The translations under genes were made by a program, and so were the position numbers. A stretch of DNA of 60,915 nt from Candidatus Blautia stercoravium. GTDB taxonomy: Bacteria > Bacillota > Clostridia > Lachnospirales > Lachnospiraceae. Location of the stretch: contig DXFK01000198.1 in the NCBI GenBank assembly GCA_019114495.1, positions 1 to 60,915 of the forward strand, in the 5' to 3' direction. Shown in pieces: positions 1-60,915 of this stretch. Position 1 is the first letter of the stretch; each line of letters starts with the position of its first letter. The notes beneath the pieces were generated by a model. The model did not search any database and had not been told where the DNA came from. It worked only from the letters and a program-made list of their open reading frames with translations.

Positions 1-289
1 TCACCTCAATTTTAATTTATTGTTTTATCATACCACTTTTTAATAGTCCGAGAATAGAGTATTTTTTCTTGAGTTTTTGCAGATTTATCCACAACCATCC
101 AATTTTACAAAAAAATCCAATAAAATTTCAAATTCTATTCCGAAACCGGAAAGAAAATTTATTGCAGATATGAATTACGGTATGCTCGCTTCTGCAAGCC
201 GTCTGCTTACTGACATTGTTGTTCCCTTTTTTCAGTTCGTTCTGTGACAAAATCACCAAAGCGGGAAAAGTTGTGTGGTGCAGCAACTC

Positions 290-1192
290 TTATAAGATAG
301 GCATGGATTTAGGCGTTTTCATGCTGCGGAAGGCGGAAGGAGTGCAGCCCCGGTAATGCTTAAACTGCCGAATAAAGTAGCTGATATTTTCAAATCCGGT
401 GTTTAAGGCAATTTCCGTAACCGACAGGCTGCTTTTTAAAAGCAGGGCAGCCGCCTGGTTGATACGGTACTCATTCAAATAGGAAAAAGGCGTTTTGCCC
501 ACCTTTTCTTTAAAAAATTTGCAGAAATAATTTTTGTTCATATGTAAGAGAAGTGAAAGCTGTTCTAAAGTGATTTTTTCCATGTAATGGTTTTCAATGT
601 AATAAAAAACAGGCTTCAAGGAATAGCGGACAAAATCTTCCTGCTGGTAGGCAGCAGGGGACTTTGCCAGAAAAGCCCCATAAGAAAACAGCGTTTCCAG
701 TATTTGAAGCAGGGCAATTTTTACAGATAAAGGCCCGGAATGAGAGTCCGTGTCCCAGGAAGCAAGGGCGGCCTTCCGTATATATTGTCCGAGAGCAGCT
801 GTGCAGGAGGCAGGAAGTTTGTCACCCAGAGGAAACTGCAGCTTGCCGGAAAGAACGGGGGATAAAAATTCATTTTGACAGATGTCGTATCTGGCAAAGC
901 TTAAAAATTCCAGAGGAAACAAAAGCGCATAGTGGTGAGAAATCCGGCTGTTACCAAAGATACCGTGTACGGTGCCGGGATTGATAAAGTATACATGGCC
1001 TGCCTTTAGCGTATGGGTGTCGGTTTCTGTGTGAAGGAGCAGACTTCCCTCTGTCACATAGAGAAATTCCACTTCGTCATGCCAGTGATAGGGTGCAAAA
1101 TACTGCCCGCAGGTGTCCTTTTGGGAAAAAGCCTGGAAGGGAAAATAGGGGGTGCCGTGGCGTTCCTCTTCCAGAAAGTTAATTTTATTCAT
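290..1192 (-). CDS. AraC family transcriptional regulator (cupin + HTH)
   Basis: ORF with an N-terminal cupin-like segment (HWHDEVEFLYVTEGS) and a C-terminal AraC HTH (ITLEQLSLLLHMNKNYFCKFFKEKVGKTPFSYLNEYRI...GFENISYFIRQFKHYRGCTPSAFR). Confidence 0.93.
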   Translation of the reverse strand: MNKINFLEEERHGTPYFPFQAFSQKDTCGQYFAPYHWHDEVEFLYVTEGSLLLHTETDTHTLKAGHVYFINPGTVHGIFGNSRISHHYALLFPLEFLSFARYDICQNEFLSPVLSGKLQFPLGDKLPASCTAALGQYIRKAALASWDTDSHSGPLSVKIALLQILETLFSYGAFLAKSPAAYQQEDFVRYSLKPVFYYIENHYMEKITLEQLSLLLHMNKNYFCKFFKEKVGKTPFSYLNEYRINQAAALLLKSSLSVTEIALNTGFENISYFIRQFKHYRGCTPSAFRSMKTPKSMPIL

Positions 1193-1347
1193 AATAGGTT
1201 CTGATTCTCCTTGAAAATCCCATATAATTTACAACAAAAAGTGAATATAGTACAAATATAGAATAACATATTGCAAGAAGAAGTAAAAGGCTTTTCGTAT
1301 ACTATAGATATTAAAATAAGAAAACGCAGAGGAAAGAGGAAATAAAT

Positions 1348-3012
1348 ATGGAGAAAGCATGGTGGAAAAAAAGCGTCATTTATCAGATTTATCCCAGAAG
1401 TTTTGCAGACAGCAACGGGGACGGAATCGGAGATATCAACGGAATTACAGCACATCTGGATTATTTAAAAGACCTAGGAGTAGATGTTGTCTGGCTTTCT
1501 CCGGTATACCAGTCTCCAAATGATGATAATGGATACGATATTTCCGATTATCGGGCAATTATGCAGGAATTCGGAACCATGGAAGACTTTGACCGTATGC
1601 TGGAGGAAATGCATAAAAGAGGGTTAAAACTGGTGATGGATTTGGTGGTAAACCACACTTCTGATGAGCACCGCTGGTTTGTGGAAAGCCGCAAGTCTAA
1701 GGACAATCCTTACCGTGATTACTATATCTGGAAAGACCCGAAAGACGGCAAAGAACCCAACAACTGGGGAGCCTGCTTCGGCGGTTCTGCCTGGGAATAT
1801 GACAAGGAAACGGATATGTACTATCTGCACTGTTTTTCCAAAAAGCAGCCGGATTTAAACTGGGAAAATGAGAAGGTGCGCAAGGAAGTTTTTGACATGA
1901 TGACCTGGTGGTGCGAAAAAGGAGTGGATGGCTTCCGTATGGATGTTATCAGTATGATTTCCAAAGACCCTGCATACCCGGACGGTATTGTACATAATGG
2001 CCTGTACGGAGATAACAGTCCCTATGTGTGCAATGGCCCTCTTGTCCATGAATACCTGCAGGAAATGAATCAAAAGGTATTGTCTAAATTTGATTTGATT
2101 ACGGTGGGTGAGGCAGCAGGTGTAACCGTGGAAGAAGCCAAAAAATATGCCAACCTGGACGGGAGCGAACTGAACATGGTTTTCCAGTTTGAGCATGTAG
2201 ACGCACCAACCGCTGAGCACGGAAAATGGACAGACAAAAGATTTGAACTGAAAAGACTGAGAAGTATTTTAAATAAATGGCAGACCCAGCTGGAAGGAAA
2301 AGCATGGAACAGCCTGTATTGGGACAACCATGACCAGCCAAGGGCCGTATCCCGTTTTGGAAACGACGGCCCCATGTACAGAGAGCTTTCCGCCAAGATG
2401 TTGGCAACCTGTCTGCATATGATGAAGGGAACACCTTATATTTACCAGGGTGAGGAAATCGGTATGACCAATGCCTACTTTGACAAGATGGAAGATTACC
2501 GAGATATTGAAAGTATTAATACCTATAAAGAATTTACAGAAAACGGTCTGATGAATCCGGAAGAAATGATGAGTGCATTAAAAGCAGTCAGTCGTGACAA
2601 TGCCAGAACTCCAATGCAATGGAATACCAACGCTCATGCAGGTTTTACCACAGGGGAGCCATGGATTAAGGTAAATCCAAACTATCTGCAGATTAATGCA
2701 GAAGCAGCTGTGGAGGACAAAAACAGCATTTATTACTATTATCAGAAGCTGATAAAACTGCGTAAGAATTATGAGATTATTATTGACGGTATTTTTGAAG
2801 GCCTTCTGGAAGAGGATGAAAATATTTATGCTTATGCCAGAAATCTGGGCAGCCAGCGTCTGGTTGTGGCATGTAACTTCAGCGGAGAGGAAGTTTTCTG
2901 TAATTTGTTTGACAGAGCAGAGGAAGGGAAAGAACTGATTTCCAATTATGAGTATCATAAGGACGGTATGTTAAAACCTTATGAAGCCAGAGTTATTCTT
3001 TTTGAAAAATAG
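1348..3012 (+). CDS. GH13 alpha-glucosidase / oligo-1,6-glucosidase
   Basis: WWKKSVIYQIYPRSFADSNGDGIGDINGI, GFRMDVI and YWDNHDQPRAVSRFG motifs of GH13. Confidence 0.95.
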   Translation: MEKAWWKKSVIYQIYPRSFADSNGDGIGDINGITAHLDYLKDLGVDVVWLSPVYQSPNDDNGYDISDYRAIMQEFGTMEDFDRMLEEMHKRGLKLVMDLVVNHTSDEHRWFVESRKSKDNPYRDYYIWKDPKDGKEPNNWGACFGGSAWEYDKETDMYYLHCFSKKQPDLNWENEKVRKEVFDMMTWWCEKGVDGFRMDVISMISKDPAYPDGIVHNGLYGDNSPYVCNGPLVHEYLQEMNQKVLSKFDLITVGEAAGVTVEEAKKYANLDGSELNMVFQFEHVDAPTAEHGKWTDKRFELKRLRSILNKWQTQLEGKAWNSLYWDNHDQPRAVSRFGNDGPMYRELSAKMLATCLHMMKGTPYIYQGEEIGMTNAYFDKMEDYRDIESINTYKEFTENGLMNPEEMMSALKAVSRDNARTPMQWNTNAHAGFTTGEPWIKVNPNYLQINAEAAVEDKNSIYYYYQKLIKLRKNYEIIIDGIFEGLLEEDENIYAYARNLGSQRLVVACNFSGEEVFCNLFDRAEEGKELISNYEYHKDGMLKPYEARVILFEK

Positions 3013-3039
3013 AACCATCCAACACGAACATGCAGAAAA

Positions 3040-3084
3040 AACTGCTGCCCAACGGGAAAAAACCATCCGGGCAGCAGTTTTTTC
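3040..3084 (+). terminator. Rho-independent terminator after the GH13 gene
   Basis: CTGCTGCCC...GGGCAGCAG stem followed by TTTTTT. Confidence 0.85.
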
Positions 3085-3220
3085 CCGTTTTTACTACAGA
3101 AATATTGTGAATTTCCAGCTGATTTTGCTAAAAATTAACAAAAAAATACGAAATTTTATATTGGTATTGGTGAAAGTGTGGTATAATTGAGACATCGAAT
3201 ACATACTAGGGGGAATTAAA

Positions 3221-4429
3221 ATGGCAAAAGAAATGATTGCAATGCTGCTGGCAGGCGGTCAGGGTTCACGTTTGTATGCACTGACAAAGAAGCTGGCAAA
3301 ACCGGCAGTTCCTTTTGGTGGAAAATACAGAATTATTGATTTTCCGCTGTCCAACTGTATTAACTCAGGGATTGATACCGTAGGAATTCTGACACAGTAC
3401 CAGCCTCTGGTGCTTAACGAATATATTGGAAACGGCCAGCCGTGGGATTTGGACCGGCTCCATGGGGGTGTTCATGTACTGCCGCCGTATCAGCAGGCTT
3501 CCCGTTCAGACTGGTATAAGGGAACCGCAAATGCGATTTACCAGAATTTATCTTTTATTGAGAGATACGATCCGCAGTACGTCATTATTTTATCCGGAGA
3601 CCAGATTTGCAAACAGGATTACAGCGACTTCCTCAGATTCCATAAAGAAAAAGGGGCTGAGTTCAGCGTGGCTGTTATGCAGGTACCGTGGGAAGATGCC
3701 TCCCGTTTCGGCTTAATGGTTGCAGATGAAGACGATCGAATCACAGAATTCCAGGAAAAACCAAAGAATCCCAAGTCCAATCTGGCTTCTATGGGAATTT
3801 ATATCTTTAACTGGGACATTCTGAGAAAATATCTGGAAGAAGACGAGACAGATCCGGAATCCGAAAATGACTTTGGAAACAACATTATTCCAAATCTTCT
3901 AAGAGATAAAAGAAAAATGTATGCCTACCATTTTGATGGTTATTGGAAAGATGTGGGAACCATTTCGTCTCTATGGGAAGCCAATATGGAGGTACTGGAC
4001 CCGGAACACAGCGGTATCAATTTATTTGAAGACAACTGGAAAATATACAGCCGCAACAGCGGTATGACCGGACACCGTATCAGCGCAGAGGCTGTAGTGG
4101 AAAATTCCATGATTACAGACGGCTGCCGTATCAAAGGTCATGTAAAACACTCCGTTCTGTTTGCAGGTGTGCGTGTGGAAGAGGGCGCCGTGGTAGAAGA
4201 CGCAGTGGTTATGGGAGGCACGGTGATCCAAGCCGGAGCAGTTGTAAAACACTGTATTGTTGCAGAAAATGCAGTGATAGGGGAAAATGCAGTGGTAGGA
4301 GCCATGCCTTCAGAAAAAGAGAAGGGTGTTGCTACCGTAGGTCCCGGCATCCACATTGGAAACAATGCCAAAATCGGGCCATGTGCCATGGTCGAACATG
4401 ACGTAAAGGACGGTGAAGAACAATGGTAA
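3221..4429 (+). CDS. glgC: glucose-1-phosphate adenylyltransferase
   Basis: [44 protein letters not shown] signature. Confidence 0.97.
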
Positions 4430-5568
4430 ATTCAAATGCAGATGCTTTGGGGATTATTTTCCCAAACAGTTATGATACACTGGTTCCCGAACTGGTAGGG
4501 AAAAGACTGATGGCGTCCATTCCTTTTGCAGGACGTTATCGGATGGTAGACTTTATTTTGTCAAGTATGGTAAACAGCGGTATCGGCAATATTTCCATTG
4601 CGGTCCGTCAGAATTATCTTTCCCTCATGGATCATCTGGGTTCGGGAAGAGAATGGGATTTGACTAGGAAGAACGGTGGTCTGAACATTGTTCCGCCTTT
4701 TGCAGAAAACGGTGTGAAGCTGTATACAGGACGTGTGGAGGCTATGGCCAATCTTCTGGATTATCTCAGAGGACAGAAAGAAAAATATGTAGTCATGTCA
4801 GATGCCAATATTGCAGTGAACTTTGACTTTAAAGCCTTGATGGACGAGCACGCAGACAATCATGCAGATATCACTATGGTTTACGCAGAGGAAGAAATTC
4901 CCCAGGGATTTTTAAAACCCCGTACAGCCACAGACGGTATGTATTACACCCTGAATGTAGACGCAGACGGAAGAGTAAGAAAAATCCATATTAATTCCAA
5001 AGAGCCCGGGGTACAGAAACTGGCTATGAATATCTATATTATGGAAAGAGAATTTCTGGTAGAGCTTTTTGAAATTGCTTTTGCCAGAGGCTACTCTTAC
5101 TTTGAGCGGGATATTCTGGCCCAGCAATTGGATAAAATACATGTGCAGGCCTATGAATTCTGCGGCTATAAAGCGCGTATCTGCGATATGCAGAGTTATT
5201 TTCGGGAAAATATGAAGCTGCTGGATGAGGAAAACCTGGACGGCCTTTTTGCAGGAGACCCGATTTACACCAAGATTCGTGACGACAATCCAACCCGTTA
5301 CATCAATGGATCAAAGGCCAGAAATATGATGGCGGCTGACGGCTGTGTGATTGAAGGGGAAGTAGAAAACAGCATCCTCTTTAGAGGAGTCAGAATCGGA
5401 AAAGGCGCTGTGGTGAAAAACTGTGTGCTCATGCAGGATACGGTTGTAGAAGAGAATGTGAAAGTAGAGTATGTCATTTCCGATAAGAATGTGAAAATTA
5501 CTGCAGGGAAAGAAGTGCGGGGGGCAGAGACTTTCCCGGTTTATATTGCCAAGCATCAGGTAGTCTGA
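4423..5568 (+). CDS. glgD: glucose-1-phosphate adenylyltransferase subunit GlgD
   Basis: Degenerate GlgC paralogue ([30 protein letters not shown]) overlapping the glgC end. Confidence 0.95.
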
Positions 5569-5577
5569 AAATAAAAA

Positions 5578-5612
5578 GGGGCGCTCTGGATTTTTCCAAA
5601 GCGCCCTTGCTT
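5578..5612 (+). terminator. Rho-independent terminator after glgD
   Basis: GGGCGCTCTGG-N-CCAAAGCGCCC stem followed by a T-rich tract. Confidence 0.8.
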
Positions 5613-5737
5613 TATGACATTACAGTATACACAGAAAAACACGGATTTTACCAAGATTTAACATGGCCAATAGGCGATTTCGTGTACAATAGAAAAGAGC
5701 AGAAAGCAGAAAAAAATTTTTTTATATAGATAAAAAG

Positions 5738-5752
5738 TGTAGAATTTCTACA
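5738..5752. promoter_or_regulatory. Candidate RpiR operator, copy 1
   Basis: TGTAGAA-T-TTCTACA, perfect 7-bp inverted repeat immediately upstream of the rpiR ribosome-binding site; identical 15-mer recurs at 6653. Confidence 0.7.
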
Positions 5753-5765
5753 GGGAGGAAAAAGC

Positions 5766-6635
5766 ATGTATCAAAAAGAATCCATGAGTTTTTTGATAGA
5801 AGCAAATTATGCGTCCATGCGGGCGTCAGAGAAGAAGACTGCAGATTATATATTGGAAAATCCAGAGGCGGCAGCGGGAATGGGATTGTCCTGTCTGGCC
5901 CAAAAGGCAGGGGTCAGTCAGCCTACAGTAGTGCGGTTTGCAAAGGCATTGGGTTTTAAAGGGTATAAGGAGTTTCAGCACTGTCTGCTGGCACAAAGCC
6001 CCGCAGGCAGAGGGAGTACGATCCCTCATGCCATGTACGGATATGAGGTGGCAAGGAAAGAGGAAAGGAGAAATATCCCGGCCGGAATTACAGCTGCCGT
6101 GATTGCCATGTTGGAGGAAAATCTGAAATCTCTGTCCACAGACGCTTATGAAAAAGCAGTGGACAGTCTGCTTCAGGCAGAAAAAATCGAGGTGTACGGT
6201 GTGGAAAACTCTCATACCGCGTGCAGTGATTTGTGTACTAAGCTGACATATCTGGGCTTGAACTGCAGGTATTTTACAGATACCTATCTGCAGCGTATCA
6301 GCGCAGAAAATTTAAAGCCTACAGACGCAGCGGTGGGGATTTCCTACAGCGGCAGCTCCAGAGATACCGTAGATACCTTAAAAGCAGCAAAAAAGCAGGG
6401 GGCCGTTACTATTGCATTGACCAATTTCCAGGACTCTCCTTTAAGCAAATATGCAGACTATGTGCTTTGCTCCAGTCAGAAGCAGTTTTTTTACGGAGAC
6501 GCTATTTTTTCCAGAACCACACAGCTGGCTGTGGTAGATATGCTGTATATGGGAATTCTGGTCAGTGATTATACAAGATTTGCAGGACTTTTGGATAAAA
6601 ACAGTAAGAAGATAAGCGACCGGGCATACAGATAA
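5766..6635 (+). CDS. MurR/RpiR family transcriptional regulator (HTH + SIS domain)
   Basis: MGLSCLAQKAGVSQPTVVRFAKALGFKGYKEFQ HTH; GISYSGSSRDTVDTLKAAKKQGAVTIALTN SIS domain. Confidence 0.95.
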   Translation: MYQKESMSFLIEANYASMRASEKKTADYILENPEAAAGMGLSCLAQKAGVSQPTVVRFAKALGFKGYKEFQHCLLAQSPAGRGSTIPHAMYGYEVARKEERRNIPAGITAAVIAMLEENLKSLSTDAYEKAVDSLLQAEKIEVYGVENSHTACSDLCTKLTYLGLNCRYFTDTYLQRISAENLKPTDAAVGISYSGSSRDTVDTLKAAKKQGAVTIALTNFQDSPLSKYADYVLCSSQKQFFYGDAIFSRTTQLAVVDMLYMGILVSDYTRFAGLLDKNSKKISDRAYR

Positions 6636-6640
6636 ATAAG

Positions 6641-6686
6641 ACGGAAAAATTTTGTAGAATTTCTACAGGATTTTTCCGTTTTTTCT
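6641..6686 (+). terminator. Terminator-like hairpin after rpiR containing the second operator palindrome
   Basis: ACGGAAAAAT...ATTTTTCCGT stem followed by TTTTT; loop is TTTGTAGAATTTCTACAGG. Confidence 0.65.
6653..6667. promoter_or_regulatory. Candidate RpiR operator, copy 2
   Basis: TGTAGAATTTCTACA, identical to 5738..5752. Confidence 0.65.
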
Positions 6687-6813
6687 GCCCTGATTTTATC
6701 TTTTCTTTACAAAATTTTGATTTTTTCTTGATAGTTTCCGCCGGAACAATCTGTTTATAATGGCGGTGAATTTTGAAACAGAGCGCAGACAGCCGCGGAA
6801 AGGAAAAAGAAGT

Positions 6814-7593
6814 ATGTTAGAATTAGTGAATATTAAGAAATCTTATGATGGTGTGACGATTTTAAAGGATATGAATCTGAGGATTGAAAAAGGAGAGATT
6901 GTTTCCATTCTGGGACCTTCCGGTTGTGGAAAAACCACTCTTTTAAATATGATTCTGGGAATTACAGACCCGGACAGCGGCAAGCTGATGTTTCACGGAG
7001 AAGATATTACCAGGGTACCTATGGAAAAAAGAGGCTTCAATATTGTATTTCAGGACTATGCCCTGTTTCCAAACCTGAACGTATACAGCAACATTACTTA
7101 TGGACTGCGGAACAAGCCCGATATTTCCACCAGACAGGAGGTGGAAGAACTCATTGACCTGCTGGGTTTAAGAGAACATCTGACAAAGAAAATCGAGCAG
7201 CTTTCCGGAGGTCAGAAGCAGAGAGTGGCGCTGGCCAGAACCATGGTTATGAAACCGAAAATCCTCCTTTTAGATGAGCCTTTAAGTGCACTGGACGGCG
7301 TGATTAAAGAATCTATTAAAGAGCGGATAAAAAAAATTGCAAGAGAATATCAGCTTACTACCATTATTGTTACCCACGACCCGGAGGAGGCACTGACGCT
7401 TTCCGATAAAGTATTGATTCTAAACAAAGGGGGAATTGCACAGTTTGGAACACCCGACGAGATCGTACACAATCCACAGGGAGATTTCATTCGTCAGTTT
7501 ATCCTTAATCAGTTGGAAATTAAGAGAAATAACATTTACAGCCTGTTTGGATACCGGGAATTCGTTCAAAACAAAGCCATTGCAGCATGTTAG
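6814..7593 (+). CDS. ABC transporter ATP-binding protein, probable 2-aminoethylphosphonate importer
   Basis: GPSGCGKTTLLNM Walker A, QLSGGQKQRVALART signature, LLLDEPLSALD Walker B; next to phnW/phnX. Start moved from 6760 because TATAAT overlaps that ATG and 6814 has an AAGGAAAAAGAAGT RBS. Confidence 0.88.
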   Translation: MLELVNIKKSYDGVTILKDMNLRIEKGEIVSILGPSGCGKTTLLNMILGITDPDSGKLMFHGEDITRVPMEKRGFNIVFQDYALFPNLNVYSNITYGLRNKPDISTRQEVEELIDLLGLREHLTKKIEQLSGGQKQRVALARTMVMKPKILLLDEPLSALDGVIKESIKERIKKIAREYQLTTIIVTHDPEEALTLSDKVLILNKGGIAQFGTPDEIVHNPQGDFIRQFILNQLEIKRNNIYSLFGYREFVQNKAIAAC

Positions 7594-7611
7594 GTCAGGG
7601 GAAAGACAGAG

Positions 7612-10272
7612 ATGAAGAAAACAAAAGACCGAGAGATTAAACTGATATTTGCAGCGGTAATACTGCTTTTCGGGGCCTTTCTGGTGCTTCCTGTTTTCCG
7701 GCTTCTGGGAAAATCTTTTCTGGGAGATTCCGGAGTTACCACTGCCTTTTACAGAGAAGTATTTGGCTCGAAGGGATTTCTGACAGCCCTGGGGAACAGT
7801 TTTCTGGTGGCCTCTCTGGCGGCTCTTTGCACCACGGCCATTGCCTTTTTGTTGGCATATACCATCCACTATACCAATGTGCCGGAAAGACTGAAAAGGT
7901 TTCTCCGTGCAGCAGCCTTACTTCCTATGCTGCTGCCCACCATTACTTATGGTTTTGCTATTTTGTATTCCTTTGGAAAAGAAGGGCTTTTGACAAAAAT
8001 TTTCGGAAAACAGCTGTTCCACATTTATGGTATGAAGGGTTTACTTCTGGGGTATGTGATTTACACCCTGCCCGTGTCCTTTATGCTGCTGTATAATGCC
8101 ATGTCCTATATTGATAAGAAATATATGGTAGTTTCCAGAGTTATGGGGGATAATGCCCTGTCTACGTTCTGGATCACCATTATCCGGCCTCTGCTGGGAA
8201 CGTTGGCTGCCTCTTTTGTACAGTCCTTTTTCTTAAGCTTTACAGATTTTGGTATTCCTGCGGCTGTAGGCGGAGAATTTGAGGTGCTGGCGGGCGTGCT
8301 TTATGACCGGATGCTGGGAAGTGTACCCAATTTTCATAACGGTGCAGTGGTTGCAGTGGTAATGCTCATTCCCTCTGTTGCCAGCATTGCCCTTCTTCAT
8401 TACCTGGAGAAATATAATGTGCGCTACAACAAGATTTCCAATATTGAAATCCGGAAAAACAGAGGCAGAGATATGGTTTGTGCAGGCCTGAGCAGTCTTA
8501 TCTGTCTGGGGGTTTTGATGATTTTCCTCGTTATCTTTGTAGTGCCTTTTGTAAAGCAGTGGCCTTATGAATTAGGATTTACTCTGGAAAATGTAACAAA
8601 TGTGTTTGGAGATTCTGAACTTTTGAACGTGTATCTGAATTCTCTTTACACCGCCTTTTTTACCGCAGTGTTTGGAACACTGACTGCATATGGAAGTGCC
8701 CTGGTGACAGCCAGAAGCAAGGTGTCCAAGAGGCTGAAAAATGTCATTGAGGGAATTGCGCTGGTGACGAATACCATTCCGGGAATGGTGCTTGGTCTTG
8801 CCTTTCTCTTTGCCTTTTCGGGAACCGGACTGCAGAGCACTTTTGTTATTCTGGTACTGTGTAATGTGATTCACTTTTTTTCAACGCCGTATCTTATGAT
8901 GAAGGAATCCCTGGCAAAGATGAATGCCTCTTGGGAAACCACTGCCATGCTTATGGGAGACAACTGGATGAAAACCATTGTGCGGATTGTGACACCCAAT
9001 GCTCTTTCCACCATTATTGAGGTGTTCAGCTATTATTTTATCAATGCAATGGTAACTATCAGTGCAGTGATTTTCCTGGCAGGGGCCAGAACCATGGTGA
9101 TTACCACGAAAATCAAGCAGCTGCAGTATTATAACAAATACAATGAAATTTTCGTACTGTCCATATTGCTGCTGGCTACAAATCTGGTGTGCAAGATTAT
9201 ATTCCAATATCTGGCCAGACGGGAGCGGAAGACGGATAAAGCAGGGACATACGAAAAAAATACATCTTTTGTGCAAAAAAGGAGTGTCCGCATTGCCAGA
9301 AGAGTAGCGGCGGCAGGACTGGCCCTGGTGCTGGTACTTTCCGGAGTATCATTGGTAAGCGGGGGCAGAAACAGCAACCTGGTGGTGATTTATTCCAATG
9401 CAGATGATGAGGCCATTACGGCTATGAAAGACACTCTGGACGAAAACGGGTATCAGGGAAAATACATTCTGCAGTCTTTTGGTACTTCCGAACTGGGAGG
9501 AAAACTGCTGGCAGAAGGAGAAAATCTGGAAGCAGATATGATTACCATGAGTACCTTTTATATTGACAGCGCCCAGGAACAGCACCATATGTTTGCTGAC
9601 CTGGATTTCGGGAAACAGACAGTATCGGACATTTCTGCCTGGTGTCAGCCCATTACCGCCCAGGAGGGCGCTATTCTTATCAATACCCGGGTGCTGCAGG
9701 AGGCAGGCCTGCCCATGCCAAAATCTTTGAAAGATTTAGCAGACCCTGTATACCGGGATATGATTTCTGTAACCGACTTATCCTCCTCTTCCACGGCTTG
9801 GCTTATGGTACAGGCTCTGGTAGATGCCTATGGAGAAGACGGCGCCGAAGAAGTGCTGACAAAAATTTACGAAAATGCAGGCCCACACATAGAAGATTCC
9901 GGTTCCGGTCCCCTTAAGAAAGTCCGGGCAGGAGAAGTGGCGGTGGGATTTGGTCTGCGTCATCAGGCTGTGGCAGATAAGGAAGAAGGGCTGCCAGTGG
10001 ACTATGTAGACCCTGAGGAGGGAAACTTTTCTCTCACAGAATCTGTGGCTGTTCTGGACAGAGAAACACCGAGAAAGAAGCTGGCTATGGAAATGGCACA
10101 GTGCATTATCGAAAAGGGCAGAACCCAACTGCAGAAAACCTATCCCCTTGCCGTATATGAGGGAGAAGTTCAGGACGCGGCAAATGAGTCGGCCTACCCC
10201 AAAGTATTTCCGGAGTCATTGACCGTGGAACTGCTGGAACAGCATCAGAAATTATCAGAAAGATGCAAATAA
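7612..10272 (+). CDS. ABC transporter permease (two membrane modules) fused to a C-terminal extracellular solute-binding domain, probable 2-aminoethylphosphonate transporter
   Basis: Single 886-aa ORF: FbpB/PhnV-like permease segments to about residue 545, a further TM (RVAAAGLALVLVLSGVSLVSGG), then a binding-protein-like domain (NLVVIYSNADDEAITAMKDTLDENGYQGKYILQSFGTSELGGKLLAEGENLEADMI). Confidence 0.88.
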   Translation: MKKTKDREIKLIFAAVILLFGAFLVLPVFRLLGKSFLGDSGVTTAFYREVFGSKGFLTALGNSFLVASLAALCTTAIAFLLAYTIHYTNVPERLKRFLRAAALLPMLLPTITYGFAILYSFGKEGLLTKIFGKQLFHIYGMKGLLLGYVIYTLPVSFMLLYNAMSYIDKKYMVVSRVMGDNALSTFWITIIRPLLGTLAASFVQSFFLSFTDFGIPAAVGGEFEVLAGVLYDRMLGSVPNFHNGAVVAVVMLIPSVASIALLHYLEKYNVRYNKISNIEIRKNRGRDMVCAGLSSLICLGVLMIFLVIFVVPFVKQWPYELGFTLENVTNVFGDSELLNVYLNSLYTAFFTAVFGTLTAYGSALVTARSKVSKRLKNVIEGIALVTNTIPGMVLGLAFLFAFSGTGLQSTFVILVLCNVIHFFSTPYLMMKESLAKMNASWETTAMLMGDNWMKTIVRIVTPNALSTIIEVFSYYFINAMVTISAVIFLAGARTMVITTKIKQLQYYNKYNEIFVLSILLLATNLVCKIIFQYLARRERKTDKAGTYEKNTSFVQKRSVRIARRVAAAGLALVLVLSGVSLVSGGRNSNLVVIYSNADDEAITAMKDTLDENGYQGKYILQSFGTSELGGKLLAEGENLEADMITMSTFYIDSAQEQHHMFADLDFGKQTVSDISAWCQPITAQEGAILINTRVLQEAGLPMPKSLKDLADPVYRDMISVTDLSSSSTAWLMVQALVDAYGEDGAEEVLTKIYENAGPHIEDSGSGPLKKVRAGEVAVGFGLRHQAVADKEEGLPVDYVDPEEGNFSLTESVAVLDRETPRKKLAMEMAQCIIEKGRTQLQKTYPLAVYEGEVQDAANESAYPKVFPESLTVELLEQHQKLSERCK

Positions 10273-10310
10273 AAAAAGTATATTGAAAGAGATAAAGGAG
10301 AAGAAGAATC

Positions 10311-11402
10311 ATGAAAAATTATAAGTTATTAACACCTGGACCGCTGACCACCACAGAAACTGTGAGAAAGGAAATGATGTTTGATCATTGTACCTGGGAT
10401 GATGATTATAAAGCCATTACCCTAAAAATCAGAAGACAGCTTCTGGAACTGGCCCATGTGACAGAAGAGGACTACACCGTGGTATTGATGCAGGGAAGCG
10501 GAACTTTTGGAGTGGAAGCCGTACTTACCAGTGTTATCGGTGAGCAGGACAAGCTGCTGATTGTGGCAAATGGCGCTTATGGGGAGCGTATGGAAGACAT
10601 TGCCAGACATGCTCAGATTCCCTATGTGACTTATCATGAGGTGTACAATAAGATTCCAAGTGCTGCGAAAATAGACGAAATTCTGAAAGAAGACCCGATG
10701 ATTACCCACGTTTCCATGGTACACAGTGAAACGACCTCCGGGATTCTGAACGATATTGAAGCAGTGGGAAAGGTTGTGAAAGAAAAGGGACGTACGTTTA
10801 TTGTAGATGCCATGAGCAGCTTCGGCGGTGTGGATATTCCGGTCAAAGACTGGGGCATTGATTTTCTGGTGAGCAGCGCTAACAAGTGTATTCAGGGCGT
10901 ACCGGGATTCTCCTTTATTATTGCCAGCAAGCAGAAGCTGATAGAGAGTGAGGGCAAGGCCAGAAGCCTTTCTTTGGATTTATATGACCAGTGGAAAACT
11001 ATGAACAAGGATGGAAAATGGAGATTTACCTCCCCTACCCATGTGGTGCTGGCTTTCTCCAAAGCTTTAGATGAAATGATGGAAGAGGGGGGAATTGAAG
11101 CCAGAAGCAAACGGTATTCTGACAACAATCGGCTGCTGATTCAGCGCATGAAAGAAATGGGTATTGAGACTTATATTGAAGACGAACATCAGGGACCCAT
11201 TATTACTACTTTCCTGTATCCTCAGAATCACGCCTTTGCTTTTCAGGAAATGTATGCGTATATCAAGGAGAGAGGCTACGCCATTTATCCGGGAAAGGTC
11301 ACAGAGGCAGATACCTTCCGTATTGGAAATATTGGTGAAATTTATGAAGAAGATATAGAAAAAGTATGCAGCATTATGAAAGACTTTCTGGAGGGCAGAT
11401 AA
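10311..11402 (+). CDS. phnW: 2-aminoethylphosphonate--pyruvate transaminase
   Basis: KNYKLLTPGPLTTTETVR... MQGSGTFGVEAVLTS, class V aminotransferase PhnW features; followed by phnX. Confidence 0.96.
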   Translation: MKNYKLLTPGPLTTTETVRKEMMFDHCTWDDDYKAITLKIRRQLLELAHVTEEDYTVVLMQGSGTFGVEAVLTSVIGEQDKLLIVANGAYGERMEDIARHAQIPYVTYHEVYNKIPSAAKIDEILKEDPMITHVSMVHSETTSGILNDIEAVGKVVKEKGRTFIVDAMSSFGGVDIPVKDWGIDFLVSSANKCIQGVPGFSFIIASKQKLIESEGKARSLSLDLYDQWKTMNKDGKWRFTSPTHVVLAFSKALDEMMEEGGIEARSKRYSDNNRLLIQRMKEMGIETYIEDEHQGPIITTFLYPQNHAFAFQEMYAYIKERGYAIYPGKVTEADTFRIGNIGEIYEEDIEKVCSIMKDFLEGR

Positions 11403-11403
11403 A

Positions 11404-12183
11404 ATGGGAAAAATGGAAGCGGTAATTTTTGACTGGGCAGGAACTACGGTAGACTTTGGGTGTTTTGCACCGGTGCAGGCTTTTGTAGAAGTCTTTAAAC
11501 ACTTCGGTATTGAACCGACTATGGAAGAAGTACGGAAACCCATGGGTATGCTGAAAAGAGATCACATTAAAACCATGCTTACCATGGAACGGATTCACAG
11601 GCTTTGGGTGGAAAAATACGGGCATGAAGTGACGGAAGAAGATATTGACAGTCTTTATGGCCTTTTTGAGGAAAAGCTTCTTGGTATTCTGGACCAATTT
11701 GCAGAACCCAAGCCATATGTGCTGGAAACTGTGAAAAAACTTCGGGAAATGGGACTGAAAATCGGTTCAACCACCGGATATACAGATAGAATGATGGAAA
11801 TTGTCACAAGAGAAGCAAAAAAGGCGGGGTATGAACCGGACGCCTGGTTCAGCCCGGAATCTGTGGGGCATGCGGGACGCCCGTATCCCTTTATGATATT
11901 TAAAAATATGGAAGTGTTAAAGTGCAGTTCCGTGGCAGGTGTCGTAAAGGTGGGAGATACGGTATCAGATATAAAAGAAGGAAAACATGCCGGCGTGATT
12001 TCCGTAGGCGTTCTGGAAGGCAGTTCAGAGATGGGCCTGACAGAAGAAGAATACAAAAAACTTTCCACAGAAGAGAAGATTATGCAGTGCGCGAAAGTGG
12101 AAAGAAGTTATAGGGAGGCCGGTGCGGATTATGTGATTCGCAATCTGTCAGAACTGCCGGAACTGATTACACGTCTGTCATAA
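11404..12183 (+). CDS. phnX: phosphonoacetaldehyde hydrolase
   Basis: MEAVIFDWAGTTVDFGCFAPVQAFVEVF, PhnX HAD signature. Confidence 0.97.
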   Translation: MGKMEAVIFDWAGTTVDFGCFAPVQAFVEVFKHFGIEPTMEEVRKPMGMLKRDHIKTMLTMERIHRLWVEKYGHEVTEEDIDSLYGLFEEKLLGILDQFAEPKPYVLETVKKLREMGLKIGSTTGYTDRMMEIVTREAKKAGYEPDAWFSPESVGHAGRPYPFMIFKNMEVLKCSSVAGVVKVGDTVSDIKEGKHAGVISVGVLEGSSEMGLTEEEYKKLSTEEKIMQCAKVERSYREAGADYVIRNLSELPELITRLS

Positions 12184-12293
12184 GAGGTGTTGAAAGAATA
12201 TTTAACAGAAAAGTTCTTTTTCCTGTTTCTCTCATTGTGTATTTTGTGGTAGAATAAAGAAAATTTACAGTGAGAAGCCAAGGAGGAAGAACT

Positions 12294-13787
12294 ATGGCAT
12301 TTTATTATGAAGAACCGTCAAGAACCTTTAGTGAGTATCTTCTGGTACCGGGATACTCATCATCAGCCTGCATTCCGTCAAGGGTAAGCCTGAAAACCCC
12401 TCTGGTAAAGTTTAAAAAAGGGGAAGAACCGGCATTGTCCGTTAACATTCCTATGGTATCTGCCATTATGCAGTCTGTTTCTGATGATAATCTGGCTATT
12501 GCATTGGCCCAGGAGGGCGGTATGTCTTTTATCTATGGTTCCCAGCCAATAGAAAAACAGGCAGAGATGATTCGGAAAGTGAAACGATACCGGGCCGGTT
12601 TTGTGGTGAGTGATTCCAATGTATCTCCGGAAATGACGCTGCAGGACGTGTTGGATATTACAGAGAAAACCGGACATTCTACGGTAGCGGTTACGGAAAC
12701 CGGTGAGGCAAACGGAAAGCTGCTGGGGATTGTAACGAATAAAGACTACCGTATCAGCAGAATGTCACCGGATACAAAAGTGTCAGAATTTATGACAAAG
12801 CTGGAAAATCTGGTGTATGCAGGAGAGGAGACAACCTTAAAAGAGGCCAATGACATTATCTGGGAGCATAAAATCAACTGCCTGCCTCTGGTGAATAAAA
12901 ATCAGGAACTGGTGTATCTGGTATTCCGAAAAGATTACGATACCCACAAGAAAAACGAGAATGAATTGATTGATAGTTCCAAGCGGTACATGGTGGGGGC
13001 GGGAATTAACACCAGAGATTACCGGGAACGGGTTCCGGCGCTTTTGGAAGCCGGGGCAGATGCGCTGTGTATTGACAGCTCTGAAGGTTTTTCGGAGTGG
13101 CAGAAGCTGACCATAGACTATATCCGGGAAAACTACGGAGATACAGTAAAAGTAGGTGCCGGAAATGTAGTAGATGGAGAAGGCTTCCGTTTTCTGGCAG
13201 AGGCCGGAGCAGATTTTGTAAAGGTAGGTATCGGCGGCGGCGCTATCTGTATTACCCGTGAACAGAAGGGAATCGGAAGAGGACAGGCTACAGCCCTCAT
13301 TGATGTAGCCAAAGCCAGGGATGAGTACTATAAGGAAACGGGAATCTATGTGCCGATTTGCTCGGACGGCGGTATTGTCCATGATTACCACATTACCCTT
13401 GCACTGGCTATGGGGGCGGATTTTATTATGCTGGGAAGATATTTTGCCAGATTTGATGAAAGCCCTACGAAAAAAGTGAACATTAACGGAAGTTATATGA
13501 AAGAGTACTGGGGCGAGGGAAGCGCAAGAGCCAGAAACTGGCAGCGGTACGATATGGGAGGAGATAAGAAGCTTTCCTTTGAGGAAGGGGTAGATTCTCT
13601 GGTGCCCTATGCGGGAAGTTTGAAGGATAATGTGGGACTGACTCTCAGTAAGGTGCGCTCTACCATGTGCAACTGCGGGGCGCTGACCATACCGGAATTG
13701 CAGGAAAAGGCAAAAATTACACTGGTTTCCGCTACCAGTATTGTAGAAGGCGGGGCACATGATGTACTTTTGCGGGATAAGAGATAG
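12294..13787 (+). CDS. guaB: IMP dehydrogenase
   Basis: CBS-domain segment and [44 protein letters not shown]; start at ATGGCATTT after AGGAGGAAG. Confidence 0.95.
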
Positions 13788-13798
13788 GGATTGAGGAT

Positions 13799-13841
13799 GA
13801 GAAGACCACCTTGCTGGGCGAAGGCAGGGTGGTCTTCTTGT
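13799..13841 (+). terminator. Terminator after guaB
   Basis: AGAAGACCACCTTGC...GCAGGGTGGTCTTCTT hairpin. Confidence 0.75.
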
Positions 13842-13928
13842 GTTCAGTCATCCCAAAGCGGTATACAGCATAATCCCCGCCTATCATAAGAACAAGGTAA
13901 ACGGAAATACATGTTCTTTTCATATGTC

Positions 13929-14693
13929 TTATCTTCTTTCATATCTGCCGAAGCCCATACAGGAAACGGCGAGAAAAACAAGTGTCATACTGATGGATAC
14001 AGGAATCCATGGGATGGGATCCATAACAAAGCTGCGGAAACTATTTTCCATAGTACCCCGGAGTATCATCAGGGTATAGATGGGATAAGATACCGGATAA
14101 GCAAACCAGACTTTGGTGTTGATGAGCAGAATGGATGGCACAATGGAGGCCAGTCCTGCACCAATAGAAAACACCGGAGTATGGATACATACCGCAAGCA
14201 TCCAGTAAAGAGCAGCCATGGGAATGGCGGAAAGGTACAAAAGACAGCTTTCTTTCAAGATCAGAGATACTGGCAGCACCATGGAATAACCCTGCATATG
14301 GGAAACTATCATGGCTGCGGGAAAATAGACAGCTGCCATGAGCAGAAGTTGAAAAGCAGCCAAAAGCAGCAGGATGGTAAACTTAGCCAGACAGAAAAGC
14401 TGCGGGTTTACCGGAAGAGACAGCATTTTTTGCAGTCCTTTGTTGGTGCGCTCAGACTGGGTAAGCAGTACGGTGCAGATGACAAAGGAAGCCGGAAACA
14501 TAAACCAGGTAAAGCCCAGATAGCTTTGGATGAAAAAGCTGTTTTCAGGGGAAATTCCGGCTGTTTCAAAGTGTATATCTGCGTTAAAAAAGCAGGGTAT
14601 CCATAAAAGGATAACAGGCGCCAGAAGAATCCAGAAAATATGGGAACGGCGCAGTTTGGTTAGTTCTGTTTTAACAAGCTGAATATAAGTCAT
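13929..14693 (-). CDS. ABC transporter permease, lantibiotic immunity type (MutG/SpaG-like)
   Basis: MTYIQLVKTELTKLRRSHIFWILLAPVILLWIP..., hydrophobic; 3' member of the immunity-type ABC operon; annotated start trimmed from 14915. Confidence 0.85.
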   Translation of the reverse strand: MTYIQLVKTELTKLRRSHIFWILLAPVILLWIPCFFNADIHFETAGISPENSFFIQSYLGFTWFMFPASFVICTVLLTQSERTNKGLQKMLSLPVNPQLFCLAKFTILLLLAAFQLLLMAAVYFPAAMIVSHMQGYSMVLPVSLILKESCLLYLSAIPMAALYWMLAVCIHTPVFSIGAGLASIVPSILLINTKVWFAYPVSYPIYTLMILRGTMENSFRSFVMDPIPWIPVSISMTLVFLAVSCMGFGRYERR

Positions 14694-15415
14694 GATAATT
14701 TCCTCCGAAGTTTTTGCAATAAAATTTCTATGAACATCAGTACCCAAATTTCTGCCAGACAGATACACAGGGAAAGAATCAGCGCTTCGTCGTCCTGTAC
14801 ACCAAAGAGAAGCCGGAAGGGCAGGACAAAGGGAAAATAGCCGAGGATGGAAGTATCTGTGGGAATCATGGTGGACACAAAGACACAGATAACACCGATA
14901 CCCAGTGTGACCCACATATTCTCAAAAGAAAGAGCAATCAGCATCATCAGGAGGGCTGCAGGCACCAGCAGGAAAAAAGTATATCCTGTATGCTGCGCCA
15001 GATGAAGAAGCAGCTTTTCTTCACTGGGAAACCAGTGTACGGCGCAAAATCCCAGACAGCAGCTTTCCAGTATGACAGCGGCGGCCAGCCCCAAAAGGAG
15101 CAGCAGGGTTTTGTGAAAAAACAGCAGGTTCTGGTTTACTGGCAGGGTGTTCATTTTTTTAATGCCGCTGCCGGAAAATTCTGCGTGGTAAAGAATACAG
15201 GCGCCCAGCACTGTCAGCAGCAGATTTACCATGGAAAGCATCTGTCCGTTGGCATTTAGGAGAATTTCCGTGGCAGGCAGCTTCTGCTGTACAAAGAGCT
15301 CCGGCCGGAGGGCTGTATTTGCCGGCGGAAAGGTGCAGGCAAACAGACTGCCCAGAAAAATAGCCGGGAGAAAGCCTGTGCGTTTCAGTTTTTTCATTTC
15401 CAGAGCCAGTATCAT
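14690..15415 (-). CDS. ABC transporter permease, lantibiotic immunity type (MutE/SpaE-like)
   Basis: MILALEMKKLKRTGFLPAIFLGSL..., six hydrophobic segments, overlaps neighbours by 4 bp. Confidence 0.85.
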   Translation of the reverse strand: MILALEMKKLKRTGFLPAIFLGSLFACTFPPANTALRPELFVQQKLPATEILLNANGQMLSMVNLLLTVLGACILYHAEFSGSGIKKMNTLPVNQNLLFFHKTLLLLLGLAAAVILESCCLGFCAVHWFPSEEKLLLHLAQHTGYTFFLLVPAALLMMLIALSFENMWVTLGIGVICVFVSTMIPTDTSILGYFPFVLPFRLLFGVQDDEALILSLCICLAEIWVLMFIEILLQKLRRKLS

Positions 15416-16170
15416 ATTCGTCCACCTCTTTTCACATTGTCTTCTTCAATCATGGACAGGAAGACCTCTTCCAGATTTTCAGAAGGATAGCCAAGTTCGT
15501 GGGCATGGGTTTTCAGTTCTGTCAGTGTTCCTTCAAAGAGCAGCCTGCCGTGGTTTAAAATGCCGATGTCATCAGCCATGAGCTCTATTTCCGAAAGCAG
15601 ATGAGAAGATACCAAAACAGTGCAGTCGTATTTTTTAGGGAGGGAACGAATCAGGGTGCGGATTTCGTGAATCCCCGCCGGGTCCAGACCATTGGTGGGC
15701 TCATCCAGAATCAGCACAGGAGGATGTCCCATCAGTGCTCCCGCAAGTCCCAGACGTTGTTTCATACCCAGAGAATATTTGGATACCGGGCGTCTGCGGT
15801 GTTCGTAAAGTCCGGTTAATTCAAGAACCTCTTTGACACTGCTTTTGGGCAGCTTTAAAATTTGCTGTATAATCTGCAGATTTTCTTCACCTGTAAGATT
15901 TCCATAGTAGGCGGGGGATTCAATAAAGGAACCGGTTTCCTGCAAGATTTCCTTCCGGTTCTTGGGATAGGTTTTTCCGTTTATGGAAAAGCTGCCGCTG
16001 GTAGGGGCGGTCAGTCCCAGAAACATTTTCATGGTCGTGGATTTTCCAGCGCCGTTTGGTCCCAGAAAGCCATAGATTCTGCCTTTCTGAATGTGCAGGT
16101 TTATTTTGTTTACGGCTGTAAAATCTTTGTATCGCTTGGTGAGATTGTGTGTTTCGATTATAGTATTCAT
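15412..16170 (-). CDS. ABC transporter ATP-binding protein (lantibiotic/bacitracin export type)
   Basis: GFLGPNGAGKSTTMKMFLGLTAPTSG, YSLGMKQRLGLAGALMG, LILDEPTNGLDPAGI. Confidence 0.93.
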   Translation of the reverse strand: MNTIIETHNLTKRYKDFTAVNKINLHIQKGRIYGFLGPNGAGKSTTMKMFLGLTAPTSGSFSINGKTYPKNRKEILQETGSFIESPAYYGNLTGEENLQIIQQILKLPKSSVKEVLELTGLYEHRRRPVSKYSLGMKQRLGLAGALMGHPPVLILDEPTNGLDPAGIHEIRTLIRSLPKKYDCTVLVSSHLLSEIELMADDIGILNHGRLLFEGTLTELKTHAHELGYPSENLEEVFLSMIEEDNVKRGGRI

Positions 16171-16240
16171 AGTGTGAAAACTCCTTTCCTGTTTCTGACC
16201 TTTACTATAAACCTGCTGTCTTACGGGAACCTTCCCGCAA

Positions 16241-16258
16241 CCTTACAATTACCTTACA
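16241..16258 (-). promoter_or_regulatory. Candidate response-regulator direct repeats in the divergent promoter region
   Basis: Minus strand TGTAAGG-N4-TGTAAGG (11-bp period) upstream of TATAGT at 16209..16204. Confidence 0.5.
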
Positions 16259-16330
16259 TTTTTACATACAGTCTGTCACAAAAGCAAAGCCGTGCTATAA
16301 TTTAGAAAGAAAAAAGAAAAGGAGACAGCC

Positions 16331-17038
16331 ATGAAACTGGATTATCTAAAGAAGAAAAAAATATTGGTGGTGGATGATGAACAGGAAATTTTGTATATGG
16401 TACAGGGGATTTTGTCCCATGAAGGATATTTGAATACAAGAACGGCCGGGACAGTAAGGGAAGCTATGACAGCATGGAAGGAATGGAAACCGGAACTGGC
16501 GCTTTTAGATGTTATGCTGCCGGACGGAGATGGATTTGAACTTTTGGAAGCAGCCAGGGCGTTTTCGGACATTCCGGTGCTGTTTCTGAGTGCCAGAGGA
16601 GAAGATGAGGACAGGTTTCGGGGATTGGGGCTGGGGGCAGATGATTATCTGGTCAAACCCTTTCTTCCAAAAGAATTGCTTCTTCGCATGACCGGTATTC
16701 TGCGGAGATGTTATAAGGAAAAAGAAAAAGAGGACTTGATTCCCCTTGCCGCCTGTGCCATTGATTTTCAGCGGGCGGAAGTAGTGAAGGGAGACCATCG
16801 GATCGCCCTTACTGCAAAGGAATACGCGCTTTTGCAGGTGCTGGCCCGCAATGCGGGAAGAATCGTAACCATTGATATGCTTTGTGAAGCCGTATGGGGA
16901 GATAATCCCTTTGGATATGAAAATTCCCTGATGGCCCATATTCGCCGGATTCGGGAGAAAATAGAGGAAAATCCCTCAAAGCCCGATTCCCTGATTACCA
17001 TTAAAGGGCTGGGATATAAGCTGAAAGTAAAGGAGTAG
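16331..17038 (+). CDS. OmpR-family response regulator
   Basis: KKILVVDDEQEILYMVQGIL, LLDVMLPDGDGFELL, C-terminal winged helix GLGYKLK. Confidence 0.94.
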   Translation: MKLDYLKKKKILVVDDEQEILYMVQGILSHEGYLNTRTAGTVREAMTAWKEWKPELALLDVMLPDGDGFELLEAARAFSDIPVLFLSARGEDEDRFRGLGLGADDYLVKPFLPKELLLRMTGILRRCYKEKEKEDLIPLAACAIDFQRAEVVKGDHRIALTAKEYALLQVLARNAGRIVTIDMLCEAVWGDNPFGYENSLMAHIRRIREKIEENPSKPDSLITIKGLGYKLKVKE

Positions 17039-17041
17039 GAT

Positions 17042-18457
17042 ATGAACAGTGTGCTGAAACTTATCCGGAGATTTTTCGGAATACTGGTTCTTTCTCTGGT
17101 ATTTGGAATTGTACTGAACGTGGGGCTTTTGCTGACTTACACTTTGGGAAACCAGAGAAGCATTTTGAATGGAGAACAAGGACCGTGGAGCCGGGCAGAA
17201 ATGATATCTGCAGAATTACAGCAGGAAGGAGAGACATATGTTCTTTCCCGAAGCGGCCGGCAGCTTTTAGAGGAAGCGGGAGCCTGGGCACAGCTTATAG
17301 AAAATGGCAGCGGAAAGGTTGTCTGGAGCAGTGGAAACCTTCCGCAAGAGATTCCCAATGCATACACTTACGCGGAAATGGATTCGGCGGTACGGGGATA
17401 TGTAAAAGATTATCCTACAGTCAGTGTAGGGAAGGGAGCAGATGTACTGCTGATAGGGTATCCAAAGAAAGCATATTGGAAACATATGTCTCCTATGTTT
17501 GATTACCAGATAATTGCCAAGCTTCCCATATTCCTGTTGCTGTTTTGTGCAGGAAATCTGTTGTTTATTATTGTGGTATATGCAGTTTCTGTCTCCGGTG
17601 TTTTAAAGGCAGTTAAGCCTATTATAGAGGGAATTCGTCAGCTTCCTGAAAATCATCAGGTCTATGTAAAGGAAACCGGACTGCTTTCCCAGATGGCCGC
17701 GTCCATTAACCAGGCGGCAGGACAGCTTCGTTCCCAAGAACATGTGCTAAAGAAGAAGGAAACCGCCAGATCCAACTGGATTGCAGGAGTTTCTCATGAT
17801 ATCCGTACCCCGCTGTCTATGGTTATGGGGTATGCGGGACAGTTGGAAGAAGATGAGGAGCTTTCTAAGGAAAACAGAAGAAAAGCCCGTGTCATACGGC
17901 TTCAAAGCCTGCGTATGAAAAATCTGATAAATGATTTAAACCTGGCATCCAAGCTGGAATATCAGGTGCAGCCTCTGCATCCCGGCAAAATCAACGCTGT
18001 GGCATTTTTAAGAAAAATTGCTGTGGATTTTCTGAATTTGGATGGAGAGGATAAATATCCTGTGGAGTGGGCTGCAAAAGAGAAGGTGTCCGCAGTTTTT
18101 ATCTGGGGAGATGAGGAACTTCTAAAGCGAGCAGTTTCCAACCTGATATACAATGCCCAGGTGCACAATCCAAAGGGCTGTACCATTACCCTGGAAGTGA
18201 AGAAAACAGAGGAAATGTGCTGTCTTGCAGTCTCGGATGACGGAGTGGGTGTGACAGAGGAAGCCTTGTCTGCTATTCAGAAAAAGCCTCATTATATGGT
18301 GTGTGACAGCCAGGTGAAAGAGCAGAGTCACGGTTTGGGGCTTTTGATTGTCCGCCAGATTGCCCAGGCACACGGGGGAAGGGTAGAACTTTCCCATGCA
18401 CCCCAGGGAGGATTTCAGGCAGAAATTTTCCTGCCCCTTCTGCCCGAAAAAGAATAA
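17042..18457 (+). CDS. Sensor histidine kinase
   Basis: GVSHDIRTPLSMVMGYAGQLEED H-box; NLIYNAQVHNP N-box; SHGLGLLIVRQIAQAHGG. Confidence 0.94.
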   Translation: MNSVLKLIRRFFGILVLSLVFGIVLNVGLLLTYTLGNQRSILNGEQGPWSRAEMISAELQQEGETYVLSRSGRQLLEEAGAWAQLIENGSGKVVWSSGNLPQEIPNAYTYAEMDSAVRGYVKDYPTVSVGKGADVLLIGYPKKAYWKHMSPMFDYQIIAKLPIFLLLFCAGNLLFIIVVYAVSVSGVLKAVKPIIEGIRQLPENHQVYVKETGLLSQMAASINQAAGQLRSQEHVLKKKETARSNWIAGVSHDIRTPLSMVMGYAGQLEEDEELSKENRRKARVIRLQSLRMKNLINDLNLASKLEYQVQPLHPGKINAVAFLRKIAVDFLNLDGEDKYPVEWAAKEKVSAVFIWGDEELLKRAVSNLIYNAQVHNPKGCTITLEVKKTEEMCCLAVSDDGVGVTEEALSAIQKKPHYMVCDSQVKEQSHGLGLLIVRQIAQAHGGRVELSHAPQGGFQAEIFLPLLPEKE

Positions 18458-18555
18458 CGGATTCTAACATTTTTGCAAGATTGCTCCAAAGGGTAGGAAG
18501 AAGAGAGAAAAACGTGTAAGATAGGAGACAGAATATAGAACAGGAGATTTTCCGT

Positions 18556-19227
18556 ATGAAGATTTTAATTGTAGAAGATGACTTAACACTGGCCGGAGAA
18601 ATCTGCAGACTTTGTGAGAGATGGGGCTTTGAGGCCCTGTATCTGGAAGAATTTCAGGAAGTGGATAAGCAGTGCCAAAAAAGTGGGTGTGACCTGGTAC
18701 TCATGGATATTAACCTTCCATATTATGACGGATTTTACTGGTGCAGCAAAATCCGTAGCTTTTCCAGAGTTCCCATTCTGTTTCTGTCCAGTCGGGATCA
18801 GAATGCAGACAAGGTCATGGCTATGGTGTCCGGGGGAGATGATTATGTGGAGAAGCCTTTTGATACGGAACTTTTGCTGGTGAAAATCCGTGCGCTTCTT
18901 CGGAGAACGTATGAATATACCCAGGCAGACCGGGAATATCTGAGAGAAGATCTGGTGTATGACAGGAATCAGGGAGTTTTGCTTTACAAGGGCAGGATGA
19001 TTGAGATGACGAAATCGGAGAACAGGATTCTGGGTATTCTGGCAGAAAACAAGGGGCGTGTGGTGGAACGGGAAGAACTGATGCAGCATTTGTGGAGTAC
19101 AGATGAATATGTAACAGATGCTTCCTTGACAGTTCTGGTATCCAGGCTCAGGGCGAAAATTGCCGAGAGCGCAGACGGAATTTCCTGTATCCATACCAGA
19201 AAGGGAAAGGGGTATTATCTGGAATGA
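18556..19227 (+). CDS. BceR-type response regulator
   Basis: MKILIVEDDLTLAGEICRLCERWGFE, LVLMDINLPYYDGFYWCSKIR, RKGKGYYLE. Confidence 0.94.
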   Translation: MKILIVEDDLTLAGEICRLCERWGFEALYLEEFQEVDKQCQKSGCDLVLMDINLPYYDGFYWCSKIRSFSRVPILFLSSRDQNADKVMAMVSGGDDYVEKPFDTELLLVKIRALLRRTYEYTQADREYLREDLVYDRNQGVLLYKGRMIEMTKSENRILGILAENKGRVVEREELMQHLWSTDEYVTDASLTVLVSRLRAKIAESADGISCIHTRKGKGYYLE

Positions 19228-20219
19228 AAGCGTATTTTCGCCACAGAGCAGAGGCCTTTCTGATTGTTGCAGGACTCTGGGGATTTGTAAACGGCTATCT
19301 TATTTTCTTGTGTGTTCCTGCTTTGCAGGGAGAGGATATTGTGTATCTGAATCTGCTGGTTTGTTTTTGGGGAGTGTTTGGTCTTGTACGGGATTATCAG
19401 AAATGGAGGCAGCTGAAAAAATATTTTCAGAATCCGGAGGCATTTTTGGCAGAGGAGGAAAAGAAAATACTGGGAGAGGAACTGTATGGGTATGTCTGCA
19501 GAATACAGGAGGAGCATCAACAAGAGGCAGGAGAATACACCAGGTGTCTGGGTGAGCTTTCGGATTATATTGCACGCTGGTCTCATGAGGCCAAGCTGCC
19601 TTTGACCTCCTTAAAACTTATGAATCAGAGAAATCAGGATGCAGGGCTGAAAAGAGATATGCAGGACTGCATTATGCGGCTGGAAGGGCTGATTCATACC
19701 GTGCTCACGGGAAGCAAGCTGCAGCAGCCCCAGCATGATGTGCGTATGGAAAAGCTTACACTGGAAAGCGTGGTAAAGGAGGCTGTGAAAAATCAGTCTT
19801 ATTTCCTGATTCAGTATCAGTTTGAGCTGGAACTGGATTTGCAGGGAATTTCGGTATATAGTGACAGACGGTGGCTGGTTTATTTGTTGGACCAGTTAAT
19901 TGGAAACGCAGTGAAATACAGGAAAGACGGGCCAAAACTTTCTTTTCGTGCAAAAAGGGAAGAAAAAGGTGTGACCTTTACGGTGGAAGATAAGGGAATC
20001 GGTATTTCTGCAGAAGATTTGCCTTATATTTTTGAAAAAGGGTATGTAGGAAAAATACTCAGAAAGGGAGACTATCATTCTACCGGAATGGGGCTTGCTT
20101 TTGCAAAAAGCATTGCACAGTTGCTCTGCATTTCCATAGAGGTTTCATCCAGGGAAGGGGAGGGAACCTGTTTTTCTCTATATTTTCAGGATACTTCCGA
20201 CCATCTGCTGCTGTCTTAA
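19224..20219 (+). CDS. BceS-type intramembrane-sensing histidine kinase
   Basis: Short N-terminal 2-TM region; WSHEAKLPLTSLKLM H-box; GIGISAEDLPYIFEKGYVG. Confidence 0.92.
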   Translation: MKAYFRHRAEAFLIVAGLWGFVNGYLIFLCVPALQGEDIVYLNLLVCFWGVFGLVRDYQKWRQLKKYFQNPEAFLAEEEKKILGEELYGYVCRIQEEHQQEAGEYTRCLGELSDYIARWSHEAKLPLTSLKLMNQRNQDAGLKRDMQDCIMRLEGLIHTVLTGSKLQQPQHDVRMEKLTLESVVKEAVKNQSYFLIQYQFELELDLQGISVYSDRRWLVYLLDQLIGNAVKYRKDGPKLSFRAKREEKGVTFTVEDKGIGISAEDLPYIFEKGYVGKILRKGDYHSTGMGLAFAKSIAQLLCISIEVSSREGEGTCFSLYFQDTSDHLLLS

Positions 20220-20337
20220 GCAACGAGAAGCGTGTTTCTAACAAAAATGAAATCCTGGAAAGAAAAGTGTTGCCGGAATGAAAGGATTTTTGGAATCCTG
20301 TCTGTTAAGATAAAAACAGACAGGGAGGTAATAGAAA

Positions 20338-21093
20338 ATGAATAAAATATTGGAAATCAGAAATCTGTATAAGAATTATGGACGAAAGGGATATGAGACA
20401 CCTGTGCTGCAGGACATCAGCATGGATATTTTTGAAGGTGATTTCATTGCCATTATGGGTCCCAGCGGCGCAGGGAAAACCACGCTTTTAAATCTTTTGT
20501 CCACACTGGATAAGCCCACAAAGGGAGAAATTCTTCTGGAAGGAAAGGACATTACAAAATTGTCCAACAAGCAGCTTTCCCTTATCCGAAGAGATAAAAT
20601 CGGTTTTATCTTTCAGGAGTATAATCTGCTGGATAATATGACTTTGCAGGATAATATTGCGCTGCCTTTGTCTTTAAACGGGGCAAAAAGCGGAGAAATT
20701 ATCCGGAAGGTACAGCAGAGAGCATGCGCCTTTGGATTGGAAAGTCATCTGCGGAAATATCCCTATCAGCTGTCTGGCGGTCAGAAGCAGAGAGCGGCCA
20801 GCGCCAGAGCTTTGATTACGGAACCCCGGATTCTGTTTGCGGACGAGCCAACCGGAGCCTTGGATTCTAAATCCAGCCGGGATTTGTTGTGCTGTCTGAA
20901 GGCAGCTAACGAGGAAGAGAAAGCTACGATTTTAATGGTTACTCATGACGGCTATACAGCCAGCTATGCCAGACAGGTGTATTTCCACAAAGACGGAAAA
21001 ATTCACAGCCGCTTAAACCACGGGGAAAGCAGAAAGGCGTTTTATGAAGAAATCATGTCTATGCTGGCTGCCATGGGAGGTGAGCAGGAATGA
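20338..21093 (+). CDS. BceA-type ABC transporter ATP-binding protein
   Basis: MGPSGAGKTTLLNLLSTLDKPTKGEI, QLSGGQKQRAASARALI, FADEPTGALDSKSS. Confidence 0.94.
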   Translation: MNKILEIRNLYKNYGRKGYETPVLQDISMDIFEGDFIAIMGPSGAGKTTLLNLLSTLDKPTKGEILLEGKDITKLSNKQLSLIRRDKIGFIFQEYNLLDNMTLQDNIALPLSLNGAKSGEIIRKVQQRACAFGLESHLRKYPYQLSGGQKQRAASARALITEPRILFADEPTGALDSKSSRDLLCCLKAANEEEKATILMVTHDGYTASYARQVYFHKDGKIHSRLNHGESRKAFYEEIMSMLAAMGGEQE

Positions 21094-23024
21094 GTCTTTT
21101 CAAGCTTTCTTTTTCTAACTTTAAGCGAAGTGTAAGAAATTATGGCATGCTCATTGTTTCTCTGGCATTTTCTGTGTTTATCTTTTTTAATTTTCAAAAT
21201 GTGCTGTATTCGGATTCCATGGACGTACTCATGGATTATAAAAAGGATTATATTGATATGATTGTAAAGGCCGCGTCCGTTGTGTTTGCCGTGTTTTTAT
21301 TCTTCTTCATCTGGTATGCGTCCAATGTGTTTTTAAATCAGAGAAAAAAAGAAATCGGTATTTACATTTTTATGGGACTGGATAATCGGCGTATAGGAAA
21401 AATGTATGTGCTGGAAGCTGTATTTATCGGTCTGGTTTCATTGGTTTCGGGAATTGTAACCGGAGTGCTGTTTTCCAAGCTGTTTCAGATGCTGCTTTTG
21501 AAGCTGTCGGATATCAGTGTGAATGTAAAATTTTCTTTCAGTCTTTCGCCGGTACTGGTTACAGCAGCTATGTTTGGCGGTGTATATGGAATGATGACGT
21601 TAAAGAGTTATCACACGCTGGCAACCAGCAGTGTGCTGAATCTGCTTTCCGGTGCAAAGCAGAAGGAAATGCGTTCGGAAAAGGGAATTCTGACTTTTCT
21701 GCGGATTCTGGCAGGCCTGGGATTTCTGGGCGTGGGCTATTATCTGGCCTGGGATACCAATGGCATGCAGGCTCTGACTAACGCTCTGGCAGCGGTAATT
21801 CTGGTAATTGCAGGCGTTTATTTACTATTTTCCGGTCTCATTCCTGCACTTTTGAGAAAGCTGACAGGCAATAAAAAGTATCTGTATAAAAAAGAGAGGA
21901 ATCTTTGGGTGAACAGTCTGGCTTTCCGCATGAAAAAAAATTACAGAACGTATGCCATGGTGACCGTGCTGATGATATGTTCTGTAACTGTGCTGGCTTT
22001 TTCTATTGCTATGAAGCAGCGGTATGAGAAAATTCGTGCCTATGACCGGGTTTATACCTGCCAGGTGGTAAGTGCACAGCCAAAAGACGGAGAAGAAATT
22101 GCCAGAGGTATTGAAAAGGAAAATGAACTGGAATACTGGAATACTTATGAATTGGTAATTCTGGATTCCGAAACCATGCATGCAAAATACAATCAAATTA
22201 TGTACGGTGTGGTATCTTATTCCCAGGTAAAGGCCGCTGCCAAAGCGGCAGGGCTTCCGTTTCCATACAAAGAACTGAAGGACAGCCAGGTGATTGACCT
22301 GGACCACGAAATTCTTATGAGCCTTTTGGGCAGTTCGGACGGAGATGAAAAACAGCAGATAGGAGAGAAAACGTATGATGTTCTTGCCAAGGACAAGACA
22401 CCGTATCTGGGAGTTCTGCAAAGTTCGGCAGACATCTGTGTAGTCAGTGATAAGACTTTTGAAGAGCTGGAGGGGCTTGGAGTGAAAAGCTATTTGTATA
22501 ATTACAGACTGAAAAACCCCGAAAACATAGAAGCGTCAAAGGCTTATATCCAGTCTTTAGCCACACGGGATGAAAACGGCCAGTATACAACCGGTGTAAA
22601 CTATTCCCAGGCACAGTCCAAGCAGGACGGTTGGATTCGGATTATGTATTCTTTGTGTCAGTTTATGTTTGTGACGCTGGTGTTGGCAGCAGGAAGCATT
22701 ATTTTCTTAAAGACGGGCAACGAAGTTTATGAGGACAAAGAGCGGTACCAGATACTGGAAAAAATGGGAATCCAAAGAAGCGTACTGAGAAAATCTGTAC
22801 GCAATGAAATCTGTTTTACCTACTATTGTCCCTTTGTGCTCATGGTGGTCACCTCCTGGTTTTCCATACATGCGCTGGGAAATGTGATGAAGGAAGAACT
22901 GCTGCTGGTGAATCTGTGGAGTGCAGGCATTGTTCTGGTGCTGTTTAGCGGGATTTGTCTGTTGTCCGTGAGGACAGCGAGAAAGAGGCTGTTTTTAGAC
23001 TCAAAAGTTACTGTGCACCTTTAA
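21090..23024 (+). CDS. BceB-type FtsX-like ABC transporter permease
   Basis: 644 aa with ten hydrophobic segments and a large extracytoplasmic domain; follows the BceA-type gene. Confidence 0.92.
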   Translation: MSLFKLSFSNFKRSVRNYGMLIVSLAFSVFIFFNFQNVLYSDSMDVLMDYKKDYIDMIVKAASVVFAVFLFFFIWYASNVFLNQRKKEIGIYIFMGLDNRRIGKMYVLEAVFIGLVSLVSGIVTGVLFSKLFQMLLLKLSDISVNVKFSFSLSPVLVTAAMFGGVYGMMTLKSYHTLATSSVLNLLSGAKQKEMRSEKGILTFLRILAGLGFLGVGYYLAWDTNGMQALTNALAAVILVIAGVYLLFSGLIPALLRKLTGNKKYLYKKERNLWVNSLAFRMKKNYRTYAMVTVLMICSVTVLAFSIAMKQRYEKIRAYDRVYTCQVVSAQPKDGEEIARGIEKENELEYWNTYELVILDSETMHAKYNQIMYGVVSYSQVKAAAKAAGLPFPYKELKDSQVIDLDHEILMSLLGSSDGDEKQQIGEKTYDVLAKDKTPYLGVLQSSADICVVSDKTFEELEGLGVKSYLYNYRLKNPENIEASKAYIQSLATRDENGQYTTGVNYSQAQSKQDGWIRIMYSLCQFMFVTLVLAAGSIIFLKTGNEVYEDKERYQILEKMGIQRSVLRKSVRNEICFTYYCPFVLMVVTSWFSIHALGNVMKEELLLVNLWSAGIVLVLFSGICLLSVRTARKRLFLDSKVTVHL

Positions 23025-23872
23025 TTTTCTGCTCCCACTGATTTCGATGTCCGCAAATCGCGGGGAGTACAGCCGTAAATCTCACGAAAGAGCTTGTGAA
23101 ACAGCTTATAGTTGGTAAATCCGTTCCGGTCAATGATTTCCATAATGGGGTCATTGGTGGTAAGCAATTCAAAATGAATGTGAGAAAGACGAACCAGGTT
23201 TACATGCCTGGAAAAGTTAAGCCCTACATTCTTTTTGAAAAAACGGCAGAAATATTCCCGGTTGAGACCAAAATGAGCAGAAATTTCCTCCAGAGAAATG
23301 TTGTGTCTGTAGTTCTCTTCCACATATAGCAAAATCTCTTTCAGCCGTTCCTGATTTCCGGAGGCAGGGACGGCTTCTGCGGGAATGGAAACAGAGAAAT
23401 TGTTTACCAGTTTAAACAGAATCTGCATGACAATGGCTTCACAGGCCAGGTTCATGGCAGGGGGCTGGGTGATGTAGAGGGGAACCAGCTGCTTGAAAAG
23501 GCCGCAGATTTCCAAAAAGCAGGGAAGGTCTTTGTGGGTAAGGGTTTCTCTGCTGCACACCAGGTGGGGAATGATTCCTTGCTCCATATAGGATTCCAGA
23601 AATGCTCTGGAAATGTGCACACAGATTTCGGTATAAGCAAGAGCACAGCGGGATTCATGTATCTGGTTGGAGTCTGTGACAATAAATTCCCCTGCTACCA
23701 GAGTGTATTTTTTGCCGCTGATGGTGATTTCCGCAGTACCGTTTAGGATGTAGAGCAGTTCAATGGCAGGGTGCCAGTGGGCAGGGAAATAAGAACCACG
23801 GTTTGTCTGATAGCGGATGGAGATATTTTTTCCCTCCAGGTCATCCAGATGTCTGTAAAACGCAGCTTTCAT
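23021..23872 (-). CDS. AraC family transcriptional regulator
   Basis: Cupin (HWHPAIELLYILNGTAEITISGKKYTL) plus AraC HTH (ISLEEISAHFGLNREYFCRFFKKNVGLNFSRHVNLVRL). Confidence 0.92.
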   Translation of the reverse strand: MKAAFYRHLDDLEGKNISIRYQTNRGSYFPAHWHPAIELLYILNGTAEITISGKKYTLVAGEFIVTDSNQIHESRCALAYTEICVHISRAFLESYMEQGIIPHLVCSRETLTHKDLPCFLEICGLFKQLVPLYITQPPAMNLACEAIVMQILFKLVNNFSVSIPAEAVPASGNQERLKEILLYVEENYRHNISLEEISAHFGLNREYFCRFFKKNVGLNFSRHVNLVRLSHIHFELLTTNDPIMEIIDRNGFTNYKLFHKLFREIYGCTPRDLRTSKSVGAEN

Positions 23873-24001
23873 AAAAAACCTCCTTAATGTCAATATTGAC
23901 CAAAAAACAGTCAATATATTATCTAAAATAATTCTATATTCTATGATAACATATGGTTGTAAACAAGGAAAACACTTATTTCAAAAAGAGGAGAAATTAT
24001 T

Positions 24002-24142
24002 ATGAAAAAAACAAATCAGAACAATATAGATACAAAAAAATTAACATTCGGACAGCGCCTGGGAAGATACATTGAGAAAAACGGTAAAGTATTTGCAGCT
24101 ATTGACGCTACATGGACAGGCAGATTTTACGGAAGATACTAA
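24002..24142 (+). CDS. Unannotated 46-aa small protein MKKTNQNNIDTKKLTFGQRLGRYIEKNGKVFAAIDATWTGRFYGRY
   Basis: Manually translated; AAGAGGAGAAATTATT Shine-Dalgarno before ATG; terminator 15-65 nt after the TAA; divergent from an AraC regulator; below the 60-aa cutoff of the ORF track. Confidence 0.7.
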   Translation: MKKTNQNNIDTKKLTFGQRLGRYIEKNGKVFAAIDATWTGRFYGRY

Positions 24143-24156
24143 GAAGTATATAAAAA

Positions 24157-24208
24157 AGAAAAGCCCGCGAAGAAACAGGAAAGACTGCAGCTTCGCGGGC
24201 TTTTTGGA
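24157..24208 (+). terminator. Terminator between the small ORF and ilvN
   Basis: AAAAGCCCGCGAAG...CTTCGCGGGCTTTTT, 14-bp stem; A-tract/T-tract symmetry allows bidirectional use. Confidence 0.9.
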
Positions 24209-24221
24209 ATAGGGAGGAGAA

Positions 24222-24731
24222 TCAGTGTTCCATCATGCTGATGGATTCAATTCCCACGCTTCCGCCCCGTACTACTTCAATATTTTTAAATTCTTCTTTG
24301 AACAGATTGACAACAGCATCATTTTTGGCAGCGGTCTGGACAAATTCCAGAAGCAGACTGTCTTTTCCGCAATCAATGACACGTCCTTTAAAGGTTTCCG
24401 CAATCTGAAACAACTCAATTTTTTCCTCCAGAGAGCAGTCTCTGACTTTCACATAGAGAATTTCCTTCATGCGAATAAAAATATCTGTAAAATCAATGAC
24501 TTTGATAACCTCCACCATGCGGTTTAACTGCTTTTTTATCTGCTCAAAAGTTTCGTCATCACTGACCGTTGCAATGGTCATACGGGAAACGGTGGGGTCT
24601 TCCGTGGTTCCTACAGTAAGACTGTCCAGATTGTAGCATTTTCCGGAGAACAGTCCGGAAATTTTTGAAAGTACACCTATCTGATTTTCTACATAGAGGG
24701 AAATCCATCTTTTTTTCATTCCTTTTTCCAT
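24222..24731 (-). CDS. ilvN: acetolactate synthase small subunit
   Basis: RWISLYVENQIGVLSKISGLFSGKCYNLDSLTVGTTEDPTVSRMTI, ACT domain. Confidence 0.95.
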   Translation of the reverse strand: MEKGMKKRWISLYVENQIGVLSKISGLFSGKCYNLDSLTVGTTEDPTVSRMTIATVSDDETFEQIKKQLNRMVEVIKVIDFTDIFIRMKEILYVKVRDCSLEEKIELFQIAETFKGRVIDCGKDSLLLEFVQTAAKNDAVVNLFKEEFKNIEVVRGGSVGIESISMMEH

Positions 24732-24742
24732 AGTCCTGCCTC

Positions 24743-26461
24743 CTAACAATCCATAATCATATCGGCCAGAGTGCCGCCGGGTTTAATCATCGGGTAAACC
24801 ATTTCCTCCGGGTCGAGGATAAATTCAATCACTGTAGGCGTCTTGGTGTGTGTCTTGGCCCGCTCAAAAGCAGGGGCAATTTCTTCTTTTTTTGTAACAC
24901 GGATACCGTCTGCCCCATAGCTTTGGGCCAGCTTGACAAAATCCGGGGTATAAGGCGGCAGTTCTTCTCCATCTGTGCGGCGGGAGAGAGCGCCAGCCCG
25001 CAGGTTTGTCATAGAATACCGTTTGCCGTAGAACAGCTTCTGCCACTGGCGTACCATGCCCAAATATTCGTTATTGAAAATACAGAGAATAACAGGAAGC
25101 TCTTCCAGCACTGCAGTAGCCAGCTCCTGAATATTCATCTGCATGCCGCCGTCACCGGAAACAGCAATGACAGGAATGTCGGGATTGCCGATTTTTGCGC
25201 CAATGGCGCCGGGAAGTCCATAGCCCATAGTGCCAAGGCCTCCGGACATAATCAGTTTTTTCTTTTCTGTAATCTCTGCGTACTGGGTAACCAGCATCTG
25301 GTGCTGGCCCACGTCTGTTACCAGAATGGCTTTGTCAAACTGACGGTTGATTTCCTGAAGAATATCCAGAGGTCCCATCAGCGCCCGTTTCTTCATGGTA
25401 AGTGGGTGTTCTTCCTGCCATGCGTGAATCTCCTTTAGCCATTTCCCTGTGCTGCAGGGCTCCACATAAGCGTCCATTTTGGTAAGGGCTTCTTTGGCGT
25501 CAGCCACAATGGGAATATCCACGTGGATATTTCTGGAAATAGAAGCGGTATCAATATCAATGTGAACAATCTGCGCATGAGGGGCAAATTCATGAAGCTT
25601 TCCGGTGATACGGTCGTTAAATCGGGTGCCCATGGAAAACAGCAAATCACAGTTATTCACAGCCATATTGGCCGCATAAGCCCCATGCATACCCAGATTT
25701 CCAATAAACAGCGGATGGTTGGTGGAAATTGCGCCTCTGCCCATAATGGTCGTTACCACAGGAACCTGGGTTTTCTCAGCCACTTGGGTGAAAATTTCTC
25801 CGGCTCCTGCAATGTTGACACCGCCCCCTGCCAGAAACAGAGGTTTTTTGGCTTTCTGCAGAAGCTTCAGCGCTTTTTTCAGCTGCCCCATATGGATACT
25901 GGAATTGGGTTTGTATCCCCGAATGTTGACGGTTTTGGGATATTCCGGGCTGCCAAGCTCTGCCATCACGTCTTTTGGCAAGTCAATGAGCACAGGGCCG
26001 GGTCTTCCCGTGCGTGCAATATAGAAGGCTTCTTTGATAATTCGTCCCAGGTCTTCCCGCCTGCGTACGGTGACGCCGTATTTGGTTATGCTGCGGGTAA
26101 TGCCCACAATATCCACCTCCTGAAAAGCGTCGTTTCCAATGAGATGACGTGCCACCTGTCCGGTAAAGCATACGAGAGGTACGCTGTCATAATTGGCTGT
26201 GGCAAGACCTGTCACCAGATTGGTAGCGCCGGGACCGCTGGTCACCAGACAGACCCCAACCTTTCCTGTGGTTCTGGCATAGGCGTCTGCTTCGTGAACC
26301 AGAGCCTGCTCATGCCGGGGAAGTATGACGTCCAGATTGTTCTGTTTGTAAAGCTCGTCGCTGATGTCAATGGTACACGCCCCGGGATAGCCGAATATAA
26401 CGTCCACCCCTTCTTCTTTCAGGGCTTTTACCAATAGCCGGTTTCCTGAAATTTGTTTCAT
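24743..26461 (-). CDS. ilvB: acetolactate synthase large subunit
   Basis: GNRLLVKALKEEGVDVIFGYPGACTIDISDELY...; ThDP-binding GDGGMQMNIQELATA. Confidence 0.97.
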   Translation of the reverse strand: MKQISGNRLLVKALKEEGVDVIFGYPGACTIDISDELYKQNNLDVILPRHEQALVHEADAYARTTGKVGVCLVTSGPGATNLVTGLATANYDSVPLVCFTGQVARHLIGNDAFQEVDIVGITRSITKYGVTVRRREDLGRIIKEAFYIARTGRPGPVLIDLPKDVMAELGSPEYPKTVNIRGYKPNSSIHMGQLKKALKLLQKAKKPLFLAGGGVNIAGAGEIFTQVAEKTQVPVVTTIMGRGAISTNHPLFIGNLGMHGAYAANMAVNNCDLLFSMGTRFNDRITGKLHEFAPHAQIVHIDIDTASISRNIHVDIPIVADAKEALTKMDAYVEPCSTGKWLKEIHAWQEEHPLTMKKRALMGPLDILQEINRQFDKAILVTDVGQHQMLVTQYAEITEKKKLIMSGGLGTMGYGLPGAIGAKIGNPDIPVIAVSGDGGMQMNIQELATAVLEELPVILCIFNNEYLGMVRQWQKLFYGKRYSMTNLRAGALSRRTDGEELPPYTPDFVKLAQSYGADGIRVTKKEEIAPAFERAKTHTKTPTVIEFILDPEEMVYPMIKPGGTLADMIMDC

Positions 26462-26646
26462 AATGCAATCCCTCCCTGTATTTTACAATATTACAGCGTA
26501 AAAGTTATAAATCATTATAGAATGGGGTCAAGGGTTTGTCAACAGAAAATGGGAAGGGAGATAGACAGAACGGGCAAGATGCATTAAAATAAAAAGATAG
26601 AGAAAATAAACTATTTTTGTTCAGATAGAAGGGAGAGCATATTATT

Positions 26647-27681
26647 ATGAAATTAATGCGCACAGAAGACGCAGTAGGACAGATTTTATGCCATGATATT
26701 ACACAGATTATCAAAGGCGTTACCAAAGACGCTGTTTTTCGCAAAGGCCATGTGATTCAAAAGGAGGACATTCCCGTTCTTTTAAGTGTGGGAAAAGAGC
26801 ATATTTATATATGGGAAAACAATGAAAATATGCTGCACGAGAACGAAGCGGCAGAAATCCTGTACCGCATTTGCAAGGGAGAGCATATGCACGGAAGTGA
26901 GGTTAAAGAAGGCAAAATTGAACTCATTGCCGACATGGACGGCGTTCTGAAAATACAAAGAGAAACACTGCATAAAATCAATGGGCTGGGCCAGATGATG
27001 ATTGCCAGCCGCCATGGAAATTTCCCGGTAAAAAAAGGAGATAAAATTGCAGGTACCAGAATCATCCCACTGGTGATAGAAAAAGAAAAAATGGAGGTAG
27101 CCAGGCAGGCCTCAGGGGAAGAACCGATTTTTCAGATTCTGCCTTATCGGTACAAAACCGCAGGAGTGATTACTACGGGAAACGAGGTGCTGAAAAACAG
27201 AATTTCCGATACCTTTACACCTGTTATTGAGGAAAAACTGGCAGAATATCAGGTGCAGATGACAGAGCATGTATTAAGCGGAGACGACCATACCGTGATT
27301 ACAAAAGCCATTGAAGAAATGATAGAAAAAGGTGTGGAAATGGTTATCTGCACCGGAGGCATGAGTGTGGACCCTGACGACAGGACACCTCTGGCTATTA
27401 AAAATACAGGGGCCAGGATTGTGACTTACGGGGCACCCATGCTGCCGGGAGCCATGTTCCTGCTGGCTTATTATGAGCATGGCGATAAGAAGATTCCCGT
27501 TCTGGGACTGCCTGGCTGCGTCATGTATGCCAAAAGGACAATTTTCGATTTGGTGCTGCCGCGGCTTCTGGCTGGAGAAATACTCACAGAGGAAGATTTT
27601 ATCCGGGCAGGAGAAGGCGGCCTGTGTCTGTCCTGTCCCCAGTGTACGTATCCGAACTGCGGATTTGGGAAAGGAGTTTAA
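26647..27681 (+). CDS. molybdopterin-binding protein (MoeA-like), Cys-rich C-terminus
   Basis: AGVITTGNEVLKNRISDTF... VICTGGMSVDPDDRTPLAI molybdopterin-binding fold; C-terminal CLSCPQCTYPNCGFGKG. Confidence 0.88.
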   Translation: MKLMRTEDAVGQILCHDITQIIKGVTKDAVFRKGHVIQKEDIPVLLSVGKEHIYIWENNENMLHENEAAEILYRICKGEHMHGSEVKEGKIELIADMDGVLKIQRETLHKINGLGQMMIASRHGNFPVKKGDKIAGTRIIPLVIEKEKMEVARQASGEEPIFQILPYRYKTAGVITTGNEVLKNRISDTFTPVIEEKLAEYQVQMTEHVLSGDDHTVITKAIEEMIEKGVEMVICTGGMSVDPDDRTPLAIKNTGARIVTYGAPMLPGAMFLLAYYEHGDKKIPVLGLPGCVMYAKRTIFDLVLPRLLAGEILTEEDFIRAGEGGLCLSCPQCTYPNCGFGKGV

Positions 27682-28176
27682 ATGGGAGAATTCACGCATT
27701 TTAACAACCGGGGTGAGGCGGTTATGGTAGATGTCAGCGAGAAAAAGGAAACGGTCAGAGAAGCCATTGCCGCCGGAACCATTACCATGAACAGAGCATG
27801 CTTTTTGAAACTTGCAGAAGGCGGGATGGGAAAAGGAGACGTGCTGGGTGTAGCCAGAATTGCAGGAATCATGGGGGCAAAGAAAACCTCAGAACTGATT
27901 CCCCTCTGCCATGTGCTGAATCTTTCCAAGGTAGAATTGGAGTTTTTCCTTTTGGAGCAGGAATACACAGTAAAAGCGGTGTGTACCGTGCGCACTGTGG
28001 GAAAGACCGGGGTGGAGATGGAAGCATTGACCGGGGTGAGCACCGCGCTGCTTACCATTTACGATATGTGTAAGGCTGTGGATAAAAGTATGAAAATCGG
28101 AAATATCTGTCTGGAAAAGAAAACCGGCGGAAAAAGCGGGATATACCGGAGACAGATGGAAAGCGGGGAGCAGTAA
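27682..28176 (+). CDS. moaC: cyclic pyranopterin monophosphate synthase
   Basis: FTHFNNRGEAVMVDVSEKKETVREAIAAG; GAKKTSELIPLCHVLNLSKVE. Confidence 0.97.
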   Translation: MGEFTHFNNRGEAVMVDVSEKKETVREAIAAGTITMNRACFLKLAEGGMGKGDVLGVARIAGIMGAKKTSELIPLCHVLNLSKVELEFFLLEQEYTVKAVCTVRTVGKTGVEMEALTGVSTALLTIYDMCKAVDKSMKIGNICLEKKTGGKSGIYRRQMESGEQ

Positions 28177-29142
28177 GTGAAGGACAGCTACGGAAGAACA
28201 GTGGATTATATGCGGATTTCCATTACAGACCGCTGCAATTTAAGGTGCAGGTACTGTATGCCGGAAATCCCCTGCTTTCTGCCCCGGAAAGAACTTTTAA
28301 GTCTGGAGGAAATTCTGGAAATCTGCGTCTGCGGCGCCCAAATGGGTATACGAAAAATAAAGATTACCGGAGGAGAACCCCTTCTGCGTCCCGGCTGTGT
28401 GGAACTTATCCGGAATCTGAAAGAAATTCCCGGAATGGAAAAGGTGACACTGACAACCAACGGTGTACTTCTGGCCGCTTTTGCCGAGGAACTTTACCAT
28501 GCTGGAATTGACGGAGTGAATGTGAGTCTGGATACACTGAATGGGGAAACATACAGGAAAATCACGGGCTTTGACAAGCTTTCACAGGTTCTTAAAGGAC
28601 TGGATATGATGAGCCGCTTCCCGGTACCTTTAAAAACCAACACGGTGCTGCTGCCCTGGGAGAACGGAGAGGATTGGCAAGAACTGGCGCTGTTAGCTAA
28701 AAACCGCAGAATAGATGTGCGTTTTATCGAAAAAATGCCTTTGGGAAAAGATAAAGAAACAGAGGGAGTTTCCAATATTTTATTATTAGAACATATGCAG
28801 GCATATTTCGGAAAGGCAGAACCGGACTGCCGTTCTCACGGAAACGGCCCGGCTGTGTATTACCGTTTTCCTGATTTTCAGGGAAGTGTGGGCTTTATCA
28901 GTGCCATGCATGATAATTTCTGTGCAGGCTGTAACCGCTTGCGCATGACGGCAGAGGGAAAGGTAAAGCCCTGCCTTTGCTATGAGGATAATTTTTCTCT
29001 GAAAGAGGCAGTAAGAGCAGGAAATCGTGAGGAAATCAGAGAATTGCTTAGAAGTGCTATTGAAAAGAAACCGCAGAAGCATTGTTTTGCACATACGGAA
29101 CAGATAACAGAGCAGCGGGATATGTGGAAAATAGGAGGATAG
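28177..29142 (+). CDS. moaA: GTP 3',8-cyclase
   Basis: MRISITDRCNLRCRYCMPE radical-SAM motif; FCAGCNRLRMTAEGKVKPCLCYEDN. Confidence 0.97.
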   Translation: MKDSYGRTVDYMRISITDRCNLRCRYCMPEIPCFLPRKELLSLEEILEICVCGAQMGIRKIKITGGEPLLRPGCVELIRNLKEIPGMEKVTLTTNGVLLAAFAEELYHAGIDGVNVSLDTLNGETYRKITGFDKLSQVLKGLDMMSRFPVPLKTNTVLLPWENGEDWQELALLAKNRRIDVRFIEKMPLGKDKETEGVSNILLLEHMQAYFGKAEPDCRSHGNGPAVYYRFPDFQGSVGFISAMHDNFCAGCNRLRMTAEGKVKPCLCYEDNFSLKEAVRAGNREEIRELLRSAIEKKPQKHCFAHTEQITEQRDMWKIGG

Positions 29143-29144
29143 AA

Positions 29145-30080
29145 ATGGGAAATATCAGAGCAATCTGTATCAGTAAACAGAGAGGAACTGCAAAAACGGA
29201 AGTAGCAGAAGCAGAACTGACTCCCCAATGGGGGATTCTGGGGGATGCTCACGGAGGCCGATGGCACCGTCAGGTGAGCATGCTCTCTGTAGAGAAAATT
29301 CAGGATTTTCAGGCAAGAGGGGCAGAAGTGGATTTCGGTGCCTTTGGAGAAAATCTGGTGGTAGAGGGTTTTGACTTTGCTGCTCTGCCCGTGGGCAGTC
29401 GTTTCCGTATAGGAGATGTGGTGCTGGAAATGACCCAGATTGGAAAGGAATGTCATAACCACTGTCAGATTTATCAACGCATGGGTGAATGTATTATGCC
29501 GAGGGAAGGGGTATTTGCCAGAGTTTTGCAGGGGGGAAGTATCAAAAGAGGAGACGAAATCCACTTGATACTGCCTGACGCAAACCGGCCCTATACAGCG
29601 GCAGTTATTACCCTCAGCGATAAAGGGGCCAAGGGAGAACGGGAGGACAAAAGCGGTCCGTTAATTGTAAAAATGCTGGAAGAAGCCGGATACCAGGTGG
29701 AAGAAACGCTGCTCTTACCGGATGAACAGAAAACGTTGGAACAGCAGCTGATACGTCTGGCTGACCAGAGGCAGATAAGCCTGATTCTTACCACAGGCGG
29801 CACGGGATTTTCGAAAAGAGATGTGACCCCGGAAGCAACCATTGCCGTGTGTGACCGCATGGCGAGAGGTATTGCGGAGGCTATCCGGGGATATTCCATG
29901 ACTATTACAAAGCGCGCTATGTTAAGCCGGGCAGAATCCGGAATCCGAAAGGGTACTCTGATTGTAAATCTTCCGGGAAGTCCTAAGGCGGTAAAGGAAT
30001 CTCTGGAGTTTGTTCTGCCGGACTTGGAACACGGTCTGGGAATCCTGCGGGGAACCGAAGGAGAATGTGGAAGAAATTAG
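29145..30080 (+). CDS. MOSC domain fused to MogA/MoaB molybdopterin adenylyltransferase domain
   Basis: N-terminal MOSC (GILGDAHGGRWHRQVSMLSVE) and C-terminal MogA/MoaB (AAVITLSDKGAKGEREDKSGPLIVKMLEEAGYQV...LTTGGTGFSKRDVTPEAT). Confidence 0.92.
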   Translation: MGNIRAICISKQRGTAKTEVAEAELTPQWGILGDAHGGRWHRQVSMLSVEKIQDFQARGAEVDFGAFGENLVVEGFDFAALPVGSRFRIGDVVLEMTQIGKECHNHCQIYQRMGECIMPREGVFARVLQGGSIKRGDEIHLILPDANRPYTAAVITLSDKGAKGEREDKSGPLIVKMLEEAGYQVEETLLLPDEQKTLEQQLIRLADQRQISLILTTGGTGFSKRDVTPEATIAVCDRMARGIAEAIRGYSMTITKRAMLSRAESGIRKGTLIVNLPGSPKAVKESLEFVLPDLEHGLGILRGTEGECGRN

Positions 30081-30115
30081 AAGAAAACAGAGCAAAAGAG
30101 AATAGGAGAAGCAGA

Positions 30116-31000
30116 ATGAAGAAGGGATTTTTAGCAGCAGCTTTGGTATTGTGTATGACAGCAGGATTAGGCGCCTGCGGCGGAACGGAAAAAGAATCAG
30201 AAGGCGGGACAGAGAAAAAGCAGACGGTTGAAGAAACGAATACAGAACCTGAAGAAATTCAGGTGTTTATTGCGGCGAGTTTAAATACCGTGATGACCCA
30301 ACTGGCAGAGAAATATCATGAGGAGCACCCAGAGGTGAAAATTGTATACAATGCAGACAGCTCCGGTACACTGCTGACCCAGATTGAAGAGGGATATGCC
30401 TGCGATATTTTCTTTTCCGCAGCCCAGAAGCAAATGGATCAGTTGGAACAGGACGGACTGATTGTGGAGGGAACCCGCCGCAATGTGGTAAATAATCAGG
30501 TAGTACTTCTGACCTTAAAAGATAGTGAAACAAAAGTAACCGGACTTAACAATTTGCAGGAATCCAAAAGTATTGCTCTTGCAGGAGGCAGTGTGCCGGT
30601 AGGCAAGTATACCCGCCAGGCTCTGGTGAATATGGGGATTTTGCCGCAGGCAGAGGATGTGTCCAAAATTACGACGCAGGAAGTGTCTGAAGCCTTAGGC
30701 GGTGTGGAAATCAGTGAGCAGGATAACGTAAGCAAGGTGCTTACTGCCGTGACAGAAGGTGCCTGTGAGGTGGGAACGACTTATTATTCCGATACCTACG
30801 GATATGAGGATAAGGTGAAAATTCTGGAAACTGTGGGATACGATTTGACCGGAGATGTAATTTATCCTATCTGCCGGGTAAAGAACCAGGAAGCAGATAA
30901 GGCGCAGGAAGAAGCGGCCCAGGATTTTCTGAACTACGTGCTTTCCGATGAAGCAAAAGAAGTTTTTGAAAACTATTATTTTGATACGAATGTAGAGTAA
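30116..31000 (+). CDS. modA: molybdate ABC transporter substrate-binding lipoprotein
   Basis: Lipobox LGACGG; VFIAASLNTVMTQLAEKYHEEHPEVKIVYNADSSGTL. Confidence 0.94.
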   Translation: MKKGFLAAALVLCMTAGLGACGGTEKESEGGTEKKQTVEETNTEPEEIQVFIAASLNTVMTQLAEKYHEEHPEVKIVYNADSSGTLLTQIEEGYACDIFFSAAQKQMDQLEQDGLIVEGTRRNVVNNQVVLLTLKDSETKVTGLNNLQESKSIALAGGSVPVGKYTRQALVNMGILPQAEDVSKITTQEVSEALGGVEISEQDNVSKVLTAVTEGACEVGTTYYSDTYGYEDKVKILETVGYDLTGDVIYPICRVKNQEADKAQEEAAQDFLNYVLSDEAKEVFENYYFDTNVE

Positions 31001-31010
31001 AGGAGAGAAC

Positions 31011-31715
31011 ATGGAAGCGTTGACGCAGATACTGGAAAATCTGGACTGGAGTCCCCTTTGGATTTCCTTAAAAACAGGAATTGCTGCCACATTTTTCTCT
31101 TTCTTTCTGGGAATTTTTGCGGCGGCAAAGGCTATGAAAGCCGGAGGGAAAACAAGGGCTGTGCTGGACGGTATTCTCACGCTGCCCATGGTGCTGCCCC
31201 CTACGGCAGCAGGCTTTTTTCTTCTGCTGACCTTTAGCACCAGAAGGCCCGTGGGGGCTTTTTTGTATGATTCCTTTCATATTAAAATCATACAGTCTTG
31301 GGCCGGTTGTGTTCTGGCGGCAGTGGTGATTGCCTTTCCCTTGATGTACCGCAATGCCAGGGGGGCTTTTGAACAGATAGACCCTAATCTGATTTATGCG
31401 GCCCGCACTTTGGGCATGTCTGAGACAAAAATTTTTTGGAAGGTGGTGCTTCCCACCGCCGGACCGGGTGTGGCTGCCGGAACCGTGCTGACCTTTGCCA
31501 GGGCTCTGGGAGAATATGGCGCCACTTCTATGCTGGCGGGAAATATTCCGGGAAAGACGGGAACCATATCCCAGAAAATCGCCATGGTAATTCAGGACGG
31601 AGATTATGCCACTGCAGGCTTCTGGGTGGGTATTGTGCTTGTGGCAGCGTTTGGAATCCTGCTGGTTATGAATCTGGTGACAGGCAGAAAAGGAAATCGG
31701 AGAAAACGCTGGTAA
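31011..31715 (+). CDS. modB: molybdate ABC transporter permease
   Basis: TLPMVLPPTAAGFFLLL; ARALGEYGATSMLAGNIPGKTGTI. Confidence 0.95.
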   Translation: MEALTQILENLDWSPLWISLKTGIAATFFSFFLGIFAAAKAMKAGGKTRAVLDGILTLPMVLPPTAAGFFLLLTFSTRRPVGAFLYDSFHIKIIQSWAGCVLAAVVIAFPLMYRNARGAFEQIDPNLIYAARTLGMSETKIFWKVVLPTAGPGVAAGTVLTFARALGEYGATSMLAGNIPGKTGTISQKIAMVIQDGDYATAGFWVGIVLVAAFGILLVMNLVTGRKGNRRKRW

Positions 31716-31765
31716 AAGTTTACCGAAAGCGGCAGACTTCCGATGAGGCAGAGAGGTGTAGGTTT

Positions 31766-32803
31766 ATGGAAGTGAAGATAAAGAAAAAGCTGGAAAGATT
31801 TCAGCTTGCTGTAGAGTTTTCCAGCGACTGCCGCCGTATTGGTATTCTGGGGGCATCGGGAAGCGGAAAAAGTCTGCTGCTGCGAAGTCTGGCAGGAGTG
31901 GAAAGCGTAGATGAGGGGAAAATTGTCGTTTGCGGCAGAGCGTTACTGGATACAGAACAAAAAATCTGCCAGAAGCCCCAGAAAAGGAAGGTAGGATATC
32001 TGTTTCAGAATTATGCCCTTTTTCCTGCCATGACGGTGGAAGAAAACATAATGGCAGGACTTTCGGGAAGCCGGAGGGAAAAGAGGGAGAAGGCAGCACA
32101 GTTCATAGAAAAATTTCATTTAAAAGGACTGGAAAAACGTCTTCCCCAAGAACTTTCAGGAGGACAGCAGCAGAGAGCCGCACTGGCAAGAATGATGATA
32201 TGCGAGCCGGAGGTAATTCTTCTGGATGAGCCTTTTTCTGCGCTGGACGTATATCTGAGGGATCAGCTTCAAAGAGAGATGATGGAATTTTTGAAGGAGT
32301 ATTCTGGAACTGTGATTCTGGTTTCTCACAGCAGAGATGAGATTTATCGCATGAGTGAGGAAATGCTGGTCATGGACCATGGCCGGATCGTGGGGCAGGG
32401 AGAAACGAAAGCGCTGTTTCAAAATCCCCGGACAAAGGTGACAGCACGCCTTACCGGGTGCAAGAATATCGCTGATGCGCAGACAAAAGAAGAAAATGAG
32501 ATTGTGGTACCGGACTGGGGCACAGCCTTTCAGCTTAAAACCCGCAGCACGGAAGGGGTAAAAGCCGTGGGGGTCCGCGCCCATGAATTTCTGATAAAAG
32601 AAGAGGAAAACTGTCTGTGCTTTCCTTTGCTGAAGCCTATTGTGACGGAGGATATGTTTGAGTATAATATATCCTTTCTGGCAAGTCCAAAAGGAAAACA
32701 GAGGCTTGACTGGAAGGTTTCTAAATATTTGTGGGAGAATGCGGGAAAGATACCGGAAAGGCTATATTTGAAAGAGGAAAAACTGCTGTTTTTGTATGAG
32801 TAG
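31766..32803 (+). CDS. modC: molybdate ABC transporter ATP-binding protein
   Basis: GILGASGSGKSLLLRSLAGV, ELSGGQQQRAALARMM, LLDEPFSALD; start trimmed from 31436, whose extension overlaps modB out of frame. Confidence 0.92.
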   Translation: MEVKIKKKLERFQLAVEFSSDCRRIGILGASGSGKSLLLRSLAGVESVDEGKIVVCGRALLDTEQKICQKPQKRKVGYLFQNYALFPAMTVEENIMAGLSGSRREKREKAAQFIEKFHLKGLEKRLPQELSGGQQQRAALARMMICEPEVILLDEPFSALDVYLRDQLQREMMEFLKEYSGTVILVSHSRDEIYRMSEEMLVMDHGRIVGQGETKALFQNPRTKVTARLTGCKNIADAQTKEENEIVVPDWGTAFQLKTRSTEGVKAVGVRAHEFLIKEEENCLCFPLLKPIVTEDMFEYNISFLASPKGKQRLDWKVSKYLWENAGKIPERLYLKEEKLLFLYE

Positions 32804-32816
32804 GAGATGACGTCTG

Positions 32817-33179
32817 ATGAAATTGAAAAATGTGTTGGTGGTTGTGAAAGATATTGAAAAATCCAGGGAGTTTTACCATGATTTATTTGGACTGGATACG
32901 ATATTAGATCATGAGGGAAATATGATTTTAACAGAAGGTCTGGTGCTTCAGGACGAAAAAATCTGGAGAGACTTTGTGGGAAAAGAAATTGTGCAAAAGA
33001 GCAATTCTTGTGAACTTTATTTTGAAGAGCGGGATATAGAGGCGTTTGTGGAAAAACTGGAAGAACGCTATCCTTCTATTGAATATGTTAACCGTCTTAT
33101 GACCCATAGCTGGGGACAGAAAGTGGTTCGCTTTTATGATTTGGACGGTAATTTGATTGAGGTGGGGACGCCCATGTAA
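32817..33179 (+). CDS. VOC family (glyoxalase-like) protein
   Basis: LVVVKDIEKSREFYHDLFGLDTILDHEGNMIL...VVRFYDLDGNLIEVG. Confidence 0.9.
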   Translation: MKLKNVLVVVKDIEKSREFYHDLFGLDTILDHEGNMILTEGLVLQDEKIWRDFVGKEIVQKSNSCELYFEERDIEAFVEKLEERYPSIEYVNRLMTHSWGQKVVRFYDLDGNLIEVGTPM

Positions 33180-33270
33180 CTTTTCCCTATAAAACACATG
33201 ACCTTAGATAAAAGAAATGGTATAATCTTCTATATATAAGGCAGAATTTTTTATGAGAGGAGACGGTATT

Positions 33271-34053
33271 ATGCAAAATTATTCAGGGGAAGCAGGACTT
33301 CAGTATCATTTACAGATTCGCAGAGGGGACGTAGGACGGTATGTAATTTTGCCCGGTGACCCCAAGCGATGTGAGAAAATCGCAAAATATCTGGACAATC
33401 CTGTACTCATTGCAGACAGCCGGGAATACAAGACGTATACCGGATATCTGGACGGAGAAAAAGTCAGTGTGACTTCCACGGGAATCGGCGGGCCTTCGGC
33501 GTCTATTGCTCTGGAGGAACTGGTGCAATGCGGCGCGGACACCTTTGTCCGTGTGGGAACCTGCGGCGGTATGGATACAGAAGTAAAGGGCGGCGACCTT
33601 GTGATTGCCACAGGCGCTATCCGTATGGAGGGAACCAGCAAGGAATATGCGCCCATTGAATATCCGGCAGTACCTAATCTGCAGGTAACAAACGCACTGG
33701 TGGAGGCGGCCGGACGCTGCGGCTGTACTTACCACACAGGTGTGGTGGAGTGCAAAGATGCGTTTTACGGACAGCACGAACCGGAGACAAAGCCTGTGGG
33801 TTATGAATTGATGAACAAGTGGGAAGCCTGGCTGCGCATGGGCTGTAAAGCCTCAGAAATGGAATCCGCTGCACTGTTTATTGTGGGAAATTATCTGAAA
33901 GTGCGAGTGGGAACAGACCTGCTGGTGATAGGAAACCAGGAGAGAGAAAAGCAGGGGCTTGAGAACCCCATTGTACATGACACGGAAACGGCAATTCGCG
34001 TAGCAGTAGAGGGAATTCGTCTGCTGATTCAGAAAGACAGGGAAAGTGTATGA
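33271..34053 (+). CDS. udp: uridine phosphorylase / nucleoside phosphorylase
   Basis: [52 protein letters not shown]. Confidence 0.93.
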
Positions 34054-34505
34054 CAGAACAGGAAAAAAGAACTTTAGTGAATCGGGCTTTGGAGGCCAGA
34101 ACCTTTGCGTATGCCCCTTATTCTCATTTTCAGGTAGGGGCGGCGCTACTGACAAAGGAGGGACAGATTTTTACCGGCTGCAATATTGAAAATGCTGCCT
34201 ACAGTCCTACCAACTGTGCGGAACGGACTGCAGTTTTTAAGGCAGTTTCTGAGGGAGTCAGAGCGTTTGCTGCCATTGCCATTGTGGGCGGTATGGAAGG
34301 GGGAGAACCAACAGACTTGACAGCGCCCTGCGGTGTATGCAGGCAGGTGTTTATGGAATTTTGCGAGCCAAAAGAGTTTCGGATTCTTTTGGGAAAAGGC
34401 GACAAAACATGGGAAGAATATACTTTAGAGGAGTTGCTTCCCCTGGGATTTTCGGGAAAAAATCTGGAAATGCCGGAAGAGGAAAGGGAGAGAAATTACG
34501 CATAA
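34050..34505 (+). CDS. cdd: cytidine deaminase
   Basis: [18 protein letters not shown]...[19 protein letters not shown]...[13 protein letters not shown]. Confidence 0.97.
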
Positions 34506-34536
34506 ACTTGGAACCATACAGAAAGGAAGGGTGCAC

Positions 34537-35724
34537 ATGAAGTATCGGAGAATTTTTACTATTGTACTGGATTCCCTGGGAATCGGGGCTATGCCGGATT
34601 CTGAAAAATATGGAGACATTGGGGTAGATACTTTAGGGCATATTGCAGAGCAGAGGGAGCGTTTTCGGATTCCCAATCTGCAGAAACTGGGCATTGCCAA
34701 TCTCCACAAATTGAAGAATATTCCGGAAGCGGAACAGCCAATGGCCTGCTATATGAAACTGCAGGAGAGAAGCTGCGGCAAGGATACCATGACGGGACAC
34801 TGGGAAATGATGGGGCTGCATGTGACAAAGCCTTTTAAAACTTTTACCGAAAACGGCTTTCCGCCGGAACTCATCCGGGAACTGGAACAGCGCACAGGCA
34901 GAACCATTATTGGAAACAAAAGCGCCAGCGGAACAGAAATCTTAGAAGAACTGGCAGAGCAGGAAATCCGGGAAGGGAAACTGATTGTGTATACCTCTGC
35001 GGATTCGGTACTGCAGATTTGCGGCAATGAAGAAACCATGGGACTGGAAACCTTGTACCATTACTGCGAAATAGCCAGAGAACTCACCATGCGGGATGAG
35101 TGGAAGGTGGGACGCGTCATTGCAAGACCTTATACCGGAAAGAAAAAAGGGGAGTTTAAGCGGACGGCAAACCGCCATGATTATGCCTTAAAACCCTATG
35201 GCAAAACGGCTCTGGACAGCTTAAAAGAAGCCGGACTTTCTGTGATTTCCGTGGGAAAGATTTACGATATTTTTGACGGACAGGGACTGACGGAGTCCAA
35301 CAAATCCAAAAGTTCGGTATACGGCATGGAACAGACCATAGACATTGCAAAAAGAGATTTCACAGGGCTGTGTTTTACCAATCTGGTGGATTTTGATGCT
35401 CTGTGGGGACACAGAAGAAATGTCCAGGGATATGCAGAGGAACTGGAGCGTTTTGATGAAAAGCTGGGTGTGCTCCTTTCTGTTCTGCGGAAAGATGATT
35501 TGCTGATTCTTACTGCGGATCACGGCAATGACCCGACGTATACAGGAACAGACCACACCAGAGAACAGGTGCCGTTTCTGGCCTATTCTCCCTCTATGAA
35601 GGAGGGGAAAAATCTGGGTGTCAGTGATACCTTTGCTGTAATTGGCGCTACCATTGCAGACAATTTCGGTGTGGCTATGCCGGAAGGAACCATTGGCACT
35701 TCCCTGTTAAAAGAACTTCTGTAG
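34537..35724 (+). CDS. deoB: phosphopentomutase
   Basis: [59 protein letters not shown]. Confidence 0.97.
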
Positions 35725-35746
35725 AATGACAAAAGGAGAAGCTTAC

Positions 35747-36394
35747 ATGGAGAAAAGAGAAATTTTAAGCAGACTGGACCATACATTGTTAAAACAGACA
35801 GCCACCTGGGAAGAAATTCGCAGGATTTGTGAAGAAGGAATGAAATGTCAGACCGCGTCGGTGTGTATTCCTCCCTGCTATGTAAAAAGGGCAAAGGAGT
35901 ATGTGCAGGGCAAAGTAAACATCTGCACGGTTATTGGATTTCCAAATGGAAATACCACAATGGCTGTGAAGGTTTTGGAAACCAGAGATGCCGTGGAGAA
36001 CGGTGCAGATGAAATTGATATGGTTATCAATCTGGGTATGGTAAAAGAACGGGATTATGCCCGAGTGCTGGAGGAAATACAGGCTGTGAAGCAGGCCTGC
36101 GGCGGGAAAGTTTTAAAGGTGATTATAGAAACCTGTCTGCTCACAGAAGAGGAAAAACTGGAAATGTGCCGTGTGGTCACTCAGTCTGGTGCAGAATACA
36201 TTAAGACTTCTACCGGATTTTCCACGGGAGGCGCCACTTTTGCAGATGTGAAGCTGCTGCGTAAGTATGTGGGAGAGCAGGTGAAGGTAAAAGCGGCTGG
36301 AGGGATTGCTTCTGTGGAAGACGCGGAGAAATTTCTGGCACTTGGCGCAGACCGTCTGGGTACCAGCAGACTGATAAACTTGTTGGAAAAATAA
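35747..36394 (+). CDS. deoC: deoxyribose-phosphate aldolase
   Basis: [47 protein letters not shown]. Confidence 0.97.
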
Positions 36395-36418
36395 AATTTT
36401 GTTTTTCTGAAAAAACTG

Positions 36419-36450
36419 CTTGACCTAGAGTGAACTTCAAGGAGTATGCT
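36419..36450 (+). promoter_or_regulatory. MerR-family-type promoter (19-bp spacer with dyad)
   Basis: TTGACC-19 bp-TATGCT with CTTGA-N13-TCAAG and AGTGAACT dyad inside the spacer. Confidence 0.7.
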
Positions 36451-36483
36451 GTCCTAAGAAGAGCAGACAGGAGGACAAAAGAG

Positions 36484-36708
36484 ATGATATATAAAGAATT
36501 TCAGGACTTAAAACTTTCTTCCCTGGGTTTTGGCGCTATGCGCCTGCCTACACTGGGAGTTCAGCCGGACGCAGCCATTGATGAGGAAAAAACTGCGGGA
36601 ATGATTGCCCGCGCCATAGAAAAAGGCGTGAATTATTTTGATACGGCTTACGGTTATCACAATGGACAGTCAGAAGTGATATGTGGATTCCTTCTCTACA
36701 GGCTGTGA
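36484..36708 (+). pseudogene. Truncated aldo/keto reductase
   Basis: N-terminal AKR (LSSLGFGAMRLPTLG...IEKGVNYFDTAYGYHNGQSEV) then unrelated residues ICGFLLYRL and stop; about 75 aa instead of about 300+. Confidence 0.85.
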
Positions 36709-36841
36709 TTGAAACAAAATGTACAAGAAAATCCATGACAATAAAAAAACTAACTTATTTTAACCGGAATTTTGATGGGAAAGAAGTCAAGATTTTTCTG
36801 CTGCAGCCTGTCAAAATGTAAAGAAACGGGGGATAAACAAC

Positions 36842-37666
36842 ATGAAAACATGGAGAGAAATCGCAGAACTTACAGGCTTTTCCGGGGAAGTTCTACAGGA
36901 ATTAGAAGAAACAGCAAATCAGACAATGAGAAACCTGCCAAAGGACGGGGACCTGCAGCAGATATTGAAAAATCTCACAGACCCCTTTTGCTGGGAGGAA
37001 GCAAGAAAAGTTTTGAAGAAACTATTGCAGACAGATAAGAAAGGTATGAACATGCTGCTCTGTATGCTGACAGCCTGTGGATATACTTATGAAAAATATG
37101 AAAATCTGGGTATTTCAGAAGAAATTTTTGCAGAAACTATGAAGTGCTTTTGGCGCTTTATTCAGGAACATCAGGTCAGCTATGGCTGTTATGGATTTGA
37201 CCGGGATTTCTGGACAGGCAGACAGCTTTCCCTGCAGTTGTTCCGCCTGGGAGAGCTGGAATATGAGATGTGCACACAGAAGGAAAAAAAGACCATTGCG
37301 GTACATATTCCCTCTGATGCGGACATCAGCAGTGAGAAAGTACAGGAATCTTTACACCAGGCCTGGGAATTTTTTGAAACGTACTATCCAAATTACAGAC
37401 AGGTGCCTTATACCTGTGAATCCTGGCTTTTAAGTCCTGCTTTAAAGGATTTGCTGCCTCCGAATTCCCGAATTTTAAAATTTCAGGCCCTTTTTGAAGT
37501 GGATAAAGTGGATTGGGAATCAGACGCAGTGCTGGAATGGGTTTTCCAGAAAAGGGGAAATTCCCTGGAGGAACTGCCGGAAGATACTTCTTTGCAGAGA
37601 AAAATGAAAGCCTGTCTTTTGGACGGGGGAAAAGTAGGAGAAGCTTTTGGATACCTGAAAGTATAG
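36842..37666 (+). CDS. Conserved protein, acyltransferase-domain-like (DUF5596-type)
   Basis: 274-aa ORF with RBS; YPNYRQVPYTCESWLLSPALKDLLPPNSRILKFQALFEV resembles acyltransferase-domain-containing proteins; family recalled, not searched. Confidence 0.6.
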   Translation: MKTWREIAELTGFSGEVLQELEETANQTMRNLPKDGDLQQILKNLTDPFCWEEARKVLKKLLQTDKKGMNMLLCMLTACGYTYEKYENLGISEEIFAETMKCFWRFIQEHQVSYGCYGFDRDFWTGRQLSLQLFRLGELEYEMCTQKEKKTIAVHIPSDADISSEKVQESLHQAWEFFETYYPNYRQVPYTCESWLLSPALKDLLPPNSRILKFQALFEVDKVDWESDAVLEWVFQKRGNSLEELPEDTSLQRKMKACLLDGGKVGEAFGYLKV

Positions 37667-37830
37667 AATGCAGGAGAAAAAGCAAAGACTGCAGAAGAAG
37701 TGGGCGCCTGCGCCGTTAGGGCTCTGGAGAGGATTCCGGCTGAGATACGGGCTGCTGGTGGTGCGGCCTTTTATCCCGAACTGGATACAGATAACAGAAT
37801 TCATGAATTATTTTTAAAGGAGTGCAGAAC

Positions 37831-38751
37831 ATGACACTGACACAGTTGCATTATCTGATTACCATAGCGGAAACAAAATCATTGAACAAAGCGGCAGAAC
37901 TTTTATACGTTTCACAGCCTTCGCTGACCAATGCCATGAAGGAACTGGAAAAGGAGCTGGGACTGATACTTCTCTATCGGGGCGGCAAAGGTGTAGCGCT
38001 GACTAATGACGGTGCGGAATTTCTGCTTCACGCGAAAGAAATTTATGACCAATATGAAGCTGTGGTACAGAAATACAGCAAAAACGGAAGCTACCGAAAG
38101 AAATTCGGGGTTTCTACCCAGCATTATTCCTTTGCGGTGAAAGCCTTTGTGGATATGGCGAAAGAATTTGATATGTCCAAATACGAGTTTGCTATCCGGG
38201 AAACCGAGACCAGAAAGGTGCTCAGTGATGTCAGCACCTTGCGAAGTGAAATCGGTGTCCTGTATCTTTCTGACTTTAACCGGAAGGCTATGGAAAAAAT
38301 GATGAAAACCGCAAGCCTGGAATTTCATCATCTGATTTCCTGCGGGGCTTATGTATACCTGTGGAAACAGCACCCTCTGGCAAAGGAAACCTCCATAAGA
38401 TTTGAGCAGCTCAGCGGCTACCCTTGTCTGTCGTTTGAACAGGGAGAGAACAGCTCCTTCTATTTTGCGGAAGAAATTCTTTCCACCAATGAATATGCCC
38501 AAATTATCAAAGCCAATGACCGGGCCACCATGCTGAATCTTATGGTGGGGCTCAACGGCTACACTCTCTGCTCCGGGATTATCTGCGAGGAATTAAACGG
38601 AGGTGATTATGTGGCGATTCCCTTTGAAGGGGACGAAGAAAACCAGGACAGTGTTATGGAAATCGGCTATATTACGAGAAAAAACATGGTGCTCAGTGAA
38701 ATGGGGGAAACGTATATAGAAGCCATTAAGAAATATTTGAATATAGAATAA
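37831..38751 (+). CDS. LysR family transcriptional regulator
   Basis: [44 protein letters not shown]. Confidence 0.95.
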
Positions 38752-38785
38752 TACAGAATACATACAAGAAAAAGGAATCCTACAA

Positions 38786-38834
38786 AAAAGGACAGTTCCA
38801 AACCTCAGGACAGAGGTGAGAACTGTCTTTTTTG
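38786..38834 (+). terminator. Terminator after lysR
   Basis: AAAAGGACAGTTC...GAACTGTCTTTTTT hairpin. Confidence 0.8.
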
Positions 38835-38875
38835 CTTATAAATACAAACTATTACTCATAATGCATATTTTTTAT

Positions 38876-38904
38876 TTGACGGATTAGTTTTCCTGTGATA
38901 TCCT
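38876..38904 (+). promoter_or_regulatory. Predicted sigma-A promoter for the arylsulfotransferase operon
   Basis: TTGACG-17 bp-TATCCT upstream of the trxB-like gene. Confidence 0.6.
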
Positions 38905-39010
38905 TTCAAATATCATATTTCCTAGCTAAATAGTATGAAAACTAGGATAATGAGAAGCAGACAGCAGAAAAAGTTTTTTTCAGAGAACCGAACAGAAAGG
39001 TGGACAGCAG

Positions 39011-39937
39011 ATGGGAGAAAAAATACCGGATTTGCTTATTATCGGCAGCGGTCCGGCAGGACTGACAGCAGGAATTTATGCCAGAAGAGCCAACCTGACC
39101 GTGCAGATAGTGGAGAAGGAATACAGAGGAACCGGACAGATTGCAGACAGTGGCCGAGTGGACAATTACCCGGGACTTCCGGGAATTGTGGGATACGAAC
39201 TGGGAGAGCAGTTTCGGCAACATGCCAAAAGCTGTGGAGTTTCTTTTACAGAAGGAGAAGCCGGAAAGCTTTGGAGTGACGAAGGCAAGTGGAAATGCCG
39301 CCTGGAGGATGGAAGAGTTCTGGAATCCAGAGCTATTATCTATGCAGCCGGTACGGTACACAGGCAGCTGCGCATACCGGGAGAACAGCAGTTTTTCGGA
39401 AAAGGGGTTCACGTCTGTGTATTGTGTGACGGAGCTTTTTATAAAGACCGGGTGGCAGCAGTCATTGGCGGCGGAGACAGTGCTGTAGACGCAGCCCTGT
39501 ATCTGGCAGGAATCTGTAAAAAGGTGCTGCTCCTTCACCGAAGAGAAGACTTCCGGGCTGCTAAGTCCTCCGTCCTTCGGGCAGAAGCAGAAGAAAACAT
39601 CGAAATTCTCAGAAATACCGTAGTCAGCAAAATAGAGGGAACCCACAAGGCAGAGGCCATATGGACTCAGGACAACAGACGGCTTCCGGTGGACGGTATT
39701 TTTGTAGAAATCGGGCAGATACCACGCACGGAGATTCTGAGAGAGCTTGCGGTGACAGACGAAGATGGGTACATACAGGCTGACGAAACAGGAAGAACAG
39801 CCCTGAAAGGTTTTTACGGAGCCGGAGATGTGCGAACCAAAAGCCTGCGTCAGGTGATTACGGCAGCGGCAGACGGAGCCAATGCAGCCGTTCTGGCAGC
39901 AGAAGATTTGAGGCGAACAGTAGAGAAAGAGGTGTAA
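39011..39937 (+). CDS. Thioredoxin reductase-like FAD protein with CVLC redox motif
   Basis: LLIIGSGPAGLTAGIYARRANLTVQIVEKE; HVCVLCDGAFYKDR; VIGGGDSAVDAALYLA. Confidence 0.93.
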   Translation: MGEKIPDLLIIGSGPAGLTAGIYARRANLTVQIVEKEYRGTGQIADSGRVDNYPGLPGIVGYELGEQFRQHAKSCGVSFTEGEAGKLWSDEGKWKCRLEDGRVLESRAIIYAAGTVHRQLRIPGEQQFFGKGVHVCVLCDGAFYKDRVAAVIGGGDSAVDAALYLAGICKKVLLLHRREDFRAAKSSVLRAEAEENIEILRNTVVSKIEGTHKAEAIWTQDNRRLPVDGIFVEIGQIPRTEILRELAVTDEDGYIQADETGRTALKGFYGAGDVRTKSLRQVITAAADGANAAVLAAEDLRRTVEKEV

Positions 39938-39939
39938 AA

Positions 39940-40251
39940 ATGCAGGAATTAAATCAGAAAACATTTGAAGAGAAAACTCAATCCGGGGAAGGGGCAGCAA
40001 TTCTTTTTTACTCCCCCACTTGCGCTCATTGTAAAAGGACGGAGGCAGGTATAGAGGAGCTGGAGGTCGAAGGAGTACAGACATTTTTCGGAAAAGTGGA
40101 CATTACGGCAGAGCCGGAACTGGCCTCCCGGTGGGATATACAGGTGCTGCCAACCCTTTTGTTTTTCCGGGATGGAGCGGTGAAAGACAAAAAAACAGGT
40201 TTTACACATAAATTAATCATAAATGAAGCAGTCAAAAAATTGAGTGAATAA
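39940..40251 (+). CDS. Thioredoxin-like protein with CAHC motif
   Basis: AAILFYSPTCAHCKRTEAGIEEL...WDIQVLPTLLFFRDGAV. Confidence 0.92.
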   Translation: MQELNQKTFEEKTQSGEGAAILFYSPTCAHCKRTEAGIEELEVEGVQTFFGKVDITAEPELASRWDIQVLPTLLFFRDGAVKDKKTGFTHKLIINEAVKKLSE

Positions 40252-40267
40252 ACGGAGGTAGAGAAAG

Positions 40268-41770
40268 ATGGGCTATCCAAGTGTGTTCCCTACAGGAACA
40301 ATTTTATACGATAAAGAAAAAGCATGGAATGGATATACAATATTCCCTTCCGGAAGAGGTGCTCTGCTGCTCGACATGAACGGCAATGAGGTACAGCGGT
40401 GGGCAGGACTTGGGGGATTCCCCAATAAAATTCTCCCCGGAGGTTATGTTATGGGAACCACAGGAACACGTTCGGGAAAATATGCTTATCAGGACCAGAT
40501 AGATTTGGTGCAGGTGGACTGGGAAGGCAAAATCGTGTGGAAATTCCGCAATACGGAACTGATTTCGGATCCAGGTATGGAAGAACCGGAATATCAGGCA
40601 AGACAACATCACGACTATCAGAGAGAAGGTTCCTCTGTGGGTTATTATTATCCCGGCGGAGAGCCCAGAATAGACGGGGGGAACACCCTTATTTTGACCC
40701 ATGAAAACGTATACAACCATGAGATTTCAGATAAAAGGCTCATTGACGACAAGATTATTGAGGTGGACTGGGAAGGAAATATCCTATGGAGTTGGAGAGC
40801 CAGCGACCATTTTGAAGAAATGGGCTTTGACGAAGCAGCCAAAAACGTTTTGTTCCGCAATCCGGGACTTCACGAAGAAGCAGGAGGCGACTGGCTGCAC
40901 ATCAATAGTATGTCAACGCTGGGAGAAAATAAATGGTACGACGGGGGAGATGAACGCTTTCATCCGGATAATATTATTTTTGATGCCAGAAATGCCAATA
41001 TTCTTGGAATTATCAGCAAGGCGACCGGAGAGGTTGTCTGGAGACTGGGACCGGATTTTAACGAAAGTGAAGCTACCAGAAAGCTGGGCTGGATTATCGG
41101 ACAGCACCATCTACACATGATACCAAAAGGTCTTCCGGGAGAAGGCGACTTGCTGGTGTTTGACAACGGCGGGGAAGGCGGTTACGGAAATCCCAATCCC
41201 GGTGCGGTAACCGGTGTGAATAATGCCAGAAGAGATTATTCTCGTGTGCTGCAGTTCAACCCGGTCACACTGGAGATTACTTGGCAGTATACGCCTTTGG
41301 AAGCGGGATTTCTGCTGTTTACCGATGCTTCCAAGTTTTACAGCTCCTATATCAGCTCCGCACAGAGACTGCCCAACGGAAATACATTGATTACAGAAGG
41401 CTCGGATGGACGAATCATAGAAGTCACTCCAGAATATGAAATTGTATGGGAATATATAAATCCTTATTTCAATAAGCTGGCAGGAAACTTTACCAACAAT
41501 ATGGTTTACCGTGCTTACCGGGTGCCTTATGAGTGGGTTCCCCAGTTGGAAAAACCGGAGGAAATGTCTATTCTGCCTCTGGATGTGGAGACTTTCCGGG
41601 TGCCGGGTTCTCCGGTGGGAAAAGATAACGGGAAAGTAACCATTGTGGAAGGAGTAGACCCCAATAAAAATCCGAAAACAGGCAGCAAGGATGAGGAAGA
41701 CGAAGACGAGAGAATTGATTTTTGCGTAGCTTCTATTAAAAAGAGCGATTTAACGAAAAAGAAGGAGTAG
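40268..41770 (+). CDS. Arylsulfotransferase (ASST family), no visible signal peptide
   Basis: Repeated beta-propeller-like W-x-W units (IVWKFRNTEL, ILWSWRASDHF, VVWRLGPDF, ITWQYTPLE, IVWEYINPYF); GQHHLHMIPKG. Confidence 0.9.
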   Translation: MGYPSVFPTGTILYDKEKAWNGYTIFPSGRGALLLDMNGNEVQRWAGLGGFPNKILPGGYVMGTTGTRSGKYAYQDQIDLVQVDWEGKIVWKFRNTELISDPGMEEPEYQARQHHDYQREGSSVGYYYPGGEPRIDGGNTLILTHENVYNHEISDKRLIDDKIIEVDWEGNILWSWRASDHFEEMGFDEAAKNVLFRNPGLHEEAGGDWLHINSMSTLGENKWYDGGDERFHPDNIIFDARNANILGIISKATGEVVWRLGPDFNESEATRKLGWIIGQHHLHMIPKGLPGEGDLLVFDNGGEGGYGNPNPGAVTGVNNARRDYSRVLQFNPVTLEITWQYTPLEAGFLLFTDASKFYSSYISSAQRLPNGNTLITEGSDGRIIEVTPEYEIVWEYINPYFNKLAGNFTNNMVYRAYRVPYEWVPQLEKPEEMSILPLDVETFRVPGSPVGKDNGKVTIVEGVDPNKNPKTGSKDEEDEDERIDFCVASIKKSDLTKKKE

Positions 41771-41773
41771 AGT

Positions 41774-42769
41774 ATGAAGAAGAAAGCATTGGTTTTTATT
41801 TTGACAGGAGCAGCAGTACTGGCCCTTTCAGGCTGCGGAGGCACAGAGCAAAAGGTTTCCGGAAACGGACTGACCACAGTCCGCGCCGCCGTGATGACAA
41901 ATGGTGCGCAGCACTGGATTGCAGCCGTGGGAGAGGAAGAAGGTATTTTTCAAAAATATGGGATAAAACTGGAAACATCAGAATTTGCGGCAGGTATCAA
42001 TACGGTGGATGCCGTTGTAACCGGACAGGCAGATGTGGGTAATCTGGCAGACTACGCGCTGGTAAACCGCATTGGAAGTACACAGGATAAAAATCTTCGT
42101 ATTCTCAGCCGCATCAGTTCCGGAACGGGGGGAGCCCTTTATGTAGACAGAAGTAAGGTAAAAAGCCTGGAAGACCTGGCAGGACAGCCCTTTGCCACAC
42201 AGCCTGGAACGGTATGGGACTTCTGGAATGCGAAAACTTATGAAAAAGCAGGCATAGGGGAAACAGAACAAAAACTGGTCAAGGTGGACAGTGCAGCCTC
42301 GGCCGTGGCTCTGATGACAACAGGGCAGGCAGCGGCCTTCTGGGCAAGCGGTGCCAATGCGGCAAAGCTGGAGAAAGGCGGACTTGAAAAACTTCTGACG
42401 CTGAAGGACTTGAGCCTTGCGGTGGATTCCTATTATATTACCACGGCCTCTTTTATCAAAGAGCATGAGGATGTGGCGGAAAACTATCTGAAGGCTTCCA
42501 AAGAAACGGTTGACTGGATATATTCCCATGAGGAGGAAGCGGCGGAAGTGGTTTCGGACAAGCTGGGAACATCAAAGGAACAGTTTCTGTCAGAACTTCA
42601 GGATACCAATCTGACCATAGATTATTCTGAAGCAACCAAAAAGCATTTGGAGGACATCAAAGCCTGGGCAGTTGCAAAGGGGAATTTTAAGGATTATGAA
42701 CTGTCAGATTTTACGGATTTAGAGCCCCTTCGGGCAGCGCTGCCTGACGCCGAAGCAGCGGAAGAATAA
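41774..42769 (+). CDS. ABC transporter substrate-binding lipoprotein, SsuA/NMT1-like
   Basis: Lipobox LALSGCGG; NGAQHWIAAVGEEEGIFQKYGIKLETSEFAAGINTVDAVVTGQADVG. Confidence 0.92.
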   Translation: MKKKALVFILTGAAVLALSGCGGTEQKVSGNGLTTVRAAVMTNGAQHWIAAVGEEEGIFQKYGIKLETSEFAAGINTVDAVVTGQADVGNLADYALVNRIGSTQDKNLRILSRISSGTGGALYVDRSKVKSLEDLAGQPFATQPGTVWDFWNAKTYEKAGIGETEQKLVKVDSAASAVALMTTGQAAAFWASGANAAKLEKGGLEKLLTLKDLSLAVDSYYITTASFIKEHEDVAENYLKASKETVDWIYSHEEEAAEVVSDKLGTSKEQFLSELQDTNLTIDYSEATKKHLEDIKAWAVAKGNFKDYELSDFTDLEPLRAALPDAEAAEE

Positions 42770-42793
42770 GAAAAGCAATGGGAGGAAACAGGT

Positions 42794-43861
42794 ATGTATA
42801 TTACATTTGAGCATGTTTATAAAAACTTTGGAGATTTCAAAGCCTCTGATGACGTGTCCTTTGGAATCGAAAAAGGAAAGCTGGTGGCCCTTCTGGGACC
42901 CAGCGGAAGCGGCAAAACAACGCTTCTGCGTATGCTTGCCGGATTGGAGAGGCAGGATAGCGGTAACATTTCTATTAACGGGAGGGTTGTCAATGACCTT
43001 TCCGTACAGGAAAGAGAAATCGGCTTTGTGTTTCAAAATTATGCATTGTTTCCTTATTATACTGTATACGATAACATTGCTTACGGCATGAAGATTCGCA
43101 AAAAAGAAAAAAAGGAAATCAGAGAGAAAGTAAAGGAACTGTTGGAGCTTGTAGGACTGCCGGGATTGGAAGACCGCTATCCCAATCAGCTTTCCGGCGG
43201 TCAAAGACAGAGGGTGGCTTTTGCCAGAGCCCTGGCCGTAGACCCACAGGTGCTGCTTCTGGATGAACCCTTTGCAGCCATTGATGCCAAGGTGCGCAAG
43301 GAACTGCGCCGCTGGTTAAAGGAAATGGTGGAAAAGGTAGGAATTACCAGTATTTTTGTGACCCATGACCAGGACGAAGCGGTGGAGGTGGCAGATGAAA
43401 TCCTTGTCACCAATGCGGGAAGGGTGGAACAGATGGGGACTCCCATGGAGATTTACAGAAACCCGCAGACGCCGTTTGTAGCACAGTTTATCGGAGAATC
43501 CGTGCTTTTAACGGAGTTTCAGTATACAAAGCTGAAAGGCTTTTCCCCTTACGAAAATGCCCCCAATGCGGCAATTCGACCGGAATTCGTAAAGGTCATT
43601 CCAAAAGACGAAAACCCGCCCTATCCCAGTGTATATCAGGAAGGAAGGGTGGAAGATGCAGCCTTTGGAGGAACCTCTGTGGAACTATCCATTCGCGTGG
43701 GCAATCTGACTTTAAAGGCAAGACAGCCCATAGATGAAGGAATCATCAAAAAGGGAGATTTGGTTCAGGTTATGGTATCCCGCCTTTATGTATTTGACCG
43801 ACATACAGCCTATACGCTGGTAAACGCTGCTCTGGACAGTAGGGATATGTATTATATTTAA
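42794..43861 (+). CDS. ABC transporter ATP-binding protein (sulfate/sulfonate-type importer)
   Basis: GPSGSGKTTLLRMLAGLERQDSG; QLSGGQRQRVAFARALA; LLDEPFAAIDAKVR. Confidence 0.93.
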   Translation: MYITFEHVYKNFGDFKASDDVSFGIEKGKLVALLGPSGSGKTTLLRMLAGLERQDSGNISINGRVVNDLSVQEREIGFVFQNYALFPYYTVYDNIAYGMKIRKKEKKEIREKVKELLELVGLPGLEDRYPNQLSGGQRQRVAFARALAVDPQVLLLDEPFAAIDAKVRKELRRWLKEMVEKVGITSIFVTHDQDEAVEVADEILVTNAGRVEQMGTPMEIYRNPQTPFVAQFIGESVLLTEFQYTKLKGFSPYENAPNAAIRPEFVKVIPKDENPPYPSVYQEGRVEDAAFGGTSVELSIRVGNLTLKARQPIDEGIIKKGDLVQVMVSRLYVFDRHTAYTLVNAALDSRDMYYI

Positions 43862-43882
43862 AGAATTTAAGGAGGAATCTGT

Positions 43883-44662
43883 ATGCAGAAGAAAAAACAT
43901 GCAGCAAAAGGAGTGGCTGCGAAGATACTGGGAAGCGGTGTGCTGACATGGGTACTGCTTCTTGTCATTTGGAAAGCAGGTTCGCTTTTTTATCCCCCGG
44001 AATTTCTGCCAGGTCCCCTCGAGACCTGGAAAGGGGCTTTTTCCCTGATTTCAGACGGTACACTGGCTGGGGATGTCTGGGTGAGTCTGGGACGTGTGCT
44101 CAAGGGCTGGGTTTTAGGCGTGGTTTTTGCTGTTCCCGTGGGATTATGCGTGGGCTGCTTTCCATGGGTAGGCAGAATTTTTGAACCTTTTTTAAATTTC
44201 TTCCGGTTTGTTCCTGCCATTGGCTTTATCACCCTGTTTCTGCTGTGGTTCGGAGTGGGAGAGACCTCTAAAGTAGCGCTGATATTTTATGCAGTTATTT
44301 TTCCCGTGATGGTCAACACCATAGCCGGGGTACGTTCCGTAGATACCGCATTGCTGGAAGCTGCCGAATCCCTGGGAGCCAGACGGGCCAAAACCTTTTT
44401 TACTGTCATTCTCCCTTCGGCAGTGCCCCATATTTTTACCGGTATCCGTCTGGGACTGGGAAGTGCTATTATCTGTATTGCAGCAGCAGAAATGCTGGCG
44501 GCTTCGGAAGGTGTGGGTTATCTGATTTATACATCCCGTTTGTATTACCGCACAGATTGGATTTTTACGGGTATTTTCACCCTGGGGCTTATGGGACTGG
44601 CTGCAGATAAACTGCTCCGCATATTGGGAAAACGGTTTTTATCCAGGTTTGGAGTGCGCTGA
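43883..44662 (+). CDS. ABC transporter permease, SsuC-like
   Basis: BPD_transp-type EAAESLGARRAKTFFTVILPSAVPHIFTGIRLGLG. Confidence 0.92.
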   Translation: MQKKKHAAKGVAAKILGSGVLTWVLLLVIWKAGSLFYPPEFLPGPLETWKGAFSLISDGTLAGDVWVSLGRVLKGWVLGVVFAVPVGLCVGCFPWVGRIFEPFLNFFRFVPAIGFITLFLLWFGVGETSKVALIFYAVIFPVMVNTIAGVRSVDTALLEAAESLGARRAKTFFTVILPSAVPHIFTGIRLGLGSAIICIAAAEMLAASEGVGYLIYTSRLYYRTDWIFTGIFTLGLMGLAADKLLRILGKRFLSRFGVR

Positions 44663-44679
44663 AAATCCGTGCTTTTCTA

Positions 44680-45138
44680 TTAGATGAAATTTTTCAGCGC
44701 TTCTTCAATAGAACGGCTCATTTCATTTGAAAAGTCAGAATGATACTTTCGTTTGCAGAAGCGCTGTATCCATTCTTCAAAGGAAAGTGTGCCGGTGTCT
44801 GTATTCAGACAGGCTTTCAGTGTTGTTTCGTCTGCTCTGTGATACCTGTTTTCCTGTACAATGAAATCCAGCGGCGCTCTTTTGGGCTTTTGGCGGTCTG
44901 CCTGCTGCTGTGTGGGATAACCGAAGACTACCATAATTGCTGGGAAAACATAAGGCGGCAGATTTAGAAGTTCCCGGTGCTTTTCGTAATGTTCCATAAT
45001 ATCTCCTATGTAACAGGAGCCAATCCCCAGGCTTTCGGCAGCAGTGAGAATCTGCTGCTTTTCTTTTGGAGAAATTTCCCGGTCTGTAAAGACGCGGACC
45101 GATTTGCGGCTGTGTAAACTTTCCAGAATCGTATTCAT
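44680..45138 (-). pseudogene. Nitroreductase-family protein with apparent in-frame internal deletion
   Basis: N-terminal SLHSRKSVRVFTDREISPKEKQQILTAA joins directly to the C-terminal half AESLGIGSCYIGDIMEHYEKHRELLNLPPYVFPAIMVVFGYP; the usual intervening FMN-binding segment is absent. Confidence 0.75.
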
Positions 45139-45260
45139 ATGTTCAAATCCTCCTTATATGTCCGGATATTTCAGAAAAAAATTGCCGGATAAATAAATTC
45201 AGTCTACCACACAGAAGTGACAGCGTAAAGAGAGACACAGAAATTCTGATATAAAATTCG

Positions 45261-45289
45261 TTGACAAAAATAGTCTGGTATGATATAAA
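45261..45289 (+). promoter_or_regulatory. Predicted promoter upstream of ybaN-ABC operon
   Basis: TTGACA-17 bp-TATAAA. Confidence 0.7.
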
Positions 45290-45347
45290 GTTAATAAAGA
45301 CTAACTTCTGCAGGGATTTATGGCGGGAAGCGCCGTCTGTTTGAAAA

Positions 45348-45382
45348 GGCTGCCGCAATTTTGGTGTGGCGGCCCTTTCTTT
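45348..45382 (+). terminator. Leader terminator / possible attenuator
   Basis: GGCTGCCGCA-N7-TGTGGCGGCC 10-bp stem followed by CTTTCTTTT, between promoter and ybaN. Confidence 0.65.
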
Positions 45383-45440
45383 TGCATGAGGTAAGACAAA
45401 ACTAACTTTGCAGAGGATAAAAAATGAGTATGGAGGTTTT

Positions 45441-45827
45441 ATGAAGAATATAAAGAGAATTTTCTGGCTGCTTTTGGGGTGTATCAGTATGGGAATCGGT
45501 GCAGTTGGCGTAGTGTTGCCTATTCTGCCTACATTTCCATTCCTGCTTCTGGCATTGTTTGGTTTTGCTAAAAGCTCTGTCAAAATGGAAAACTGGTTCC
45601 GTTCCACCGGGCTTTATCGGAAGCATTTGAAACCTCTGATGGAGAAAAAGACCATGAGCAGAAAGACAAAAATTACGGTTATACTTTCTATGACTCTGTT
45701 TATGGGAATTGGCTTCTGGTTTATGGACAGTGTGCCTGTAGGACGTATCATTCTGGCCCTTGTCTGGCTGTTCCATATGATTTATTTCACCAAGGGAATC
45801 CGTACAGCCGCTGCCGGGGAGGTATAA
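45441..45827 (+). CDS. YbaN family (DUF454) membrane protein
   Basis: FWLLLGCISMGIGAVGVVLPILPTFPFLLLALFGFAKSS. Confidence 0.92.
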   Translation: MKNIKRIFWLLLGCISMGIGAVGVVLPILPTFPFLLLALFGFAKSSVKMENWFRSTGLYRKHLKPLMEKKTMSRKTKITVILSMTLFMGIGFWFMDSVPVGRIILALVWLFHMIYFTKGIRTAAAGEV

Positions 45828-45853
45828 ATGAAGAGGAAAGAGGAAAATGAAAT

Positions 45854-47605
45854 ATGATTAAAAAACGACTGGTTCATTTGCTGGAAGATTCCAGAAAGTA
45901 TATTTTGCGGAATGTCTTCTGGCAGTGGTGCGGACTGCTGTTTCAGATTCTGGCAGTTTCGGCCATGGGTATTTTACTGGAAAATCTGGTAGAAGGAGAG
46001 GTCAGCGCCCGTCTTTTGGCAGGAACAGCCCTGGTCTGTGTCTGTTCCATTCTGGTGCGCTTTTTCTGGGAAAAGAAGTCTGCGGAAGCATCCTTTATGG
46101 CAAGCGTGGATGTAAAGAGGATTTTAAGAGAAAAAATATACGATAAACTGACACGGTTGGGAAGTTCTTACAGGGAAAAGATTTCTACCTCAGAGGTGGT
46201 GCAGCTTTCCGCTGAGGGCGTGGAGCAGCTGGAAACGTATTTCGGAAGGTATCTTCCCCAGTTTTTCTACAGCCTTCTGGCGCCCTTAACCTTATTTGTC
46301 GTGCTGTCCTTTGTAAATCTGAAGGCCAGTGTTATCCTGCTTATCTGCGTTCCCCTGATTCCGGTTTCTATTGTGGCAGTGCAGAAATTTGCAAAAAAAC
46401 TGCTGAATAAATACTGGGGAAGCTATACAGAACTGGGAGACAGCTTTTTAGAAAATCTCCAGGGCTTGACCACCCTGAAAATCTATCAGTCTGATGAACA
46501 AAAGGCAGGGGAAATGGACAAAGAGGCAGAGCAGTTCCGCCGGATTACCATGAAGGTGCTGACTATGCAGTTAAATTCTATCAGCGTTATGGATTTGGTA
46601 GCCTACGGCGGTGCAGCTGTGGGCATGATGGTAACCGTGAGGGAATATCTGGCGGGAAATCTGGGATTTGCAGGAGCCTTTACCATTATCCTTCTGGCTT
46701 CGGAATTTTTTATTCCCCTTCGTTTGCTGGGCTCTTTTTTCCACATTGCCATGAACGGAATGGCAGCCAGCGACAAAATTTTCCGGCTGTTAGATATGAC
46801 GGAAGAAGAAACAGGCAGGGAAGAACTGCAGGAAGGCCCCTTGGATATTTCCTTTGAAAATGTGGAATTTGCTTATGAAAAGGAACGGAAAATTCTGGAC
46901 GGTATCAGTTTGCAGATTTCCGGAGGCAGCTTTGTATCCCTGGTAGGAGAATCCGGTTCCGGGAAAAGCACCATTGCCTCTTTAGTGATGGGCAGAAACA
47001 GAAACTACCGGGGGAACATTTATCTGGGAGAAAAGGCGCTGGCTGATATCAGTGAAAGAAGCCTGATGGAACATATCACCATGGTACGGCACAACAGTTA
47101 TCTGTTTAAAGGAACCGTGAAAGATAACCTTCGTATGGGAAATCCAAAAGCGGGCAAAGAGCAAATGGAAGAGGTGCTGCGAAAAGTGAATCTGTGGGAT
47201 TTCCTGCAGCAGCAGGAAGGGCTTGAAACCTTGCTGCTGGAAAAGGGCAGCAATTTTTCCGGGGGACAGTGCCAGCGTCTGTGTATTGCCAGAGCGCTGC
47301 TTCATGAGACCCCGGTGTATATCTTTGATGAGGCGGCTTCCAACATTGATGTAGAGAGCGAAGAAATTATTATGGAAGTTATCCGGGAGCTGGCAGAGAC
47401 AAAGACGGTACTGCTCATTTCCCACAGACTGGCTAATGTCAAAAAATCGGATATGATTTATGTCTTAAAAGACGGAAAAATTGCAGAAAAAGGAAAGCAC
47501 CCGGAACTGATGGGAAAACAGGGTGTTTATGAAAAAATGTATCAGACCCAGAGAAATCTGGAAAAATACGGACTGCCGAAAGAAGAAAGGGGGAAAACAG
47601 CATGA
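45854..47605 (+). CDS. ABC exporter half-transporter (CydD-like), ATP-binding/permease
   Basis: N-terminal TMD; GESGSGKSTIASLVMG; NFSGGQCQRLCIARALLHETPVYIFDEAASNID. Confidence 0.9.
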   Translation: MIKKRLVHLLEDSRKYILRNVFWQWCGLLFQILAVSAMGILLENLVEGEVSARLLAGTALVCVCSILVRFFWEKKSAEASFMASVDVKRILREKIYDKLTRLGSSYREKISTSEVVQLSAEGVEQLETYFGRYLPQFFYSLLAPLTLFVVLSFVNLKASVILLICVPLIPVSIVAVQKFAKKLLNKYWGSYTELGDSFLENLQGLTTLKIYQSDEQKAGEMDKEAEQFRRITMKVLTMQLNSISVMDLVAYGGAAVGMMVTVREYLAGNLGFAGAFTIILLASEFFIPLRLLGSFFHIAMNGMAASDKIFRLLDMTEEETGREELQEGPLDISFENVEFAYEKERKILDGISLQISGGSFVSLVGESGSGKSTIASLVMGRNRNYRGNIYLGEKALADISERSLMEHITMVRHNSYLFKGTVKDNLRMGNPKAGKEQMEEVLRKVNLWDFLQQQEGLETLLLEKGSNFSGGQCQRLCIARALLHETPVYIFDEAASNIDVESEEIIMEVIRELAETKTVLLISHRLANVKKSDMIYVLKDGKIAEKGKHPELMGKQGVYEKMYQTQRNLEKYGLPKEERGKTA

Positions 47606-49269
47606 AAAAAAGAAGAAGCGGAATCAAGGTCATGGGACAGTTGATTGGACTGGTATTTCCTCTCCTCCATGTGATGACAGCAGCCATTTTACTGGGTGTG
47701 GCAGGGTTTCTGTGTGCCATTTTCCTCAGCATTTTAGCCGGCAGCGGACTGGTATACGGAATCATGGAAAAAAGTCTTGGGGGTCTTTCTGTGGGAAAAC
47801 TGTTTGGACTTATGGCTGTATTTGCAGTCTTAAGAGGAATCCTGCACTATGCAGAGCAGGCCTGCAATCATTATATTGCTTTTAAGCTGCTGGCTATTAT
47901 CCGCCATAAGGTTTTTGCGGCGCTTAGAAAGCTGTGTCCTGCAAAGCTGGAAGGAAAAGACAAGGGCAATCTGATTTCCATTATCACAAACGATATTGAA
48001 CTTCTGGAGGTCTTTTATGCCCACACCATTTCCCCTATTGCAATCGGTTTTCTGACTTCTCTGATTCTGGTGCTGTTCATTGGACATTATCATGTGTATG
48101 CGGGAATCTGGGCTCTGGTTTCCTATCTGCTGGTAGGAGTGGGAGTACCTCTCTGGAACGGAAGAAAAGGAGCGCAGACCGGAATGGAGTTTCGGACAAA
48201 GCTGGGGGATTTAAACAGCTATGTGCTGGATTCTCTGCGGGGATTGGAGGAAACCATACAGTATGGGCAGGAAAAAAAGCGGCGAAAAGGCATGGCAGAA
48301 AAATCCATAGAACTGGGAACTCTGCAGAAAAAACTCAGCCGTATGGAAGGCAATACACGGGCGATTACCAATCTGCTGATTCTTTTAAGTTCCTTTGGCA
48401 TGCTGTTTTTCACCGTGTTTTTATACACCCAGGGAAGTATGGATAAAGAAGCCGTGATTCTCTGCACTATTTCCATGATGGGTTCCTTTGGTCCTGTAGT
48501 GGCTCTGTCCAATTTGTCCAACAATCTGAACCAGACTCTGGCAAGCGGAGAGAGGGTGCTTTCTATTTTGGAGGAAACCCCGCAGGTAGAAGAGGTGACA
48601 GGGGGAAAAGAGGCAGCCTTTGAGCGGGCGCAGTGTGAACATGTGACCTTTGCCTATGAAGAGGAGGTCATATTAAAGGATTACAGCATAGCACTGGAAA
48701 AAGGCGAAATTACCGGAATCCACGGAAAAAGCGGCTCCGGAAAATCCACGCTTTTGAAGTTATTTATGCGTTTTTGGGATGTGCAGCAGGGTCAGGTGCT
48801 GATTTCAGGGGAAAATGTAAAGGAAATTAATACGGCAAACCTGAGAGAAATGGAGTCCTATGTGACTCAGGAAACCTACCTGTTTCACGATTCCGTAGAA
48901 AACAATATCAAGGTGGCAAAACCTCATGCCACCAGAGAAGAAGTGGTAAAAGCAGCGAAAAAGGCTTCTTTGCACAGCTTTATTGAAAGTCTGCCAAAGG
49001 GATATGACACCCCGGTAGGCGAACTGGGAGATACCCTTTCAGGAGGAGAACGGCAGCGCATCGGAATCGCCAGAGCTTTCCTGCACAATGCGCCGTTTTT
49101 GATGTTGGACGAACCTACCAGCAATCTGGATTCTCTAAATGAAGGGATCATCCTGAAGGCGTTGCAGGAGGAATGCAGGGAAAAAACAGTAGTGTTGGTG
49201 TCTCACCGGCAGTCCACCATGAATATTGCAGATAGGGTATACAAAATGGAAAATGGAAGATTATCCTGA
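47602..49269 (+). CDS. ABC exporter half-transporter (CydC-like), ATP-binding/permease
   Basis: TMD + GKSGSGKSTLLKLFMRFWD; TLSGGERQRIGIARAFLHNAPFLMLDEPTSNLD. Confidence 0.9.
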   Translation: MKKRRSGIKVMGQLIGLVFPLLHVMTAAILLGVAGFLCAIFLSILAGSGLVYGIMEKSLGGLSVGKLFGLMAVFAVLRGILHYAEQACNHYIAFKLLAIIRHKVFAALRKLCPAKLEGKDKGNLISIITNDIELLEVFYAHTISPIAIGFLTSLILVLFIGHYHVYAGIWALVSYLLVGVGVPLWNGRKGAQTGMEFRTKLGDLNSYVLDSLRGLEETIQYGQEKKRRKGMAEKSIELGTLQKKLSRMEGNTRAITNLLILLSSFGMLFFTVFLYTQGSMDKEAVILCTISMMGSFGPVVALSNLSNNLNQTLASGERVLSILEETPQVEEVTGGKEAAFERAQCEHVTFAYEEEVILKDYSIALEKGEITGIHGKSGSGKSTLLKLFMRFWDVQQGQVLISGENVKEINTANLREMESYVTQETYLFHDSVENNIKVAKPHATREEVVKAAKKASLHSFIESLPKGYDTPVGELGDTLSGGERQRIGIARAFLHNAPFLMLDEPTSNLDSLNEGIILKALQEECREKTVVLVSHRQSTMNIADRVYKMENGRLS

Positions 49270-49277
49270 CAGAAAGA

Positions 49278-49316
49278 AAAGGAGGCTGTGGCTTCATGCC
49301 GCAGTCTCCTTTCAAA
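49278..49316 (+). terminator. Terminator after the ABC exporter
   Basis: AAAGGAGGCTGTGGC...GCCGCAGTCTCCTTT hairpin. Confidence 0.7.
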
Positions 49317-49319
49317 ATG

Positions 49320-49916
49320 TTACATATGTTTGTACACGTCAGCCAGCATATTCAGCAGAAAGTTCTGAGAAAAGCGACTGGTGTCAATGCAGAGCTGGTA
49401 GTTTCCCAAATCGTTCCACTTCCGGTCTGTGAAGAACTCATAGTAGGCTTTTCTGGTCTTATCCATTTTTTTTACCAGGGAGCGGGCGCTCTTTTCTTCA
49501 CGTCCAAGGCGTTCCATTACATTTTTGACACGCTCCTCATAGGGGGCATAAACAAAAAGGCTCAGACATTCATCTCCCAGAATATAGTCTGCACAGCGTC
49601 CTACAAGGATACAGTCTTCTTTTGCCGCCAGGTCTTTGATAATCTTTGACTGTGTTTCAAAGAGGACATCGTTCATGGGATGAAAATGATACTGGGGCTG
49701 CATCTGCATTTGTTCGCTGATAGGCAGCCGCCACTGGTTCGCTTTCTTTTCATCTACCTTTAAAAGTTCTTCGTAAGGAATGTCATTTTCCTCACTGGCA
49801 AGGCGGATTAATTCCTTATCATAAAAATGAATCCCCAGTTTTTCGGCCAGTGCCCGGCCAAGAAGTCTTCCCCCACTTCCATACATACGGTTAATAGTAA
49901 TCACACGATGAGTCAT
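49320..49916 (-). CDS. Cytidylate kinase-like family protein
   Basis: MTHRVITINRMYGSGGRLLGRALAEKLGIHFYDKELIRLASEE; ILVGRCADYIL. Confidence 0.92.
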   Translation of the reverse strand: MTHRVITINRMYGSGGRLLGRALAEKLGIHFYDKELIRLASEENDIPYEELLKVDEKKANQWRLPISEQMQMQPQYHFHPMNDVLFETQSKIIKDLAAKEDCILVGRCADYILGDECLSLFVYAPYEERVKNVMERLGREEKSARSLVKKMDKTRKAYYEFFTDRKWNDLGNYQLCIDTSRFSQNFLLNMLADVYKHM

Positions 49917-50089
49917 AGAAATACCTCCTTGCTGTATAAAATTCAATCTCTGTTTATGTAGATATTATAGCACAAATATGCCGAAAATTCCACGGGAAGG
50001 TTGATTTTCCAGGAGATTTATATTATATTAGGAACTGTAATGCCGCCGGAAGGCAAGCCGGAGGCAATAGAAAAAGAGGAGAATTGCAT

Positions 50090-51619
50090 ATGGAAAATAC
50101 AAATCGCAGAAAAAAGATGAGTCCGGCGAAACGAAGAAAGAAGCGTATCCGGAAAGCGTTTCGGATTGCCGGAGAGGTACTGGTTGGAATTCAGATTCTT
50201 GCGACACTTGTTTTTATAGGCTTTACCTGGAGGCTGGGTATGGTTCCCACCAAATATCTGGCCGGTCTGGCAGGAATCCTTCTGGTATTTGCAGCCCTGT
50301 TGTTTACCATGCAGGTGGTTACCCGTGGAAAAGCTATTGTCAGTAAGCTCATCAGTGTTCTGATGTCAGCAGTGCTGCTTTTTGGTTCAGTTTATATGTA
50401 TCAGACGCATAATGCAGTAGAAGACATCAGTGGAGACAGTCTGGGCAAGCAGGTCAATAGTATGCTGGTAGTTGTCAGAAGCGATGACCCGGCCGAGAAG
50501 GTAAAGGACACCAAAGATTATATCTATGGTATTCAGCACGCAGAAGATGCAGAGGATACGGATGCAGCTATGGAGCGTGTGAATAAAGATGCCGGAACGG
50601 ATGTCATGACGGCAGAGTACAAGACTTTAAATGAGCAGGCAGCCGCTTTGTTGGACGGAAGCGTACAGGCCATTGTTTATAATGAAGGCTATGGCGGTAT
50701 TCTGGACGAGGTATATGAGGGATACAGCAGCCAGGTGAAAATTATTGCACAGTACAGCATTGAAACAGAAAGTGATGATAGTCAGCTGGTACAGGGTAAG
50801 GCTGCAGAGGTGAACGTCAAAGACGAAACCTTCAGCATGTACATCAGTGGTATTGATGTATATGGCCCGGTATCTTCCAAGAGTAGAAGCGATGTAAATA
50901 TTATTGCTACAGTAAATCCTACCACGAAACAGATTCTTCTGACTAACACACCGAGAGATTACTATGTAACCATCCCGGGCGTCAGCGGAGACAGCAAGGA
51001 CAAATTAACCCATGCAGGTATTTATGGTGTGGATAAGTCCATGGCAACTCTGGAAAACCTTTACGGTATTGAAATTCCGTTCTATGCCAGAGTCAATTTT
51101 ACATCTCTGATTACTATGGTAGACTCCATGGGAGGCATTGATGTGGAATCTGAGTACGCATTTACCACAAACGGAGATGGCGGCGCAGTCATCAGCGTAC
51201 AGCAGGGCACCAATCATTTCAACGGAAAACAGGCCCTGGCCTTTGCAAGAGAGCGTTACAACGTTCCAGGCGGAGATAATCAGAGAGGAAAAGACCAGAT
51301 GGCAGTTATCCAGGCCATGTTTAAGAAGATGATTACACCGGAAATGCTGGTAAAAGCCCCAAGTCTGATTTCAGAAGTCAGCGACAGCGTGGAAACCAAC
51401 ATGAGTATGGACCAGATTCAGAAGCTGATTCAGAGTCAGTTAAACAGCGGCGGAGACTGGACGATTAAGTCTGTTGCAGCAGAAGGAACAGGAGACAGCC
51501 AGTATTGTTATTCCATGCCGGGAACTGCATTGTACGTTATGCAGCCGGACCAGACTTCTGTGGACAACATCAAAGCGCTGATGCAGACCGTGAAAGACGG
51601 AGGAACACTTTCCGAATAA
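50090..51619 (+). CDS. LytR-CpsA-Psr (LCP) family cell-wall glycopolymer ligase
   Basis: TM anchor; SRSDVNIIATVNPTTKQILLTNTPRDYYVTIPG; ALAFARERYNVPGGDNQRGKDQ. Confidence 0.95.
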   Translation: MENTNRRKKMSPAKRRKKRIRKAFRIAGEVLVGIQILATLVFIGFTWRLGMVPTKYLAGLAGILLVFAALLFTMQVVTRGKAIVSKLISVLMSAVLLFGSVYMYQTHNAVEDISGDSLGKQVNSMLVVVRSDDPAEKVKDTKDYIYGIQHAEDAEDTDAAMERVNKDAGTDVMTAEYKTLNEQAAALLDGSVQAIVYNEGYGGILDEVYEGYSSQVKIIAQYSIETESDDSQLVQGKAAEVNVKDETFSMYISGIDVYGPVSSKSRSDVNIIATVNPTTKQILLTNTPRDYYVTIPGVSGDSKDKLTHAGIYGVDKSMATLENLYGIEIPFYARVNFTSLITMVDSMGGIDVESEYAFTTNGDGGAVISVQQGTNHFNGKQALAFARERYNVPGGDNQRGKDQMAVIQAMFKKMITPEMLVKAPSLISEVSDSVETNMSMDQIQKLIQSQLNSGGDWTIKSVAAEGTGDSQYCYSMPGTALYVMQPDQTSVDNIKALMQTVKDGGTLSE

Positions 51620-51727
51620 GGATTTCCAGGAAAATCCGGAAAAACCGGTCTTGGCATACGGAATCATTCGTGTTATAGTATAAAACAGAATAAGAAAAAC
51701 ATTTCTGGCGAAAGCCAGGGACGATAT

Positions 51728-51888
51728 ATGATAGAGGTGCAGGTTTCAAGAGTATCCTTGTGCAGAGGCTGGGCAGTCGCAGAAGGAGAAAGGGGAAACT
51801 GCCGAAGAAGGGAAATCCGCCCGGGATTTTCCTTCTGGGACGCTGCAGAATATGCAGCGTACTGTCACAATATGTGGAGCGCTATCAT
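51728..51888 (+). ncRNA. Lysine riboswitch (L-box)
   Basis: P1 ATGATAG/CTATCAT; conserved AGAGGTGC...CAAGAGTA...GCAGAGG...GAAAGGGGAAACTGCCGAAG...CTGGGA...ACTGTCACAATATGTGGAGCGCTATCAT. Confidence 0.94.
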
Positions 51889-51917
51889 CATTGGTCACAG
51901 TCATATGTTTATTGGCA

Positions 51918-51964
51918 AACCATGAGCGCGTTCTCCAAAAGGGAGTATCGTTCATGGTTTTTCT
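51918..51964 (+). terminator. Expression-platform terminator of the lysine riboswitch
   Basis: AACCATGAGCG...TCTCC AAAA GGGAG...TTCATGGTTTTTC. Confidence 0.85.
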
Positions 51965-52000
51965 TATGCAAGAGTTTCATAAGAAAAGGAGAACAAAACA

Positions 52001-53617
52001 ATGACACAAAGAAGAAAAAAAGTCATGACAGTTCTCGTCACATTTGCGGCTCTGCTGCTTTTGATGACAGTGACTGTGTTTGCAGCCACCGGGGAGGAGC
52101 CAAAGCCCCATATGTATGCTACCTTCTGGTCCCTGATACCACCTGTGGTGGCCATTGCCTTGGCTCTGATTACAAAAGAAGTGTACAGCTCCCTGTTTGT
52201 AGGAATTTTAGTGGGGGCTTTGTTTTCCACAGACTTTCAGTTTGAGGGAACGGTTCTGAAAATCATAGACGAAGGCTTTATCCAGGTGCTTTCGGATTCT
52301 GCAAATGTGGGAATTCTGATTTTCCTGGTGATTCTGGGAACTATGGTCTGCATGATGAACCGGGCCGGAGGCTCCGCAGCTTTTGGGAAATGGGCAGGAA
52401 AGCACATCAAAACCAGAATTGGCGTCCAGATTGCCACCATTATTCTGGGAATCATGATTTTTGTAGATGATTATTTTAATTGCCTCACCGTGGGAAGCGT
52501 TATGCGTCCGGTAACCGACAGACATCAGGTGTCAAAAGCCAAATTATCATATTTGATAGATTCCACAGCTGCGCCGGTCTGCATTATTGCCCCGATTTCT
52601 TCCTGGGCAGCGGCAGTCAGCGGGTTTGTGGAAGGAGAGGACGGACTGTCTATTTTCATGCAGGCCATTCCTTATAACTTTTACGCACTGCTTACCATTT
52701 TTATGATGTTTACCGTGGTGCTCATGCAGGTGGATTTCGGCCCCATGGCCCTCCATGAAGCCAATGCCTTAAAAGGAGATATTTACACCTGCGGCAAACG
52801 TGCGGATGAAGAAAAAGAGACGGTAAAACCAAATCCCAGAGGAAAAGTTACGGACCTGGTAGTCCCCATTATTTTGCTGATTATCTGTTGTATTACGGGT
52901 ATGATTTACACGGGCGGTTTCTTTAGCGGAACAGATTTTGTAACTGCTTTTTCCCAGAGTGAAGCGTCTCTGGCTCTGTCTATCGGAAGCTTTTTTGCCT
53001 TTGTTTTCACCGTGATTTTCTATGCGGCAAGGAGAGTTCTGTCTTTCCGTGACTGCATGGACTGTATTCCCGAGGGCTTTAAGGCCATGGTACCGGCGAT
53101 CCTTATCCTGACTTTTGCATGGACGCTGAAAGCTATGACAGACAGTCTGGGTGCAGACGTTTTCGTGGCAACAGCCATGAAATCTGTAGCCGGAGGATTA
53201 CTGAATTTTCTTCCGGCAATTATTTTCCTGGTGGGCTGTGCCCTGGCGTTTGCCACAGGAACCTCCTGGGGAACCTTTGGTATTTTAATCCCCATTGTAG
53301 TGGCTGTTTTTGAAGGCAAAGACCCGCAGATGATGATTATTTCCATTTCTGCCTGCATGGCCGGCGCTGTGTGCGGAGACCACTGTTCACCCATTTCAGA
53401 CACTACCATTATGGCGTCTGCGGGAGCGCAGTGTAATCATGTCAACCATGTCACTACCCAACTTCCTTATGCCCTGACCGCAGCGGCAGTTTCCTTTGTA
53501 ACGTATATCATTGCCGGTTTTGTAAAAACGGCATGGATTGCTCTTCCGGCGGGGATTCTGCTGATGTTTGGAACTCTGCTGGTTATTAAGAAAAAATACA
53601 GCAGAAAGACGGCATAG
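52001..53617 (+). CDS. NhaC-type Na+/H+ antiporter family protein, predicted lysine transporter
   Basis: Many TMs; VDDYFNCLTVGSVMRPVTDRHQVSKAKLSYLIDSTAAPVCIIAPISSWA; downstream of lysine riboswitch. Confidence 0.9.
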   Translation: MTQRRKKVMTVLVTFAALLLLMTVTVFAATGEEPKPHMYATFWSLIPPVVAIALALITKEVYSSLFVGILVGALFSTDFQFEGTVLKIIDEGFIQVLSDSANVGILIFLVILGTMVCMMNRAGGSAAFGKWAGKHIKTRIGVQIATIILGIMIFVDDYFNCLTVGSVMRPVTDRHQVSKAKLSYLIDSTAAPVCIIAPISSWAAAVSGFVEGEDGLSIFMQAIPYNFYALLTIFMMFTVVLMQVDFGPMALHEANALKGDIYTCGKRADEEKETVKPNPRGKVTDLVVPIILLIICCITGMIYTGGFFSGTDFVTAFSQSEASLALSIGSFFAFVFTVIFYAARRVLSFRDCMDCIPEGFKAMVPAILILTFAWTLKAMTDSLGADVFVATAMKSVAGGLLNFLPAIIFLVGCALAFATGTSWGTFGILIPIVVAVFEGKDPQMMIISISACMAGAVCGDHCSPISDTTIMASAGAQCNHVNHVTTQLPYALTAAAVSFVTYIIAGFVKTAWIALPAGILLMFGTLLVIKKKYSRKTA

Positions 53618-53635
53618 AAAAAGATTAAAAAAAGG

Positions 53636-53677
53636 AAAAGATGAAGTTGCTTTTTAGGACAGCTTCATCTTTTTGTT
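53636..53677 (+). terminator. Terminator after nhaC-like gene
   Basis: AAAGATGAAG...CTTCATCTTT hairpin with T tract. Confidence 0.75.
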
Positions 53678-53798
53678 TTTCTGAAAAGTAAAACAGCAAT
53701 ATATCTAAAGTTTCCAGCAACATGACCCTAGCAATTTTTGAAAAATTTGTATATTCTAGGAGTACAGAGTAAGGCGAACTTGCGAAAGGAGAAAAAAC

Positions 53799-55964
53799 AT
53801 GAGCGACACAAATTTTAAAGGACGCGTTACCATTCCTACAGACGTGGACGTGGTACCGGAAACACTGGAACTGGTAAAAAGATGGGGCGCAGACGCTATC
53901 CGTGACTGTGACGGCACAGACTACCCGGAAGAGCTGAAAAACGTTGACGCAAAGGTATATTCCACCTATTACACTACAAGAAAGGACAATGCTTGGGCAA
54001 AAGCCAATCCGGAGGAAATCCAGCAGATGTATATTATGACGCCTTTCTACACGGCAGTGGAAAGCGAACTGTCCATTCATCTGATGAACCATTTATACCC
54101 GGATATGCTGAAAGTAAATTCCCACGATGATATCACACGCTGGTGGGAAGTCATGGACCGTACCACAGGAGAACCGCTTGAGCCATCCCAGTGGGAGTAC
54201 AGCGAAGAAACCGGAGATGTGACCATTCACAATGCAAAGGGATTTCATGACTATACCGTCAGCTTCCTGGCTTACATCATGTGGGACCCGGTACATATGT
54301 ACAATGCTGTGACAAACGGCTGGACAAACTTTGAAAAACAGATCACCTTTGATGTGCGTCAGCCGAAGACAAAAGAATATTCCATGAAACGTCTGCGCAA
54401 ATTCATTGCAGACAATCCACACGTAGACGTTATCCGTTATACCACCTTCTTCCACCAGTTTACCTTGATTTTTGATGAGCTGGCCAGAGAAAAATATGTA
54501 GACTGGTACGGATATTCCGCTTCTGTAAGTCCCTACATTCTGGAACAGTTTGAAAAAGAAGTGGGCTACAAATTCCGCCCGGAGTTTATCATTGACCAGG
54601 GCTACATGAACAATACCTACCGTATTCCTTCCAAAGAATTTCAGGATTTCCAGGCATTCCAGAGAAGAGAAGTTGCCAGACTGGCAAAAGAAATGGTAGA
54701 TATCACCCATGAGTGCGGCAAAGAAGCCATGATGTTTTTAGGAGATCACTGGATTGGTATGGAACCCTTTATGGACGAGTTTAAAAACATCGGTCTGGAT
54801 GCAGTGGTAGGAAGTGTGGGAAATGGTTCTACTCTTCGTCTGATCAGTGACATCAAAGGTGTAAAATATACAGAAGGCCGTTTCCTGCCGTATTTCTTCC
54901 CGGACACGTTCCACGAAGGCGGAGACCCGGTAAAAGAGGCAAAGGTAAACTGGGTAACAGCAAGACGTGCAATTTTAAGAAGCCCTATCGACCGTATCGG
55001 CTACGGCGGTTACCTGAAGCTGGCTATGGAGTTCCCGGAATTTATCGACTATGTAGAAAGCGTATGCAATGAATTCCGTACTTTATACGAAAACATCAAG
55101 GGAACCACTCCATACTGCATCAAAAAAGTGGCCGTATTAAACAGTTGGGGCAAAATGCGTGCGTGGGGAAATCACATGGTGCACCACGCTATTTACTACA
55201 AACAAAACTACTCTTACGCAGGCATTATAGAAGCGTTAAGCGGCGCACCATTTGACGTACAGTTTATCAGCTTTGACGACATCAGGGAAAATCCGGCTAT
55301 TCTGGACGATATTGACGTGGTATTAAACGTAGGCGGCGCTTACACCGCTTATACAGGCGGCGAAAACTGGGCGGACGAAACCATTGTAACGGCTGTGAAG
55401 AGATTCATTTACAACGGCGGAGGTTTCATCGGTGTAGGAGAGCCCACCGCTTACCAGCATGAAGGACGTTTCTTCCAGCTTGCAGGCGTTATGGGTGTGG
55501 AAAAAGAGACAGGCTTTACTTTAAACACAGACAAGTACAACTGGGAAGAGCATGAACACTTTATTACAGAAGACTGCAAAGGGGACGTGGACTTCGGAGA
55601 AGGCCAGAAAGCGATTTATGCTCTGCCGGAAACCACAATTATCAAGCAGACAGATAAAGAGGTACAGATGGCTGTCCATGAATTCGGAAAAGGAAGAAGC
55701 GTATACATCAGCGGACTTCCATACAGCTTTGAAAATAGCCGTGTGCTTTACCGCGCCATTATCTGGGCTTCCCATGACGAAGAAAACCTGCATAAATGGT
55801 TCTCCGACAACTACAATGTAGAAGTACATGCGTATGTGAAGAATGGAAAATACTGTGTGGTAAACAATACTTATGAACCACAGGATACCACAGTTTATAA
55901 AGGCGACGGAAGCAGCTTTGCACTGCATTTGGAGGCGAATGAAATTAAGTGGTATGAAATCTGA
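53799..55964 (+). CDS. GH112 beta-galactosyl-HexNAc / galactosyl-rhamnose phosphorylase
   Basis: GRVTIPTDVDVVPETLELVKRWGADAIRDCDGTDYPEELK... MFLGDHWIGMEPF ... GGGFIGVGEPTAYQHEGRFFQLAGVMGVEKETGFTLN, GH112 features. Confidence 0.93.
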   Translation: MSDTNFKGRVTIPTDVDVVPETLELVKRWGADAIRDCDGTDYPEELKNVDAKVYSTYYTTRKDNAWAKANPEEIQQMYIMTPFYTAVESELSIHLMNHLYPDMLKVNSHDDITRWWEVMDRTTGEPLEPSQWEYSEETGDVTIHNAKGFHDYTVSFLAYIMWDPVHMYNAVTNGWTNFEKQITFDVRQPKTKEYSMKRLRKFIADNPHVDVIRYTTFFHQFTLIFDELAREKYVDWYGYSASVSPYILEQFEKEVGYKFRPEFIIDQGYMNNTYRIPSKEFQDFQAFQRREVARLAKEMVDITHECGKEAMMFLGDHWIGMEPFMDEFKNIGLDAVVGSVGNGSTLRLISDIKGVKYTEGRFLPYFFPDTFHEGGDPVKEAKVNWVTARRAILRSPIDRIGYGGYLKLAMEFPEFIDYVESVCNEFRTLYENIKGTTPYCIKKVAVLNSWGKMRAWGNHMVHHAIYYKQNYSYAGIIEALSGAPFDVQFISFDDIRENPAILDDIDVVLNVGGAYTAYTGGENWADETIVTAVKRFIYNGGGFIGVGEPTAYQHEGRFFQLAGVMGVEKETGFTLNTDKYNWEEHEHFITEDCKGDVDFGEGQKAIYALPETTIIKQTDKEVQMAVHEFGKGRSVYISGLPYSFENSRVLYRAIIWASHDEENLHKWFSDNYNVEVHAYVKNGKYCVVNNTYEPQDTTVYKGDGSSFALHLEANEIKWYEI

Positions 55965-56003
55965 GAAAGTTCATTTTAAATAAGTATTTAAAATGGAAAA
56001 ATT

Positions 56004-56052
56004 CTGCAGTCCTTATCCGGCGTTTCCCGATTATGCCGGATAAGGACTGCAG
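56004..56052. terminator. Bidirectional terminator between GH112 gene and AraC gene
   Basis: 18-bp perfect stem CTGCAGTCCTTATCCGGC / GCCGGATAAGGACTGCAG. Confidence 0.85.
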
Positions 56053-56092
56053 TTTATATGTCTTTTCTTCATCAGAGGAAAAACGAGTATAT

Positions 56093-56947
56093 TTACATAT
56101 CCGGCACATTTTGAGACGTTTTTTTCCTGTATTCATTAGGCGAGATCCCTGCAACCTTCTTAAACGTCTGTGAAAAATAAGACTGAGAGGAAAATCCCGT
56201 GATTTCGCCTATTTTTGTAACCGGATAATTGGTGGATTCCAGTAGATACCTGGCTTCCTCTACTCTGCGTCCAATCAGATAATTAATGGGAGAAATCCCT
56301 TTGTAGCTTTTAAACGCATGCACCAGGTAATATTTATTAATATGTACCAGAGAACTTAAAAACTCCAAAGTGATATCTTCTGCATAGTGCTCATTGATAT
56401 ACTGCTCCACCAGCTTACATTCCCGTGTGGTTTTCTGCTGGGGAGCAGTCAGAAGCTCCTGCCTGGTGCTGCGGGCTATAAAGAGCAGTATCAGCTCCAG
56501 GAGGTTCTGGCACACCGCTGTATAGTTTAAAGGCTGGCTCTGCACCTCATTTAACAGTGTGTCCAGATACCGGTGGATTTCCTGTTGGCCGGGGGGAAGG
56601 GAAAACAGGCTGTAGTCGTAAGGCGTTCCCTTCTGGGCGTAGCCAAACTGCACACCCTCGATTCCCAGGGCAATGTACTCCCAGGGGTTCTCACGGTTTC
56701 CCAGTTCCGTGTGCGGCGTGTTAGGGTTAATAAAAATCAAATCATTTTTCTGAACTGAAATTTTCTTACTGCCAATCTGAAAAAAACCGCTGCCCTTTGT
56801 GACGAAAAACAGCTCGGAAAAAGAGTGGGCATGTTCCATGCTGTGCCAGTCCCTGTCCGAAGTAGCACAGGTTACATATAAAAGCTGGGCCTTGGGGCGG
56901 TCCAGATTGTGAAAATCCAGAGAATAACGTTGGTTGCTCATAATCAA
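56093..56947 (-). CDS. AraC family transcriptional regulator
   Basis: Cupin HAHSFSELFFVTKGSGFFQIG; HTH ITLEFLSSLVHINKYYLVHAFKSYKGISPINYLIGRRV. Confidence 0.94.
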   Translation of the reverse strand: MIMSNQRYSLDFHNLDRPKAQLLYVTCATSDRDWHSMEHAHSFSELFFVTKGSGFFQIGSKKISVQKNDLIFINPNTPHTELGNRENPWEYIALGIEGVQFGYAQKGTPYDYSLFSLPPGQQEIHRYLDTLLNEVQSQPLNYTAVCQNLLELILLFIARSTRQELLTAPQQKTTRECKLVEQYINEHYAEDITLEFLSSLVHINKYYLVHAFKSYKGISPINYLIGRRVEEARYLLESTNYPVTKIGEITGFSSQSYFSQTFKKVAGISPNEYRKKTSQNVPDM

Positions 56948-57021
56948 TAGAAGTTCCTTTTACTTTTTATAAAGCTATTATAGCTGTTTTGGCAAAAGGA
57001 AACAAGGGGAAAGCCTGCAGC

Positions 57022-57801
57022 CTAGGAACGCAGATAGGCGCGCATGGCTTTTAAAGCATGTTTTTCCAGACGGCTGACCTGTGCCTGGGAAATGCCGATT
57101 TCCTGTGCAACTTCCATCTGCGTGCGTCCCTCATAAAACCGCATTTCAATGATATTTTTTTCCCGATCATCCAGACGCTTTAAAGCTTCCTTTAAAGACA
57201 AGTCTTCAATCCAGTTGTCTTCTTTATTCTTTTTGTCACTGATTTGGTCCATGACATACAGGGTGTCACCGCCTTCGGTATATACTGGTTCATACAGACT
57301 CACCGGGCTTTGGATGGCATCCAGGGCATAGACGATATCCTCTTTATCCATGCCGATTTCTTCGGCAATTTCTGTAATCGTGGGCTCTTTCTGGTGCTGC
57401 TTTACATAGTTTTCTCTGGCGTAAATGGCTTTGTAGGCCGTGTCCCGCAGGGAGCGGCTGACACGGATAGAATTGTTATCCCGCAGATAGCGGCGGATTT
57501 CTCCTATAATCATGGGAACTGCGTAGGTAGAAAACTTTACGTTTAGAGTGGTATCAAAGTTGTCAATGGCTTTGATAAGACCTACACAGCCAATTTGAAA
57601 CAAATCATCCACATTTTCGCTGCTGCTGGAAAAACGTTTGATAACGCTTAATACCAGCCGCAGATTTCCCTTAATGTACCGTTCTCTCGCTTCCATGTCA
57701 CCTGTTTTGATACGTGTAAACAACTGTTCCTTTTCCTCATTGGTAAGAACGGGAAGGCGTGCTGTATTGACGCCGCAGATTTCCACTTTGTTGAGTGCCA
57801 T
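57022..57801 (-). CDS. sigG: RNA polymerase sporulation sigma factor SigG
   Basis: KVEICGVNTARLPVLTNEEKEQLF... NLRLVLSVIKRFSSSSENVDDLFQIGCVGLIKAIDNFD; GRTQMEVAQEIGISQAQVSRLEKHAL; GGAGG RBS. Confidence 0.95.
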   Translation of the reverse strand: MALNKVEICGVNTARLPVLTNEEKEQLFTRIKTGDMEARERYIKGNLRLVLSVIKRFSSSSENVDDLFQIGCVGLIKAIDNFDTTLNVKFSTYAVPMIIGEIRRYLRDNNSIRVSRSLRDTAYKAIYARENYVKQHQKEPTITEIAEEIGMDKEDIVYALDAIQSPVSLYEPVYTEGGDTLYVMDQISDKKNKEDNWIEDLSLKEALKRLDDREKNIIEMRFYEGRTQMEVAQEIGISQAQVSRLEKHALKAMRAYLRS

Positions 57802-57972
57802 AGCAAGAATCCTCCAATCATGTAGTTTCAGCATCTACTAAAAAGATTCTCCCAAGAATGAGACAATATACCAAAGCGGGGAAAATTTCATAAAGTTTTA
57901 GTCCTTGACAAAGGAGAAAACAGGCTTGTATCTCTGTAGAAGCCATGATATGCTTTTTGAGAGGTGGACGAA

Positions 57973-58653
57973 ATGAAAATTTTACTTATTGAGGATGACA
58001 AGGGACTGCGTACGGGAATTTCCTTTGCACTCTCTCAGGAAGGCTATGAGGTATGGGAGGCTGGAACAGCCAAAGAAGGTTATGCTCTTTTTGAAAGAGA
58101 GCAGCCAAAAGCTGTTTTAATGGACTTGAATCTGCCGGATATGGACGGGGTTTTACTGTGCAGAAAGATACGGGAAATCTCCCGTGTACCGGTGCTAATG
58201 GTGACAGCCGGAGACATGGAGACAGACGAACTTCTGGGGCTGGAAAGCGGGGCAGACGATTATATTACCAAGCCTTTTTCCATAGCCGTACTGAAACTGC
58301 GCCTGAAAAAACTGATGGAAAGAGAAAAAAAACAGCCGAAAAAAGACGGTCGGATAAAGTCCGGAAACTTGTGTATGGACACAGATTTCATGAAAATATG
58401 GGTGGGAAAAGAAGAAATCGAATGTAGTATGACAGAGTATAAACTGCTGAAATATTTCCTGGAAAATCGGGGACAGGTGCTCACACAAAATCAGATTTTA
58501 GAGGCTGTCTGGGACTGTAGAGGACGGTATGTCAATGCGAATACGCTGCAGGTCAACATAGGAAGACTGCGGAAAAAACTGGAGGGTGCAGGCTGTACTT
58601 CTTCGGTGAAAACCATTCACGGTATCGGTTATCTGTGGGAGGAGGAAGGATGA
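57973..58653 (+). CDS. OmpR-family response regulator
   Basis: MKILLIEDDKGLRTGISFALSQEGYEV; LMDLNLPDMDGVLLCRKIR; IHGIGYLWEE. Confidence 0.94.
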   Translation: MKILLIEDDKGLRTGISFALSQEGYEVWEAGTAKEGYALFEREQPKAVLMDLNLPDMDGVLLCRKIREISRVPVLMVTAGDMETDELLGLESGADDYITKPFSIAVLKLRLKKLMEREKKQPKKDGRIKSGNLCMDTDFMKIWVGKEEIECSMTEYKLLKYFLENRGQVLTQNQILEAVWDCRGRYVNANTLQVNIGRLRKKLEGAGCTSSVKTIHGIGYLWEEEG

Positions 58654-59567
58654 CAGCAGAAGTATTTGTAGGTATCTGTCTGGGAACTGCAGCAGTGGGA
58701 ATTGCTTTGGGTTTGGGAAGTTTTCTGTATTACCGCCGTCAGCTTCGTGTGTTTTCGGAGGTTTTAAATGCTTTTGAAAAGACGGGAGAACTGGTGGAAA
58801 AAGAGAACCGGGAGACCATGGAATCCAAGCTTATCAGCCGCCTGTGCCGGGTATTAAAGCGCAGCAGACAGAGGGAAGAACAGGCTGGAAAAGAGAAACA
58901 GGAAATCGCAGAATTGCTTTCCGATATTTCTCATCAGCTTAAAACACCCCTTGCCAATATTCTGCTGAATACGGAAATTTTAAAAGAGGGGAAGTTAAGC
59001 AGCAAGGACCAGCGGCAGTTTCTGCTGCGGAATCAGGAGCAGGCAGAAAAAATGCAGTGGCTCATGAAAACACTGGTGAAAGCCTCACGGATTGAGCAGG
59101 GAATTCTGGTGTTTGATACGTTTATGGCCCCTCTTACGGAGACTCTGGCCAGAAGTATCAGTGCAGTTTACGCCCTGGCAAAGGAAAAACAGATTTCCAT
59201 AGAAACGGAAAAAGTAGAGGAATGTACGCCTGTCCACAATCCCAAATGGACGGCAGAGGCCATAGGAAATATTCTGGAAAATGCAGTGAAATACAGTCCG
59301 AAAGGCAGCCATATTTTTATAGAAACAACGGTAATGGAATTGTATGTGCAGGTGAAAATTACGGATGAGGGACCCGGTATCTGCGAGGCAGAATACAACC
59401 GGATTTTCCGCCGGTTTTACCGTGGAAAACAGGCGGAGCAGCAGGAGGGCAGCGGCCTTGGCCTTTATCTGGCGCAGGTGATTTTACAAAGTGAAAAAGG
59501 ATATATTACAGTCGCCAAAGGCAGGAGAGGCGGGGCGTGTTTCTCGGTTTTTCTGCTTCTTGGGTGA
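58650..59567 (+). CDS. Sensor histidine kinase
   Basis: SDISHQLKTPLANILLNTEILKEG; GNILENAVKYSPKG; GSGLGLYLAQVIL. Confidence 0.94.
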   Translation: MTAEVFVGICLGTAAVGIALGLGSFLYYRRQLRVFSEVLNAFEKTGELVEKENRETMESKLISRLCRVLKRSRQREEQAGKEKQEIAELLSDISHQLKTPLANILLNTEILKEGKLSSKDQRQFLLRNQEQAEKMQWLMKTLVKASRIEQGILVFDTFMAPLTETLARSISAVYALAKEKQISIETEKVEECTPVHNPKWTAEAIGNILENAVKYSPKGSHIFIETTVMELYVQVKITDEGPGICEAEYNRIFRRFYRGKQAEQQEGSGLGLYLAQVILQSEKGYITVAKGRRGGACFSVFLLLG

Positions 59568-59580
59568 CAAAAGCGGAAGG

Positions 59581-59609
59581 AGTTCTGACAGTTTTGTCAG
59601 AACTTTTTT
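59581..59609 (+). terminator. Terminator after histidine kinase
   Basis: AGTTCTGACA-GTTT... TGTCAGAACT followed by TTTTTT. Confidence 0.85.
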
Positions 59610-59648
59610 GGAAACTGTCAGAGGAATGTCAGATTTTCTCTGTAGAAT
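59595..59648 (+). promoter_or_regulatory. Candidate response-regulator-controlled promoter of the ABC gene
   Basis: TGTCAG at 59595, 59616 and 59627 (21- and 11-bp periods) ahead of TAGAAT at 59643. Confidence 0.5.
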
Positions 59649-59684
59649 AAAAAATAGAGAGACAACAGGAGAGGAGTTTGGCCT

Positions 59685-60191
59685 ATGGAAATTTTAAAGA
59701 CAGAGAATCTGAAAAAATATTATGGAAAAGACGCCGGCCGGGTAAAGGCTCTGGACGGGGTGAATTTATCTGTGGAAGAAGGTGAATTTGCGGCTGTGGT
59801 GGGAACTTCCGGCAGTGGCAAAAGTACCCTTCTTCACATGCTGGGCGGTTTGGATTATCCCACGGAAGGGAACGTATTTGTAGGCGGGAAGGACATTTTT
59901 TCCCTGAATGAAACCCAACTTACCATTTTCAGAAGGCGCAACATCGGCTTTGTATTCCAGAACTACAATCTGGTGCCGGTACTTAATGTGTATGAAAATA
60001 TTGTACTGCCCATAGAACTGGATGGGGAAGAGCCGGATGAAGAGTATGTGGATGAAATTATCCGCACCTTAGGCATGGAGGAGAAGCGCTACAGCCTGCC
60101 CAATCAGCTTTCCGGCGGGCAGCAGCAGAGGGTGGCCATTGCCAGGGCTCTGGCTTCAAAACCTAGTATTTTATTGGCCGATGTAAACTGA
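59685..60191 (+). pseudogene. ABC transporter ATP-binding protein truncated at Walker B
   Basis: Complete Walker A and NQLSGGQQQRVAIARALASKPSILLAD, then VN-stop instead of EPTGNLD. Confidence 0.9.
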
Positions 60192-60915
60192 ACCCCATGT
60201 GCTTACTGTATATAGCGTGTACACAGTAGGATTACATGACAATATAGGTACATGATACACAAGTAATGAAAAAAAATGTGTATGAAGTAAATAAAAATTA
60301 GCAGGACTGGTATTGTGGAAATAGAATTCATGAACTAGTTTATTTTTATAAAATATTATGGATAAATGAATTAATAACATCATTGATTATCCAATACTAT
60401 TATAGATGTAGGGAAAGCCGTTGACTGTGAAATATAAAATGTAGAAAGTGGAGCGAGAAATATCTTCTGTGATGGATAAATATAAAGTTTTATATGAATA
60501 TAAAGAGCAAAATAAAACAGATAAATTCTAAAGTGGATTTTGAGAAAATGCTTGTTGGGATTCATTTAAATATGTTATAATTACAAAATTATAGTGTAGA
60601 TTATAATTTAAATTTGAAAGAAATAACATATATTCACCTTGTAAAGAATATATATATTTGAGGTGAATTTGTATGTATGAGGGTGTATTTGTGACAGAAG
60701 AAAAAAGTTTAATTAGTTTTGCTATTTTAAGTACAGAATGGCATGAAGAAAAGAAAGATTATTTGGATATGTTTATTCCTTTTTTCTTACAATGTGTTGA
60801 GCAGCAGAGAAGTAGTGAAAAGCTTATTAGTTTAAAAAAGATAAAAGTTGAATTAAGAGACAAATTCGGAATAAATTTATTATCTAATGTTATAGAAATG
60901 CTTGCACGTAGGGTT
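60182..60915. mobile_element. Left end of a presumed integrated element (extends past window)
   Basis: Abrupt switch from moderate-GC coding DNA to AT-rich DNA exactly where the ABC gene is broken; no recombinase visible in window. Confidence 0.6.
60673..60915 (+). CDS. Uncharacterised protein, N-terminal 81 codons, runs off window
   Basis: Open frame MYEGVFVTEEKSLISFAILSTEWHEEKKDYLDMFIPFFLQCVEQQRSSEKLISLKKIKVELRDKFGINLLSNVIEMLARRV; preceded by AGGTG 5' region. Confidence 0.65.
   Translation, partial: MYEGVFVTEEKSLISFAILSTEWHEEKKDYLDMFIPFFLQCVEQQRSSEKLISLKKIKVELRDKFGINLLSNVIEMLARRV

Follow-up and report, generated by a model that had tools for sequence, protein, structure and literature searches.

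We identified, in a stretch of 60,915 nucleotides from Candidatus Blautia stercoravium (hereafter the window), a microprotein gene that is divergent from an araC-type regulator gene and preceded by a composite operator, which we propose as the site of that regulator. With a probability of roughly 0.55, we favor the reading that the AraC sensor activates this lone gene and that its one-helix product is a dedicated output acting by protein binding. In the proposed mechanism, the cupin domain of AraC would bind a small ligand, and AraC would then activate from the operator, which abuts a promoter without a -35 element; the monocistronic target would yield a 46-aa product with one amphipathic helix and flexible ends, which would serve as the sensor's output inside the cell through helix-mediated binding to a cellular target and may also feed back on AraC itself. 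More tentatively, the locus may represent a previously undescribed module of gut Lachnospiraceae in which the whole regulon of an AraC-type small-molecule sensor consists of fast-diverging microproteins that are themselves effectors. Most often, the small proteins of gut bacteria come to light as solitary ORFs that offer no clue to function; this family is accompanied by a regulator of its own and by an operator for which whole genomes can be scanned, so that members too short or too divergent for homology searches can be found by their promoter. The circuit is testable through the ligand that the cupin domain senses and the partner to which the helix binds. Should AraC truly lack other targets, it would be unusual among one-component sensors in serving a microprotein alone. 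The operator, the wider family and the gene copies away from araC are the real content of this analysis and had no place in the original prediction for this DNA. Features of the locus are given in the table.

Features of the microprotein locus and their positions in the window
Feature	Coordinates	Strand	Remarks
araC-type regulator gene, 283 aa, cupin/AraC_binding sensor and HTH_18	23021..23872	-	
Composite operator GTCAATATTGACCAAAAAACAGTCAA, TCAA direct repeats 21 bp apart, proposed AraC site	23889..23914	+	Sole exact match in the window's genome
TATCTA element between operator and -10	23920..23925	+	C and T at operator positions 35-36, 82% each
Proposed extended -10 TGATAACAT of the microprotein promoter	23944..23952	+	Position-wise consensus of 34 operator loci
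Shine-Dalgarno GAGGAG, 8 nt 5′ of ATG	23988..23993	+	AAAGGAGAT or AGGAG kept in homologues
Microprotein gene MKKTNQNNIDTKKLTFGQRLGRYIEKNGKVFAAIDATWTGRFYGRY, 46 aa, ATG to TAA	24002..24142	+	ORF and Shine-Dalgarno; 7 intact homologues in the genus, syntenic and under purifying selection
Bidirectional terminator hairpin common to microprotein gene (+) and ilvN (-)	24158..24205	.	T-run on one side, A-run on the other

The 46-aa ORF is missing from the default ORF list because of its length, and had been predicted from the letters alone as an unlisted small protein gene with a strong ribosome-binding site; both the ORF and its GAGGAG were confirmed. Searching 20 genomes of the genus for the small ORF, we recovered it with 87% identity in G311 (matching Blautia hansenii MSK.15.26), together with six more intact homologues with 40-45% identity (G316, G304, G314, G307, G315 and G300). 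All seven are 46 codons long, follow a strong Shine-Dalgarno and are syntenic, with araC on one flank and ilvN on the other; the proposed homologue and synteny check was positive. An eighth homologue, in G028, is damaged. In three further genomes (G301, G305 and G306), whose AraC orthologue is 47-51% identical, the same place is occupied by a 59-aa ORF that ends in ...ERFINYMIENVDIIAPGIIMMNGGYYVPTKK and can be aligned with the 46-aa protein. The dN/dS (NG86) of the closest pair was 0.21, other pairs lying mostly at 0.03-0.6, with changes concentrated at third positions, so that the suggested selection test also came out well below 1 in most pairs. In a dinucleotide-shuffle control, an ORF with a Shine-Dalgarno followed the operator in 21 of 26 loci, as compared with 1.8% after shuffling. 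Given the intact syntenic homologues in seven congeners together with the decayed one, the dN/dS values and the shuffle control, the sequences indicate that the ORF is a real gene, beyond chance. The anatomy of the locus is read directly from the DNA, whereas its transcription and translation, and the function of the microprotein, are inferences.

The region 24140-24220 folds into a hairpin of -29.8 kcal/mol (z -7.2) with an outer stem of 15 bp. It had been taken for the gene's own terminator; however, it occupies the gap in which the microprotein gene and ilvN (24222-24749, minus strand, ending at 24222) converge, and the A-run upstream and T-run downstream lead us to read it as bidirectional and common to ilvN. 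The acetolactate synthase genes ilvN and ilvB (window 24222-26461) together converge on the microprotein gene and have this terminator in common with it. A short transcript with a strong terminating hairpin might also be expected if the locus were a small RNA or leader peptide with an incidental ORF, but the low dN/dS, the third-position changes and the conserved Shine-Dalgarno make this very improbable. An attenuator or leader peptide was also considered and rejected, as no co-directional gene lies downstream in the window.

The divergence of the gene from araC, and its proposed link to it, were borne out by position and by co-occurrence. The regulator has PF02311, PF07883 and PF12833 all above cut-off, as expected of a cupin-type AraC protein. 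It is present in 12 of the 20 genus genomes, all 12 of which have the small gene or a remnant of it, and the remaining eight have neither a close AraC nor the small gene; every genus genome with a close AraC orthologue (66-96% identity) has the 46-aa gene. In G028, a deletion between two TGTAACAAAGAAA repeats has apparently removed the Shine-Dalgarno and start of the small gene, and only about 108 matched residues remain of the AraC there, from which the DNA-binding half (HTH) is gone. From the sequences, this looks like joint decay of the two genes. Among 80 named AraC loci, 26 have both peptide and operator, 3 and 8 have a single one of the two, and 43 have neither (Fisher 5e-11); some of the loci, though not L091, L098, L099 or the trans copies, had also contributed to the microprotein profile with which they were scanned. 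On the AraC tree, peptide presence was clustered, requiring 14 changes as compared with 25.8 when shuffled, which still implies several gains or losses. Some loci (L080, L100) have the operator at the AraC locus and no detectable peptide, and some AraC genomes (G198, G067) gave no profile match for the microprotein; since operator and peptide were found by pattern and by profile, such absences are soft. Taken together, the sequence comparisons indicate that the microprotein family tracks one subfamily of AraC/cupin regulators. AraC homologues with 42-45% identity from rumen and uncultured Lachnospiraceae (L072-L075) have no operator and no detectable peptide, and in Ruminococcus turbiniformis (L141) a faint trace, SGLMMTSGSGNAYNLYRMMK, close to an incomplete AraC is possibly a decayed pair. 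Just past araC, the window also contains a sensor kinase and an ABC transporter with an FtsX-like permease (a BceAB-like module, 19224-23024), which is not conserved beside other AraC-microprotein pairs.

The operator follows the pattern RTCAATATYGMC-N9-RTCAA. When 34 loci were aligned from the operator start, a C-T box fell at positions 35-36 and a TANNAT (-10) at positions 59-64, and no -35 was recognizable in them. AraC acting on arabinose genes at araI, an AraC/XylS regulator with an AraC_binding/cupin domain, is the familiar example of class II activation. The regulator described here has the same domain make-up as such class II proteins, and TCAA direct repeats 21 bp apart likewise lie by a promoter without a -35; the target there is a sugar or virulence operon, whereas here it is a lone microprotein gene. 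The fixed distance from operator to -10 and the lack of a -35 are the layout of an AraC-activated promoter, which suggests that AraC binds the composite operator and activates from it. Alternatively, AraC could repress from this site, and the operator could serve autoregulation of araC as well. The pattern occurs once in the window's own genome; allowing two mismatches added four sites, with dissimilar spacers and near the level of the reversed-pattern control. As far as the pattern can tell, the microprotein gene is therefore the only recognizable target of this AraC in its own genome.

Scanning 397 Lachnospiraceae genomes for the operator alone gave 12 sites in 9 genomes, and the reversed pattern gave none in the same genomes. 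All nine are among the 18 genomes that hold the AraC (hypergeometric 8e-14, uncorrected for relatedness), and at 9 of the 11 sites that could be evaluated an ORF of the family follows at 111-149 nt from the operator start. The site in G198 leads into an unrelated 70-aa ORF, and that in G136:C59 into none. Several microprotein genes lie elsewhere than divergent from araC. Operator-bearing copies are on contigs other than that of araC in G136 and G192, and G231 has one operator copy in tandem before araC and a second elsewhere. Two copies in G264, both with operator, are not divergent from araC; in G340 there is no divergent neighbor peptide and a microprotein with operator is found in trans; in G370 microprotein and operator are right behind araC; and in G342 the gene is also displaced, with an unreadable upstream region. 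Because the operator is retained even by copies that lie apart from araC, it belongs to the microprotein genes. The G136:C59 site (L170, G136:C59:17030) is an exact operator that precedes a distinct AraC-like gene, a possible case of cross-regulation. Two family members (L152 in G126 and L195 in G339) have neither operator nor adjacent AraC and are possibly under another regulator.

Divergent small ORFs of 28-70 aa, preceded by strong Shine-Dalgarno sequences, accompany AraC homologues of other Lachnospiraceae. They align as one family, in which a variable N-terminus (MSTIAL in many cases) leads into a helix of the form SLxERxxKYLxENxxxIxAGLxxM; this is followed by [NST]G and a short tail, for which [YF][VIL]P or AYxxYRxLKK is common. 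The end of the window protein, which had been described as rich in aromatic residues, Gly and Arg, corresponds to this variable C-terminal segment. The gene is present as three tandem copies in Parablautia muri (L104) and in G107 (L063), every copy having a separate Shine-Dalgarno, and in several other clades dN/dS was mostly below 0.5. Neither the window protein nor any of 38 family members had a credible match in Pfam or NCBIfam, a PDB profile search with the family gave weak partial matches only, a search of phages and plasmids with one member gave no match, and we found no description of the AraC-microprotein pair in Lachnospiraceae in the open-access literature. On this sequence evidence, the microproteins constitute a previously unnamed, fast-evolving family of gut Lachnospiraceae. 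Three loci from outside the genus returned by the first family-wide search with a single peptide (L005-L007, of which L006 was checked) were discarded, as they looked like chance.

The "hydrophobic core" first attributed to the protein is better described as one amphipathic helix, predicted by AlphaFold at residues 16-39 with moderate confidence (pLDDT 72); the microproteins have no long hydrophobic or transmembrane-like stretch. At that confidence, an unstructured secreted peptide would look similar. The product might be exported, either as a signaling peptide that cleavage releases from the conserved C-terminal segment or as an unmodified leaderless antimicrobial peptide. The fast divergence among clades, the tandem copies, the amphipathic helix, and the recurrent [YF][VIL]P or aromatic end after [NST]G would all fit with this. 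However, no signal peptide is visible, no transporter, peptidase or immunity gene is conserved in linkage, and selection within clades is strongly purifying; net charge ranges from -2 to +7, unlike leaderless bacteriocins, which are consistently cationic and have linked immunity or transport genes. We therefore regard export as rather unlikely. A conserved third gene was sought by a Pfam tally of 71 neighbors and rejected, as no family occurred in more than 3; because neighboring genes are not conserved, the unit is the AraC-microprotein pair. This also weakens the suggestion of a RiPP-like precursor. The helix resembles a leader followed by a short variable tail, and two Cys are conserved in the CSGDFH subgroup only; nevertheless, no modification enzyme is conserved in the neighborhoods or present among the 25 families listed from the tally, and no Cys, Ser or Thr core is consistent across the family, so that a precursor modified by an enzyme encoded elsewhere is scarcely plausible.

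The suggestion of a regulatory microprotein still stands as a possibility, and the nearest analogue is provided by the ANR proteins, with Aar of enteroaggregative E. coli as an example: tiny helical proteins that are devoted to an AraC regulator, induced by it and often encoded divergently from it (PMC4038620, PMC5570504). By analogy, the present family may act in a related way: it too pairs an AraC-family regulator with tiny helical proteins of its own, and the members of the family, at 28-70 aa and mostly divergent, are close to the ANR range of 39-80 aa near an AraC gene. The hosts differ, being Gram-negative enterics and Pasteurellaceae for ANR and Bacillota here, and so do the regulators, as those of ANR have wide virulence regulons whereas the operator of this cupin-type AraC is restricted to microprotein genes. 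ANR proteins have three helices and a conserved Cys. Since one helix rather than three is predicted here, and since the ANR model NF033650 had no match in the window's own genome, nor did the 38 family members match ANR in NCBIfam, we did not file the family as ANR. The microprotein could nonetheless be mainly a feedback antagonist, induced by AraC and then binding AraC and shutting it off. The layout is that of ANR proteins, which bind the AraC linker (PMC4038620, PMC5570504), and co-occurrence and co-decay with araC are consistent with it. However, the operator scan gives essentially no targets beyond the microprotein genes, so a pure antagonist would leave a circuit without an output; tandem and scattered extra copies also fit an output better, and NF033650 is unmatched. 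We thus prefer the effector reading and judge the antagonist unlikely. What an effector of this kind might do is illustrated by the small DUF1127 proteins, which have no tie to AraC and to which the present family has no Pfam match; like the microprotein they are under 50 aa and are described as acting by binding a protein, the sensor kinase PhoR (PMC12501420).
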